Shown here: positions 1-50,139 of the stretch, in pieces | How positions within the stretch are numbered: position 1 is the stretch's first letter | Layout of the letters: each line of letters opens with the position of its first letter | NCBI GenBank assembly: GCA_012517065.1 | Contig: JAAYVR010000291.1 | Location: 1-50,139 of the forward strand | Origin: Verrucomicrobiota bacterium | GTDB lineage: Bacteria > Verrucomicrobiota > Verrucomicrobiia > Limisphaerales > J093 | Direction of reading: 5' to 3' | DNA length: 50,139 bases | Made by a program: the position numbers and the translations under genes | Notes under the pieces: model-generated | The model's database searches: none | What the model saw: the letters and a program-made list of their open reading frames with translations, nothing else | What the model was told of the DNA's origin: nothing

Positions 1-627
1 CGTGATCTGAAGGTGAGAGCGATCGAGTAAGGGGGCAGGGAGGAGTAAGTCGAGGAAAAGAAGGTAGGGGCGTTTTCAGAGACTGGAGTTGTGGGATGCC
101 GAAGGCCTGGTGAAGGAGTTCGGCGATGGGGGATTGTTTTTACGTGATGTCGTTGTCGGCTTGGTCGGCTCGGTGATCACGGTGAAATCCACAGTGGGAG
201 GGGCGTTGAACCGGGCTGGACAGTCATTGTCGCGTCAGAGGTGAAGTTTCCGGGGACTGTTGTGATGGGTTAGCGGGGGGGGTTGTGTGGCCGGAACCAA
301 TAGAGTGACAGACACGATATTGTGGCGGCCGGGTTGGACCGGGCTGGGTGCGCATTATGGCGTCATGAGTGGAGTTTAGGATGACCGGTGAGTGCGTTTG
401 GCGGGGGTTGGCGCACGCTGAACAAATAAGGTGACAGACACGATATTTTGGCCCAATTCAGTGCCACTGGCATGATCGAGATGGATGGATCAAGGCACCG
501 GTTAAGGCTTCATCTGGGGAATGAAGCGCACATTACAGTTTCAAATGTATCCTGACAAAGCGGCCGGTTTTGCCGAGGTGTGAAGGTGCGGTGCGACATC
601 CCCGGGCCGGGACTGGGATGAAGTCAT
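1..627. other. Gene-free left edge with a degenerate tandem duplication
   Basis: I see no credible gene here. The stretch holds two imperfect tandem units of about 127 bp (roughly 203-328 and 329-454). Each has a GTTGRACCGGGCTGG motif near its start and ends in GTGACAGACACGATATT. The remainder (1-200 and 455-627) shows nothing I can assign. It lies downstream of argS, which reads leftward and stops at 628. Confidence 0.6.
203..454. repeat. Imperfect tandem repeat, two units of about 127 bp
   Basis: GTGACAGACACGATATT is identical at 305-321 and 431-447 (126 bp apart). CCGGGCTGG recurs at 211 and 339 (128 bp apart), with weaker matches between, such as the stretch ending GTGAAGTTT / GTGGAGTTT. 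The terminal motif is preceded by AATAGA or AAATAAG and resembles the half-repeats of family C read on the minus strand. Confidence 0.6.
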
Positions 628-2373
628 TTACATTCGTTCTGTGGTTTCGATGCCGAGAACCTCGAGTCCTTGCCGAAGGACACGCGCGGTCAGATCACAA
701 AGCGCGAGTCGGCAAGATCGAACGGGTTCGGGTGCTTTCAGCACAGGGCAATTTTCGTAGAAATCAGTGAAGCGACCCGCGAGTTCGAACAGGAAATTAC
801 AAAGGTAGTTTGGCCGGTACTCGGTGGCGACTGCTTCAAGGACGAGGCCAAAATTCAGGAGGTGCTTGGCGAGATTGAGTTCATGATCGGATTCGAGTGT
901 GAATCCTTCGAATGCGGCTTGTGGAGAGCTTGATTCCTGGGTGGGGGCATCGGCTTTTTTGCGGAAGATGCTGCGGATGCGCGTGTAGGCGTACTGGAGG
1001 TATGGCGCTGTATTTCCGTTCAGCGCGAGGAGCTTGTCCCAATCGAACACGTAATCGCTCTGGCGGTTGGGGAGCAGATCGGCGTACTTGACGGCGCCGA
1101 TTCCGATGATTCTTGCGATTTGGCGGCGTTCTGATTCCGGAAGGTCAGGTTGTTTTTCATCAACGATCTTGAGTGCGCGTTCCTCGGCTTCATCAAGCAG
1201 GTCCGCCAGCTTGACGGTGTCGCCCGACCGCGTTTTGAACGGTTTGCCGTCGGGGCCGAGGATGGAGCCAAACCAGACATGTTCGAGCTTTACGCGTTTG
1301 GCTACGTCGGGATACCAACGGCGGAATATGGCGAATATTTGTTTGAAATGGAGCTGCTGGCGGGCGTCTGTGACATAGATGATTTCGTCGGGGTTCCATG
1401 TCTGGATGCGGTAAGCGAGCGTCGCGAGGTCGGTTGTGGCATAATTTGCTGCGCCGTCGCTCTTGAGTATGATTGCCGGGTGCGGCTCGAGTTCGGGGTC
1501 GCCGTCAAAGAATACGACCATGGCGCCTTCGCTTTCGCGAGCGACGCCGCGTTGGACCAGATTGCGGACAACTTCGGCAAGCATCGGATTGTAGAAGCTC
1601 TCGCCAAGCGTATGATCAAAACGAATGCCAAGGCGCGCGTACATGGCATCGAACTGGACTTGCGAGCGCGCGGTCATTTCACGCCATATCGCAAGGTTTT
1701 CCGGATCGCCACTCTGGAGTTTCACCAGCTCCTGCCGGGCGGATTCGAGGACATCAGGATTTGATTCGCAAGCGGTGTTGACGAGTTTGTAGATACGTTC
1801 GAGTTCTGCACCCGGGTCACGCTCGAGGGCGGCCCGGTCGAGATGATTCTTCCATCCGACAATGAGCTTGCCGAACTGTGTGCCCCAGTCACCGATGTGA
1901 TTATCTGTGATGACCTTGTGGCCAAGCAATCTCAGTACTCGGGCAAGGCAATCGCCAAGGATTGTGGATCGGATATGGCCGACATGCATCGGCTTGGCCA
2001 CATTGGGAGAACTAAAATCCACGATAACGGTGCGTGGCGACTGGCTTCTGTCAAAGAAGAGGTGCTCACCGGCGGAAGCGCGTTCGAGCACTGAGACAAC
2101 GGCAGATGGTTTCAGTCGGAAATTGACAAAGCCCGGCCCCGCTATTTCTGGCGGGGCACACAAATCTTCCACGTTGAGGTTTGCCGCGACGTTTTGCGCG
2201 AACTGGCGGGGATTGAGCTTGCGGGCCTTGGCAATCCCGATGAGGGCGCTGGTTTGCAGGTCACCGAATGCCGGATTTGGGCATGGGCGGACCATGATTG
2301 TCGATGTGTCAACGTCCGGCAGTACTGAAACTGCGGCTTCGCGGAGGCGCTGTTCAATTAATCGAGCTAACAT
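628..2373 (-). CDS. argS: Arginyl-tRNA synthetase
   Basis: Cytoplasmic class I aminoacyl-tRNA synthetase that charges tRNA-Arg with arginine using ATP. The 581-residue length is normal for the family. The N-terminal additional domain covers roughly residues 1-100. The HIGH-type signature is HVGH at 130-133, inside PNVAKPMHVGHIRS, followed by GDWGTQFGKL. The KMSKS-equivalent region is GKPFKTRSGDTVKLADLLDEA, as in many bacterial ArgRS. The C-terminal third fits the helical DALR anticodon-binding domain. The ATG lies 106 nt downstream of the PTS IIA-like gene on the same strand, so the two are probably co-transcribed. Identification is secure. Confidence 0.97.
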   Translation of the reverse strand: MLARLIEQRLREAAVSVLPDVDTSTIMVRPCPNPAFGDLQTSALIGIAKARKLNPRQFAQNVAANLNVEDLCAPPEIAGPGFVNFRLKPSAVVSVLERASAGEHLFFDRSQSPRTVIVDFSSPNVAKPMHVGHIRSTILGDCLARVLRLLGHKVITDNHIGDWGTQFGKLIVGWKNHLDRAALERDPGAELERIYKLVNTACESNPDVLESARQELVKLQSGDPENLAIWREMTARSQVQFDAMYARLGIRFDHTLGESFYNPMLAEVVRNLVQRGVARESEGAMVVFFDGDPELEPHPAIILKSDGAANYATTDLATLAYRIQTWNPDEIIYVTDARQQLHFKQIFAIFRRWYPDVAKRVKLEHVWFGSILGPDGKPFKTRSGDTVKLADLLDEAEERALKIVDEKQPDLPESERRQIARIIGIGAVKYADLLPNRQSDYVFDWDKLLALNGNTAPYLQYAYTRIRSIFRKKADAPTQESSSPQAAFEGFTLESDHELNLAKHLLNFGLVLEAVATEYRPNYLCNFLFELAGRFTDFYENCPVLKAPEPVRSCRLALCDLTARVLRQGLEVLGIETTERM

Positions 2374-2479
2374 TACGAGAACAAGTGAGGGGCGATTGCG
2401 GACCCACGGTTTGAAATCAGCAAAACACTGCTTTGCGCAATCTGTTCAAGCTTTTTCCGGTGCTTTGGGAGACACGCTG

Positions 2480-2947
2480 CTATTTGGAGGCGGCATTCTG
2501 TTTGATGACGGCGAACATGGATTCGGCATCGGGCGCCTGTTCAAGGGCCTGGCGAAACTCCTTTCTGTGCAGCAACTTGGCAATGTCTGCCAGTGTGTGA
2601 AGGTGTTTCTGGAACTGGCCTTGCGGAACCAGAAAAAGCATGACCAAAGTGACAGGCTGATTGTCGAGGGCATCGAAATCGATGCCTTTTGAAGACCGGC
2701 CAAGTGCGCCAACCACATCCTGGATCAAATCAGTCGAGGCATGGGGGATTCCAATGCCATAACCGATCCCGGTGCTCATGGAGCTTTCGCGTTTGCGAAC
2801 GACGCCCACAATGGAATCCCGGTGTTGGGGCTGGATTTTGCCGGCCCTAACAAGGCAATCGATCAGCTCGTCAATTGCCTCCCAGCGGTTGGCCGCCTTG
2901 AGGTCAATGACAATTGTTGACGGGTCTAATATGTCGCCCAGCGTCAT
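2480..2947 (-). CDS. PTS IIA (EIIA-2/PtsN-like) phosphocarrier domain protein
   Basis: Single-domain protein of 155 residues matching the fructose/mannitol/nitrogen-type EIIA fold. The phosphoacceptor His is H69 in GIGIPHAS, preceded by the usual RKRESSMSTGIGYG stretch. No membrane segment or partner PTS permease lies nearby, which favours a regulatory PtsN-like role (phosphorylated by an EI/NPr-type relay) over sugar uptake. That role is inference from family and context. It is the first gene of the minus-strand unit ahead of argS, and its promoter should lie in 2948-3359. Confidence 0.85.
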   Translation of the reverse strand: MTLGDILDPSTIVIDLKAANRWEAIDELIDCLVRAGKIQPQHRDSIVGVVRKRESSMSTGIGYGIGIPHASTDLIQDVVGALGRSSKGIDFDALDNQPVTLVMLFLVPQGQFQKHLHTLADIAKLLHRKEFRQALEQAPDAESMFAVIKQNAASK

Positions 2948-3359
2948 AGTCCAGTTATAGATGCGTCATTTCGCGGCAGAAAGGATCTTTTTTCAAGCGT
3001 TAATTGCGTCTGACGCGAGATCCGAGCGAATCTGGCGTTTGTTTGAGGTGCGGGCAGTCTGGTCGGCAGACCGCGACCGAATCGTGGTGGAGGTGTTTTG
3101 TCAACGTCAATTCCACTTCAACTTCAGCGACAATTGAAGGTCATCGGCAGCGCCGGTGCTGTGAGCCTGGCACGATATACATTGAATCGTGAATCGCGAA
3201 ATACTCCAAACACGGGGAAGGATGCATTTGCGGCGAAAATGGCAATTTTGTGATTGCACCAAACGGTGCAGCGTTGCCAGCCTTGAAAAGCCGGTTGCCT
3301 CTGACAAGGCAGCAGGGCGGAGGCAACCGAGCTGTTTGGTTGATTACAGGCATTGACCG
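2948..3359. other. Divergent intergenic region, ptsN-like / rlmD
   Basis: About 410 bp between divergent genes, so it should contain both promoters. I see no repeat of families A-E, no convincing RNA gene and no well-spaced -35/-10 pair. The short open frames here have no coding look. Confidence 0.5.
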
Positions 3360-4604
3360 ATGATGCATAGCGAGCGCACCACTGATGCAACCGGATTTCA
3401 GGTTGGCGAGCGGCATTTGATAAGGATCCATGACGTAGCGTTTGGGGGCGAAGGCGTCGGGCGGATTGGTGATTTTGTGGTGTTTGTGCCTTTCGTGATC
3501 GAGGGTGAGGAAGTGGAGGTTGAGCTGGCCGAGGTCAAACGGCAGTTTGCCCGAGGTCGTCTGGTTGAAGTGCGGGTTGCTTCGTCTGCGCGTGTCGAAC
3601 CCCGATGCCGATACTTCGGTCAATGCGGGGGGTGCCAGTATCAGCATATTGCGTATGAGGAACAACTGCGATTGAAGCGCAAGCAGGTGCAAGACTTGCT
3701 GCTGCGCGTTGGGCGGTTTGGCGGGACTGAAGTTCTTCCGGTGATACCGTGTCCTGAGCCGTACGGGTACCGGAACAGGCTCATGGTACGAACCCAGTGG
3801 AACAAGGTTGAGCGGAGACTAACTATTGGGTTCCTGAGACACGACAGTCGTCTGGTGGTGGATGTTGAAGAGTGCGCGATAGCGGAACCGGTCCTTAACG
3901 CGGAACTCCGGAAAGTGCGGCTGTCACCACCGCCACGCGGGGGGCTTAAAGTGGTGTTGCGGACGATGCCGGTCGGGTGGGAAGTTCCAGCAGACTCATT
4001 CTTTCAAACCAATCGGTTCATGTTATCGCCGCTGGTTGAGGCTGTTAAAAAATGCATTCGGGACAGCGGCGTGGAACACTTGGCCGACATTTACTGCGGG
4101 GTGGGTTTCTTCGCGATTGAGCTTGCCCGAGAACTGAAAGGGTTTGTTGGGATTGAATGTGATCAGCGGGCGATCAAAGCAGCCCGAAAGAACGCCGAGG
4201 CGCATGGGGTTGCGAACGGGCGGTTCATTGCCGGCCTTGCCGAGGAGAGATTGCCAGAGGTACTGAGCGGGCTTGATCCGGCTCAGACGGCTTTGATTCT
4301 GGATCCGCCCCGGGTCGGGTGCGATGCGTGGGTGTTGAATCAGATCAGAGCTGTCCGCCCGGTCCAAGTGCTGTACGTTTCGTGCAATCCGGCAACCATG
4401 GCGCGGGATTTGAACACTTTGTGTTCAGGAGGAATCTACAAGGTAATGCGAGTACAGCCTTTGGACATGTTTCCGCAGACGCAGCACATGGAGTGCGTCG
4501 CGGATGTCCGCTTGCAGGCTGCGGGTGGTGGAGCTGTGAGCGGCCGCGACAGCGCAGCGACTTGTCAGGAATCCGATCAAACTGGTCTTGCCAAAACACC
4601 GTAA
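3360..4604 (+). CDS. rlmD: 23S rRNA (uracil-5-)-methyltransferase, RlmD/RumA type
   Basis: SAM-dependent m5U methyltransferase of the TrmA/RlmC/RlmD family. The N-terminal residues 14-75 look like a TRAM RNA-binding domain (HDVAFGGEGVGRIGDFVVFV). The [4Fe-4S] ligands are C83, C89 and C92 in CRYFGQCGGC plus C172 in VEECAIAEP. The SAM pocket follows at ADIYCGVGFFAIELA (about 242-256), the PP motif is ILDPPRVGCD, and the catalytic cysteine is C342 in SCNPATMARD. An alternative ATG starts one codon later. Residues after about 385 are a low-complexity tail not needed for the fold. Assignment to the family is firm. The exact target (U1939 versus U747 or tRNA U54) is inferred from the cluster-containing architecture. 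Confidence 0.9.
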   Translation: MMHSERTTDATGFQVGERHLIRIHDVAFGGEGVGRIGDFVVFVPFVIEGEEVEVELAEVKRQFARGRLVEVRVASSARVEPRCRYFGQCGGCQYQHIAYEEQLRLKRKQVQDLLLRVGRFGGTEVLPVIPCPEPYGYRNRLMVRTQWNKVERRLTIGFLRHDSRLVVDVEECAIAEPVLNAELRKVRLSPPPRGGLKVVLRTMPVGWEVPADSFFQTNRFMLSPLVEAVKKCIRDSGVEHLADIYCGVGFFAIELARELKGFVGIECDQRAIKAARKNAEAHGVANGRFIAGLAEERLPEVLSGLDPAQTALILDPPRVGCDAWVLNQIRAVRPVQVLYVSCNPATMARDLNTLCSGGIYKVMRVQPLDMFPQTQHMECVADVRLQAAGGGAVSGRDSAATCQESDQTGLAKTP

Positions 4605-4632
4605 TTCAGGTTCAACTCAGACCGCAACTTAT

Positions 4633-7350
4633 ATGGAACAAAAGGAGAAATCGCCGTTTGGGTTCGTGCAAACGCAGCTCCCGTGGATCATTGGAGCGTG
4701 CGCCCTGGTTCTTTATTTTGTTACCGTGAACCGATGGGCGCGGTGGGAGAGCCTGCCGACTTTGATCAGGGTTACGGGGATTGAGGCCGGTCCGGTGGTC
4801 TCGGCCCCGTTGTTGTTCTTGTTGACGTTTCCGATCAGGTGGCTGCCTGTTGGTGTGCAGCCAGTGGCGCTGAACCTTTTGTCAGCGGTATTCGCGGCGC
4901 TGACACTTGTTTTGTTGGCGCGGTCGGTGGCGTTATTGCCTTACAATCGCACCGCCGACACCCGGCACATAGAACGGAATGAACATTCGTTTTTGACGCA
5001 TCCACCGGCGTGGCTTCCGCCGGTGTTTGCTGTCCTGCTGTGCGGTTTGCAAATCACGTTTTGGGAGCACGCAACTGCCGGCACAGGAGAAATGCTGGAC
5101 TTGCTGTTGTTTGCCTACGTGACACGCTGCTTATTGGAGTACAGGTTGGATGGGGAGGACCGGTGGCTTTACAAGTTTGCATTCGTCTATGGGTTGGCGG
5201 TGACGAACAACTACGGGATGATCGCGTTCTTCCCGTGTTTCCTGATTGCGCTGATTTGGATAATGGAGGCTGATTTCTTCCGGCTGCCGTTTTTGGCCAA
5301 GATGGCCGGGTTCGGCATCTGCGGGCTTTTGCTGTATCTTGTGCTGCCGATTGTGAACGTGATTGCGTCGCCTGAAACCGGGGGGTTCCTGACGCAATTG
5401 CGCACTGTTGTTGGGAACCAGAAGGGCATGCTGCTGGCGTTCAGGCCATACACGTATGTTCTGTTGCTTCTATCCTTCACGTCTTTGTTGCCTCTGGTGA
5501 TCATAGGAATCCGCTGGTCGGCCGGGCAAAACGATCACAGTGCAGCGGGAGCTGCGACTGCAACATGGATTCTGAGGATTGTCTATGCCTTTCTGTTTGT
5601 GGCATGCGTGAGCATTTTCTTCGACACGAAATGGAGTCCGCGGGCATTGGGTGCGGGTTATGCATTGCTGCCGTTCTACTACTTGGCGGCTTTGTGCGCG
5701 GGGTATTTCGCGGGTTATTTCCTCTTGATACTCAGCACGGGCGGCGCAAGGCCGTTACCCCGGCAACAACCCGTTCCAAAGACACTTCGGCCGGGTGGTG
5801 TGATTGTGGCAATTGTATGTGCTGTCTGTGCGATTGTGCTGGCACAACGCAATTTGCCTCTAATCTCTCTTGGCAATGGAAAAGCACTGGCGCAGTTTGC
5901 TGATCTTTTGATACAGACCTTGCCCGAAACACCTGCATACGTCGTGGCGGACTCGCCCGGCGAGCTGATGCTGGCGCAGGGTCGATTGCACAAGAGAGGT
6001 GCGGCTGACAGGCACGTTCTCATCAATTCTTCTCTGCTCAATTACGGGGCATACCACCGGCATCTTTCAAAACGTTATGGGCAGCGTTGGCCGTTGAACC
6101 TGGGCCAGGAGGAGGCAAGGGGGATTTTGCGGCCCATGGCGGTGACCGCAGTCTTGACGGCTCTGGCTCGCAGCAACGAGTTGTATTATCTGCATCCGAG
6201 CTTTGGCTATTTCTTTGAGAACCTGCACGCCCGGCCGAAGGGAATGACTTACCTTTTGAAGCCGTACCCGAACGATTCGTTGTTGCCGCCGCCATTGACG
6301 CAGATCGAACTCGATGAAAACAGGAAGTTCTGGCAGGCGGCGGAGTCTGTTGTGCGGAGTGTGCACGTGCAGAGGTCCCAGGTACCGGCGGATCGGGAAT
6401 GGTTGCGCCAGTTGTGTTCGCGGGCGGTCAACGCGTGGGGGGTGACCTTGCAGCAGCATGGGCAAACAAAAGAAGCCGAGAAATGGTTTAAACTGGCTGT
6501 GGAAGTCAACCCCAAGAACATTCCCGCCACCGCGAATCTGGCTTTCAATGCACGATTGCAGGCCGAAAGCGTTTTGAAAGACTTCGACGTGGCCAAAGCT
6601 GCGGACCAGATTGGGAAAGAGAACCAGAGTATTGAGAGCATTCTTCTTGGTTTCGGGCCGTTTGACGAGCCGGCATGGCTTTACAAGATCGCAATGAACT
6701 TCATGCAAGCAAGCTTGTTCAGGCAGTCTCTGGCCACGTTCGACCGGCTGCACAAGCTCATACCCAACAACACAAACGTTGACATCTGGCGGATGACCAC
6801 GGAGTTGATGACAAGGTTCGGCATGGGAGACGTCACAAACGCAGAAAAACAGGCTCTGACGCTTCACACCAAGTACCCGAAGGAAGACAGCGTTTTGGAG
6901 GCGCTCACTCAGATGTACCTAATGACCGCCCGGTTTTCTAATGCGCTCCAGATTGTCGAGGAACAGATTGCGTTGGATGCGTCGAACAGGCGGGCTTTGT
7001 TGAACAAGGCTGCAGTTTGCATCCACCTGAAACAATACACCAACGCGGTGGCCGCACTTGACAAGCTTTTGTCGCTTGAACCCGACAGCGCTCCAGCTTT
7101 GTTGAATCGGGCAATAGCATATTTGCAGATGGGAAATCTCGACCGGGCCAAACAGGATTACGAGGCTGTGTACAAGGCGTTGCCGACGTCGTTCCCTGTT
7201 CTGTTCGGGCTGGGCGAAATTGCATACAGGCGTAACGACAAAACCAATGCCCTCAAGTATTACGAAGAGTATCTGAAGCACGCCCCAAAGGACACCGAAG
7301 AATACAAGCAGATTTCCGACCGTGTAAACGGATTGCGTGCGGGAAAGTGA
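4633..7350 (+). CDS. DUF2723/TMEM260-like polytopic membrane protein with C-terminal TPRs
   Basis: Large inner-membrane protein of 905 residues from this ATG. An in-frame TTG at 4588 would overlap rlmD by 17 nt and add 15 residues; neither start has a strong Shine-Dalgarno. The N-terminal half has about ten hydrophobic segments (first near residue 20). The stretch FWEHATAGTGEMLDLLLFAY followed by LLEYRLDG resembles the conserved loop of DUF2723 proteins, which belong to the GT-C-like glycosyltransferases. After the last segment (about residue 410) comes a soluble part. Residues from about 610 to the end contain TPR-like helices (TKEAEKWFKLAVEVNPKN, NALKYYEEYLKHAPKD). Two glycosyltransferase genes follow on the same strand, suggesting a role in surface-glycan or glycoprotein assembly. 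The substrate is unknown. Confidence 0.75.
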   Translation: MEQKEKSPFGFVQTQLPWIIGACALVLYFVTVNRWARWESLPTLIRVTGIEAGPVVSAPLLFLLTFPIRWLPVGVQPVALNLLSAVFAALTLVLLARSVALLPYNRTADTRHIERNEHSFLTHPPAWLPPVFAVLLCGLQITFWEHATAGTGEMLDLLLFAYVTRCLLEYRLDGEDRWLYKFAFVYGLAVTNNYGMIAFFPCFLIALIWIMEADFFRLPFLAKMAGFGICGLLLYLVLPIVNVIASPETGGFLTQLRTVVGNQKGMLLAFRPYTYVLLLLSFTSLLPLVIIGIRWSAGQNDHSAAGAATATWILRIVYAFLFVACVSIFFDTKWSPRALGAGYALLPFYYLAALCAGYFAGYFLLILSTGGARPLPRQQPVPKTLRPGGVIVAIVCAVCAIVLAQRNLPLISLGNGKALAQFADLLIQTLPETPAYVVADSPGELMLAQGRLHKRGAADRHVLINSSLLNYGAYHRHLSKRYGQRWPLNLGQEEARGILRPMAVTAVLTALARSNELYYLHPSFGYFFENLHARPKGMTYLLKPYPNDSLLPPPLTQIELDENRKFWQAAESVVRSVHVQRSQVPADREWLRQLCSRAVNAWGVTLQQHGQTKEAEKWFKLAVEVNPKNIPATANLAFNARLQAESVLKDFDVAKAADQIGKENQSIESILLGFGPFDEPAWLYKIAMNFMQASLFRQSLATFDRLHKLIPNNTNVDIWRMTTELMTRFGMGDVTNAEKQALTLHTKYPKEDSVLEALTQMYLMTARFSNALQIVEEQIALDASNRRALLNKAAVCIHLKQYTNAVAALDKLLSLEPDSAPALLNRAIAYLQMGNLDRAKQDYEAVYKALPTSFPVLFGLGEIAYRRNDKTNALKYYEEYLKHAPKDTEEYKQISDRVNGLRAGK

Positions 7351-7443
7351 TCGGAGGCTCCGCGCCAGCGCCGGTTCTGATGCCCGGGCACAGCCAACTT
7401 TGGGGGAACGGCGGTGCGTGATTGTAGCCTTCGTTTGTGCGTA

Positions 7444-8628
7444 ATGCGCGTGGTTCACATCATCACCCGCCTCATTGTTGGAGGTGCACAGGAGAATACG
7501 ATCGCCACGGTACTGGCCTTACGAAACCGCGTGGGCGTGGAAGTGGCTCTGTTTGCAGGCCCGACCACCGGACCCGAGGGATCGTTGGAATCAACAGTGC
7601 GCGATGTTCCCGGCTTGTTCACACTCATCCCGTCATTGGTCCGTCCCCTGAATCCGTGGAAAGACTTGCTGACGTTGGTCGTGCTGAGTCGGAAGCTGAA
7701 ATCAATCAGGCCTGACCTTGTGCACACGCACAGCGGCAAGGCCGGGTTTGTGGGCAGGCTTGCAGCACGGCTGGCGAGGGTGCCTGTCGTGATCCATACA
7801 ATCCACGGGCCATCATTTGGGCCTTTTCAAGGGGCACTGCCCAACGCGGTTTATGTGACAGCCGAGCGCATGGCAGGCCGCGTGACGGATCATTTTGTTG
7901 TGGTGGCTGATGCAATGAAACGGTTGTATCTGGCTGCCGGCATCGGGCGACCAGATCAGTACACGAGAATCTTCAGCGGGTTTGACCTCGGACCGTTTCT
8001 GGCGGCGCGCAATGACATTGCTGTGCGGAAACAACTTGGCCTTTCCGCAGACGATTTCGTTGTTGGAAAGATAGCAAGGCTGTTCAAACTCAAGGGACAT
8101 CACGATCTTTTGGCAATCGGCCCGCACATTGTGAAGGAATATCCCAAACTGAAATTTCTTTTTGTTGGGGACGGGGCGTGGCGTGGGCGGCTCGAACGCG
8201 AGTTTGCGGAAGCGGGCATCGCTCAGCACGTCAGGTTTGCAGGCTTGGTGCCGCCCGAAGAAGTTCCGCGATACCTTGGTGTCATGGATGTTGTGGTGCA
8301 TTTGTCCAGGCGTGAAGGATTACCAAGAGCGTTGCCCCAGGCATTGGCGGCAGGCAAACCTGTTCTGGCCTACGACAGCGATGGGGCGGGTGAAATCTGC
8401 ATTGATGGACAGACAGGGTTCCTCGTCAGGGCCGGCGACCTTGATTGCTTGAAGTCCAGATTGCTCGAATTGGCGCGGAACAGAGATTTGCGAGAACGCT
8501 TCGCACAGAACGGGCGGGAAATGGTGCGGCGCTGTTTCGGCATAGATCGCATGATTGACGAGTTGCATCAACTCTACTTGCGCCTGCTGGGGGAGAAGCT
8601 GAGCGGCCCGAAGCCTCTGGACCGATGA
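7444..8628 (+). CDS. Glycosyltransferase, GT4-like (GT-B fold)
   Basis: The N-terminal domain begins MRVVHIITRLIVGGAQENT, the classical GT4 opening with an acceptor-side Gly-Gly loop. It continues to DLVHTHSGKAGFVGRLAARL and VVIHTIHGPSF. The C-terminal nucleotide-sugar domain has VGKIARLFKLKGHHDLL, FLFVGDGAWRGRLE and the donor-binding region LSRREGLPRALPQALAAGKPV, including an E-x7-A type signature. I chose the ATG at 7444 because it starts exactly at the family N-terminus. A GTG at 7414, six nt after GGGGGA, would add ten residues. The stop overlaps the next gene's ATG (ATGA), implying translational coupling. It probably adds a sugar to a lipid-linked glycan. Confidence 0.88.
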   Translation: MRVVHIITRLIVGGAQENTIATVLALRNRVGVEVALFAGPTTGPEGSLESTVRDVPGLFTLIPSLVRPLNPWKDLLTLVVLSRKLKSIRPDLVHTHSGKAGFVGRLAARLARVPVVIHTIHGPSFGPFQGALPNAVYVTAERMAGRVTDHFVVVADAMKRLYLAAGIGRPDQYTRIFSGFDLGPFLAARNDIAVRKQLGLSADDFVVGKIARLFKLKGHHDLLAIGPHIVKEYPKLKFLFVGDGAWRGRLEREFAEAGIAQHVRFAGLVPPEEVPRYLGVMDVVVHLSRREGLPRALPQALAAGKPVLAYDSDGAGEICIDGQTGFLVRAGDLDCLKSRLLELARNRDLRERFAQNGREMVRRCFGIDRMIDELHQLYLRLLGEKLSGPKPLDR

Positions 8629-9611
8629 CCGCGTTCTTTTCATTCCCGACTTTAATTTACCTCCTCGCGGTCGGGGCAGGGTTGTTCACAACCGCTTTGT
8701 CATTGCCTGCGTGGCGGCGGTGGTGCGTGCGGGCTGGCGTTGTCGATGACCCTGGACACAGAAAAATCCATTTGGAACCGATTCCACTGGCTGGCGGGTT
8801 GGCCGTGTTAACGGGTTTGGTTGTCCCGATTGCAGCGGGTTTGGTCGCTCTGCGTGTGGGATTGTTCGACGCGGGAACTGTGAGCGTTTTGGCGCATGGT
8901 TTCGATCGGCGGCAATTGCAATTGATTGCTGTTGTTGGAGGCGCGCTGGGAATGGTTTTACTTGGCTGGCTGGACGACCGCTACGAACTTCGGCCGTCGT
9001 TGAAGTTTGCGGGCCAGGTGCTGATAGCTTTTGTAGTGGCAATGGCAGGGGTTCGGATAACCCTTTTTGTGCCGAGCATCGTGTTCAGTGTGGCGGTTAC
9101 TGTTTTGTGGATTGTGACTCTCACCAATGCGCTCAACTTCATGGATAATATGAACGGGTTGTGTGCAGGTTTGGGATTAATCGGCGCCTTTTGTTTCGGA
9201 ATGAAATCGGCGCTTGCCGGGCAGTATCTTGTTGCGCTTCTGGGGTTCTTGAGTGTGGGGGCTTTGATGGGTTTTTTGCCGTACAACTTCCCGCGTGCAA
9301 CGGTTTTTTTGGGCGACGCGGGGAGCCATTTGGTTGGGTACCTTTTGGGGGTATTGGCCATACTTCCCCACTTTTACACAAAGGAAAACCCGTCTGCATT
9401 GGCGGTGCTGAATCCGCTGCTTATTCTGGCCGTGCCGCTGTTTGATCTGGTCTCAGTGGTCCTGATAAGGTGGAAGGCTGGCCGACCTTTCTATGTCGGC
9501 GACACAAATCATCTTTCGCACCGGCTAGTGCGAAAGGGGCTGAGCCAAACCACGGCTGTGTTGGTCATCTGGCTGCTGGCGGCGATGTGTGGCGCGATGG
9601 CGTTTCTGTGA
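8625..9611 (+). CDS. Undecaprenyl-phosphate sugar-1-phosphate transferase, WecA/TagO/MraY family
   Basis: Polytopic membrane enzyme of 328 residues that transfers a sugar-1-phosphate, usually GlcNAc-1-P, to undecaprenyl phosphate. Family motifs appear in order: DDPGHRKIHLEPIPLAGG (41-58), the Asp pair in GWLDDRYELRPSLKFAGQ (D117-D118), NFMDNMNGL (171-179), FLGDAGSHLVG (229-238) and the His-rich C-terminal loop DTNHLSHRLV. About ten hydrophobic helices separate them. Length and the NFMDNMNGL form favour the WecA/TagO branch over MraY of peptidoglycan synthesis. It starts with ATGA overlap on the GT4 gene, so the two probably act in sequence on the same lipid-linked glycan. Confidence 0.88.
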   Translation: MTAFFSFPTLIYLLAVGAGLFTTALSLPAWRRWCVRAGVVDDPGHRKIHLEPIPLAGGLAVLTGLVVPIAAGLVALRVGLFDAGTVSVLAHGFDRRQLQLIAVVGGALGMVLLGWLDDRYELRPSLKFAGQVLIAFVVAMAGVRITLFVPSIVFSVAVTVLWIVTLTNALNFMDNMNGLCAGLGLIGAFCFGMKSALAGQYLVALLGFLSVGALMGFLPYNFPRATVFLGDAGSHLVGYLLGVLAILPHFYTKENPSALAVLNPLLILAVPLFDLVSVVLIRWKAGRPFYVGDTNHLSHRLVRKGLSQTTAVLVIWLLAAMCGAMAFL

Positions 9612-9876
9612 TTGGCGCGCAACTGGCGTGCACAGAGCACCCGCCCTACCTGATGAAGAATTTCATGAAGAGCTGGCGCAATGTCCCCGCTAGCCCAAAC
9701 CGGTACCGCTTCATTTGAAATTTCCGCCCAAAAGCGGAACAGCTCTAACAGGGATCGGTTGCTCCGCACTTTGAGCAATGCCGCGCCCACGGCCGTTGGG
9801 GTGCCGCCTTTGGGCGGAAGCGCAAAGTGCCGGCTTGCATAGGCAGCGAAACAGATGGCAAGGTTTTCGCGGCAAT
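9612..9876. other. Intergenic region with nested inverted repeats
   Basis: Holds a small hairpin TTCCGC(9722-9727)/GCGGAA(9734-9739) and a wider perfect 11-bp inverted pair, TTCCGCCCAAA at 9722-9732 with TTTGGGCGGAA at 9809-9819. It lacks a T-tract, so it is not a textbook intrinsic terminator. It could still separate the glycosyltransferase cassette from the next gene. The motif TTCCGCCCAAAGGCGG also occurs in family E at 32429. Confidence 0.45.
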
Positions 9877-11391
9877 ATGACCAACAATTCTGTTTACACT
9901 CGCCGGGAATTCATGAGTGTCACAATGCTTGGAGCACTGGGAACCAGTGTGTGCATTGGCACTGGGCACGCTTCGGAACTTCAGCAATGGGACCCTGACA
10001 AACCATTGAGAAGGCTGGGCAGGCCGTTGCGAGTGCAGCCGGTTCTGATGTACAAGCTGCCGACGCCAAGGCCGCAAACATCGTGGAAATCGTGGGGTGG
10101 CGTTCAAACCGAAGACGCAGTGGCCGAGGAAGCGAGCCGCATCACGCGCGAACTGGATCAACTGCAAAAACGAGCGGACTTTCCACTGAACATTCGGCCG
10201 GTAGTCCGGTTGAACACGGAGGAAGCAGCCATCGAGCTTGGGCGCATGGATCACGACCTTACGCTTTTGTATGCGTGCACGGGCGGTGGGAACATGCTCC
10301 GCGCCTGTCTTTCCGCGAAACCGGATACGATCGTTTTCGTGCGTCACAGGTCGGGGCCCGTTTATTACTGGTATGAGGCATTGAGCACTGCGTATTTGAA
10401 AACAGGGAAAGGAGCAGCTAATGAGGCTGGCCCTGGGAACGTTCACGTGGATGACGTTGTGGTTGACGATCAAGATGAACTGCTGTGGCGTTTGCGCGCC
10501 ACTGGTGCGGTACATAACACGCGCGGGACACGAATTGTGGCGCTCGGAGGCGCGTGGGGCAAGTATGCGCCTGACGCGCCCGACGTCGCAAAGCGGCGAT
10601 TCGGGATCGAGATTGTTGACGTTGGCTACGAAGATTTCGAGCGCAGGATTCGGGAGCTGAGAAACAACAGCGCTGTTCTGTCTGATGCAGAGCAATGGAC
10701 CCGGCGCTATCTGTCTCTTCCCGGAACACGTCTGGCGACGGACCGGCGGTTTGTGGTGAACTCGTTTGTTCTTTATTTGGCGTTCAAGGAGCTGCTGGAG
10801 AAGCACGCGGCGACAGCTTTCACGATCAAGAGCTGCATGGGCACGGTTATTCCGATGTCGGAAACAACGGCGTGCTTGACATTGGCATTGCTCAATGACG
10901 AAGGGCTGGCAGCGTTTTGTGAATCTGATTTTGTCATTATTCCTGCGGGGTTGCTCCTTCGGCATTTGAGCGGCAAACCAGTGTTTCTGCATAACTCGAC
11001 TTTTCCTCACAAGGGCACGGTGACCTGCGCTCACTGCACGTGTCCAAGACGATTGGACGGACGAAGGTATGCACCTGCCCGGATTGTCACACACTACGAA
11101 TCCGAGTACGGTGCGGCGCCCAAAGTTCAAATGCCGATAGGCCAGTTGCTGACATTCATAGACCCGCAATACAGCACAGCGCGATGGGTCGGCTTCACAG
11201 GAAAAGTGCGGGCGAACCCGGACTATGAAATCTGCAGGTCGCAACAGGACGTCGAGATTGAAGGGAACTGGCGCAGGCTGGTCGATGAAGTGCGCGATTC
11301 GCACTGGGTGGCAGTTTACGGGAATTGCCTGCGCGAAGCCGGCTATGCTGCGCGCAAGTTTGGGATAGAGTTCGAGGGATGCGATGCGTGA
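9877..11391 (+). CDS. Tat-exported protein resembling L-fucose/L-arabinose isomerases
   Basis: 504 residues from the ATG at 9877. The N-terminus TRREFMSVTMLGALGTSVC is a twin-arginine leader; extending upstream to 9778 only adds non-family sequence. The body has features of the FucI/AraA-like fold: an N-terminal stretch LTLLYACTGGG, a middle TIKSCMGTVIPMSETTACLT, an FCESDFVIIPAGLLLRHLSG segment and a Cys/His-rich stretch VTCAHCTCPRRLDG like the C-terminal HC-type motif of these enzymes. A periplasmic isomerase would be unusual, so it may bind or process sugars in another way. It follows the glycan cassette on the same strand, but 265 bp separate it. The family assignment is tentative. Confidence 0.55.
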   Translation: MTNNSVYTRREFMSVTMLGALGTSVCIGTGHASELQQWDPDKPLRRLGRPLRVQPVLMYKLPTPRPQTSWKSWGGVQTEDAVAEEASRITRELDQLQKRADFPLNIRPVVRLNTEEAAIELGRMDHDLTLLYACTGGGNMLRACLSAKPDTIVFVRHRSGPVYYWYEALSTAYLKTGKGAANEAGPGNVHVDDVVVDDQDELLWRLRATGAVHNTRGTRIVALGGAWGKYAPDAPDVAKRRFGIEIVDVGYEDFERRIRELRNNSAVLSDAEQWTRRYLSLPGTRLATDRRFVVNSFVLYLAFKELLEKHAATAFTIKSCMGTVIPMSETTACLTLALLNDEGLAAFCESDFVIIPAGLLLRHLSGKPVFLHNSTFPHKGTVTCAHCTCPRRLDGRRYAPARIVTHYESEYGAAPKVQMPIGQLLTFIDPQYSTARWVGFTGKVRANPDYEICRSQQDVEIEGNWRRLVDEVRDSHWVAVYGNCLREAGYAARKFGIEFEGCDA

Positions 11392-11504
11392 TGCATGACC
11401 CTTGATGTGTAGTCTATTGTGCCGGGCTTGAAGTTCAAAGTCTCAGGCGGAAAGCGGGTCGCCTGTTGAAAGTTGCGTGTCGTGAGTTACATCGCCGAAT
11501 GACT

Positions 11505-11572
11505 AGCCCGGAAATCTCACCGGAATGAAGTTCTGGGTACCTTGATCTGGTCAGGCGGTGAGATTTCCGGGG
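11505..11572 (+). repeat. Family A hairpin repeat, copy 1
   Basis: Perfect 16-bp inverted arms: CCCGGAAATCTCACCG at 11507-11522 and its complement at 11556-11571. They enclose a 33-nt loop that begins GAATGAAG and includes CTTGATCTGGTCAGG. I use this copy as the reference orientation for the family. Confidence 0.85.
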
Positions 11573-11640
11573 CCCGCATATTCCTTGGTTGCTTGAAGAC
11601 ACCCGTTTCGCAGACTGCTCAAGGTATGAAATATGCGGGC
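11572..11640 (+). repeat. Family B palindromic repeat, copy 1
   Basis: 69-nt element with ends GCCCGCATAT / ATATGCGGGC. The inner part reads through CTTGAAGACACCCG and TTTCGCAGACTGCTCA. It differs at a single position from the copy at 30389-30457, some 19 kb away. Confidence 0.85.
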
Positions 11641-11808
11641 TGGTCGGTGTGATGTGGAGCATCGGTACCCCTTGAATTCGCCGGGTTGCATGCTAGAGTG
11701 GGTCCAGGCAATGGGGTTTGCCGTCCTCGGGGTTTCTTCGGGGTAAACCGCCTGAACCGGGTTCAGCGCTGATAACTCCTGCCAAACCACTTTGGTGGGA
11801 ACTTGATT

Positions 11809-13029
11809 ATGCTGGACAATATTTGGTTCACAGCGGCCATTTGGATTGGGCTGGCTTTTCTGGCCAGTATTATTTCCATTCGGGTTGGGATTTCGGTCGC
11901 GCTTATCGAAATTCTCGTGGGTGTTGCAGCGGGCAACGTTCCTCTGGTTGACGGACATTCTATTCTGCGTTCGACTGATTGGACGAATTTTCTGGCGATG
12001 CTCGGCAGCGGAGTGCTGACATTCCTTGCGGGGGCGGAAATTGATCCGGTGGCGTTACGCAAGAACTTGCGGCCCGGCCTTGCGATTGGCGCTGCGGCGT
12101 TTCTTCTGCCGTTTGGCGGGGTGTGGGCGTTTGCACAGCTTTTGCTGGGCTGGCCAGTGCAGCAGGCTCAGATTGCGGGCATTGCGCTTTCCACAACGTC
12201 GGTGGCGGTCGTGTACGCCGTCATGATCGAGACCGGCCAGAGCGAAACCGCACTGGGCAAGATGATACTTGTGGCGTGTTTCATCAACGACCTTGGAACC
12301 GTGCTGGCATTGGGGCTGATCTTTGCGAACTACGACGTGTGGTTGTTGGTGTTTGTTGTGGTGACCTGTTTGGCACTGTTCATTGTTCCAAAGCTGGCGC
12401 GGTTCGTAATATCGCGTTGCGGGGCAAAACGCGTGAGCGAGCCCGAAATCAAATTTGTCTTCTTTGTATTGTTTTTTCTTGGCGGACTGGCTTCTACAGC
12501 AAAGAGTGAAGCCGTGTTGCCGGCGTATTTGTTGGGGCTGGTTTTGGCCGGGGTTTTCTTTCACGACAAGACCTTGGTGCTGAGGATGCGGTCCATTGCA
12601 TTCGCGATGTTCACACCGTTCTATTTCATTCGAGCCGGATCATTTGTTGCCGTGTCGGCAGTCTGGACTGCGATGGGCGTGATTTTGCTGCTGCTTGCGA
12701 CGAAAATGCTGACGAAGTTCGTTGGTGTTTTTCCATTGTCGAGGTTGTATTTCATGCGGAAGCGCGAGGCCAAATACACCACACTGCTCATGTCAACAGG
12801 ACTGACTTTCGGCACCATATCCGCCCTATTCGGGCTGCAGAACAAAATCATAAGCCAGCAGCAGTACTCGATCCTTGTGACGGTGGTGATACTGAGCGCG
12901 GTGGTTCCGACTTTGATTGCACAGAAGTTTTTTGAACCTACGCGGCGGGCAATGGATGCGTGGGGCCGGTTTTATCAACGCAGGGTTAGCGTCAGGGCTG
13001 GTATGGTGAAATTGCCGAATGGAAAGTGA
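11809..13029 (+). CDS. Monovalent cation:proton antiporter, CPA2-type (Kef/NhaS-like)
   Basis: Polytopic protein of about 406 residues with 11-12 hydrophobic helices, matching the Na+/H+ exchanger domain of CPA2 carriers. The membrane core includes VALIEILVGVAAGNVP, FLAGAEIDP (the usual unwound-helix region) and FINDLGTVLALGLIFA, whose N-D pair corresponds to the ion-binding Asp region. No TrkA-N or TrkA-C domain is present, so it is not a full KefB/KefC. I start at the ATG at 11809; a TTG two codons upstream is in frame. A universal stress protein follows after 7 nt, a common antiporter partner that may regulate it. Confidence 0.85.
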   Translation: MLDNIWFTAAIWIGLAFLASIISIRVGISVALIEILVGVAAGNVPLVDGHSILRSTDWTNFLAMLGSGVLTFLAGAEIDPVALRKNLRPGLAIGAAAFLLPFGGVWAFAQLLLGWPVQQAQIAGIALSTTSVAVVYAVMIETGQSETALGKMILVACFINDLGTVLALGLIFANYDVWLLVFVVVTCLALFIVPKLARFVISRCGAKRVSEPEIKFVFFVLFFLGGLASTAKSEAVLPAYLLGLVLAGVFFHDKTLVLRMRSIAFAMFTPFYFIRAGSFVAVSAVWTAMGVILLLLATKMLTKFVGVFPLSRLYFMRKREAKYTTLLMSTGLTFGTISALFGLQNKIISQQQYSILVTVVILSAVVPTLIAQKFFEPTRRAMDAWGRFYQRRVSVRAGMVKLPNGK

Positions 13030-13036
13030 GGCGTTC

Positions 13037-13462
13037 ATGTTCACAAAGATACTGGTTGGCTATGACGGGTCCAAAGGCGGAAAGCGGGCACTACAGCGTG
13101 CCGCCGTTCTCGCGAGGGAGTATAACGCGCGCATAACAGCGTTGTGGGTAAGAGAGCCTTTGCCACGGCATTCAGACATGCCCGGCGAACCCGAGGCTGA
13201 AGCTGAAGCCGCAGCGGAGTACTTTCAGGAGAGAAAGAAAGAGGTCGAGGATGTGGCAGCGCAACACGGCATCAGGATCGACTGCGAAGTCAGGCGCGGT
13301 CATCCGGCAAAGACGATCGTCAATTTTGCCAGGGAAGGCGGCTACGACTTGATTGTGGTTGGCCACAGCGATCATTCGGAGCTTTGGGGACGTTTGTTGG
13401 GTGACACGGCAGATCGAATTAGTGATCACGCCCATTGCAGCGTGTTGATTGTTAAAGATTGA
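13037..13462 (+). CDS. Universal stress protein, UspA family
   Basis: Single Usp domain of 141 residues beginning MFTKILVGYDGSKGGKRALQRA, with the Asp in VGYDGS typical of ATP-binding members. The C-terminal nucleotide loop reads VVGHSDHSELWGRLLGDTA. Compared with the G-x2-G-x9-G-S/T signature of ATP-binding Usps, the second Gly and the final Ser/Thr are replaced by Asp, so nucleotide binding may be weakened or changed. The ATG at 13037 sits just behind GTGAGG; an ATG at 13019 would overlap the antiporter. It likely tunes or protects the antiporter under stress, judging from position only. Confidence 0.85.
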   Translation: MFTKILVGYDGSKGGKRALQRAAVLAREYNARITALWVREPLPRHSDMPGEPEAEAEAAAEYFQERKKEVEDVAAQHGIRIDCEVRRGHPAKTIVNFAREGGYDLIVVGHSDHSELWGRLLGDTADRISDHAHCSVLIVKD

Positions 13463-13513
13463 GCATCACACGCGCCGGTCAGGCCACGGGAGCAAACCCA
13501 GCCTTTGGGATTT

Positions 13514-16500
13514 TCAGCGCGAAATGACAAGTCTCATGAAGCGTTGCTGGTGGGCGGAAACGGGTTCGGCGTCGCGAAATGTCACGCGTTCCATTTGCCC
13601 GAGGTCTTCGATCGAGTGCAGAACAGCAGCAGACGGCCCCGATTCCCAATTGTGCAGGTCATTGGATGTTTCAGGGGTGCATTTGACGTCGCTGGCAGTC
13701 TTGTCGCGGAGATGGCGGACTGCCAGGAATGATTGTCCGCCTATAACTATCAGTTCCGACAGCGGCAGGCGGTCGGCTGGGGCGCGGGTCTTTGCCGGCA
13801 ATCCGAGGTAGTACTTTACGAGGTTGGGCACTCCGTCTCCAGCGGGTGTGGCGCCTTCGCCGCTTAGAGCCGAATCGAGCAGTTCATCTGCGGTGAAGTT
13901 GCGTGCCTGCCATTGTGGGTAGCCGGTCAGAGGCGACACGGCGATTTCGTACCATATGGTGCCGCTGTTGGTGGAGACGACGATGACAGCATTGGTGGCG
14001 TTGCCCGTGACCGGGACGGGAGCCTTCCGCTGACCGCGTTCGTCCAGAGCCCAAACTCGGACGCGGTTTGTGCTAATGGGCAGGCTCAGGGTGAACGGGA
14101 CGACTTCGGTGAGGACAGGCGGACCTCCGAACTTTGACAGGGAGGTTTTCTCCGTATTCTTCCACGTTTGACCTGTGTTCTCCCACCATCCGGTTGCGAC
14201 GAGGAGAGCTTGGCACTCATTTGTGAAAGAACCGCCGCGGACGATTGTGGCTCCGATCGTGCACCAGCCGAGTATGTTGGTGTCGGGTACAAAGGTCAGT
14301 TCACCCAAACTGATGATTTTGTTGGTGCACCAACCGATTAACGCCTTGGTTCGCGGGGTGTTGATTTTCACCAATCCGCGTTCGGGGATACTGAGGTCCC
14401 AAGTGAGTTCGGCTGTATCAGAGGTGATGATGGTTCCCGTCGGTCCGGCGGGTGGATTTGTGAGGCCGGCAACGTCTGTGCCGACACTTGTGCTGAGTCG
14501 TCTGGCGAAAGCGAGTTTGCTCGGGACACCGAGTTGGCTTGAAGAGAAAATGCCCCATGCGTGGCTTTTGAGCAGGATGTCAAGTTCCGTTTCCGGGGCG
14601 AGAGCCATGGTGATTTCTTGTTGTCCGGGTTGGATATCGCCGCGGCGGAAAAGATTTGCGGCGAGGAGCAGGTTTGCCATTTTGCCCGGGTGTTGGGCGG
14701 TGTCAAAAAAGCCCTGCACCCATCCCATGGTGGTGGAGCCGTCTTGTCCGTGGCCGTAGTCGAACATCCAAACTCCATCCCAATCTTGGAAGGCAGCGTA
14801 AGCTCCAAGAAGCAGAGGTCCTTCGGCTCCGTAATAGTTCGGTTGGGGATGATTGTATTCGGTTACGGTGAACGGTTTTCCTTTGATTCTTTGGCGTGCG
14901 AGGCCAGCGAGCGTGTTGTCATCGGCGAGCGTGTTGACCATGGAAACATTTCGCACGTACCAGTTCGACATGTCCCATGCTTTGCCTGGGAAGACGGGGT
15001 GTTGCCAGTACGCATGACCATCGATGACGTCGAGTGTGCTCTGGACGGTGGCCGGGCTGTTGGCCATGATTGTGCCGAAGACAAGCCCGTCGTAGCCGCA
15101 TTCAGAGCGGATGCATTCGAGCATTTGTTCGTAGTATCGAAACTCGAGGTCGCGGAGGAACCGCAACCAATCTTTTCGTGCTTCGGCTGTGCCTGTGTAA
15201 CCGTCGCCGGAGTAGAGTATCAGGGGTATGGTGCGGGTTGCCAGTGAGCTGCCAGCCGGGAGCAAACCGACCTGCCCTCCGGAATGGAAGTGGACATCGG
15301 CGATCCAGAATGTACCGAGTGCGGTACCCATGCCGCCGAAATTGACGCGCACATTGGTATCGGTTCGGTCTGCGATGAACGTTCGTGTGAACTGCTGCCA
15401 GTTTGTGGAAAGCGAATAACTTTTGCTGAAGCCGACGGTTTGCCAGTCGGCGTGCGCCTGCATCACCGAGACATCGATGTTGGCTGGTGGATCAGATTTG
15501 GCCCAGAAAGAGATTGTGTAGGGCTGGCCGATCGCGACGCTCAAGCCAGCCTGGTTGAACTGGATGTGCCACGATTCTGAACCGATCTGCGTAACCTTGA
15601 TCTGCGCGGAGGGCGCGCCATCAACGAAATCAAAAGTGCGGCTGGAGACAGCGCGAGCCGAGGAATGCTGCTCGGTGGTCCAATTACTCAGGGCGTTGCT
15701 GAAAGCGCCGTTCTTGAGGAGGTTTGGGCCGAGCGGCTGGTCGATGGCCCGCCATGCGGCAAGGAGTGCAGTATCGTTTGTGTAGCGCGAGGCGAGCCAG
15801 TCGTTCCATTTCGACCCGAGCTGTGCGGCATAGCTGGCGGGCAAACGGTCAATCCCGCCATCCAGCCATTTCTGGATGATGCCGTTTTCGTTGATGACCT
15901 CGACAAATGCGACTGCGGGGTCTTTGGCGAGAGGCAGTCCTGTAAACCTGTTGGTTGGGGCGAGAACCTTGCGTGCATAGTCCTTCTGAAGTGCAAGTGC
16001 CGTGTCGTTGAAGTATCCAAGCACGTGTGTGTCTTTCCAATCCATGGTGGTAACAGCGCTGCCCAGGCCGTCGCGCGAACGGTACTCCCGTCCAACCAGC
16101 AGGTTAATGTCGGAGTAAATGCCGTGCTCTTTGAGGCGAGCGACGGTGTAATGCAGTTTTTCCAACTGTGCCGGATTGATGTTTGTGCTTGTTGTACTGG
16201 TGTAGGCGAGCAGCCCGCCGCCTTGTGCCCACGGTGCGTCCATGTGATGGAAACGAACACAGTTTATTCCGAACTTTGCAAGGCGCGCGGCGACGGCTTC
16301 TGTCTTGTTTGTGGGGGTGAATGGCAGTTGGCCGGCGAAGTTCATGCCAAGGAAACGAATCCGGTTGCTGTTAACAACAAAATGCCCGTTTGAGTCCACT
16401 CTCACCCGTGCGTCTGGGCCGATAGGTGCGTTCAGCCCTGAGAAGTCGGTGACGCCCGGACTGGAATCGTCCCATGGCAGGACAAAGGGGACAGCGGGTT

Positions 16501-16576
16501 GTGTCGAGCCAAGGACGGTGAGCCCCGCGATGGTGGCAAAGGACACTCGCAGTAGCTGAAAAGTGTGCGTCGTCAT
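13514..16576 (-). CDS. Secreted GH-A clan (GH5-like) glycoside hydrolase with inserted CBM4/9-like domain
   Basis: About 1020 residues. Numbering is from the ATG at 16576, which gives a signal peptide MTTHTFQLLRVSFATIAGLT. In-frame TTG codons at 16594 (behind AAGGAG) and 16618 are possible alternatives. The barrel starts around residue 70 (RIRFLGMNFAGQLP, INCVRFHHMDAPW). The likely acid/base Glu is E230 in VEVINENG, and the likely nucleophile is E573 in FTVTEYNHPQ. Residues about 285-435 form a jelly-roll of CBM4/9 type (NLLKNGAFSNALSNW ... IADVHF), placed between the two catalytic glutamates. The last 150 residues contain a Verrucomicrobia-style tail. The substrate is unknown, probably an extracellular polysaccharide. 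It converges with the uspA-like gene, 51 nt away. Confidence 0.75.
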   Translation of the reverse strand: MTTHTFQLLRVSFATIAGLTVLGSTQPAVPFVLPWDDSSPGVTDFSGLNAPIGPDARVRVDSNGHFVVNSNRIRFLGMNFAGQLPFTPTNKTEAVAARLAKFGINCVRFHHMDAPWAQGGGLLAYTSTTSTNINPAQLEKLHYTVARLKEHGIYSDINLLVGREYRSRDGLGSAVTTMDWKDTHVLGYFNDTALALQKDYARKVLAPTNRFTGLPLAKDPAVAFVEVINENGIIQKWLDGGIDRLPASYAAQLGSKWNDWLASRYTNDTALLAAWRAIDQPLGPNLLKNGAFSNALSNWTTEQHSSARAVSSRTFDFVDGAPSAQIKVTQIGSESWHIQFNQAGLSVAIGQPYTISFWAKSDPPANIDVSVMQAHADWQTVGFSKSYSLSTNWQQFTRTFIADRTDTNVRVNFGGMGTALGTFWIADVHFHSGGQVGLLPAGSSLATRTIPLILYSGDGYTGTAEARKDWLRFLRDLEFRYYEQMLECIRSECGYDGLVFGTIMANSPATVQSTLDVIDGHAYWQHPVFPGKAWDMSNWYVRNVSMVNTLADDNTLAGLARQRIKGKPFTVTEYNHPQPNYYGAEGPLLLGAYAAFQDWDGVWMFDYGHGQDGSTTMGWVQGFFDTAQHPGKMANLLLAANLFRRGDIQPGQQEITMALAPETELDILLKSHAWGIFSSSQLGVPSKLAFARRLSTSVGTDVAGLTNPPAGPTGTIITSDTAELTWDLSIPERGLVKINTPRTKALIGWCTNKIISLGELTFVPDTNILGWCTIGATIVRGGSFTNECQALLVATGWWENTGQTWKNTEKTSLSKFGGPPVLTEVVPFTLSLPISTNRVRVWALDERGQRKAPVPVTGNATNAVIVVSTNSGTIWYEIAVSPLTGYPQWQARNFTADELLDSALSGEGATPAGDGVPNLVKYYLGLPAKTRAPADRLPLSELIVIGGQSFLAVRHLRDKTASDVKCTPETSNDLHNWESGPSAAVLHSIEDLGQMERVTFRDAEPVSAHQQRFMRLVISR

Positions 16577-16623
16577 CGAAGGCGATTGAACCAAGCAATC
16601 TCCTTTTTGCCAGATCAAAACTT

Positions 16624-16692
16624 AACCCGCAAATCTCACCGCCTGACCAGACCAAGACACCCAAAACTTCATTGCGGTGAGATTTCCGGGTT
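16624..16692 (-). repeat. Family A hairpin repeat, copy 2 (reverse orientation)
   Basis: Arms AACCCGCAAATCTCACCGC (16624-16642) and GCGGTGAGATTTCCGGGTT (16674-16692). The loop reads as the reverse complement of copy 1 (AATGAAGTTTTGGGTG...CTGGTCAG on the minus strand). It sits just upstream of the glycosidase start codon. Confidence 0.85.
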
Positions 16693-16699
16693 AGCGTTC

Positions 16700-16842
16700 C
16701 GCGTTTACGCGGAAACGAAAAAACTGCCTGTCACAGCTCCGTCGCGCCAGCGATGACGCGCCCTGCCGTTCATGAAACCTTGCATGAGGCAGGACAGGCG
16801 CTGCGTGCATACCGCAGACAATGTGCCTGTCCCCATATTGGC
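16700..16842 (+). repeat. Family C/E, partial copy
   Basis: Contains TCCGCGTTTACGCGGAAAC, CACAGCTCCGTCGCGCCAGC and GCGCCCTGCCGTTCATGA, then a single half-repeat CAATGTGCCTGTCCCCATAT at 16819-16838. The second half-repeat expected 116 nt further on is absent, so this copy is truncated. Confidence 0.6.
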
Positions 16843-17072
16843 ATGCCAGGATGAATTAATGGGTGAATCCGAGGGGTAGCCCTGAGATTACAAAGTTAAC
16901 TGCGTCCACAGCGCTTTAGTTTGCCAACCGTTCTTTCGCGGCCTGAAGACCCGGTCGATACCAGTCTGAGTGCGCGGCCCAGGCAGACGCTCCAGGTGAG
17001 TGACCATAATAGCTGAAATTCCGTTCCATGCTCTGGCGTGGACATTCGTTGGGACTTGGGCAACAATGTGAG

Positions 17073-17822
17073 ATGCTTTTCGGACAGTGGAGAGTGTGGA
17101 TGCTGTTCCCGGTGCTGATGGCGAGCCGAATGATCTGCGGTCTTGCGGGACCGTGGCCTGCATGGCGAGGGCCGGATTGGAACGGGATTTGCGGGGAGAA
17201 GAATGTGCCTTTGCACTGGAGTGCGAACAATAACGTGCGCTGGTGCGTGTCATTGCCAGACAGGGGAAACTCAACGCCCGTTGTCTGGGGCGACTCGGTT
17301 TTCATAACACAGGGAGTTGACTGCGAACAAAGGTGCATGGTGAGGTGCATGGTGATGTGTTACAGCGCGAAGACCGGCAGGTTGCGTTGGCAAGCCGGGC
17401 CAACTTTGTCGGAGAAAAACCCCACGCATGAAGACAATCCGCTGTGTTCATCATCGCCGGTGACGGACGGTCACAGGGTGATCGCGTGGTTCGGTTCGGC
17501 CGGGGTTTTTGCGTACGACATGAACGGACGGGAGCTGTGGCATCGCGATCTCGGGAAGCAATCACATCAATGGGGCTATGCGTCGTCTCCGGTACTATAT
17601 GGCAACCTGTGTTTGCTCAACTTTGGCCCCGGGCAGAGGAGTTTCTTGATCGCACTTGATAAGCGAACGGAGAAAACGGTCTGGCAGTACGATTTGCCGC
17701 AGATTGGAGTCGGGGCGAAGTGGCAGGATTTCGGTGGCGAAGCCATGAATGCGTCCATGGCTGTCTCTGATGGAGCGATCTACTTGCACACACACCGGCG
17801 GCTGTGGTGCATCGCCGAATGA
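17073..17822 (+). CDS. PQQ-like beta-propeller protein, shortened
   Basis: About 250 residues from the ATG at 17073, which leaves a signal-like hydrophobic start; the frame is open to an ATG at 17028. Mature-type sequence WPAWRGPDWNGICGEKNVPLHWS is the usual opening of exported PQQ-like WD40 proteins, and repeats follow (SSSPVTDGHRVIAWFGSAGVFAYD, SSPVLYGNLCLLNFGPG). The C-terminus ASMAVSDGAIYLHTHRRLWCI is also the normal family end. Relatives are usually above 400 residues, so the central blades seem to be missing, the join lying near IGVGAKWQDFGGEAMN. It may be a deleted, possibly non-functional, copy. The convergent aminotransferase gene ends 28 nt away. Confidence 0.65.
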   Translation: MLFGQWRVWMLFPVLMASRMICGLAGPWPAWRGPDWNGICGEKNVPLHWSANNNVRWCVSLPDRGNSTPVVWGDSVFITQGVDCEQRCMVRCMVMCYSAKTGRLRWQAGPTLSEKNPTHEDNPLCSSSPVTDGHRVIAWFGSAGVFAYDMNGRELWHRDLGKQSHQWGYASSPVLYGNLCLLNFGPGQRSFLIALDKRTEKTVWQYDLPQIGVGAKWQDFGGEAMNASMAVSDGAIYLHTHRRLWCIAE

Positions 17823-17850
17823 AATGCGACATCGGCGTTTTTCATCCGGG

Positions 17851-19068
17851 TTAGCGCACTGATTTCAGTGCACGAGCGAGTAATTCGTATTGGCCGAGAA
17901 AATTGTAGAGTTGAGCCGAAACGCGGAGCACACGTCGGGGATGTACTGGCCATGGCATTATTGGCACTTCGATGCTGTGTTTTTCCAGAAGCAGGTCCTG
18001 GACAGGATCGACGTAGAGCGGTGATGTGGGTGGCTCTGGCTCGGGCGAATCCCAGAATGGCACGGCCGCCATCGAACCTATCATGTGGTCAGGACAGGGA
18101 GCGGGAATGTCAAGGGCTTTGCAGAGAATCCGTTGCGCCGCCATGGCGAGCTCGTGATTTCTTCTCATTATTGTTGGCCAGCCGCCTGGCGCGAGGGATT
18201 CCATGTATTGCATGGCAATGGGCACGCTCAGGTAAGCCGATGGATCAACGGTTCCGGTCCAGCCGAATTCGATCAGGAACCGTGATTTATCTGTTCGTCG
18301 TGAGTTGGCGCCGTGGCTAATAACAAGAGGGCGGATGGCACGTTGGAGGTCTGGCCGCACATGGAGAAACGCGGCGCCTTTCGGGGCGCAGACCCACTTG
18401 TGGCAATTGCCGGTGTAATATGCGGCGCCCAGCTTGTCTAGGTTTAGAGGCAGCATTCCGGGTGCGTGAGCGCCGTCCACGAGAGTTTCCACACCACGTT
18501 TGGCAAGTTCGCGAACCAGTCGTTCCATTGGCAGTACAAGACCGGTCGGGCTGGTGACGTGATCAATCAACGCGATGCGGGTTCGGGGTGTAACTGGTGA
18601 TAATATGGCTTCGACGAGCTGGTCTTCGTTGTTCAGCGGGAACGGGACTTGGGCTACGACGACACGGCACCCAGCCTGTTCAGCGACGAAATTCAGAGCG
18701 TTGCGGCAGGCGTTGTACTCGTGGTCTGTCGTCAGAAGCTCGTCACCGGGTTTGAAGCCAAGGGATCTGAGGACGGTGTTGACTCCGGAGGTCGCATTTG
18801 GAACGAAGACGAGGTCATTGACGTTGCATCCGACGAATGCGGCCAGTGCGGTGCGTGCCTCGTCCAGCAACCCTTCCAACTGGCGGGCAAAGAAATGTAC
18901 CGGTTGTCTTTCGATCGAATTGCGGACGGTTTGTTGGAATTCGAGTACGGGCCGCGGACAGGCGCCGAATGAACCGTGGTTGAGGAAAACGACTTTCGGG
19001 TCCAGCATCCAGTGTGCTGGGTCTGCGGCAGGGCGCGCGAGGTCGTCAAAAGATGGCGTTGAAATCAT
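17851..19068 (-). CDS. Class V aminotransferase, isopenicillin-N-epimerase-like
   Basis: PLP-dependent fold-type I enzyme of 405 residues. The Schiff-base lysine is K224 in GNCHKWVCAPKG. The cofactor-binding Asp and His lie in TLVDGAHAPG (D198, H201), and the N-terminal VFLNHGSFGACPRPV stretch is typical of the isopenicillin-N epimerase/cysteine-desulfurase-like branch. Members act as epimerases, lyases or desulfurases on amino acids, and sequence alone does not choose among them. It has no leader peptide. It diverges from the BASS transporter gene with 219 bp between them, so the two may share a control region. Confidence 0.85.
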   Translation of the reverse strand: MISTPSFDDLARPAADPAHWMLDPKVVFLNHGSFGACPRPVLEFQQTVRNSIERQPVHFFARQLEGLLDEARTALAAFVGCNVNDLVFVPNATSGVNTVLRSLGFKPGDELLTTDHEYNACRNALNFVAEQAGCRVVVAQVPFPLNNEDQLVEAILSPVTPRTRIALIDHVTSPTGLVLPMERLVRELAKRGVETLVDGAHAPGMLPLNLDKLGAAYYTGNCHKWVCAPKGAAFLHVRPDLQRAIRPLVISHGANSRRTDKSRFLIEFGWTGTVDPSAYLSVPIAMQYMESLAPGGWPTIMRRNHELAMAAQRILCKALDIPAPCPDHMIGSMAAVPFWDSPEPEPPTSPLYVDPVQDLLLEKHSIEVPIMPWPVHPRRVLRVSAQLYNFLGQYELLARALKSVR

Positions 19069-19287
19069 GCAACTTGCTGTAAAGAGGCTAGTGTAAGGAA
19101 CTAGGAAGCTTGGCGCAATCTTTGCGCACAGTTGTGACCGCTGCGAATATGATTGTTCCGGAGGAAGTTATCGCCGAGAATACAATCCCATGCGAAGCTC
19201 TGGTGCTGTGGTGCATGGGATTGAGTCAGTCTTGACCAGTGGGGTACACACTCGGCGCCGCGTGGCCGCAACCGATTTGCATTAGCC

Positions 19288-20463
19288 ATGGGTACTGTGC
19301 TGGTAATTGTGCTGGTGGCGGCAGCGGTGTCGATGACACGCCATCGGTCGTTGAAAAGCTACGCGTTCACTGTTTGGGTGTTTGCATTTGTCGCCGCCGC
19401 TTTGGCGCATCCATTGCTGTTTGGCACATGGTTTGGGTTCGATCTCAAGTATCTGATCGTTCCGTTGATTCAGATAATCATGTTTGGCATGGGGACCACG
19501 CTGAGCGTGGCTGATTTTGCCCGGGTGTTGGCCGTGCCGTGGCCTGTTATGGTGGGCATGGTTGCGCAGTACTTTGTCATGCCTCTTGTTGGATTTGGGT
19601 TAACGTTGCTGTTCGGTTTCGAGCCTGAGATCGCGGCGGGTGTGGTGTTGATTGGCTCCGCGCCGGGCGGCGTGGCGTCCAACGTGATCAATTACCTCGC
19701 AAAATCGAACGTGGCGCTCTCGGTCACGATGACGGCCACTTCGACGCTTGTATCGCCCCTTATGACGCCGTTGCTGATGAAGGTTCTAGCCGGACGTTAC
19801 ATCTCGATAAGCTTCGTCAAGATGATGGTTGACATCTTCAACATGATTATTGTGCCGGTGCTGGCGGGTTTGATTGCCAACAGGATGCTGTACGGGGGCG
19901 GGACTTTTTTTGCACGTGTGCGGCACATGGTGTTGTTCTGTGCAGGATGCGTGGGTGCGGCTGTCTGTACGGCGGTGATCCCGGCGGGTCTGCTGGGAGG
20001 ACTAAAAAGCGGTTTGGTTGTTGGGTTCGCGATGGTTGGCGTGGTGGGAATCACGAAGGTAGTGATCGATCGCGTTTTTCGGGGACCGGGGAATTGGATG
20101 GACCGGGCGCTTCCGGTTGTTTCGATGGCAGCGATTTGCCTGATAATTGGTGTCATCACTGCACGGTCGAGCGAGGACCTGAAGCGGGTTGGCCTTGCGT
20201 TGCTTGCGGCCTCGATGATGCACAACGTTTTCGGCTACATGCTCGGATACTGGTTTGCCCGCGCGCTAAGGCTGAACGTCATCGACGCGCGGACGGTGGC
20301 GGTGGAAGTCGGCATGCAGAACGGCGGGATGGCGACCGGGATCGCAATGAACACTCTTGGCAGTGCGAAAGCGGCACTGGCACCGGCCATATTCGGGCCG
20401 TGGCAGAACGTTTCGGGTTCGATTCTTGCGACCTATTGGCGGCGGCGGCCGCCACGGGAGTGA
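19288..20463 (+). CDS. Bile acid:sodium symporter (BASS) family transporter
   Basis: Polytopic protein of 391 residues with about ten hydrophobic helices. The two crossover regions are clear: GSAPGGVASNVINYLAKSN with following SVTMTATSTLVSPLMTP, and VEVGMQNGGMATGIAM. These residues form the sodium and substrate site in structurally known homologues. Bacterial members carry organic anions such as keto acids and related compounds as well as bile acids. It heads a plus-strand group of sugar-acid-type enzymes, so a carboxylic-acid substrate is likely; this is inference. Only 56 nt separate it from the next gene. Confidence 0.85.
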   Translation: MGTVLVIVLVAAAVSMTRHRSLKSYAFTVWVFAFVAAALAHPLLFGTWFGFDLKYLIVPLIQIIMFGMGTTLSVADFARVLAVPWPVMVGMVAQYFVMPLVGFGLTLLFGFEPEIAAGVVLIGSAPGGVASNVINYLAKSNVALSVTMTATSTLVSPLMTPLLMKVLAGRYISISFVKMMVDIFNMIIVPVLAGLIANRMLYGGGTFFARVRHMVLFCAGCVGAAVCTAVIPAGLLGGLKSGLVVGFAMVGVVGITKVVIDRVFRGPGNWMDRALPVVSMAAICLIIGVITARSSEDLKRVGLALLAASMMHNVFGYMLGYWFARALRLNVIDARTVAVEVGMQNGGMATGIAMNTLGSAKAALAPAIFGPWQNVSGSILATYWRRRPPRE

Positions 20464-20519
20464 TGAGATTGCGGGACGCATCCTCGTCAGTGCAGAAACG
20501 CGATGATTAGAAACAGCCA

Positions 20520-21917
20520 ATGAGAATGAACATCACAAGGCGAGAATGGTTTGCCAAGGCCGGGATCGGCGGAATCGCCGGAACGGCTTTGTCAGGGGCG
20601 TTTGTCTCAGCCGAGGAAGCCGAGGCAGTCCGCGGCAGGGTGAATACGAATTCAGAGCCGTCGAAGCTGCGCATTACGGATCTTCGAGTTGTGCCCGTGC
20701 GCGGTCAGTTCAGGAGCTATGTTGTTCGGTTGGAAACAAATCAGGGGCTATACGGCTATGGTGAGATCAGGGACGGCGCCAGCGCAACTTACGCACTGAT
20801 GCTCAAGAGCAGGATTCTCGGCGAGAACCCGTGTCACGTTGACCGGATTTTCAGAAAACTAAAGCAGTTTGGTGGGCACGGCCGACAAGCTGGTGGAGTT
20901 GTGGCAATTGAAATGGCATGTTGGGACCTTGCGGGCAAGGCGTGGGGCGTTCCGTGCTGGCAGATGCTTGGCGGAAAGTTCCGGGACAAGATCAGGCTCT
21001 ATGCAGACACGCCGACTCACAGGGACCCGGAAGAAATGGGAAGACGCCTTTTGAAGCGTCGCGAACGTGGATTCACGTTTCTGAAGATGGACGTTGGGTT
21101 GAATCTGCTTCGGGATGTGCCCGGGGCGGTTTCATATCCGCACGGGCAGGGCGTTGATCCGTATTCGCCTCGAGGGGCGTTTGCTTCTGTGCGCCATCCG
21201 TTCACGGGGATCCGAGTGAGCGAAAAAGGCCTTGGCGCGCTTCAGGAGTACATGCGCAAGGTTCGGGACGTGGTTGGTTGGGACGTGCCGCTGGCTGTTG
21301 ATCACTTGGGGCATTTTGGCGTCGAGGATGCCATCAAGGTGGCGCAAGCGCTTGACCCGTTCAATCTGGCGTGGATCGAAGACCCGATTCCGTGGGATTA
21401 CGCGGACGATTACGTGCGCATCCGACAGTCATGCAAGACGCCGATTCTTACTGGCGAAGACATCTATTTGAAGGAAGGGTTTGTTCCTTTGTTTCAGAAA
21501 CGAGCGATTTCAATCTGCCATCCCGACCTTGCCACAGCGGGCGGGTTGCTCGAGACAAAGAAGATCGGTGATTTGGCAATGGAACATGGCATATCCATGG
21601 CAATGCACATGGCCGGGTCGCCGGTGGCATTGTTCGCGAGCGTCCATTGCGCTGCTGCGACAGAGAACTTCTTCGTGCTCGAGTTCCACGACGCAGACAC
21701 AGAGCATTACGAGGACCTCGTCGATGGAGTCCCGAAGCCATTTATCGGGCCCGACGGTTTCATCACGGTCCCCGACGGACCGGGACTGGGTGTCACGTTA
21801 AATGAGCAAGCAGTGAAAGAGGCAATCCGGCGCAGCGGTCAAGACCCTGAAAAACTTTATTTTCCCCCGACAGAAGAGTGGAATCGGGAACGGTCACATG
21901 ACAGAATCTGGAGCTGA
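20520..21917 (+). CDS. Tat-exported enolase-superfamily enzyme, mandelate racemase subgroup
   Basis: 465 residues. The leader NITRREWFAKAGIGGIAGTA is a twin-arginine signal. The capping domain is followed by a (beta/alpha)-barrel with metal ligands D261 (AVDHLG), E287 (AWIEDP) and E313 (LTGED). A His-Asp dyad of mandelate-racemase type is present: D336 in CHPDLATAGG and H363 in AMHMAGSPV. A Lys is present in FLKMDVG (K189), but the second Lys of the KxK motif is Asp. This pattern is common in acid-sugar dehydratases. A dehydration of a sugar acid to a 2-keto-3-deoxy acid is therefore the likeliest reaction, with the substrate unknown. It lies between the BASS carrier and the RraA-like aldolase. 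Confidence 0.8.
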   Translation: MRMNITRREWFAKAGIGGIAGTALSGAFVSAEEAEAVRGRVNTNSEPSKLRITDLRVVPVRGQFRSYVVRLETNQGLYGYGEIRDGASATYALMLKSRILGENPCHVDRIFRKLKQFGGHGRQAGGVVAIEMACWDLAGKAWGVPCWQMLGGKFRDKIRLYADTPTHRDPEEMGRRLLKRRERGFTFLKMDVGLNLLRDVPGAVSYPHGQGVDPYSPRGAFASVRHPFTGIRVSEKGLGALQEYMRKVRDVVGWDVPLAVDHLGHFGVEDAIKVAQALDPFNLAWIEDPIPWDYADDYVRIRQSCKTPILTGEDIYLKEGFVPLFQKRAISICHPDLATAGGLLETKKIGDLAMEHGISMAMHMAGSPVALFASVHCAAATENFFVLEFHDADTEHYEDLVDGVPKPFIGPDGFITVPDGPGLGVTLNEQAVKEAIRRSGQDPEKLYFPPTEEWNRERSHDRIWS

Positions 21918-22124
21918 AGTGTGCCGGCAAAACGGCTTTTGCTGCTTTGCGCAACCGGTTGGCGCAGCACAATGGGCCGGTGTAAATCTGATGTGGGGAG
22001 CAAACACTGAACTACGGGTTTCCTGGACCCGGGAATCTCACCGGAACCAGGCAGTGTGCGTTGTGTCTTGCGCTGGTGCACCGTTGAGATTTCCGGGTTG
22101 GGCAAACTCAAACTGAACGGAACA
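21918..22124. other. Intergenic gap with a degenerate A repeat
   Basis: The only sizeable gap inside the putative catabolic operon. It is occupied mostly by an A-type hairpin (22028-22097) ending 27 nt before the RraA-like start codon. Confidence 0.5.
22028..22097 (+). repeat. Family A hairpin repeat, degenerate copy 3
   Basis: Arms CCCGGGAATCTCACCGG (22028-22044) and CCGTTGAGATTTCCGGG (22081-22097) carry mismatches. The loop keeps little of the reference sequence beyond a GTGTCTTG-like segment. It lies close ahead of a start codon, so an effect on expression of the downstream enzymes is possible. Confidence 0.65.
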
Positions 22125-23096
22125 ATGAACAGAACCATCAAACAAGCTCGACTTCGCTCCGTTGCCGTTAACGCAACAAGACTCTGGTTGATAGGCCAAC
22201 TGTTGGCCGCGTGCCTGCTCACACAAGCACAGGTCGGCGTGTTTAGCCGGGAGCAGTTGATTGAGTACACGCCTGATTGGAAAGGCGAACGCTTTCCGGA
22301 CGGACGTCCCAAAGTGCCTGATGACATTTTGGAACGAATGAAAGAAGTATCGATCGAGGAGGCATGGGCTGTTTTAAGGCGGCATGGTTTCAACAACCAG
22401 TTCGAGGGCAATTGGGTGCTTGCAGGACCGAAAGAGCCTGTGCTGGTTGGACGCGCCGTTACAGCAGTTTTTCATCCGCTCCGGCCGGACGTTAACGCCG
22501 TGATCAAGCAGAAAGGCGAAAAGGAAGGACGCGTTGGAGGACAGAACTCGTGGGTAATCGACACACTGGTCAAAGGCGATGCGCTTGTGGTGGACCTCAT
22601 GGGCAAGGTTATCGATGGCACGTTCATGGGCGACAACCTCGCCAACGCAATATGGGCCAAAACAGGCGGAAAAGGTGTCGTCATTCACGGGGGCGCACGA
22701 GACATCGAAGGAGTCGAAGAAATACCAGATTTCCCGGTTTTCAATCGCGGCTGGGACCCGTCCGCAATAGCTGAAGTCATGTTGATGGGGATCAACGCAC
22801 CGATTCGAATTGGCCGCGCGTCAGTGATGCCGGGCGATGTCGTGCTGGGTAAGAAAGAAGGTGTCATTTTCATTCCCGCGCACCTTGCGCAGGAAGTTGT
22901 CGAGACTTCCGAAATTGTCCGGCTCAGGGATCAGTTTGGACATCAGCGGTTGCGCGAGGGGAAATACACGCCAGGGCAAATAGACCGCAAATGGACCGAA
23001 GACATCGAGAAGGATTTTTCGGAGTGGCTGAAGGCAAAAGGCAAAGATCTCACGCCCGAACAACGCGAACGATTGTTGCGGGGGCGGACGTGGTGA
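22125..23096 (+). CDS. Exported RraA/HMG-aldolase family protein
   Basis: 323 residues from the ATG at 22125. The N-terminus has a hydrophobic stretch (TRLWLIGQLLAACLLTQAQ) fitting a Sec signal peptide or an anchor. The RraA-like domain covers about 65-290. Its signature includes VKGDALVVDLMG, a Gly-rich GTFMGDNLANAIWAKTGGKG and the metal/oxyanion-site Arg-Asp in VIHGGARD (R192, D193). The family contains 4-hydroxy-4-methyl-2-oxoglutarate aldolases, oxaloacetate decarboxylases and the RNase E inhibitor RraA. Here the enzyme neighbours argue for an aldolase cleaving a keto acid. The next gene begins 13 nt downstream, so they are one unit. A leader on an RraA-type protein is unusual. Confidence 0.8.
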   Translation: MNRTIKQARLRSVAVNATRLWLIGQLLAACLLTQAQVGVFSREQLIEYTPDWKGERFPDGRPKVPDDILERMKEVSIEEAWAVLRRHGFNNQFEGNWVLAGPKEPVLVGRAVTAVFHPLRPDVNAVIKQKGEKEGRVGGQNSWVIDTLVKGDALVVDLMGKVIDGTFMGDNLANAIWAKTGGKGVVIHGGARDIEGVEEIPDFPVFNRGWDPSAIAEVMLMGINAPIRIGRASVMPGDVVLGKKEGVIFIPAHLAQEVVETSEIVRLRDQFGHQRLREGKYTPGQIDRKWTEDIEKDFSEWLKAKGKDLTPEQRERLLRGRTW

Positions 23097-23109
23097 GGAT
23101 AACCTTGAT

Positions 23110-24459
23110 ATGCAGATGAACATCAGCCGTCGGAGATTGCTTGGTCTTGCTGGCATGGGTCTTGGAGGTGCACTGCTGAGCTCGAGACCCGGAAGCGAGG
23201 TTCTTGGTTCGGAGCAGCCACAAAGCACCCAAAAGCCTGCGGGGCCGCTGAAAATAACCAAGGTCAGACCAATTCTCACTTCGCCCCAGCCGGGCGTCAG
23301 GTTTGTGGTGGTCAAGGTCGAGACTTCAGAGCCCGGCTTGTACGGGTTGGGTTGCGCCACGTTCAACCAGCGGCCACTTGCGGTCAAGGCCGCGGTTGAA
23401 GAGTATCTTGACCCGTTTTGCCGGGGGCGTGACGCCGACAACATTGAGGACATTTGGCAGACTGCGTACACAAGCTCTTACTGGCGGAATGGGCCGGTGT
23501 TGAACAACGCGCTGAGCGGGCTTGACCAAGCGCTCTGGGACATCAAAGGGAAACGTGCGGGGCTGCCGGTTTATCAGCTTCTTGGGGGAAAATGCAGGTT
23601 CGCCGTGGTATGTTATGCACACGCTTCGGGGCGAACGCTCGAACAGTTGGCCGAGAACGTACAAGCAAAGAAAGAACAAGGGTTCAGGCATATTCGAATT
23701 CAACTCGGCGGGTATGGGTCGCCTCATCTTTCGGGCGGGGCTGACTTTCGTGAATCAGGTTTCGGATCGGCTCGGGACACGCACATGGATGCCGGGCCGT
23801 ATCTGAAGTCGGTGCCGCAGATGTTCGAGTACATCAGGAGCAAGTTTGGAGACGAATTGAATCTGTTGCATGACATTCACGAGCGTGTCGAGCCCGTCGA
23901 AGCGATCAATCTGTGCAAGGAACTGGAGAAATACCGGCCGTTCTTCATCGAAGACCCGCTCGCGCCGGAAGCAATCGGATACTTCAGAATGTTGCGACAT
24001 CAAACGTGCGTCCCAATAGCGATGGGCGAACTGTTCAACAGCCCGCACGAGTGGATCGGACTGATTTCTGAAAGATTGATCGACTTCATTCGAGTTCATA
24101 TCTCGCAGGTTGGCGGGTTGAGCGTGGCAAGGAAGATTGCAGCCCTTGCCGAATGGTTCCAGGTCCGGACTGCATGGCACGGCCCGGCGGATGTTTCACC
24201 TGTTGGCCACGCAGCGAATGCGCACCTGGACCTTGCAATTCACAACTTCGGCATCCAGGAGGCCGTCGCGTTTAATCAGGCAACGCAAGATGTTTTTCCG
24301 GGCTGTCCAACGCTCAAGAACGGATATCTGCAAATTCGAGAGGCGCCCGGACTTGGTGTGGACATCGACGAGCCATTGGCCCGGAAGTTTCCTTTGCCTG
24401 AACATCCAGGTTACTGGGAACCGGTGCGCCGGCGCGACGGCACGACTGTTCGCCCTTGA
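23110..24459 (+). CDS. Tat-exported enolase-superfamily enzyme, D-mannonate dehydratase (ManD)-like
   Basis: 449 residues with a twin-arginine leader NISRRRLLGLAGMGLGGALL. The barrel has metal ligands D255 (LLHDIHERV), E281 (FFIEDPLAP) and E307 (AMGELFNS), and H357 in TAWHGPADVSPVGHAAN. The strings HDIHERVEPVEA, EDPLAPEAIGYFR, MGELFNSPHEW and NFGIQEAV are characteristic of the ManD/RspA group. Members dehydrate D-mannonate or D-gluconate, though many are slow or inactive on known acids. The last enzyme of the BASS-dehydratase-aldolase-dehydratase group. Confidence 0.83.
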   Translation: MQMNISRRRLLGLAGMGLGGALLSSRPGSEVLGSEQPQSTQKPAGPLKITKVRPILTSPQPGVRFVVVKVETSEPGLYGLGCATFNQRPLAVKAAVEEYLDPFCRGRDADNIEDIWQTAYTSSYWRNGPVLNNALSGLDQALWDIKGKRAGLPVYQLLGGKCRFAVVCYAHASGRTLEQLAENVQAKKEQGFRHIRIQLGGYGSPHLSGGADFRESGFGSARDTHMDAGPYLKSVPQMFEYIRSKFGDELNLLHDIHERVEPVEAINLCKELEKYRPFFIEDPLAPEAIGYFRMLRHQTCVPIAMGELFNSPHEWIGLISERLIDFIRVHISQVGGLSVARKIAALAEWFQVRTAWHGPADVSPVGHAANAHLDLAIHNFGIQEAVAFNQATQDVFPGCPTLKNGYLQIREAPGLGVDIDEPLARKFPLPEHPGYWEPVRRRDGTTVRP

Positions 24460-24587
24460 ATCGGGGTTTCATTCGCAATTGGGAACAGCATGCGCACCGA
24501 GAACCGAAGGTTGCGACCGCTCTTGTGCGACGGAGATTGTTGGCCAAACCTTTGCTTTGCTATTGCGCCGAAATGTCAAGACGGTTC

Positions 24588-25328
24588 TCATTTCTGGGTC
24601 CTAGCGTATGCTATGGCACGAGCGACCAAACTCTCGGCAAAATTCGCGAAGGCCAACTCGGCGCAAGGCTCGGAGAATGCTCCGCGTTGGCCGGAATCCT
24701 TGGGCGACATGATCAAGCATGCCGCATCATACAGGCGTTCACGGACCATTTTCGTTAAAAGAATCTCGTACCGTCTCGCGTAGGATGCATTGCGAAATTC
24801 CTCAAAAACCGGGAAATGTGGCTCGACCACAGAGACGGGACGCGTAGAGCCAGGGGCATCCTCAAGAATCATGAGGTATCCCAGCCATGGTCGTGGTGAG
24901 CCACGAAACGCTCCTTCGCGAAATGCAGCCCAATAGTCTGTCGCATTTCCGAGCGCTTCCTCAGCTCGGTTGTTGTAATTGTTGCCAAAGGAGGGACCAA
25001 CTTGTGCCTTGAATTCAACCGTTGCCAGAAGACGGCCGTCAACCACCACGACAAGGTCCCATTGCTTTTCAGCACGATAGTATCCAGGCAACTCGACACG
25101 GGTTCGTCGATGGACCGCGGTGTCGCTGAGACCAGCCTCGACGACAAGTTTTCTAATGGCTTCTGCGAAACCGTCCAAGTGAGCTCCCCCGGTGACAGCG
25201 CTTCTCTCGCCGCGATCGCGCTCTCCAGACTTGCCGCCTTGGGCTCTGGCCTGTCGCGCCCGAGTTCTCCAGAAATGACGAACCGCCTCTTCAATGAGGC
25301 TGGCGAACTCCTTTTGATTCTTTGGCAT
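24588..25328 (-). CDS. Type II restriction endonuclease, XhoI/PaeR7I-like
   Basis: 246 residues. The PD-(D/E)xK core is D91 in KQWDLVVVVDG and E105-x-K107 in TVEFKAQVG. It is followed by GPSFGNNYNNRAEEALGNATDYWAAFREGAF and PWLGYLMILED, a run I recognise from XhoI/PaeR7I, enzymes that cleave CTCGAG. Recognition of CTCGAG is inferred from that resemblance. The gene's ATG shares one base with the methyltransferase stop (TAATG), so nuclease translation is coupled to, and follows, the modification gene. At least 14 CTCGAG sites lie in this window, close to random expectation. Confidence 0.85.
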   Translation of the reverse strand: MPKNQKEFASLIEEAVRHFWRTRARQARAQGGKSGERDRGERSAVTGGAHLDGFAEAIRKLVVEAGLSDTAVHRRTRVELPGYYRAEKQWDLVVVVDGRLLATVEFKAQVGPSFGNNYNNRAEEALGNATDYWAAFREGAFRGSPRPWLGYLMILEDAPGSTRPVSVVEPHFPVFEEFRNASYARRYEILLTKMVRERLYDAACLIMSPKDSGQRGAFSEPCAELAFANFAESLVARAIAYARTQK

Positions 25329-26392
25329 TAGCTCTGCGCGTCTTCCTGTACCTGAATGTTGACCGCGGAGAAAAGCCCCGTAGTTTCATCACGGATGCGG
25401 TGTTCTGCCATCTTGAAGTAGTGAGGATCGACCTCGCAGCCTATGCTGTTTCGTCCACAGCGCGCCGCGGCAACGCTTGTTGTGCCTGTGCCCATAAAGG
25501 GATCAAGCACTGTATCACCAACGAAGCTGAACATGCGAATCAATCGCTGCGCCAGCTCGACTGGGTACGGTGCTGGATGCTCACTGGTAGAAGCTCCTGT
25601 GAGCCCGGTCCAGACTTGCTGAAACCACCGCTGGTAGTCCCCCACGGAAATGACGCTTAGTAGCCGTTTGGCCAGCGAGGGATTCCGATAGCCACCCGGC
25701 TTTCTCTGCATGAGTATGAATTCGATGTCGTTCTTAATCACCGCGTTGGGCTCATATGGTTTTCCAAGGAACCCGGCGCCTCCATTATCGACTTCATAGG
25801 CGGCGTTTGCGATCTTGCTCCAGATTATCGGGGAGAGGTTGTCGAACCCGAGGCGCCGGCAGTGCTCTTGAATCGATGCGTGAAGGGGTACGACAGTGTG
25901 GCGACCGTTATTCTTGCGACGTGAGAGGCAGACATCACCGACTACGCAGATGAGCCGACCGCCCGGTACAAGAGCGTTTAAGCAGTGACTCCACACTCGG
26001 TCGAGCTCTGCAAGAAATTCCTCATAATTCTGAATATGTCCGAGTTGTCCCTCCGAGTGCCTGTACTCTTTGAGTGTCCAATAGGGCGGCGAGGTCAACA
26101 CTAGATGGATCGAATTGGGACGCAGGTCACCAAGAGAGCGCGCATCTCGAAGCAGAAGCCGATGAACGGTCGGAATGGAGCGCACCGCGTTTTCGATCAA
26201 ACTCATCAACCTTGCGTCCTTCGCAATTGCCGGGATCGCGGTCTGCGGGTTCTCGATTGATCGCAGTTCTTCGGGGAGCAGTTCCCAAAGCTCCCCACCC
26301 CACTCTTGGACAGGATGTGTACTGTGATTTGCCAATGCGCTTACCTTCCCGGTTTGATCGCTATACAAAGTGTGATGTTCCCGTTGTTGCAT
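25328..26392 (-). CDS. DNA methyltransferase of the restriction-modification pair (beta-class)
   Basis: 354 residues. The catalytic motif IV TSPPYW (100-105) precedes the SAM-binding motif I LDPFMGTGTTSVAAARCGR (about 296-314), which is the beta-class order. SPPY is usual in N4-cytosine enzymes but also occurs in some N6-adenine enzymes. It should protect the host against the adjacent XhoI-like nuclease by modifying the same site. XhoI and PaeR7I methylases are, as I recall, larger N6-adenine enzymes of another class, so this pairing deserves attention. It is first in the pair, upstream of the nuclease. No controller (HTH C-protein) gene is visible in 26393-27128. Confidence 0.87.
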   Translation of the reverse strand: MQQREHHTLYSDQTGKVSALANHSTHPVQEWGGELWELLPEELRSIENPQTAIPAIAKDARLMSLIENAVRSIPTVHRLLLRDARSLGDLRPNSIHLVLTSPPYWTLKEYRHSEGQLGHIQNYEEFLAELDRVWSHCLNALVPGGRLICVVGDVCLSRRKNNGRHTVVPLHASIQEHCRRLGFDNLSPIIWSKIANAAYEVDNGGAGFLGKPYEPNAVIKNDIEFILMQRKPGGYRNPSLAKRLLSVISVGDYQRWFQQVWTGLTGASTSEHPAPYPVELAQRLIRMFSFVGDTVLDPFMGTGTTSVAAARCGRNSIGCEVDPHYFKMAEHRIRDETTGLFSAVNIQVQEDAQS

Positions 26393-26639
26393 TCACTTGA
26401 TCCATCCAAACGCAGACTCGATATGCAACCACTAAAATGACTGTCAGCTCCAGCAAAACCTTCATGAATATAGCTTTTGCCGAAGTCAATCGCAATCCCG
26501 TTTTGGTCTTACCCGCCAGCTGCTGAAGTGTTGTCCCCTCAGATTTCGACATCGCCCACGGATTGACCGGGCAGAACAATCTGTGGTGTGCTGAAATCTG
26601 CTGGCAAGCTATCTGCTCCGAAACCCACATGAAAGCCTT

Positions 26640-26824
26640 CCCCCTAAAGCCGGGAGTCTAACAGCCGCGGGCACGGCATCGCCACATGCGCCGGGCAACC
26701 GGTCGCCGTTGGAATTTCGAATTTGCGCCGAAACCAGAAAACTTTTTCTCAGAGCTCCAGCGCGCCAAGGGCAGCGCGCCCTGCCGTTCGTGAGGCAGCG
26801 CGGGCGCTCCGCGCAAACCAGAAA
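26640..26824 (+). repeat. Family E block, copy 1
   Basis: Contains CTAAAGCCGGGAGTCTAACA, CCGCGGGCACGGCATCGCC and CGGTCGCCGTTGGAATTTCG, matching the block at 32429-32540 at lower identity. Then GCTCCAGCGCGCCAAGGGCA and GCGCGCCCTGCCGTTCGTGA, matching 16736-16785. It leads straight into the C unit. Confidence 0.55.
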
Positions 26825-26960
26825 CAACGTGTCTGTCCCCATATCGACATCCGCTGGGTTCCTCCACAGACTTGGGTAACTGCGGATTGGAACAAGGGAC
26901 AATCCGCCGGCCACGCCGTAATCCGGGGGCAAAACCCAAACAACGAGCCTGTCACTCTAT
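26825..26960 (+). repeat. Family C repeat, copy 1
   Basis: Half-repeats CAACGTGTCTGTCCCCATAT (26825) and CAACGAGCCTGTCACTCTAT (26941), start-to-start spacing 116 nt. The interior contains CCTCCACAGACTTGGG, CGGATTGGAACAAGGGACAA and GGGGGCAAAACCCAAA. Confidence 0.85.
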
Positions 26961-27128
26961 TTGCGCCTTTGTTGGATGCGCACCGGCGGCAGGCGGCATG
27001 TGCTGAAGCAAGTCATTTGCCTCCGCATTCGGTTGCCAGGGAAGGAGGCAGCCGAGGACCGGTCAGATTTCCGGGCAAAGGCTGACGGGCTATAGAAGGA
27101 GACGTGCTCATGCACGGGAAACGAACCG

Positions 27129-28286
27129 TCATGGCACCGCAAGCTGTCCAAGAACGGCAGCATGACGTGCGCCAGTTGTTTCAGGCAGGTTTCCGGGCAG
27201 CCCTTTGATCCTGTACCATGCCAACACCGCAAATGCGGCAGGTTCAACAGCCTGAAGTGGCCAGCCGAGAGAGTCGCTCTTAACAACTTCGACCTCGGCG
27301 AACAGCGCACGCAGGTTTTGAGTGATTCTTCCGACGAGCATGTGATTCGCGGCGCCGCCCCCACACAGAATCACGCGGTCAGGCGCCGCACCGAGGTGAA
27401 GGGCGTAGTTAAATGCAATCGATCTGGCCGTGTACTCGGTGAGAGTTGCAATCACGTCGGAGCACGACAGCCGCCGTGCTTTGATTCTTCGCAGTGCAGT
27501 GTCCCAAAAGGTTTCCCCGAACATTTCGCGTCCGGTGCTTTTAGGGGGCGGCGCCCTGAAGAACGGGTGTTCAAGCCACTCGCTCAAGAGAAACTCGTCA
27601 ATGGCACCTCTTGCCGCCAATTTCCCGTCGGTGTCGCATTTCTTTCGGCCTTCAGTGAAATGACGGACAGCGATGTCCAGCAACATATTCGCCGGTCCTG
27701 TGTCGAACGCCAGAATTCGCGGCGAATCTTCTGCTCGGAAATCAAGGAGTGTTACGTTGCTGATGCCGCCGAGATTGTTGACACAAACCACACGACGCTG
27801 CTGACCGAATGCCAGCTTGTGAAACAGTGTTGCTAATGGTGCGCCCTGTCCGCCCGCGGCGAGGTCCGCCGCTCTGAAATTCGAGACCACGGGCAAACGC
27901 AGTTCTTCGACAAGCCACGCTGCTTCGCCGAGCTGAAACGTTGCGGGATTGCGCTTTTTCGGAGAGTGAAAGATGGTCTGGCCGTGCAAACCTATTACCA
28001 TCGGCCGGTCCTGCCCGAGCCCCGAACGCACAGCGCATGCGTAAAACCGACCGAGGTCGTGGTGGAGTTGCGCAACCTCCCAACTGCTGGACTGACATTT
28101 CGCGGCAGAAATGATTCGCTCACGAAGCCGCTTGGGAAATGAAACCTGCCAATGCCTCCGCAATTTGACCTGGGTGTCCGTGACAGCGCAAAGCGCACAA
28201 TCAACACCGTCAACGCTTGTTCCGGACATTATCCCCAGCGCAAGATCGGTTCTTTGGCTGTCGCGCAAGGGTGTTCTCTTGGTCAT
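27129..28286 (-). CDS. anmK: Anhydro-N-acetylmuramic acid kinase
   Basis: Cytoplasmic kinase of 385 residues that opens and phosphorylates 1,6-anhydro-MurNAc from peptidoglycan turnover, giving MurNAc-6-phosphate. The N-terminal signature LALGIMSGTSVDGVDCALC is diagnostic. Further family segments are VIGLHGQTIFHSP, CVNNLGGISNVTLL, FDTGPANMLLDIAVRHFTEG and VILCGGGAANHMLVGRI. Length is normal. It is the last gene of a minus-strand run with proB and mazG, 104 nt after mazG. No murQ partner is visible in this window. Confidence 0.95.
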   Translation of the reverse strand: MTKRTPLRDSQRTDLALGIMSGTSVDGVDCALCAVTDTQVKLRRHWQVSFPKRLRERIISAAKCQSSSWEVAQLHHDLGRFYACAVRSGLGQDRPMVIGLHGQTIFHSPKKRNPATFQLGEAAWLVEELRLPVVSNFRAADLAAGGQGAPLATLFHKLAFGQQRRVVCVNNLGGISNVTLLDFRAEDSPRILAFDTGPANMLLDIAVRHFTEGRKKCDTDGKLAARGAIDEFLLSEWLEHPFFRAPPPKSTGREMFGETFWDTALRRIKARRLSCSDVIATLTEYTARSIAFNYALHLGAAPDRVILCGGGAANHMLVGRITQNLRALFAEVEVVKSDSLGWPLQAVEPAAFAVLAWYRIKGLPGNLPETTGARHAAVLGQLAVP

Positions 28287-28390
28287 ATGCGTTTTTCCTT
28301 TTTCTGCGGGCCAACGCGCAGCTCGGCGAACCTGTTGCGCTTTAAGAACACACTCTCAGCGCCCCGCACCGCCGGAAACGAAGCTTGATC

Positions 28391-29131
28391 TCAATCATTC
28401 GAACCGGCTTGGCCATGCACCGCAAGTGCGGTTCGCCTGGAGCGCGGCCTGGATGCACGCTCAGTGCGCCGCAACACGCGTTCGAGGCGTTTGATCTCCC
28501 GACGCAATAAATCCTCTGCGTGCCAGCCGTGTTCCTGGCAGCAACAGGCAAGGTCGAAGAGGATTTTGCCAATGGCACGCTGCGAACTCGGCAGAGCTTT
28601 CGCCGCGTGCCCGCGCTCGGGCCGACGTTTCTGATTTGAACCTGGCGGGACAAGATTGGCTTTGACAGCCTTTTTCCAGAGCTTCTGGGCGCGTTCAAGC
28701 GCGGGAAGGTATCGGGGTATTCCGTCGAGTGCGGATGTCCGTGTTTTCCCTTGAGACTCTTTTTCGGCGGCTTTCAGGCGGTCCCACTGGGCAAGAACTG
28801 CGTCGGCAGACCGTATTCTGCGACTGCCGAAGACATGCGGATGACGGAAAATGAGTTTCTTTACAATGCGACGAGTCACGGCATTGAAATCAAAAGCGCC
28901 GCGTTCACTTGCGATCTGACTGTGCAACACTACGTGAAGGAGAACATCTCCGAGCTCCTCTTCAAGGCTCTCATCATCGTTGGCGTCGATTGAATCAAGG
29001 ACCTCGTATGCTTCCTCGATCAAATGATACCTGATGGACTTGTGAGTTTGCTGCCGGTCCCACGGACATCCCTTTGGTCCGCGCAAGCGCCGCACTACAT
29101 CCAACAGCTCGTCGATGGGGCGTGGTTTCAT
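28391..29131 (-). CDS. mazG: Nucleoside triphosphate pyrophosphohydrolase, MazG family
   Basis: 246 residues. It hydrolyses NTPs and dNTPs to the monophosphates and clears abnormal nucleotides. The first MazG domain is intact: CPWDRQQTHKSIRYHLIEEAYEVLDSID, the metal site EEELGDVLLHVVLHSQIA and KLIFRHPHVFGS. The second domain is recognisable from SALDGIPRYLPALERAQKLW and IGKILFDLACCCQEHG, but it lacks the EExxE half of its metal site, so only the N-terminal site is likely catalytic. A basic C-terminal tail follows. The start overlaps the proB stop (ATGA), giving translational coupling. Confidence 0.92.
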   Translation of the reverse strand: MKPRPIDELLDVVRRLRGPKGCPWDRQQTHKSIRYHLIEEAYEVLDSIDANDDESLEEELGDVLLHVVLHSQIASERGAFDFNAVTRRIVKKLIFRHPHVFGSRRIRSADAVLAQWDRLKAAEKESQGKTRTSALDGIPRYLPALERAQKLWKKAVKANLVPPGSNQKRRPERGHAAKALPSSQRAIGKILFDLACCCQEHGWHAEDLLRREIKRLERVLRRTERASRPRSRRTALAVHGQAGSND

Positions 29132-30210
29132 AGAATAACCAGATTATCACGGTGTATCAGCTCCGTCGGACACGGCTTGCCTTCTGCGATGTCGGCCGCG
29201 CTGCATGCTACTATGCCCCTTGCAAATTCTGTCCCGTCGGCGTCGCACACACGCACAACATCACCTTCGGAAAAATCGCCTTCACATCTGAGGACACCGG
29301 GCTGAAGCAGGCTCTTGCCGCTTTCGCGCAAAGCACGCTTGGCGCCGTCATCCACAACAAGCGTGCCTTTCGGATGATGGAAAAAGGCAATCCAACGCTT
29401 TCTGCCAGTAAGTTTCTTTGGCTGTGGAACAAACAGCGTTCCTTCGGATTCACAGTTCATGATTCGTGAGAGAACATCGCGTTTTTTCCCCGAAGCTATG
29501 ACCATGGGGATGCCTGCGCGCATGACCATTTTCGCCGCTTCGATCTTTGAAATCATGCCGCCTACGGCCGTCGGGCTCGACGTGCTCCGGGCAAGACGTT
29601 CAACGTTCGAGTCGATTTTCGCCACGGTGCTAATGAGTTTTGCCTCCGGGGTGCCGTATTTCTGGTACAGCCCTTCTGTGGTAGTGAGAATGACGAGCAA
29701 ATCGGCTGGCAAGAGACAAGCCACAAGCGCGGACAACCTGTCGTTGTCGCCCACCTTGATTTCCGTGAATGAGACCGCATCGTTCTCGTTGATTATCGGG
29801 AGTATGCCGCGTTCGAGCAGAGTCACGAGGGTGTTTCTGGCATTGAGATGGCGCTCGTGATGTTCAAGATCATCGTGTGTCAGAAGCACCTGCGCAACAT
29901 GAACACCAAGCTTGCCAAATATCTCGTCGTAAGTAGCCATCAGACGCGATTGGCCGACGGCGGCGCACGCCTGCAACTCTGCGAGCTTTCCGGGGCGATG
30001 ATCGTAACCAAGAACGCCCATGCCGGCGCCAACTGCGCCAGACGTCACCAGCAAAACCTCTTTGCCTGTTCGACGGAGATCGGCGAGCTGAGCCGCCAAC
30101 TGCACCATTTGAAGAAAATCGGGCTGTTTCCGGCTGTCGGTCAGGACACCGGTGCCAACCTTCACAACCACACGATTTATGTTCGTCAACAAACTCAAGC
30201 GCACGGACAC
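29128..30210 (-). CDS. proB: Glutamate 5-kinase
   Basis: First enzyme of proline biosynthesis; phosphorylates glutamate to gamma-glutamyl phosphate. 360 residues: an amino-acid kinase domain (about 10-255) with VVKVGTGVLTD, LVTSGAVGAGMGVL, INENDAVSFTEIKVGDNDRLSALVA and a GGMISKIEAAKMV loop, followed by a PUA domain (about 275-355; GTLVVDDGAKRALRE to FARGIVACS). Length and architecture are those of the E. coli-type enzyme, usually feedback-inhibited by proline. proA is not in the window. It leads the proB-mazG-anmK minus-strand run; an A/B repeat pair lies upstream of it. Confidence 0.95.
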   Translation of the reverse strand: MSVRLSLLTNINRVVVKVGTGVLTDSRKQPDFLQMVQLAAQLADLRRTGKEVLLVTSGAVGAGMGVLGYDHRPGKLAELQACAAVGQSRLMATYDEIFGKLGVHVAQVLLTHDDLEHHERHLNARNTLVTLLERGILPIINENDAVSFTEIKVGDNDRLSALVACLLPADLLVILTTTEGLYQKYGTPEAKLISTVAKIDSNVERLARSTSSPTAVGGMISKIEAAKMVMRAGIPMVIASGKKRDVLSRIMNCESEGTLFVPQPKKLTGRKRWIAFFHHPKGTLVVDDGAKRALRESGKSLLQPGVLRCEGDFSEGDVVRVCDADGTEFARGIVACSAADIAEGKPCPTELIHRDNLVIL

Positions 30211-30321
30211 ATCTCACTCGAAAAACGGTGCTCCTTAAAGCTCAAAGTATCTTATGAGCTTATCGACAGAGGTTGCAACAAAGGCTGATGTGCACAGACA
30301 AAGTGCCAGACTCGATATTCC

Positions 30322-30389
30322 AGCCCGGAAATCCCACCGAAATGAAGTTTTGGGTGCCTTGATCTGGTCAGACGGTGAGATTCCCAGGG
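30322..30389 (+). repeat. Family A hairpin repeat, copy 4
   Basis: Arms CCCGGAAATCCCACCG (30324-30339) and CGGTGAGATTCCCAGGG (30373-30389). The loop GAAGTTTTGGGTGCCTTGAT is close to copy 1 and in the same orientation. Confidence 0.8.
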
Positions 30390-30457
30390 CCCGCATATTC
30401 CTTGGTTGCTTGAAGACACCCGTTTCGCAGACTGCTCAGGGTATGAAATATGCGGGC
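30389..30457 (+). repeat. Family B palindromic repeat, copy 2
   Basis: 69 nt, 68 identical to copy 1 at 11572-11640 by eye. The single difference is in CTCAGGGTATG versus CTCAAGGTATG. It is followed by TAG, giving the CGGGCTAG end seen in family A. Confidence 0.85.
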
Positions 30458-30591
30458 TAGATGTTCGACAGTTATGCCCCCGACGCAGAGGGGCCGAAGA
30501 TGAATTCTTGCCATGCGCATGGGTATCGCGATAAGAAACCGGGTGTGGCGCTGTCGCGGCGCAAAGCCGCAGGCCGCATGGAACCATCGTT

Positions 30592-32232
30592 ATGCTCGCT
30601 GCACAAACAGAAAACAGCAACCGCCCGCCGCGCAAGATCGTGGAGGTGGCGCGTGAAATCGGGTTGGACACGGACCGGATTTTGCCTCATGGGCACTACA
30701 TCGCAAAAATCCCCGTTGACGAACTGGAACAGCGAAAGGACAAGCCGGATGGACGGCTGATTCTTGTGACTGCGATGACGCCAACGCCCCAGGGCGAGGG
30801 CAAGACCACAACGACCATTGGTTTGGCAGACGCCATAAGGCGATTGGGGCATCGAACGATGTTTTGCTTGCGGGAACCTTCGCTCGGCCCGTACTTCGGA
30901 ATCAAGGGCGGTGGCACCGGATCAGGCCGGTCGCAGGTCGTTCCTGCCGAAGACATCAATCTGCATTTCGTCGGCGACATGTACGCGGTGGAAAAAGCCA
31001 ACAACCTGCTGTGCGCGATGGTTGATAACCACCTCCAACACGGCAACGAGCTTGGCATTGACCCGAGAAGAATCGTCCTGCGGCGTGTGATAGACCTCAA
31101 CGAACGCTCGCTCCGCGATATCATCATTGGGTTGGGCGGGCCAAAACACGGCGTGCCGCGCCGAGACGGCTTCAACATCACCCCCGCGTCAGAGGTAATG
31201 GCAATTCTCTGTCTTGCGGAAGATTATGCGGACCTCGGGCGCCGAATGGCGCGGATGGTTGTGGGATTTACCTACAAGGGCGAGCCGGTGTCAGCCGATG
31301 CAGTGCAAGCTGTGGGGGCAATGCAGGTGCTGCTAAGGGACGCTGTTCACCCAAACCTGGTGCAGTCGCTGGAGGGAACGCCTGCATTTGTTCACGGCGG
31401 TCCGTTCGCAAACATTGCGCAGGGAACAAACACGTCCATTGCAACGCGAATGGCGCTCAAGCTGGCTGATTATGTTGTAACTGAAGCCGGGTTCGCGACA
31501 GAATTGGGTGCGGAGAAATTCTTTCACATCAAGTGCAGGACTGCAGGGCTTGCGCCTGCAGCGGTTGTGATAGTGGCGACGGCAAAGGCGGTCGCTTACC
31601 ACGGAGGATTCCGTGAAACGGGCGGACTGGGTAACCTCGCAAAGCACATCGAAAACATCAGGTTGTTCGGTTTGGAACCGGTCGTTGCCGTCAACCGGTT
31701 TGCCGACGACAATCCATCTGACCTCAAAAAAATCATCAGGTTCTGCGAGAAATGCGGAACCGAGGCTGTCCTTGCAGAACACCATTCGTTGGGCGGGGAA
31801 GGCGCTGTAGCGCTGGCTGAGGCGGTCCTCCGCGTTGTGCAAAGCAAGAAGCGGCACTCGCTGCGTTACTTGTACCCGCTCGATTGGCCGCTCGAGAAGA
31901 AATTGGACGTTTTGGCGCGGAAGCTTTACGGGGCTGACGGGGTCGAGCTCGACCGGAACGCAAGAAGCGATTTGGAGTTGCTTAACAAACATGGCTTTTC
32001 CAGTTTGCCCGTTTGCGTTGCCAAAACACCCTTGTCGCTATCGGACGACCCGTCGCGTCGTGGCCGCCCAAGCGGATTTCGTGTGAACGTGAGCGAGTTT
32101 AGAATCTCTGCGGGCGCTGGGTTTGTCGTGGCCATTTGCGGCAACATCGTGACGATGCCAGGTCTTCCCAAAGTGCCCGCCGCAGCGCGGATCAAGGTTC
32201 TGCCTGATGGCCGGGCGACGGGCTTAAGCTAA
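30592..32232 (+). CDS. fhs: Formate-tetrahydrofolate ligase
   Basis: Cytoplasmic ATP-dependent enzyme joining formate to THF to give 10-formyl-THF for one-carbon metabolism. 546 residues, near the usual 550-560. The P-loop-like site is TPTPQGEGKTTTTIGLADA. Other family blocks are REPSLGPYFGIKGGGTGSGRSQVVP, NLHFVGDMYAVEKANNL, HGGPFANIAQGTNT and MPGLPKVPAAARIKVLPDG near the C-terminus. The ATG at 30592 is the first in frame. It stands alone on its strand; no other folate or acetogenesis gene is nearby, so a housekeeping role is likely. Confidence 0.96.
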   Translation: MLAAQTENSNRPPRKIVEVAREIGLDTDRILPHGHYIAKIPVDELEQRKDKPDGRLILVTAMTPTPQGEGKTTTTIGLADAIRRLGHRTMFCLREPSLGPYFGIKGGGTGSGRSQVVPAEDINLHFVGDMYAVEKANNLLCAMVDNHLQHGNELGIDPRRIVLRRVIDLNERSLRDIIIGLGGPKHGVPRRDGFNITPASEVMAILCLAEDYADLGRRMARMVVGFTYKGEPVSADAVQAVGAMQVLLRDAVHPNLVQSLEGTPAFVHGGPFANIAQGTNTSIATRMALKLADYVVTEAGFATELGAEKFFHIKCRTAGLAPAAVVIVATAKAVAYHGGFRETGGLGNLAKHIENIRLFGLEPVVAVNRFADDNPSDLKKIIRFCEKCGTEAVLAEHHSLGGEGAVALAEAVLRVVQSKKRHSLRYLYPLDWPLEKKLDVLARKLYGADGVELDRNARSDLELLNKHGFSSLPVCVAKTPLSLSDDPSRRGRPSGFRVNVSEFRISAGAGFVVAICGNIVTMPGLPKVPAAARIKVLPDGRATGLS

Positions 32233-32363
32233 CCCCGCATATGTCCCAGCCACGCGTAGCCGGAACCAGAGTTGCCTGACAGGCAGTGCCCCGGCTCGTG
32301 TGCCTCCGTCGGACTGTCAGCCACGCCGGGGTTGCAAAATATCTGTTGCTACTCCGTCGCCGG
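32231..32363 (+). repeat. Family D repeat, copy 1
   Basis: Begins AACCCCGCATATGTCCCAGC and shares TTGCCTGACAGGCA, CCCCGGCTC, GTCAGCCACGCCGGG, ATATC and GCTACTCCGTCGC with copy 2 at 36181. Ends AACCCCG (32231-32237) and CGGGGTT (32327-32333) are inverted. It abuts the fhs stop and might act in 3' end formation; there is no T-tract. Confidence 0.7.
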
Positions 32364-32428
32364 GAAAAGTGTTCTGTTCATACCCCCACTGGACCCGCCG
32401 CTACCGGATTAACCTCCAACGCCATGAA

Positions 32429-32560
32429 CCTCTTCCGCCCAAAGGCGGCACTGTGACCGGCCGCGGGCGTGGCTTCGCCCGATGCACGCAACAACCTATC
32501 GCCGTCAGAGTTCCGCGTTTGCGTGGAAAACTTAGAAACTACGTGTCTGTCCCCATATTC
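32429..32560 (+). repeat. Family E block with a partial C half-repeat
   Basis: TTCCGCCCAAAGGCGGCACTG, CCGCGGGCGTGGCTTCGCC and CTATCGCCGTCAGAGTTCCG match the 26.65 kb block. It ends in CTACGTGTCTGTCCCCATAT (about 32540-32559) with no second half-repeat 116 nt on. Confidence 0.5.
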
Positions 32561-32809
32561 CGGATATTCCGGCCGCATCAGCCCGATGACCGATCGTACG
32601 GCAGGCTTCGATGCCCAGAATCGCACAACCGAATATTCACCGGTTGGGTGCGGCGAAGAATCGCGGCGCTCCCACCGACGCGTTGGAGATAACACCAGCG
32701 GTCGGGAGCGCGGCCGTCCTCGGCCGCATCAATCCGCCGCCCCGATCTCACACCAGTTTCGATCATCCCAATCCGGCGCCCGGACGTTGACCGGCTGGGG
32801 ATTTACAAA

Positions 32810-32945
32810 CAAAGTGCCTGTCCCCATATCGGCAGCCGAAGGCTTTATCCACAGACTTCGGCAGCCGCCGATTGGAACAAGGGACAATCTACGAGCCACG
32901 CCGCGACCAGGGGGCAAAACCCAAATAGCGAGCCTGTCACTCTAT
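32810..32945 (+). repeat. Family C repeat, copy 2
   Basis: Half-repeats CAAAGTGCCTGTCCCCATAT (32810) and TAGCGAGCCTGTCACTCTAT (32926), spacing 116 nt. Interior shares ATCCACAGACTTCGGCAGCC, GATTGGAACAAGGGACAATC and GGGGGCAAAACCCAAA with the other copies. Confidence 0.85.
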
Positions 32946-33120
32946 TTGCGTCCTTGTTGGAACGGGCGCGGGAGGCAGGCATTCTGTCGTGTATTTCGAG
33001 TATTTCGCGGTTGAATGCTGGGATTACAGTAACGTAATCGCCGGCGGGACCATCTCGAGCTGGGATTGAATCCAGTTGGATGATCCGTGATGTGTAACGT
33101 GCTGGGCTATGGTGTGGGTG

Positions 33121-34425
33121 CTACCGAGGATTCTCGATTGTTGGTGGGGGTGCTTTTTCTTTCATGAACGACGCGAGATCAACGGTCCGCCGTGTGATTC
33201 TTGCCTCCTCTGCCGCGAAGGCGAGGATGTGGCTGTGGGCAGTTGAATCGATGCCGGCTTCGAGCGGTTCGCCGGCTGGCTTGGTCATTTCGTCGTAGAG
33301 GGCGTCGATCAATCCCGCGTCACCGCCGCCGTGGAGTTCATATCCGCCGTCCTGGGCCTGGACCGTGTAACGCTTTGGCTGGCCCTCATGAGGAATAACG
33401 ACAATGTGCGAGCCGAAGTGCTTGCGGTAAGTTTCGCCGCCCTTGAGCACACCGCGGGTACCATAGACCTCGATATGTCTGCCGTTTTCGAAGGCGGTCA
33501 TTGTAAAAGTGGCAGTAATACCACCCTCGAACTCCATCGCGAGCACTTGGTGATCAACGACGTCGTTATCGCATCGGTACACACATCGTCCCCAGGGGCT
33601 TTTGCGGAGCCAGTCCAGGATTTCATCTGTTGTGGCATGTGCGGCGCGGTCGTACACCATCCCAAGCCACGGGTTGCGTTGGTCTGTCGTGTACCTGATG
33701 GCGTTGTAGGGGCACTGATCACCGATTGGACAACCGTCGGTGCAGCGCGCTGGCACACCGGGCGGGGCGTTCTCAGAGCGGAAGAACCGGTTTAACCCGA
33801 AGCTGGCCACATTGCGGCAGGGCCGCCCCACGAGCCAATGCAGTATGTCCATGTCATGACAACATTTGGAAAGTATCATTGGCGAGCTGCGAGCGCTGAC
33901 AGCCCAGTGGCCGCGCACGAATGAATGTGCCTGATGCCACGGCATGACACCCTCGCTGGCCTGGATCGAAGCGATTTCGCCCAGTTCACCCGAAGTGATG
34001 ATCTCCCGGAGCTTGCGATAGAATGCGGCGAAGCGGAGTACGAAGCAGACCATGACACGGCGGCCGGTGGTTCTGGCAAGCCGCTCGATATCGATCACCT
34101 GCTCGACGCGCGTGCCGATAGGTTTTTCGAGGAGCACATCGTAGCCGAGCTCGATCGCGCGGCGACAGGGCAGATAATGGTCGTTGTCCTGGGTTGCGAT
34201 GACGACCACATCGGCAAGCTTGCCTGCGCGGAGCAATTCGTCAGCGCCCCCGAATTGGGCAAAGTCGGTGTTGGCCGAAAGCTTTCGAATTCGCTCGACC
34301 CGTTCCGGGACAGGGTCGGCAGCAGCGACCAGTTGAAACCTGTCGGGGTGATGCATCATGAGCTGCGCGTAAGTCCAACCTCGCGCACCGCAACCGATGA
34401 AAGCGATTCTGAGTGGGCGCCCCAT
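33121..34425 (-). CDS. Gfo/Idh/MocA family oxidoreductase
   Basis: NAD(P)-dependent dehydrogenase-like protein of 434 residues. The Rossmann domain starts RIAFIGCGARGWTYAQLM with the adenosine-side AAADP. The family catalytic-lysine motif is EKPIG in YDVLLEKPIGTRVEQ. The C-terminal alpha/beta domain runs from about 135, with GHWAVSARSSPMILSKCCHDMDILHWLVG carrying the His-Asp pattern of this group. A Cys-rich insert (PARCTDGCPIGDQCPYNA) may hold a structural metal. No export leader is seen, so it is likely cytosolic. The substrate, a sugar or cyclitol in most relatives, is unknown. It diverges from the APC permease gene. Confidence 0.85.
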   Translation of the reverse strand: MGRPLRIAFIGCGARGWTYAQLMMHHPDRFQLVAAADPVPERVERIRKLSANTDFAQFGGADELLRAGKLADVVVIATQDNDHYLPCRRAIELGYDVLLEKPIGTRVEQVIDIERLARTTGRRVMVCFVLRFAAFYRKLREIITSGELGEIASIQASEGVMPWHQAHSFVRGHWAVSARSSPMILSKCCHDMDILHWLVGRPCRNVASFGLNRFFRSENAPPGVPARCTDGCPIGDQCPYNAIRYTTDQRNPWLGMVYDRAAHATTDEILDWLRKSPWGRCVYRCDNDVVDHQVLAMEFEGGITATFTMTAFENGRHIEVYGTRGVLKGGETYRKHFGSHIVVIPHEGQPKRYTVQAQDGGYELHGGGDAGLIDALYDEMTKPAGEPLEAGIDSTAHSHILAFAAEEARITRRTVDLASFMKEKAPPPTIENPR

Positions 34426-34549
34426 AACAATCTGAGCAATTCAATCACAGTCGGTCCTGGCTGCAACAAATTCTTGGTGCAAAGGTTCACGAAAGGCAGA
34501 ATGCGATGTGGCTGGCAAAACGAATCGGTTCAATGTAGAACGCCTGCGC

Positions 34550-36097
34550 ATGGCATCGATCTGGGACCGTTGTTTGCGGCGCAAATCACTCGATCGGCTG
34601 GTGGCGGACACGGAATCACCTGCGTACCGCCTGAAGCGGAGTCTTGGGCCGGTGCAACTGACGGCATTGGGGATTGGAGCGATTGTTGGTGCGGGGATAT
34701 TTTCGACTGTTGGGAGCGCCGCAGCGGGCGGGTCTCAACATCTCGGCGCAGGTCCTGCGTTGGCGGTTTCGTTCGTATTGGTCGCAGTAGCATGTGGGTT
34801 CGCGGCGTTATGCTACGCGGAGTTCGCGTCAATGGCACCGGTGGCAGGCTCGGCCTACACATACGCTTATGCGACACTGGGCGAGTTGGTTGCGTGGATA
34901 ATTGGGTGGGACCTGATTTTGGAATACGCCGTGGGCAACGTTGCCGTGGCAATTTCCTGGTCGGCCTATTTCCAGGAGCTGTTGCGCGGGTTGGGTATTA
35001 CGTGGCCGTGCTGGCTGGGCACGGACCTTCGGTCTGCTATTCAAGCCGCCGCGCAAGTTGCCAAACTGAAAGCCGAGGCTGGGGACCTGACAATCTTGGG
35101 TGGTGCTGCGTTGCGCGACGCGCTGGCGCTTGAGACCGCGCCGCGCGTGTTCGGGCTTCCGATTGTTTTCAACCTGCCGGCATTGTTGATCGTGGCAGCC
35201 ATTACATGGGTGCTGGTTATCGGGATTCGCGAAAGCGCACGGTTCAACACGATAATGGTGATACTCAAACTGATTGTTGTGGCGTTCTTTCTTGTGGTGG
35301 GCGCCCTTTACGTGAAACCTGAGAACTGGCATCCGTTCGCGCCCAACGGGGTTTACGGGATTTGGAGTGCCGCGGCCATAATCTTTTTCGCCTATATTGG
35401 CTTTGATGCAATATCGACGGCAGCGGAAGAAGCGCGCAATCCACAGCGTGACATGCCGATCGGGATTATCGCAAGCCTTGTGATCTGCACGGTGTTCTAT
35501 GTTGCGGTAGCCGTGGTGCTGACGGGGATGGCGAGTTGGAAAACGCTCGGGACCGCTGAACCACTTGCTTCTGCATTTGAACCGCTGGGTCTCCGATGGG
35601 TGCCGGGAATTATTGCTGTCGGCGCGTTGCTCGCGAACACCTCGGTGCTGATTGCTTTCCAGCTCGGGCAACCGCGAATTTTCTTCTCAATGGCCCGCGA
35701 CGGACTGCTTCCAGCATGGGCAGCGACGGTTCATCCAAAGTACCGTACACCGCACGTCACGACGATCCTGACGGGTGTATTCGTCGCGGTATTTGCGAGC
35801 GTCACGAACATCAATGAGATGGTCGAACTTACAAATATCGGGACGCTGTTTGCCTTCCTGTTGGTTGCTGCCGGTGTGATTGTGCTGCGTGTGATTCGGC
35901 CCGAATGGCCGCGCCCTTTTCGCACGCCGTTTGTTCCTGTGGTGCCGTTGTTGGCGATGTGCTGCTCGGCACTCCTGATGATCGCACTGCCAGTAGTTAC
36001 ATGGATTAGATTCATCCTTTGGTTGGTCGCAGGACTGATCGTCTATTTCCTTTTCGGCGTGCGGCGAAGCAAACTGAACCAGACAGAACAATTGTAG
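34550..36097 (+). CDS. APC superfamily amino acid permease, cationic amino acid transporter-like
   Basis: Inner-membrane carrier of about 515 residues with roughly 13 hydrophobic helices. The first helix carries the unwound substrate motif GIGAIVGAGIFSTVG. AGSAYTYAYATLGELVAWIIGWDLILEY is the second-helix block typical of the CAT/YhdG branch, and FFAYIGFDAISTAAEEARNPQRDMPIGI is the helix-6 region. I place the start at the ATG at 34550, because MASIWDRCLRRKSLDRL is a normal CAT N-terminus; a GTG at 34508 would add 14 residues. Substrate amino acid unknown. Its 3' side is followed by repeats D and C. Confidence 0.88.
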   Translation: MASIWDRCLRRKSLDRLVADTESPAYRLKRSLGPVQLTALGIGAIVGAGIFSTVGSAAAGGSQHLGAGPALAVSFVLVAVACGFAALCYAEFASMAPVAGSAYTYAYATLGELVAWIIGWDLILEYAVGNVAVAISWSAYFQELLRGLGITWPCWLGTDLRSAIQAAAQVAKLKAEAGDLTILGGAALRDALALETAPRVFGLPIVFNLPALLIVAAITWVLVIGIRESARFNTIMVILKLIVVAFFLVVGALYVKPENWHPFAPNGVYGIWSAAAIIFFAYIGFDAISTAAEEARNPQRDMPIGIIASLVICTVFYVAVAVVLTGMASWKTLGTAEPLASAFEPLGLRWVPGIIAVGALLANTSVLIAFQLGQPRIFFSMARDGLLPAWAATVHPKYRTPHVTTILTGVFVAVFASVTNINEMVELTNIGTLFAFLLVAAGVIVLRVIRPEWPRPFRTPFVPVVPLLAMCCSALLMIALPVVTWIRFILWLVAGLIVYFLFGVRRSKLNQTEQL

Positions 36098-36180
36098 GAG
36101 CATGGCGTGCTGGACTGATCATGCGTGTCGAGCGCGACCCTCGGCCCCAGACTGACAATGCATTGAATGCGCTAATGTCC

Positions 36181-36310
36181 AGCCCGCATATTTCCCAAGC
36201 CGGCGCATCCGGGACCAAAGTCGCCTGACGGGCAAGGCCCCCGGCTCTTGCACCACCCGGACCTTCAGTCACGCCGGGCCGCGACATATCCCCTGCGACT
36301 CCGTCGCAAG
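36181..36310 (+). repeat. Family D repeat, copy 2
   Basis: Begins AGCCCGCATATTTCCCAAGC and contains TCGCCTGACGGGCA, CCCCGGCTC, GTCACGCCGGG, ACATATC and GCGACTCCGTCGC, aligning along its length with the copy at 32231. It follows the APC permease stop by about 80 nt. Confidence 0.7.
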
Positions 36311-36426
36311 GAATAGCGTGCCGACCCCAATGGTTTCTCACGCGCTGCCACGCATGCAGCGGCCGTTGGCAGGCGCGAAGCGCTTGGAGTGCGGCAGCTT
36401 GCTGCCGCTTTGTTTCTATGCCCAAA

Positions 36427-36696
36427 CAACGTGCCTGTCCCCATATCGGCGCCCGATGGGTACCTGCACAGACTTCGGCAACACCGGATTGGAACAAGGA
36501 ACAATCTGCGGAGCATCCCGCAATCAGAGAACAAAACCCAAACAACGAGCCTGTCACTTTATCTTTATCCGACGCATGCCCAAAGGCCGTGCTGTTGTGA
36601 CCGCGTTACTGGCGGCCAGAGGAGCAGACACGTAGATATTCATCAAACTCGCAGCCTGAGAATCTTCGCGAATAGGAAAGACTCTTCAATATAATC
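36427..36696 (+). repeat. Family C repeat, copy 3 (long form)
   Basis: Half-repeats CAACGTGCCTGTCCCCATAT (36427) and CAACGAGCCTGTCACTTTAT (36543), spacing 116 nt. The homology with the 42.1 kb copy continues about 130 nt beyond, through TGACCGC, CGGCCAGA, CGCAGCCTGA and CAATATAATC. Copies 1 and 2 have a different tail. Confidence 0.85.
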
Positions 36697-36885
36697 TTCC
36701 GAAGACACTCGCTTTGCAGTGCAACGGGCATCGAAGTGTCTCGTGCATGCGGTTCTGCCCCCTTTTGCCTTGACCCGCCACACACGGTTTGGCACAGTCG
36801 AAACACGTCGAAAAGTAAATTCCGTAATAGAGTTGGGACCGAGGAAACAATCCAGATGTGCACCCCGAATCGCAAAGGAAACAAT

Positions 36886-39135
36886 ATGGAACGCGCTCAC
36901 ATCGCTGCCTGTTTACTGTTTGCCATCATGCCTGCATTGGGAGACGGGATGCCGCTTGACCTGCAATCTTTCTTCGACACCGACGCCGTACTCGAGACCG
37001 GCGGCATCGGCGAAGGTCTTGCTCTTGATACAGAGGGCCGGCGACTTGATGCCGGGAGTCTGCCCCCGACCTTTGTGGATGGGGCCGTCACTGCGACGCA
37101 GGACGGGCTTGCGCGGTTTCGTTTCGCTCCGCTCAAGCAGGCTTCGCTTGACGCTCTGATGATAGATGGGCAGGTGCTGCCGGTGGACGCCGGCCTGGTG
37201 GAATCGATAGACCTCGCGCTATTGTCAGCTCCGGGTGCGTTTCCGAATCCTTTCACTTCTCTCGAGTTTAGGTACACTGATGGATCTGTCGAGACCCGGC
37301 GCTTGGGTCCGGTTCCAGGGTGGTTTAACAGTCCGACTGCCTTTGACCATACCGTCTATCGGTACACGGACGAAAGCCAGGTGCAGTTGCTGCTCAGGTT
37401 TGCAACCGATTTCGGCAGCGACGAGGCGGCGCATCTCGTACAGGAGCGCGGCAATGGCAACGCTGGCGGCTGGCGGTTCGTGGATGGAACCGGGTACGTG
37501 CTGTATCGGCTTGGTGAGCTCCAAGGCATCAACCAGGCGACCTTGGGGGTGACGGTCGGAAACAACTTCGTTATTTCGATTGCGACCGAGTATTGGGATC
37601 CCGCCATTTCGACTACAGACGGTTACACCGTGCTTGCTAACTCGATGGAACTGTACGGTGGCTTCGAGCACCGCGCTCTTGGCAACCTCAAACAGTACGA
37701 ATTCGATGTGACGCCGTTTTTGGCCGCTGGCACCGGCGAACTGTACATCCTGCTTACAGACGCAACCCCGGCCAATGGTTGGGGGCCGTTCTTGCAAGCC
37801 ATCAGTCTGTTCACTGGGAGCGCACGAACGTTCGAGGAAACCCTCGAACCGCCCGTCGATGTGAGCGGGGCGACCGTCCACGCCATGTTTGCGACCGGCA
37901 GCGAGGCGGAGAAGCCATACCTTTACGATAACAGCGGCTCAGGGCCGTCGAACCGCGGCCATCGTTTCGCCGACGCTTCACAGTCGATCACATACCGTTT
38001 TGATTTGCCTGACGAAGTTACGTCCGCACGGCTGACGATGGACTTGGCGAACAACTTCGTTGTGTCGTTGGGCGGTTCGAGCGATCTGATCCGTTACCAC
38101 AGCGTAAGTGCAGCCACCGCCGACGAGCGCCTTTACCTCGTCGATGAAGGCAACAGCATCGCAGGGGGCGATTTCCGTTTTGCCGATGGCACGGCCTACA
38201 TGATCTACCAGTTTGATTTGCCCGACGACGTAACGACGGCTTTCGCGGTGGTCCATGTGGGCAACCAGTTTGTGATTGAGGTGGCGGCGGGCCCAGAGGG
38301 CGAGTTCCAAGTCGAAAAGGACTGGGTCGCGGAGACAGGACAGGAAACGACGGACATTAGCAACCTAACCGATTACCCGATTGACCTCACCAAGTACTTG
38401 ACCAACAACCCGGCGAAAGTGGTCCGCTTGCGACTTTCAGACGGCGTGCCGAGCAACGGCTGGGGGCCATATCTCAAACGAATCGTGATTGCAAACCGAC
38501 CCGACATTAGCGGCACAACGTTCGAGACCGTTCTCAACTCCCAAGACCTTTACGGGGAAGATATCCATACCGAATACAACAAGGGATACTACACAGTGGA
38601 CTTGGCGCCATTCCTGGTCAACAACCCGCGCAAGGAGATTTCCGTGAGATTCACCGATGGCAGCACATCGGACGGGTGGGGTCCGGGCATCTTTTGGATG
38701 GCTGTTTACACCGGCCAGATCAACGTCTGGTCGGATGGTTTGGTGTTCCGCGACTTGCGAACCACCTTGGGCGACCCTGTTAACTACGGAGCATGCCTGC
38801 TGCATAGGCGCTACTCGGTCAACGCTGGAAAGACGCTCTCGGCCATTGCTCTGCCCTCGCAGCCAGCAAACGAGGCAAACCGAGTCTATCTCCTCGCTGC
38901 GACACTCAACACCGCCGAGACGCCACCACGTCTGACAGCATCACGCATCCCTGGGGGCAAGGTCAGAATCACCTGGCCGGCGGCTGCGAGCGGCTACCGC
39001 TTGCAGGGCGCCACCAGTTTGACGCCGCCGGCGAACTGGACCGATGTACTCGGTACACCCTCGAAGGTAGGGGAAGAGTTCGCGCTTGAGATCCAGGCCT
39101 CCTTGGCGACGCAATTCCTTCGACTGATTAAGTAA
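36886..39135 (+). CDS. Secreted repeat-module protein with verrucomicrobial C-terminal domain
   Basis: 749 residues from the ATG at 36886, which follows AAAGGA and gives a signal peptide (ERAHIAACLLFAIMPALGDG). I do not recognise a catalytic family. Two motifs alternate. Module 1, of the type RFADGTAYMIYQFDLPDDVT followed by VGNQFVIEV, occurs at about 196-233, 359-396 and 430-467. Module 2, of the type LSDGVPSNGWGPYLKRIVI, occurs at about 288-311, 515-538 and 587-610. Both look like beta-sandwich strands. Residues 683-749 (ASRIPGGKVRITWPAAASGY to FLRLIK) resemble the C-terminal domain common in secreted verrucomicrobial proteins. Binding of a polysaccharide or cell surface is a guess. Confidence 0.8.
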   Translation: MERAHIAACLLFAIMPALGDGMPLDLQSFFDTDAVLETGGIGEGLALDTEGRRLDAGSLPPTFVDGAVTATQDGLARFRFAPLKQASLDALMIDGQVLPVDAGLVESIDLALLSAPGAFPNPFTSLEFRYTDGSVETRRLGPVPGWFNSPTAFDHTVYRYTDESQVQLLLRFATDFGSDEAAHLVQERGNGNAGGWRFVDGTGYVLYRLGELQGINQATLGVTVGNNFVISIATEYWDPAISTTDGYTVLANSMELYGGFEHRALGNLKQYEFDVTPFLAAGTGELYILLTDATPANGWGPFLQAISLFTGSARTFEETLEPPVDVSGATVHAMFATGSEAEKPYLYDNSGSGPSNRGHRFADASQSITYRFDLPDEVTSARLTMDLANNFVVSLGGSSDLIRYHSVSAATADERLYLVDEGNSIAGGDFRFADGTAYMIYQFDLPDDVTTAFAVVHVGNQFVIEVAAGPEGEFQVEKDWVAETGQETTDISNLTDYPIDLTKYLTNNPAKVVRLRLSDGVPSNGWGPYLKRIVIANRPDISGTTFETVLNSQDLYGEDIHTEYNKGYYTVDLAPFLVNNPRKEISVRFTDGSTSDGWGPGIFWMAVYTGQINVWSDGLVFRDLRTTLGDPVNYGACLLHRRYSVNAGKTLSAIALPSQPANEANRVYLLAATLNTAETPPRLTASRIPGGKVRITWPAAASGYRLQGATSLTPPANWTDVLGTPSKVGEEFALEIQASLATQFLRLIK

Positions 39136-39179
39136 TTCACCACATATCAATTGTGCCTGCTGATGTCGGCAGCTTCTGG

Positions 39180-39246
39180 CCTGGAAATCTCACCGGAATG
39201 AAGCTTCGGGTATCTGAAGCCGGTCAGAGGTGAGGTTTCCGGGTTA
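39180..39246 (+). repeat. Family A hairpin repeat, copy 5
   Basis: Arms CCTGGAAATCTCACCGG (39180-39196) and AGGTGAGGTTTCCGGGTTA (about 39228-39246). The loop AATGAAGCTTCGGGTATCTG keeps the reference orientation. It lies between the convergent 3' ends of the repeat-module gene and the haem-protein gene. Confidence 0.8.
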
Positions 39247-39347
39247 GGCCTCGCAAGGGCGGTTGGCGAATCCGCGCTATTGTGGCCTTTGGCTGTTGGG
39301 CGGGGGGAGATTCTCGTGTTGGCCGGCGGGTCTTTGGAATCTCCAAG

Positions 39348-39941
39348 TCAAAACTCGAGTGGAATGCGCACAACGATCCCGCCCATGACATCGCCGACCT
39401 TGAAATCCTTTTTCGGGCTTGATGGGTGAGCGTTGTGGCACTCGGCGCACGACGGCAGAGTGGCGAGATCGGCATACACAGCCGTGAAATAGCTGCGTCC
39501 GCCGAGTTCTTCTTCGGCATAAAATGGTTCGTTTGGTTTGCGTGCGACCACCTCGAGGCCCTGTTGTTCGACCATCGTTTGGGGGCCGTGACTGTTATTG
39601 ATTGGCCAGAGGGAGCGGAGCGTGTACGAGAACTCAGCGCCTTTCTGTTGGATGCTTCGAGCGGCGTGGCGCAGCATTTGAGCGTGCACGGGCAGGCATT
39701 GTTCTGACTGCCAGTTCTCGCTTGCTGCGATCCGCCTTTGGTCTGACGCAAGCCTTTGCACGATCAGTTCTGCGTACGCCTGTCTATCGGCTGCGATCAC
39801 GGCGTGCAATGAATCGGCAAACTTTTTCAGGCTGACGGATCTGAGTTTGTGTGCTTTCTCTTGGGATTCTGCGGCGGACCATCCCGCAGCCAAAACCAGA
39901 CCAAACAGGAAAAACGCTGAGATTAGCGAAGGTGCTTTCAT
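39348..39941 (-). CDS. Periplasmic c-type haem protein, Tll0287-like (DUF3365)
   Basis: 197 residues with a signal peptide (SLISAFFLFGLVLAAGWSAA). The single CxxCH site is C165-A-E-C168-H169 in LPSCAECHNAHPSS. The segments YFTAVYADLATLPSCAECH and FKVGDVMGGIVVRIPL are typical of the Tll0287-like domain, a PAS-like c-haem module often fused to sensors. Here it stands alone, so it may be a redox or gas sensor or an electron carrier. The start codon overlaps the stop of the UnbV-type gene (ATGA), so both are translated together. Confidence 0.85.
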   Translation of the reverse strand: MKAPSLISAFFLFGLVLAAGWSAAESQEKAHKLRSVSLKKFADSLHAVIAADRQAYAELIVQRLASDQRRIAASENWQSEQCLPVHAQMLRHAARSIQQKGAEFSYTLRSLWPINNSHGPQTMVEQQGLEVVARKPNEPFYAEEELGGRSYFTAVYADLATLPSCAECHNAHPSSPKKDFKVGDVMGGIVVRIPLEF

Positions 39942-41608
39942 TGTAACGGTTCGCGCAAGACAAGGATTTGATCAACATTCACATTGGTGAGAGTCTGCGA
40001 AACTCCGCCCGGCCACCAAAGTACAACTTTGTCGATCTTGGTTCTTTGCCCGAGCCCGACATGGACGCGCGGGTCGCTTTGCATGAGGAAGCCTGAGGGG
40101 CATGTGGCTTCGGCGCGCCAGGTCTTGTCGCCCGCGTGAATCTCGATGCGTGTGCCATAGGCGTTTCTGTTGCTACGGGTGCCTTCGAGTTTGAACTTTA
40201 GCCAATGGTTGGTGGCCGGGGACCTGTTGCGCAACAGAAAGGCGCGATCGGAAATGGCTGTGATGAGAATGTCCAGTCTTCCGTCGTTGTCGAAATCGAG
40301 CACTGCATTTCCGCGGCCGTTGATGGGCGTTTTGAAGAACGCGCCGCCTTTTGGGCCTGCGTCGGTGAACCGCGCGGTTCCATCGTTTTCGAGGAGGAGG
40401 GACACCATGCCGTCCAGCGTGAATGCGCTGCCATTTGCGATGCACAAATCAAGGTCGCCGTCGTTTTCCATGTCGATGAAAACCCCTCCCCACGCGGTGT
40501 ATTTCTGAGTGAGGAGGCCGAGGCCTGATGCCCACATGCGGTCTTCGTACAGTCCTCTTGGCGTCCGAAGGTAGAGTGAGCCGTAACCGAGGCGTGTTAC
40601 GTAAATGTCGAGCAACCCATCGCCGTTGACATCGCCGACTGCGGCATTCATTGAGCCCGGGGCTTCGCCGATGGAATTGAAAGCGACCCCGGCGTCGATG
40701 GCGATGTCGTGGAACCTTCCTTTGCCATCGTTTATCCAAAGCAGATTTGGCGTATCATCGTTCGAGATGTAAATGTCGGTGTCGCCGTCCCAATCGCAAT
40801 CGAACGCTGTCACCGACATTGCGCGGTCGCCTGTGCGATTGAGGCCGGCTGCTTGTGTGATGTCTTCGAATGTGCCATCGCGGCGGTTCCGGTAAAGGCG
40901 GTTTGGCTCGCCCTTGTATGCGAGCGGCCCCGGATAAGCGCCAGGGTTTTGTTCTGACTCCTGAGACGGGACGTAGGTCAGGTAATTGGCGACGAACAAG
41001 TCCAGCCACCCGTCGTTATCTGCGTCGAGAAACACTGCTGATATGCCTGTTCCGCTGTCGGCGGTGCCGGATTTGGCGGTGACGTCTTCGAATGTGCCAT
41101 CACCACGATTTCGGTATAGGATGTTTTGGCCAATGTTGACCACGTAAAGGTCGGTGTAACCGTCATTGTCGAAATCGCCGGCAGCAGCGGCGCTGCCGTA
41201 ACCGTGTCCGGCAACGCCGGCTTTCTCCGTGACATCTTCGAATGTGCCGTCGCCGCGATTTCGGTAGAGGCGGTTTGGGTGGCGCGGTGTGTTTGGCGGT
41301 GCGCTTGTTACGCCGTCCAAAGGCCCCCAGTTGACGAGGTAAATATCCATGAAGCCGTCGTTGTCGTAGTCGAACACTGCGCCACCAGCGCCGTTGGACA
41401 GGAGGATGTTGGCTATTTGCTTGTGGCAGAATTGATGCACGAAGTTCAAGCGGGCTTTTTGGGTAACATCCTCAAACCGGTCAGCGGGGTTGAGTTGGAT
41501 TGGCGGTGTGGGAGGGCGCGGATTTGACCATGAATCCGCTGCAAGAATTGGGATCAGGCTACCCAGCAAAGCTGCGGTGCCAACTGCGTATATGCTGTAT
41601 CGGCCCAC
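39938..41608 (-). CDS. CRTAC1/ASPIC-UnbV family protein with FG-GAP/VCBS repeats
   Basis: Exported beta-propeller protein, 556 residues from a GTG at 41608 that opens a good signal peptide (MGRYSIYAVGTAALLGSLIP). The frame is open to an ATG at 41806 (622 residues), which would overlap the divergent gene fragment and place the hydrophobic segment 68 residues in. Calcium-binding VCBS-type repeats such as FDYDNDGFMDIYLVN and DFDNDGYTDLYVVN recur about seven times. The C-terminal ASPIC/UnbV domain covers about the last 90 residues (NAYGTRIEIHAGDKTW, VHVGLGQRTKIDKVVLWWPG). The family is linked to surface adhesion and extracellular matrix; the biochemical role is unclear. It heads a two-gene unit with the haem protein. 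Confidence 0.85.
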   Translation of the reverse strand: MGRYSIYAVGTAALLGSLIPILAADSWSNPRPPTPPIQLNPADRFEDVTQKARLNFVHQFCHKQIANILLSNGAGGAVFDYDNDGFMDIYLVNWGPLDGVTSAPPNTPRHPNRLYRNRGDGTFEDVTEKAGVAGHGYGSAAAAGDFDNDGYTDLYVVNIGQNILYRNRGDGTFEDVTAKSGTADSGTGISAVFLDADNDGWLDLFVANYLTYVPSQESEQNPGAYPGPLAYKGEPNRLYRNRRDGTFEDITQAAGLNRTGDRAMSVTAFDCDWDGDTDIYISNDDTPNLLWINDGKGRFHDIAIDAGVAFNSIGEAPGSMNAAVGDVNGDGLLDIYVTRLGYGSLYLRTPRGLYEDRMWASGLGLLTQKYTAWGGVFIDMENDGDLDLCIANGSAFTLDGMVSLLLENDGTARFTDAGPKGGAFFKTPINGRGNAVLDFDNDGRLDILITAISDRAFLLRNRSPATNHWLKFKLEGTRSNRNAYGTRIEIHAGDKTWRAEATCPSGFLMQSDPRVHVGLGQRTKIDKVVLWWPGGVSQTLTNVNVDQILVLREPLQ

Positions 41609-41739
41609 GAATGTGGTGACAGAATCCTTTTGAAGTGACTCGTCTCGGATTGAGCGCACGGCGCTGTTAATAGTCTGTCTCGGAAGCCAATTCCAGAGCA
41701 AAAACAAGTTCGTTTTGTTATGGCCGTGGGCACTCGAAC

Positions 41740-42117
41740 TTGAAGGATTTCCTTCACCAAAGATACCGCGAAGTGGAACGTTACATTCCTCCGGGTGCTT
41801 CTCCATCGCAGGAACGGCAACTGCTACTTGGGGCCTACTTTACCCACGAGTACAGTCTCGAGGCCCCTGCGCTTTTCAATCCATCAATAGTGCTGCACCC
41901 GGATCAAACCGACCTCGAACCGGGATCGTTGAGGTTCGTTTTGAGTTTGCGGCCAACCGGCGAAGGTCACATTTCCTCGATCACCTTTCGCACGGGGGTG
42001 ATCGGTCCGAAGCACAGAATCACGGTGACACCGTCTGCCCCGTTTGTTTCAGAGCCCGAAAGAGTACGGAATGCCGGCTACGAACAAACACTGTTCCGAA
42101 GGAAACTCAGCGAGTAA
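41740..42117 (+). pseudogene. N-terminal fragment of a GH130-like glycosidase/phosphorylase, truncated at a C repeat
   Basis: Open frame of 125 codons from a TTG. The stretches LLLGAYFTHEYSLEAPALFNPS and HPDQTDLEPGSLRFVLSLRP, then TGEGHISSITFRTGVI, match as I recall the N-terminal part of large GH130-type beta-mannoside phosphorylase-like proteins, which are several hundred residues long. The catalytic propeller is absent. The stop codon TAA (42115-42117) is followed directly by the C half-repeat CAACGTGTCTGTCCCC, so the reading frame ends at the element's edge. The 5' part is also uncertain, because no family sequence is seen before the TTG. Most likely a dead remnant. Confidence 0.6.
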
Positions 42118-42381
42118 CAACGTGTCTGTCCCCATATCTGCATCCGAGGGGTTCCTCCACAGACTTCGGCAACCGCGGATTGGAACAAGGGACAATTTGC
42201 GGTTCACCCGGAAATCAGGGGGCAAAACCCAAACCATGAGCCTGTCACCTTGTCCAACTTACCCCCAAAGACCGTACCATTTTGACCGCCCTACTCACGG
42301 CCAGAAAGGCAGATACGCAGGAATTGACGAACATCGCAGCCTGAAAATATCCGCGAGTATTAACGATTCTCCAATATAATC
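42118..42381 (+). repeat. Family C repeat, copy 4 (long form)
   Basis: Half-repeats CAACGTGTCTGTCCCCATAT (42118) and CCATGAGCCTGTCACCTTGT (42234), spacing 116 nt. The downstream 130 nt align with copy 3. Its left edge truncates the GH130-like fragment and its right edge touches an eroded B element. Confidence 0.85.
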
Positions 42382-42440
42382 ATATACCCTGAGCAGTCTG
42401 CGAAACGGGTGTCTTCAAGAGATCAAGGAATATGCGGGCC
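42382..42440 (-). repeat. Family B repeat, copy 3, inverted and eroded
   Basis: Reads CCCTGAGCAGTCTGCGAAAC then GGGTGTCTTCAAG and ends AATATGCGGGCC (42429-42440). This is the reverse complement of copies 1 and 2. The opposite arm (GCCCGCATATTTCAT) is degraded to AATCATAT. It abuts an A copy that keeps the reference orientation, so B is flipped relative to A here. Confidence 0.75.
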
Positions 42441-42503
42441 CCGGAAATCTCACCCGAATGAAGCTTTGGGTGTCTTGGGCTGGCCAAGCGGTGTGATTTC
42501 CGG
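42439..42503 (+). repeat. Family A hairpin repeat, copy 6
   Basis: Arms CCCCGGAAATCTCACCC (about 42439-42455) and GGTGTGATTTCCGGTTT (about 42489-42505). The loop GAATGAAGCTTTGGGTGTCT retains the reference sequence and orientation. Confidence 0.8.
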
Positions 42504-42506
42504 TTT

Positions 42507-42574
42507 AGCCCGCAATTTCACCCGGCAGCCGACCAAAGCACACCGAAAACAGACATTCCGGTGCGATTTCCGGA
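42507..42574 (-). repeat. Family A hairpin repeat, copy 7 (reverse orientation)
   Basis: Arms AGCCCGCAATTTCACCCGG (42507-42525) and CCGGTGCGATTTCCGGA (42558-42574). The loop GACCAAAGCACACCGAAAAC is a diverged reverse complement of the reference loop. It lies 3 nt from copy 6, giving a head-to-head pair in the gap downstream of the matrixin gene. Confidence 0.75.
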
Positions 42575-42677
42575 TCGCCGATCTCAATGAGGCAAATCAA
42601 CCGCCGGGCAAGCTGAGGCTTTGCCCGGTGCGAACACCGTTTACGCTGCAGATGGGAGCGGGCAGAAAACCGCAATC

Positions 42678-44498
42678 TCAAAGCCCCGGAAGCAGTTCGA
42701 CAAGATAGAATCGGATGCGATTCGTGGCTGTGGTGTCAAGGAACTCGGTGTGTGTACCGGTGGCTGTAACCGTGGACCCGACCTTCCGCCATGTGTCCGA
42801 CGGCGCGAAACTGTCGCGTGTCCAGATCTGATACCTTGCGCCGGGCACGCTGTTCCATCCGATGTTTGTTCCCGACGATGCAAGGGTAACATCGTTGACT
42901 TCCACCGTCGGCACTGAAGAACCGGCCATTGGGTCAGACCCGGCGAGGTATTCGTACTTGTTGTTGAATCCGTCAAAGTCAGGGTCTGCGCTTGGCCCTG
43001 CTTCCGCTCCTACCCATAAAGGGAAATAACGTCGCTGGAACATGTCGTCTAGCCCATCGTAGTTGTCGTCAAACCATTCAGGAGCAACTTCGAAAAACCC
43101 GTTTGCATAAGCGACGTCCTGGCCGCGGGACACAATGAGGCTGCGCAACCCCGGGAACGCGTTTTTGCTGACGCTGACCCGTGCGCAAATCAGATTGTAT
43201 CCCCACGCGTTTGTTATTCCGATGGGCTCGAGTGTTACGTCGTTGCCGGTGACGCCCAAGGTTGCGCCAAGGAGCGAATCGCGGCTGTAAACACCGACGA
43301 TCCAGTTGCTTTGGCCGGCGCGCATCACAGAAGTTGCATTGGAAGGGAACGGATGAGCCTGGTCCTGGCTTGCGGGCCGGATTCCTACGATGCGGATCGG
43401 CGGGTTGGCAACCGTGACTGCGAAATTGAGCGTGGAGGTTTTGCCTGTGGTGATTGTGACGTTCGTGCCCGTTGTCGGGAGAAATGAAGTCAAAGCCGAT
43501 GTGTAATCCGGGCCGATGTCATTGCCCCGAACAAGAAACGGGCTGGATATCGTGGGGTCCAATGGGCAGACACGGACTCTGTACGTTCCGGGAACGAGCG
43601 CCGGCAGACTGTATGTTCCGTCGGCTCTGGAAACAGCTGCGGCGGCAATTGTGCCAGCCGGGTTTTCAGCGATGATCACAGCGCCGAGCACGTTCGTTCC
43701 GCCCGCCGTAATCTTGCCCTGAATAGCGCCGCGCATTTCGAGCAGGCCAGCCGCCGGATACAGAAACTGAACGGCCAGTCGTTCGTCCGTGGACAGACCG
43801 AGATACGTTCCGATCCCGCCGGGGTCGCGGTAAAACATTGTTGCACCACCCAACGGAGAGTGTTCGAGCCCGATAAAATGCCCGATTTCATGCGTGACAA
43901 TTGACTCGACGAAGTAAGACCCGCCGACACCGTCCGGGTTGGTTGACCATGAATAATTTACGCCGTTCAACACGAGGTCTGCGCCCACCAACAACCAACC
44001 GGCACGCGCAATAAAGGTCACCGCAGTCGCACCAACGACGTTCACGCTGCCGCCCGCAACCCATGTGCTCTTTTTCGCCCAATACACTACGTTTGTGTTG
44101 TCCAGCTCGTCAACGTCAACTCCGGACGCGACCGTCCCGCCTTCCTCGAACCTGAGGATCGAGTTTGGGGTGGATTGCCACACCGCAAACGCCGCGCGAA
44201 CAGCGTTGAGTTCTGAGTCGCGGTTGGTTTGGGACCAGCCGTCATTTGCCAGGAAGAAGCGGACTGCGCGGGTTTTGGGGTTGACCACGTTGGTGCTCAC
44301 AAGGTTCGTTCGTGTCTGAGGCGACACCAAATCCCACTTCACAGGGTTACCACTGGCATCGCGCTTGAACGTAGCCGCCTCACTGTTGCAATGCACAAAC
44401 GCAGCAAGCACTGATATCAGTGCGCCGATCAACTCGGCTAGGTAGGCGCTTCGACCGCGTGCTGCCAGCAACAATCCAGCTTGCTTTAAGTCCTGCAT
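42678..44498 (-). CDS. Matrixin-like (M10) zinc metalloprotease, secreted
   Basis: 606 residues. A hydrophobic N-terminal stretch (YLAELIGALISVLAAFVHC) fits a signal peptide or lipobox-like end. The zinc site HEIGHFIGLEH lies at 203-213, and the Met-turn candidate is M221 in GGATMFY, both matrixin-type. The N-terminal region VRFFLANDGWSQTNRDSELNAVRAAFAVWQ matches the matrixin strand-helix core. After about 255 come a carboxypeptidase-regulatory-like beta domain (YSLPALVPGTYRVRVCPLD), an Ig/TIG-like part and a C-terminal segment found in secreted verrucomicrobial proteins. It starts 9 nt after the 187-residue gene, so they are probably co-transcribed. Confidence 0.88.
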   Translation of the reverse strand: MQDLKQAGLLLAARGRSAYLAELIGALISVLAAFVHCNSEAATFKRDASGNPVKWDLVSPQTRTNLVSTNVVNPKTRAVRFFLANDGWSQTNRDSELNAVRAAFAVWQSTPNSILRFEEGGTVASGVDVDELDNTNVVYWAKKSTWVAGGSVNVVGATAVTFIARAGWLLVGADLVLNGVNYSWSTNPDGVGGSYFVESIVTHEIGHFIGLEHSPLGGATMFYRDPGGIGTYLGLSTDERLAVQFLYPAAGLLEMRGAIQGKITAGGTNVLGAVIIAENPAGTIAAAAVSRADGTYSLPALVPGTYRVRVCPLDPTISSPFLVRGNDIGPDYTSALTSFLPTTGTNVTITTGKTSTLNFAVTVANPPIRIVGIRPASQDQAHPFPSNATSVMRAGQSNWIVGVYSRDSLLGATLGVTGNDVTLEPIGITNAWGYNLICARVSVSKNAFPGLRSLIVSRGQDVAYANGFFEVAPEWFDDNYDGLDDMFQRRYFPLWVGAEAGPSADPDFDGFNNKYEYLAGSDPMAGSSVPTVEVNDVTLASSGTNIGWNSVPGARYQIWTRDSFAPSDTWRKVGSTVTATGTHTEFLDTTATNRIRFYLVELLPGL

Positions 44499-44507
44499 TG
44501 GACGATC

Positions 44508-45071
44508 TCAATTCGGGTTTCGAACGACCATGCGTTTCAACTCGGCCAGCGAGAGCGACTGCTCTTCCGTGCTTTCCTGTGAGTTCCGGCCCTCGGTTTG
44601 CCTTGCGCCAGTGATGGCGCGGCCGTGGAACGGATTGTGCACCTCTTTTCGGCCCGTTGCCGGGTTGGTCCAGACAACAAACTTGCCCTGAGCGAGGCCG
44701 ACTGTGACTGCTTCTTTGCGCTGGTTTAACTTGAGGAACAACACCACTTCCTCGTCCGGGCGATACTCAGGCTGACCATCCACAACAACTTGTTTGGTGC
44801 CCAGAGTGCCGCCGGCGAGCACAACCTGCAAACGCGCGCCGGGATGTTGACCTTTCCACGTTTCTGTGATTTCCGTGAGCACGCGCGTGACGATCCGGCG
44901 GTCCGCGTCGAGCGTCGTGGTTATCGAGATCACTTTCCCATGCACTATCAGGTCCGATTCCGCGGCAAGCTGTGGGATCGAGAGAGGCACCATTAGGGTC
45001 GCCAGCGCCAACGGAATTGCGCACAAGAAAACAGACCCGGCGATGGCAATCCGAACGAACGCGGTGGTCAT
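44508..45071 (-). CDS. Small exported protein, matrixin-associated
   Basis: 187 residues with a signal peptide (VRIAIAGSVFLCAIPLALAT). The body pattern, AESDLIVHGKVISI, TEITETWKGQHPGARLQVVLAGGTLG, EVVLFLKLNQRK, VGLAQGKFVVW, resembles small uncharacterised proteins that I associate with neighbouring matrixins. I know no defined activity; a protease inhibitor, chaperone or processing partner would be a guess. The ATG overlaps the ftsK stop (ATGA) and the matrixin follows after 9 nt. Confidence 0.75.
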   Translation of the reverse strand: MTTAFVRIAIAGSVFLCAIPLALATLMVPLSIPQLAAESDLIVHGKVISITTTLDADRRIVTRVLTEITETWKGQHPGARLQVVLAGGTLGTKQVVVDGQPEYRPDEEVVLFLKLNQRKEAVTVGLAQGKFVVWTNPATGRKEVHNPFHGRAITGARQTEGRNSQESTEEQSLSLAELKRMVVRNPN

Positions 45072-47803
45072 GGCTCGTCCTGCACGGGGCGACCGTCGGC
45101 GCCCGTGCCGTCAAGGTCAATCAATATGTCACGCGGCTCAGCGCCCTTGCTTGGGCCGACGATGCCGCGGTTTTCAAGCTCGTCCATTATTCTTGCGGCG
45201 CGGGTGTAACCAAGGCGCAGCCTGCGCTGGAGCAGTGACACGCTGGCTTTTTTCTCGCTTCTGATGACTTCGATGCACTGTTGGATCAGCTCCTCATCCT
45301 CGCCGATACCGTTGGTGTCGTCGAAACTGTCGCTTGGACGAGAGAGTTGCTGGTGGATTTCGACCTCGTAACTTGGCTTGCCCTGCTTCGAGATGAACTC
45401 GACGATTCGCGTTATTTCGGGGTCCGTCACGAGCGCGCCCTGGGCGCGGATCAGCTTTGCCGAGCCCGGAGGCAGGTAAAGCATGTCGCCTTTCCCGAGC
45501 AGTTTGTCGGCGCCCATTGCATCGAGGATGGTTCGCGAATCAACCTTGGAAGCGACCTGGAAAGCGATTCGGCATGGTATGTTGGCTTTTATAATGCCGG
45601 TGACGACATCGACACTGGGGCGCTGAGTTGCCACGATACAGTGGATTCCCGCTGCGCGGGCCATTTGTGTGATCCGTGCGATTGCCATTTCCACGTCTGC
45701 AGGCGCCACAAGCATCAGGTCGGCCAGCTCGTCTATTATCACCACTATGTAGCTCAGCTTGTCGGGGATGATGATGTCCTCGTCCTGGGGCACAACGATC
45801 TCTTCGTCCACCTGAACAGCAAATCCGTCGGCGCCGGGCTCGATCTTCTCCTTTCGTGTCGTGAGCGGCAATTCAGGCTCACGCGGTGGAAGCGGTTTGT
45901 TGCGAGGCCGTTCATTGAACGCCCAAATGTTCCGGACGCCCACCCGCGCGAAAATCTGGTATCGCTTCTCCATTTCGCTGACGACCCAGCGAAGGGCGAG
46001 GATAACTTTCTTGGGGTCTGTGACGACCGGAACGACCAGGTGGGGCAGGGTATTGTACTGTTGGAGCTCGACGACCTTCGGGTCGATCATGACGAACCGG
46101 AGCTGGTCTGGCGGGAACCTGTACAACAAGGACGTGACAAGCGCGTTCAGGCAAACCGATTTCCCCGAGCCGGTGCTCCCGGCAATCAGCAGATGCGGCA
46201 TCTCCGAAAGATCAGCCACGATCGGGTGACCGTAAACGTCCTTGCCTATCGCAAGCGGAATTCGCGCCTTCGTTTTTCGCCATTCTTCAGACTCGAGCAG
46301 GTCCCTTATGATCACCTTGGACTTGACAACGTTCGGAACTTCGACGCCGACCGAGCTTTTGCCCGGGACGGGCGCAAGGATGTTGATGCGCTCGGCTTTG
46401 AGGGCGGCAGCGATGTTATTGGCGAGGGCTGTGATTCTTTCAAGCTTGACCCCCGGCGCCGGGTGGAGCTCGTAGCGGGTGATGGTGGGGCCCTTGGTAA
46501 TGTCGCCCAGCGAAACAGGAATCTCGAACTGCGCCAACGTTTGCTGCATGAGCCGTGCGTTGGCCATCAATTCCTCTTTTGACTCGGTCGGCCTGACAGT
46601 GGTGTCAGGGAGGTTCAGCAGGTCAAGAGGCGGCAACTGGTAATTCCCAATTTTCGGCGGGGCTGCGACTGACAGAGGTTTCGAGACTCGCGGCTGGGGT
46701 TTGGGTCTTAGGGGGACCGGACTGCTGGGCGGCGGACTGGCCTTCGGCGCTGTCTGTTCTGGTTCCTCCTTAGTTTGTTCTGCGACTTGTTCGGCGGCAG
46801 GCGCCGCACTCTTCGCGGTGGGAGGGGATTCTGGCGTCGATTCGTGTGCTGCTGCAGACACTTCCTTTGCGGGAATTACCTCATCGATTTCAGGTTCGAT
46901 TTCCTCAGGTTCTTTTGTTTTGGATTCTGCTTGTTTTGCGCCTTGCCGTTCTTCACCGCGTTTGAGCTGTGGCACACTGAGGTCGCGGACTGTTGGTTCT
47001 GGAACAGGTCGCAGATCAGGGCCAAGACCAAGCTTTGGAGCGCGTTCTGGTGTTGGCAATTCTTCGGGTTCCGGAGCTTTTGTGTCCGCAGTTTTTTCAA
47101 GTTCGGCTTGGAGGCGCTTGGCTTCACGTTCGAGTTCGGATGCCCGGCGTTCGAGGGCCTTTTCGTCGTTCAACTGAATCTCCGAGGTTTGGGGGCGCTG
47201 CAAAAGGCTGCGGACCCAGTCGCCAAGCCGGAAATTGGTGAGCCCGTAAAGTCCGATTATCCAAAAAGTCGTGAACAGAATCATCGAACCGACATTGCCG
47301 AAGTAGCCGAAGACATAACGATTGAGGTTGGCGCCCAAGGCGCCGCCGGCACTTCCGACGTTCAGATTAAGAGCAAGCTGCTCCAGAAAACCGGCCTGTG
47401 GCGTTGGTTGTCGCTTTCCCAGACTTTCGAGCACAGACTGGTCCGTGCCAAGGTCAAGCGCAGCCGAGCATACGAACACCAAAAGGATTGCCCATGGCCA
47501 ACGGCGGCGCAGGTAACCGAGCGACTCCAAAAACTGGGCAAGTCCAAACCCGAGCACAAGCACCGGCAGAAGGTAAGCCGAGGCACCGAACGTGAAGAAC
47601 AAACCGTACGCAGCCGTGGCACCAAACCGTCCGATCCAGTTTTGCGTTGGCAGATTCGGCGGATCGCGATTGATGGCCAGATCGGACTTGTCGTAAGTGA
47701 AAAGCGCGACCGCCAGCAAGATGGACAAACTGACCAAAACAATGCCCAGTATGTCGCTTCCGCCGCGACCCGAATCACTCATGGCTGTTCCCTTTCTAGC
47801 CAT
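45068..47803 (-). CDS. ftsK: DNA translocase FtsK/SpoIIIE
   Basis: 911 residues. The N-terminal 190 residues hold four or five membrane helices. Residues about 200-400 form a charged, Pro/Glu/Lys-rich linker. The motor has Walker A AGSTGSGKSVCLN (542-549 core), Walker B IVVIIDELADLMLVAPADVE and IARITQMARAAGIHCIVATQRPSVDVVTG. The C-terminal winged-helix gamma domain (about 840-895, SVSLLQRRLRLGYTRAARIMDELENRGIVGP) reads polar DNA sequences to set the direction of pumping. It moves chromosome ends at the septum for dif/XerCD resolution. An ATG at 47782 is an alternative start. Divergent from the YihY gene with 89 nt between. Its stop overlaps the small exported protein's start. Confidence 0.95.
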   Translation of the reverse strand: MARKGTAMSDSGRGGSDILGIVLVSLSILLAVALFTYDKSDLAINRDPPNLPTQNWIGRFGATAAYGLFFTFGASAYLLPVLVLGFGLAQFLESLGYLRRRWPWAILLVFVCSAALDLGTDQSVLESLGKRQPTPQAGFLEQLALNLNVGSAGGALGANLNRYVFGYFGNVGSMILFTTFWIIGLYGLTNFRLGDWVRSLLQRPQTSEIQLNDEKALERRASELEREAKRLQAELEKTADTKAPEPEELPTPERAPKLGLGPDLRPVPEPTVRDLSVPQLKRGEERQGAKQAESKTKEPEEIEPEIDEVIPAKEVSAAAHESTPESPPTAKSAAPAAEQVAEQTKEEPEQTAPKASPPPSSPVPLRPKPQPRVSKPLSVAAPPKIGNYQLPPLDLLNLPDTTVRPTESKEELMANARLMQQTLAQFEIPVSLGDITKGPTITRYELHPAPGVKLERITALANNIAAALKAERINILAPVPGKSSVGVEVPNVVKSKVIIRDLLESEEWRKTKARIPLAIGKDVYGHPIVADLSEMPHLLIAGSTGSGKSVCLNALVTSLLYRFPPDQLRFVMIDPKVVELQQYNTLPHLVVPVVTDPKKVILALRWVVSEMEKRYQIFARVGVRNIWAFNERPRNKPLPPREPELPLTTRKEKIEPGADGFAVQVDEEIVVPQDEDIIIPDKLSYIVVIIDELADLMLVAPADVEMAIARITQMARAAGIHCIVATQRPSVDVVTGIIKANIPCRIAFQVASKVDSRTILDAMGADKLLGKGDMLYLPPGSAKLIRAQGALVTDPEITRIVEFISKQGKPSYEVEIHQQLSRPSDSFDDTNGIGEDEELIQQCIEVIRSEKKASVSLLQRRLRLGYTRAARIMDELENRGIVGPSKGAEPRDILIDLDGTGADGRPVQDEP

Positions 47804-47892
47804 GACCCGACTCTATTCCACCGCCTCGGGCTGGCAAAGTCCAAAGTGACGGCGCTTGCAGCGTTGGCCACCTTTGGTAATCTGCCCACCAC

Positions 47893-49407
47893 ATGGGCAC
47901 CGACGCCGTAAACCGACTCAAGAAGCTCGAGGAAGAAGCGCGGATTGCATTGGACGATTCCGGAATGGCCCAACGGGAGCATACCCGGGCGTCCAAGTTC
48001 CAGCGGTTTATTCATTTCTGGGCATTGGTAGGCCGCAGCTTCATCCGCAACCGGTGCCCAATGCGGGCTTCGTCGCTTGCTTATGCGAGCTTACTTGCCA
48101 TGGTCCCGATGCTTGCCGTGGTCATCAGCGTGTCGGCAGGACTGCTCAAAACCCAGGGTGAAGAGCCAATTATCCGGTTGATAGATTCACTCGTTGAACG
48201 CCTCACGCCTGCTGCTGTGCCTTCCAAGGGCACTGTGGTCCGGCCACAGGAAAGGTCAGGCGATGCTCAGGCCAATGGTACCACGGCAGCTAACTCTGCG
48301 CGCGGCACGGGCAAAACTCTGATCGATCCCGAAGAGTACGCAAAGCGGCGTCAGGAACTCGCCATGCAGATCAAGGAGTTCATTGGCAACATTCGCAGTG
48401 GCAGCCTTGGTGTCACGGGTATTATTGCGCTCATCTCGATGGCCATTAGCATGCTGAGCAGAATCGAGAACACATTCAACGACATCTGGGGTGTAACGCG
48501 AGGGCGGAGCTGGTTCACAAGAGTGGTTTACTATTGGGGTGCCATGACCTTGGGCCCAATTCTTCTGACGGTGACGATTGCGCTCACCAGCGGGCCGTAC
48601 TTTGAGGCAACCAAGCGGTTTGTGTCGAGTTTTGGGGCGGTTGGCGCCTTTGCCTTCAAGCTTGGCATGGTTGCGTTGCCGTACGTGATCTGGAGCGTGG
48701 CGTTTGCGATCTTCTACAATCTGATGCCAAACACAAAGGTGCGGTGGAATGCGGCGTTTGTGGGAGGCATTGTTGGCGGTTGCCTCTGGCAAATGAACAG
48801 CGAGTTCAGTGTGCTGTATGTTTCCCGGGTGGTAACAAACAGCAAAATCTACGGCAGCCTCGGCATGATCCCCGTCTTCATGGTTGGGCTGTATTTTGCG
48901 TGGGTGATTCTGCTGTTTGGTGCGCAGGTCGCGTATGCCTTTCAGAACCGCCGCGCCTATCTGCAAGAGCGCCAGGCAGAAATTGTGAGCCAGCAAAGCA
49001 GGGAGTTCATAGCGTTGCGCCTGATGACAGCGGTTGCCGCCCGATTTCTGCGGGGCGAGTCCGCTCCTACTCTCACAGCCCTTGCTGAATCAGTCGGTGT
49101 GCCGGGCCGACTGGCGAGCCAATTGCTTGCTGTCCTCGTCGAGGCGAGGCTGATCGAGGAGGTCGGGCACGGTGAACCCGCCTTTTTGCCGGCACGTCCA
49201 CCAGGCCGCATAACCGCTGGCGACGTTATCCATGCTGTCAGAGTTGGACGCGGTCTCGATCTTGCAACACGCGAAGACGACAGTCGAGACGTCGTACGCC
49301 GCGAATATGAACGGATTCTGGAGGCCGAACGCACAACCGCAGCGTCAATTACGATCGAGCACCTTGTTTTGGCCGGAAACCACGCTGCCAGCTCCAAGCC
49401 CGGGTGA
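47893..49407 (+). CDS. YihY/BrkB (formerly RNase BN-like) family membrane protein
   Basis: 504 residues. The core with about six hydrophobic helices spans roughly 35-350. Family landmarks are SLAYASLLAMVPMLAVVISV in the first helix, FNDIWGVTRGRSWFTRVVYYWGAMTLGPILL and YNLMPNTKVRWNAAFVGGIVGGCLWQ, then YGSLGMIPVFMVGLYFAWVILLFGAQVAYAF. Residues about 365-500 form a soluble part with a winged-helix-like look (LTALAESVGVPGRLASQLLAVLVEARLIEEV), unusual for plain YihY. Function in the family is not settled. Earlier annotation as RNase BN is not supported. The ATG is 89 nt from the divergent ftsK start. Confidence 0.85.
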   Translation: MGTDAVNRLKKLEEEARIALDDSGMAQREHTRASKFQRFIHFWALVGRSFIRNRCPMRASSLAYASLLAMVPMLAVVISVSAGLLKTQGEEPIIRLIDSLVERLTPAAVPSKGTVVRPQERSGDAQANGTTAANSARGTGKTLIDPEEYAKRRQELAMQIKEFIGNIRSGSLGVTGIIALISMAISMLSRIENTFNDIWGVTRGRSWFTRVVYYWGAMTLGPILLTVTIALTSGPYFEATKRFVSSFGAVGAFAFKLGMVALPYVIWSVAFAIFYNLMPNTKVRWNAAFVGGIVGGCLWQMNSEFSVLYVSRVVTNSKIYGSLGMIPVFMVGLYFAWVILLFGAQVAYAFQNRRAYLQERQAEIVSQQSREFIALRLMTAVAARFLRGESAPTLTALAESVGVPGRLASQLLAVLVEARLIEEVGHGEPAFLPARPPGRITAGDVIHAVRVGRGLDLATREDDSRDVVRREYERILEAERTTAASITIEHLVLAGNHAASSKPG

Positions 49408-50139
49408 ACACCGTCCGAACGCAGCAGCCAGGAATCCACCCGAACCCCGGCCATCCTGCTGGACATCGGTTTAACCCCCGTATTTCATCACATCCCAGTA
49501 ACAGGGTCTAACACGGTCTTTTCGACGCGGGCCGGTCGCAACTTGAATTCCAGCTTTGGGTGCCGATTTTCCCGAAAATGCAGCAGGGTAATCCTCAGAA
49601 TGAGCAATACTGTCTCGCAACGCTGCGCAACAGCTTGTGGGTTCGAGGTCTGTTATTCTCGGGATTTCCCCCGAGGGGGACTGCAACGGTGACAGGCTAC
49701 CAGGGCTAAGCGCCACTCGCTACCACGGAGCTTGGCCAGCACCTGGTCCCGTTTGACTCTCGGAGTGTGTTGTGCGATTTTACTTCCAAATAGAGGGACA
49801 GACACGGTATTTGGGCGCCCGCGGTTCTGACCCGGACCCGCCCAACCAGTCGGCCAATGGGAGGCACGGCTGCGCGCCCGTCGCTCTGTTACAAGGAGAA
49901 CAACAATACAAATCAAGGAGGTTGTAATGAGACTGCCCAGAACTAAACTTCAGGGTAAAACCGTTCTGTATCACTGCATGTCTAGCCCGGAAATCTCACC
50001 GCAATGAAGCTCTGGGTCTTTTGGTCTGGTCAGGCGGCGAGATTTCCGGGCTAGTCGGTGGTACAACGTGCGGATGGACCGGCCCGGGACGGTGTGTGCC
50101 GAGAGGTTCAGGAGCGTTGTTGTGGAGGACAATCCTGAG
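49408..50139. other. Gene-free right edge with repeat motifs
   Basis: No credible gene. It holds a small hairpin CTCGGG(49658-49663)/CCCGAG(49670-49675), a motif GGGACAGACACGGTATTT at 49795-49812 related to the left-edge repeats, and a full A hairpin at 49983-50054. Nothing else is assigned. Confidence 0.55.
49983..50054 (+). repeat. Family A hairpin repeat, copy 8
   Basis: Longest arms of the family: TAGCCCGGAAATCTCACCGC (49983-50002) and GGCGGCGAGATTTCCGGGCTA (50034-50054). With the flanking bases the ends read CTAG...CTAG. The loop AATGAAGCTCTGGGTCTTTTG is in the reference orientation. Confidence 0.85.

Follow-up and report, generated by a model that had tools for sequence, protein, structure and literature searches.

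A putative GH130-family gene remnant ends at the fixed edge of a high-copy modular repeat in a Verrucomicrobiota genome

Introduction

Repeats that resemble those described here are known from two systems linked to transposases. In the sections of Di Nocera et al. (2013, PMC3733652) on which we draw, some TIRs of tyrosine transposases (TIRYT) share the sequence GGGGWSAS, and the TIR repeat families occur dispersed, in dimers, or in clusters. REP/BIME elements and the REPINs mobilised by RAYTs, as far as the sources used here describe them, are high-copy intergenic palindromes arranged in composite mosaics and linked to Y1-type transposases, and all of these features recur at the present locus; GTAG-type REPs lie outside this comparison. 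The gene that adjoins the repeat at this locus belongs to the GH130 family (mannoside phosphorylases, PF04041).

We analyzed a stretch of 50,139 nucleotides from a Verrucomicrobiota bacterium (hereafter the window), which is one contig (C156) of an assembly of 298 contigs and 5.26 Mb with 95% completeness. An initial annotation had described a GH130-like gene in this window that is cut off at the edge of a repeat, denoted C. We compared the locus with G001, a same-genus genome that serves as the sister, and with more distant relatives.

Results

Remnant of a GH130-family gene

The open frame at 41740-42117 was confirmed in the window and, as initially annotated, it belongs to a truncated GH130-family gene. 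Searched against 96 relatives and its own genome, the remnant protein matched 21 of the 96 relatives (22 of 97 counting its own genome), the best match having 72% identity. Twenty of these matches cover nearly the whole fragment (E 7.4e-57 to 3.9e-36) and lie in relatives with stop-to-stop frames of 485-637 aa, and intact genes run past the point where the remnant breaks off; the remaining match, in G009, ends close to a contig end. The two nearest relatives encode 484-aa proteins with an ATG start and come from the same taxonomic family, within which the intact gene has been kept. When an intact 484-aa relative was used to search the window's own genome, the remnant was found to be 67% identical over aa 59-198. 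The proteins L035 and L036 matched the window by tblastn with 66% and 63% identity across 143 aa, and the DNA-level match spans 41731-42107 (69%). On the basis of this protein and DNA homology, 41719-42114 (+), which stays open for 132 codons, is taken to be a dead gene piece of the GH130 family (about aa 59-194 of 484) with neither a start nor a catalytic domain. The family's start codon does not correspond to the TTG at 41740.

The Pfam GH130 domain (PF04041) spans aa 262-483 in both intact 484-aa relatives scanned (95 bits, cut-off 26) and begins after the remnant's break point. The same stretch of L035, one of these two relatives, matches solved beta-1,2-mannobiose/oligomannan phosphorylases, e.g. 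9fj8 and 7fip. The profile search proposed with the initial annotation gave zero matches between the remnant and the Pfam and NCBIfam models. Since the remnant alone matches no model, its GH130 label comes from the intact relatives that carry the domain. It is thus like the family in its homology to relatives that score over the cut-off, and differs in comprising only the part ahead of the domain. The remnant deviates at 4 of 38 columns that are invariant across 19 relatives, compared with 0 of 38 for its two nearest relatives. This sign of decay is weak, because two of the four unusual residues sit at the left edge, where misalignment is possible, and six of the 19 relatives deviate too, at 1 to 6 columns (L053 at 6 of 44 and L052 at 3 of 41).

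Both edges of the remnant are breaks. At the right edge, six aligned intact relatives continue through the break point, and the last homologous codon is GAG at 42112-42114. C copies align from 42116, and their conservation begins with A42116, so that a single base (T42115) separates the gene homology from C. The TAA stop at 42115-42117 (+) therefore owes its existence to the junction, its bases A42116 and A42117 being part of C. The right break does coincide with C, as annotated, although the stop codon overlaps C by two bases rather than abutting it. The left cut had gone unmentioned: homology starts at 41719 (protein) or 41731 (DNA), and about the first 58 family residues are missing. A clear repeat was not seen at this left break, and 41634-41740 had no match in the sampled pieces. 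A GTCTGTC heptamer, spotted after the fact, begins at 41673, where the window first departs from G001.

Comparison with the sister locus

Contig C357 of G001 matches the window at 39289-41543 (91%) and 42678-43638 (88%), and the spacing between the two matched stretches is 155 bp in G001 versus 1134 bp in the window. In a finer alignment the window could be followed with gaps to 41672, and 41673-42677 was replaced by about 25 bp in G001; the left border of this block is uncertain by some bases, the alignment being gapped over 41544-41672. The gene fragment, C, a hairpin module, and a tail form this block of about 1.0 kb and are all missing together from G001, in which the flanking genes are adjacent in the same order and orientation. 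The sister locus, where an intact gene had been looked for, therefore lacks the fragment as well as C. With the same gene order on either side in G001, misassembly at the repeat is unlikely.

The left neighbour of the block encodes an FG-GAP/UnbV_ASPIC protein (39938-41671, -; identified by Pfam, with G001 homology from aa 46, which corresponds to 41671). The right neighbour encodes a Peptidase_M10-type protein (42678-44498, -; identified by Pfam, with an 88% G001 match over aa 288-606 that is cut by a contig end). The open frame of the ASPIC gene reaches 41806, 45 codons above the start of the G001 homology and antisense into the GH130 remnant. Judged from that homology, the true start is probably at or below 41671, and annotators should be aware that an automatic start call would fall too far upstream. 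Outside the genus, an ASPIC gene was found within the 1.5 kb fetched next to none of seven M10 orthologues, all near-full matches (G005, G006, G014-G017, and G019), so that gain here and loss in G001 are unpolarised. Elsewhere in the window, a fluoride riboswitch (RF01734, 39.4 bits) was identified at 11698-11788 (+), just ahead of an ORF at 11803-13029, the N-terminus of which we take to resemble a membrane cation/proton antiporter; a short ORF (13019-13462) comes after it.

Search for the missing gene parts

A tblastn search with relatives did not find the 3' part of the GH130 gene beyond C in the window, and GH130 homology was likewise not found in the tail (42511-42677). With the intact protein as query, the own assembly, 95% complete, yielded the remnant and a 36%-identical paralogue on contig C59 and nothing else, which also answers the initial suggestion that the missing 3' part might lie elsewhere in the chromosome. 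G001 has the paralogue only, without any other piece of the GH130 gene. Two candidate arrangements were rejected on these results: a clean insertion in which C would be followed by the 3' half of the gene, because 3' homology is found neither past C nor elsewhere in the assembly, and a missing part elsewhere in the assembly, because the distant C59 paralogue is the sole other match. With 3' homology absent from both window and genome, gene halves do not flank C. The claim that C simply interrupted the gene is thus not supported, as the 5' part is missing, the 3' part was not found, and G001 lacks both fragment and C.

We also analyzed the surroundings of the intact gene in relatives. In G002 a 775-aa glycosyltransferase gene stands before the intact GH130-family gene, and in G005 the stretch ahead of the intact gene encodes a C-terminal part that resembles this glycosyltransferase. 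The G002 partner has no close match in the window's genome (best 26% identity). In the regions fetched around the intact gene in seven relatives, the neighbours of the window fragment were absent.

Structure and copy number of repeat C

Repeat C was characterized in 955 kb of its own genome, sampled as 54 pieces that are non-random, many having been picked as C carriers. The 22-nt motif at its 5' end (AACAACGTGTCTGTCCCCATAT, 42116-42137, +) has 218 copies in these 955 kb at up to five mismatches, 211 of them away from piece ends; five Markov control sequences, each of about the same length as the sample, contained 0, 1, 1, 0, and 0 copies. The window's C stretch had 135 matches, of which 54 begin at base 1-5, and 48 of those extend to base 100 or beyond, defining the body of C at 42116-42380 (+). 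A diverged inner copy of the motif can be read within the body at 42232-42253. By crude clustering, the left flanks of the 48 bodies fall into four recurrent families (16, 14, 11, and 3, together 44) plus 4 singletons. The GH130 remnant is one of the four singleton flanks, and the C edge is the same in all 48.

The C body is followed by further modules. A second repeat module (42384-42454, +), at which match starts cluster at query positions 265-270, recurs twice more in the window, in inverted orientation. A hairpin module (CCGGAAATCTCACC...GGTGTGATTTCCGG, 42441-42503, +) is overlapped, in each position bin, by 55 to 85 matches from the 955 kb, counts in which a palindrome may match twice. 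The tail (42511-42677) is unmatched in the 955 kb of its own genome and in 635 kb sampled from G001, and 20 nt of it (42554-42573) are an inverted copy (90%) of an arm of the hairpin module. Most matches to the C stretch begin at base 1 or around positions 265 and 325, and frequent end points lie near 130-135, 260, 335, or 385-395. Because starts and ends cluster at recurrent positions, C itself is composite. A cluster of 80 motif copies holds C bodies together with other short modules. C is thus a high-copy modular repeat with a fixed 5' end. Another recurrent hairpin module (TGGAGTGCGGCAGCTTGCTGCCGCTTTG) was observed directly before the motif at window position 36424 and in many left flanks, where it precedes the motif in a cluster of 52 of the 211 copies.

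Scoring the best 40 of 754 first-look candidates in its own genome gave at least 53 matches to C. Among the candidates scored in 40 genomes searched, C was seen in its own genome and G001 only (in G005, G010, and G014, the candidates scored were 17 of 62, 55, and 18). An exact-motif scan of a genome collection that possibly did not include its own genome returned at least 8 loci among the matches listed, all in one MAG. The C body had no conserved fold (-83.5 versus -79.2 +/- 5.0 in 30 column shuffles), and no Rfam match at gathering cut-offs was found at C. A literature search with the letters of the motif gave no related work, judged by title among the matches listed.

Relation to Y1 transposases

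The genome contains eight Y1_Tnp matches (HUH transposases), all above the curated cut-off. At six of these loci a GTGTCTGTCCC motif of the form AAATA(A/C/T)CGTGTCTGTCCCTCTATTTG lies near the gene, and the six may be copies of one element; at the other two no such motif was found at up to one mismatch to the core. The 22-nt end of C shares its core with this Y1-adjacent motif. C's own end was found beside the Y1 gene at 0 of the 8 loci, several of which are cut by contig ends that put the second side of the gene out of view. Solo copies of the Y1-adjacent motif (GTGTCTGTCCC and GTGTCTGTCAC forms) were observed near both ends of the window's contig, at 49767-49816 (-) and 277-452 (-); several Y1 matches are likewise located at contig ends.

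CTGTCCCC lies within the conserved 5' end of C, and its reverse complement GGGGACAG fits the GGGGWSAS sequence as given in the cited sections (PMC3733652). In its sequence, C would therefore fit the TIR/TIRYT repeats described there, with which it has in common this end and a related motif beside resident Y1 genes. It differs from them as described in those sections in that the motif heads several different, shuffled modules and in that the C end is missing beside the Y1 genes. C differs from REP/BIME elements and REPINs, as portrayed in the sources used, in the lack of a conserved fold in its body. The common core suggests that C may have been mobilised by a Y1 transposase.

Turnover between sister genomes

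We compared 17 of 19 listed piece pairs between the window's genome and G001. In four gaps the motif is present here with firm anchors on both sides (the window, L209/L148, L134/L165, and L219/L180), and in none of the four G001 counterparts was the motif found, even at five mismatches. The C body is present in two of these gaps, the window's and L134's. The L069/L182 gap has the motif on both sides, the L070/L200 gap is weakly anchored, and other stretches exist in G001 only. These results support that motif-bearing blocks turn over between the sister genomes, with gain and loss not separated. One of the stretches unique to G001 (L175, 2362-2742, G001:C590; 381 bp) has CGCAG at both borders and resembles an insertion that made a short duplication. 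In the sister gap of L134 (L165, G001:C20), ACGTTGAACGTTGT-like units are repeated in tandem over an array that is apparently shorter in the window's genome.

We also searched for other remnants at singleton motif edges. Twenty of 51 distinct frames (53 rows) were scanned with Pfam, giving matches to LysM, Peptidase_S13, and zinc ribbon only, and no obvious truncation was seen among them.

Discussion

The reading we prefer, with a probability of roughly 0.55, is that a C-led repeat module inserted into a GH130-family gene by its fixed 5' end. Recombination between the dense repeats, or deletion among them, would then have taken away the 3' part of the gene, and the 5' part would have been lost as well. 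That C cut the gene itself is plausible; the action of a transposase, the sequence in which events took place, and the deletion are reconstructed from the present arrangement. This reading is favored, at the sequence level, by the intact genes of relatives, by the fragment being the sole piece in the genome, by the constant edge of C, by a sister that lacks both fragment and C, and by the core common with the Y1 motif. Against it stand the unpolarised gain or loss, a left break without a clear repeat, the weak sign of decay in a frame still open for 132 codons, the L069/L182 and L070/L200 sister gaps, and the C end that is missing from all eight Y1 loci.

The joint absence of fragment and C from G001 could also mean that the fragment was never a resident gene here and came with the block of about 1.0 kb, either between repeat modules or via joining during repair. 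The cuts at both ends of the fragment would agree with this, as would the intact genes of the seven relatives, whose fetched regions lack the window fragment's neighbours, and, post hoc, the GTCTGTC heptamer at the first G001-differing base (41673). A second motif-bracketed gene piece was not found among the 20 singleton-left-edge frames, in a Pfam scan that misses the present fragment too, and we hold arrival with the block to be possible but doubtful. If C instead already lay downstream of the gene, a deletion or recombination ending at C could have removed the 3' part with no insertion into the gene at all, in a genome where repeats are many and intergenic differences between sisters are large. 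A random deletion end is unlikely to fall exactly on the first base of C and would usually eat into it, which makes this order of events unlikely. In a metagenome assembly of 298 contigs, a repeat of high copy number may also give rise to a chimeric join, but the flanks keep the order and orientation of G001 and a false join would need two matching errors, so an artefact is very improbable. The 132 open codons and 67% identity might finally be read as a working short protein of 125 aa, a reading to which we give almost no credence for a frame that occurs once in the genome, has neither the family's start codon nor its catalytic domain, and ends at a stop made by the repeat.

Under the insertion-and-deletion reading, C would have arrived after the gene, as initially proposed. 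This order is likely, yet it would not hold if the fragment came as part of the block or if C predates the deletion. The mobility that had been ascribed to C is probable, given its copy number, its fixed 5' edge, the presence or absence of whole blocks, and the core common with the Y1 motif; the part of a Y1 transposase in it is suggested by that core. More speculatively, and in our view improbably, the 22-nt motif might be a joining point at which a Y1 transposase repeatedly sets modules and host gene pieces in series, so that intergenic regions would grow as motif-led mosaics that capture and display gene fragments.

The results suggest that two species of this Verrucomicrobiota genus differ by entire blocks in their repeat-rich intergenic stretches, and that one such block holds the GH130 gene remnant.
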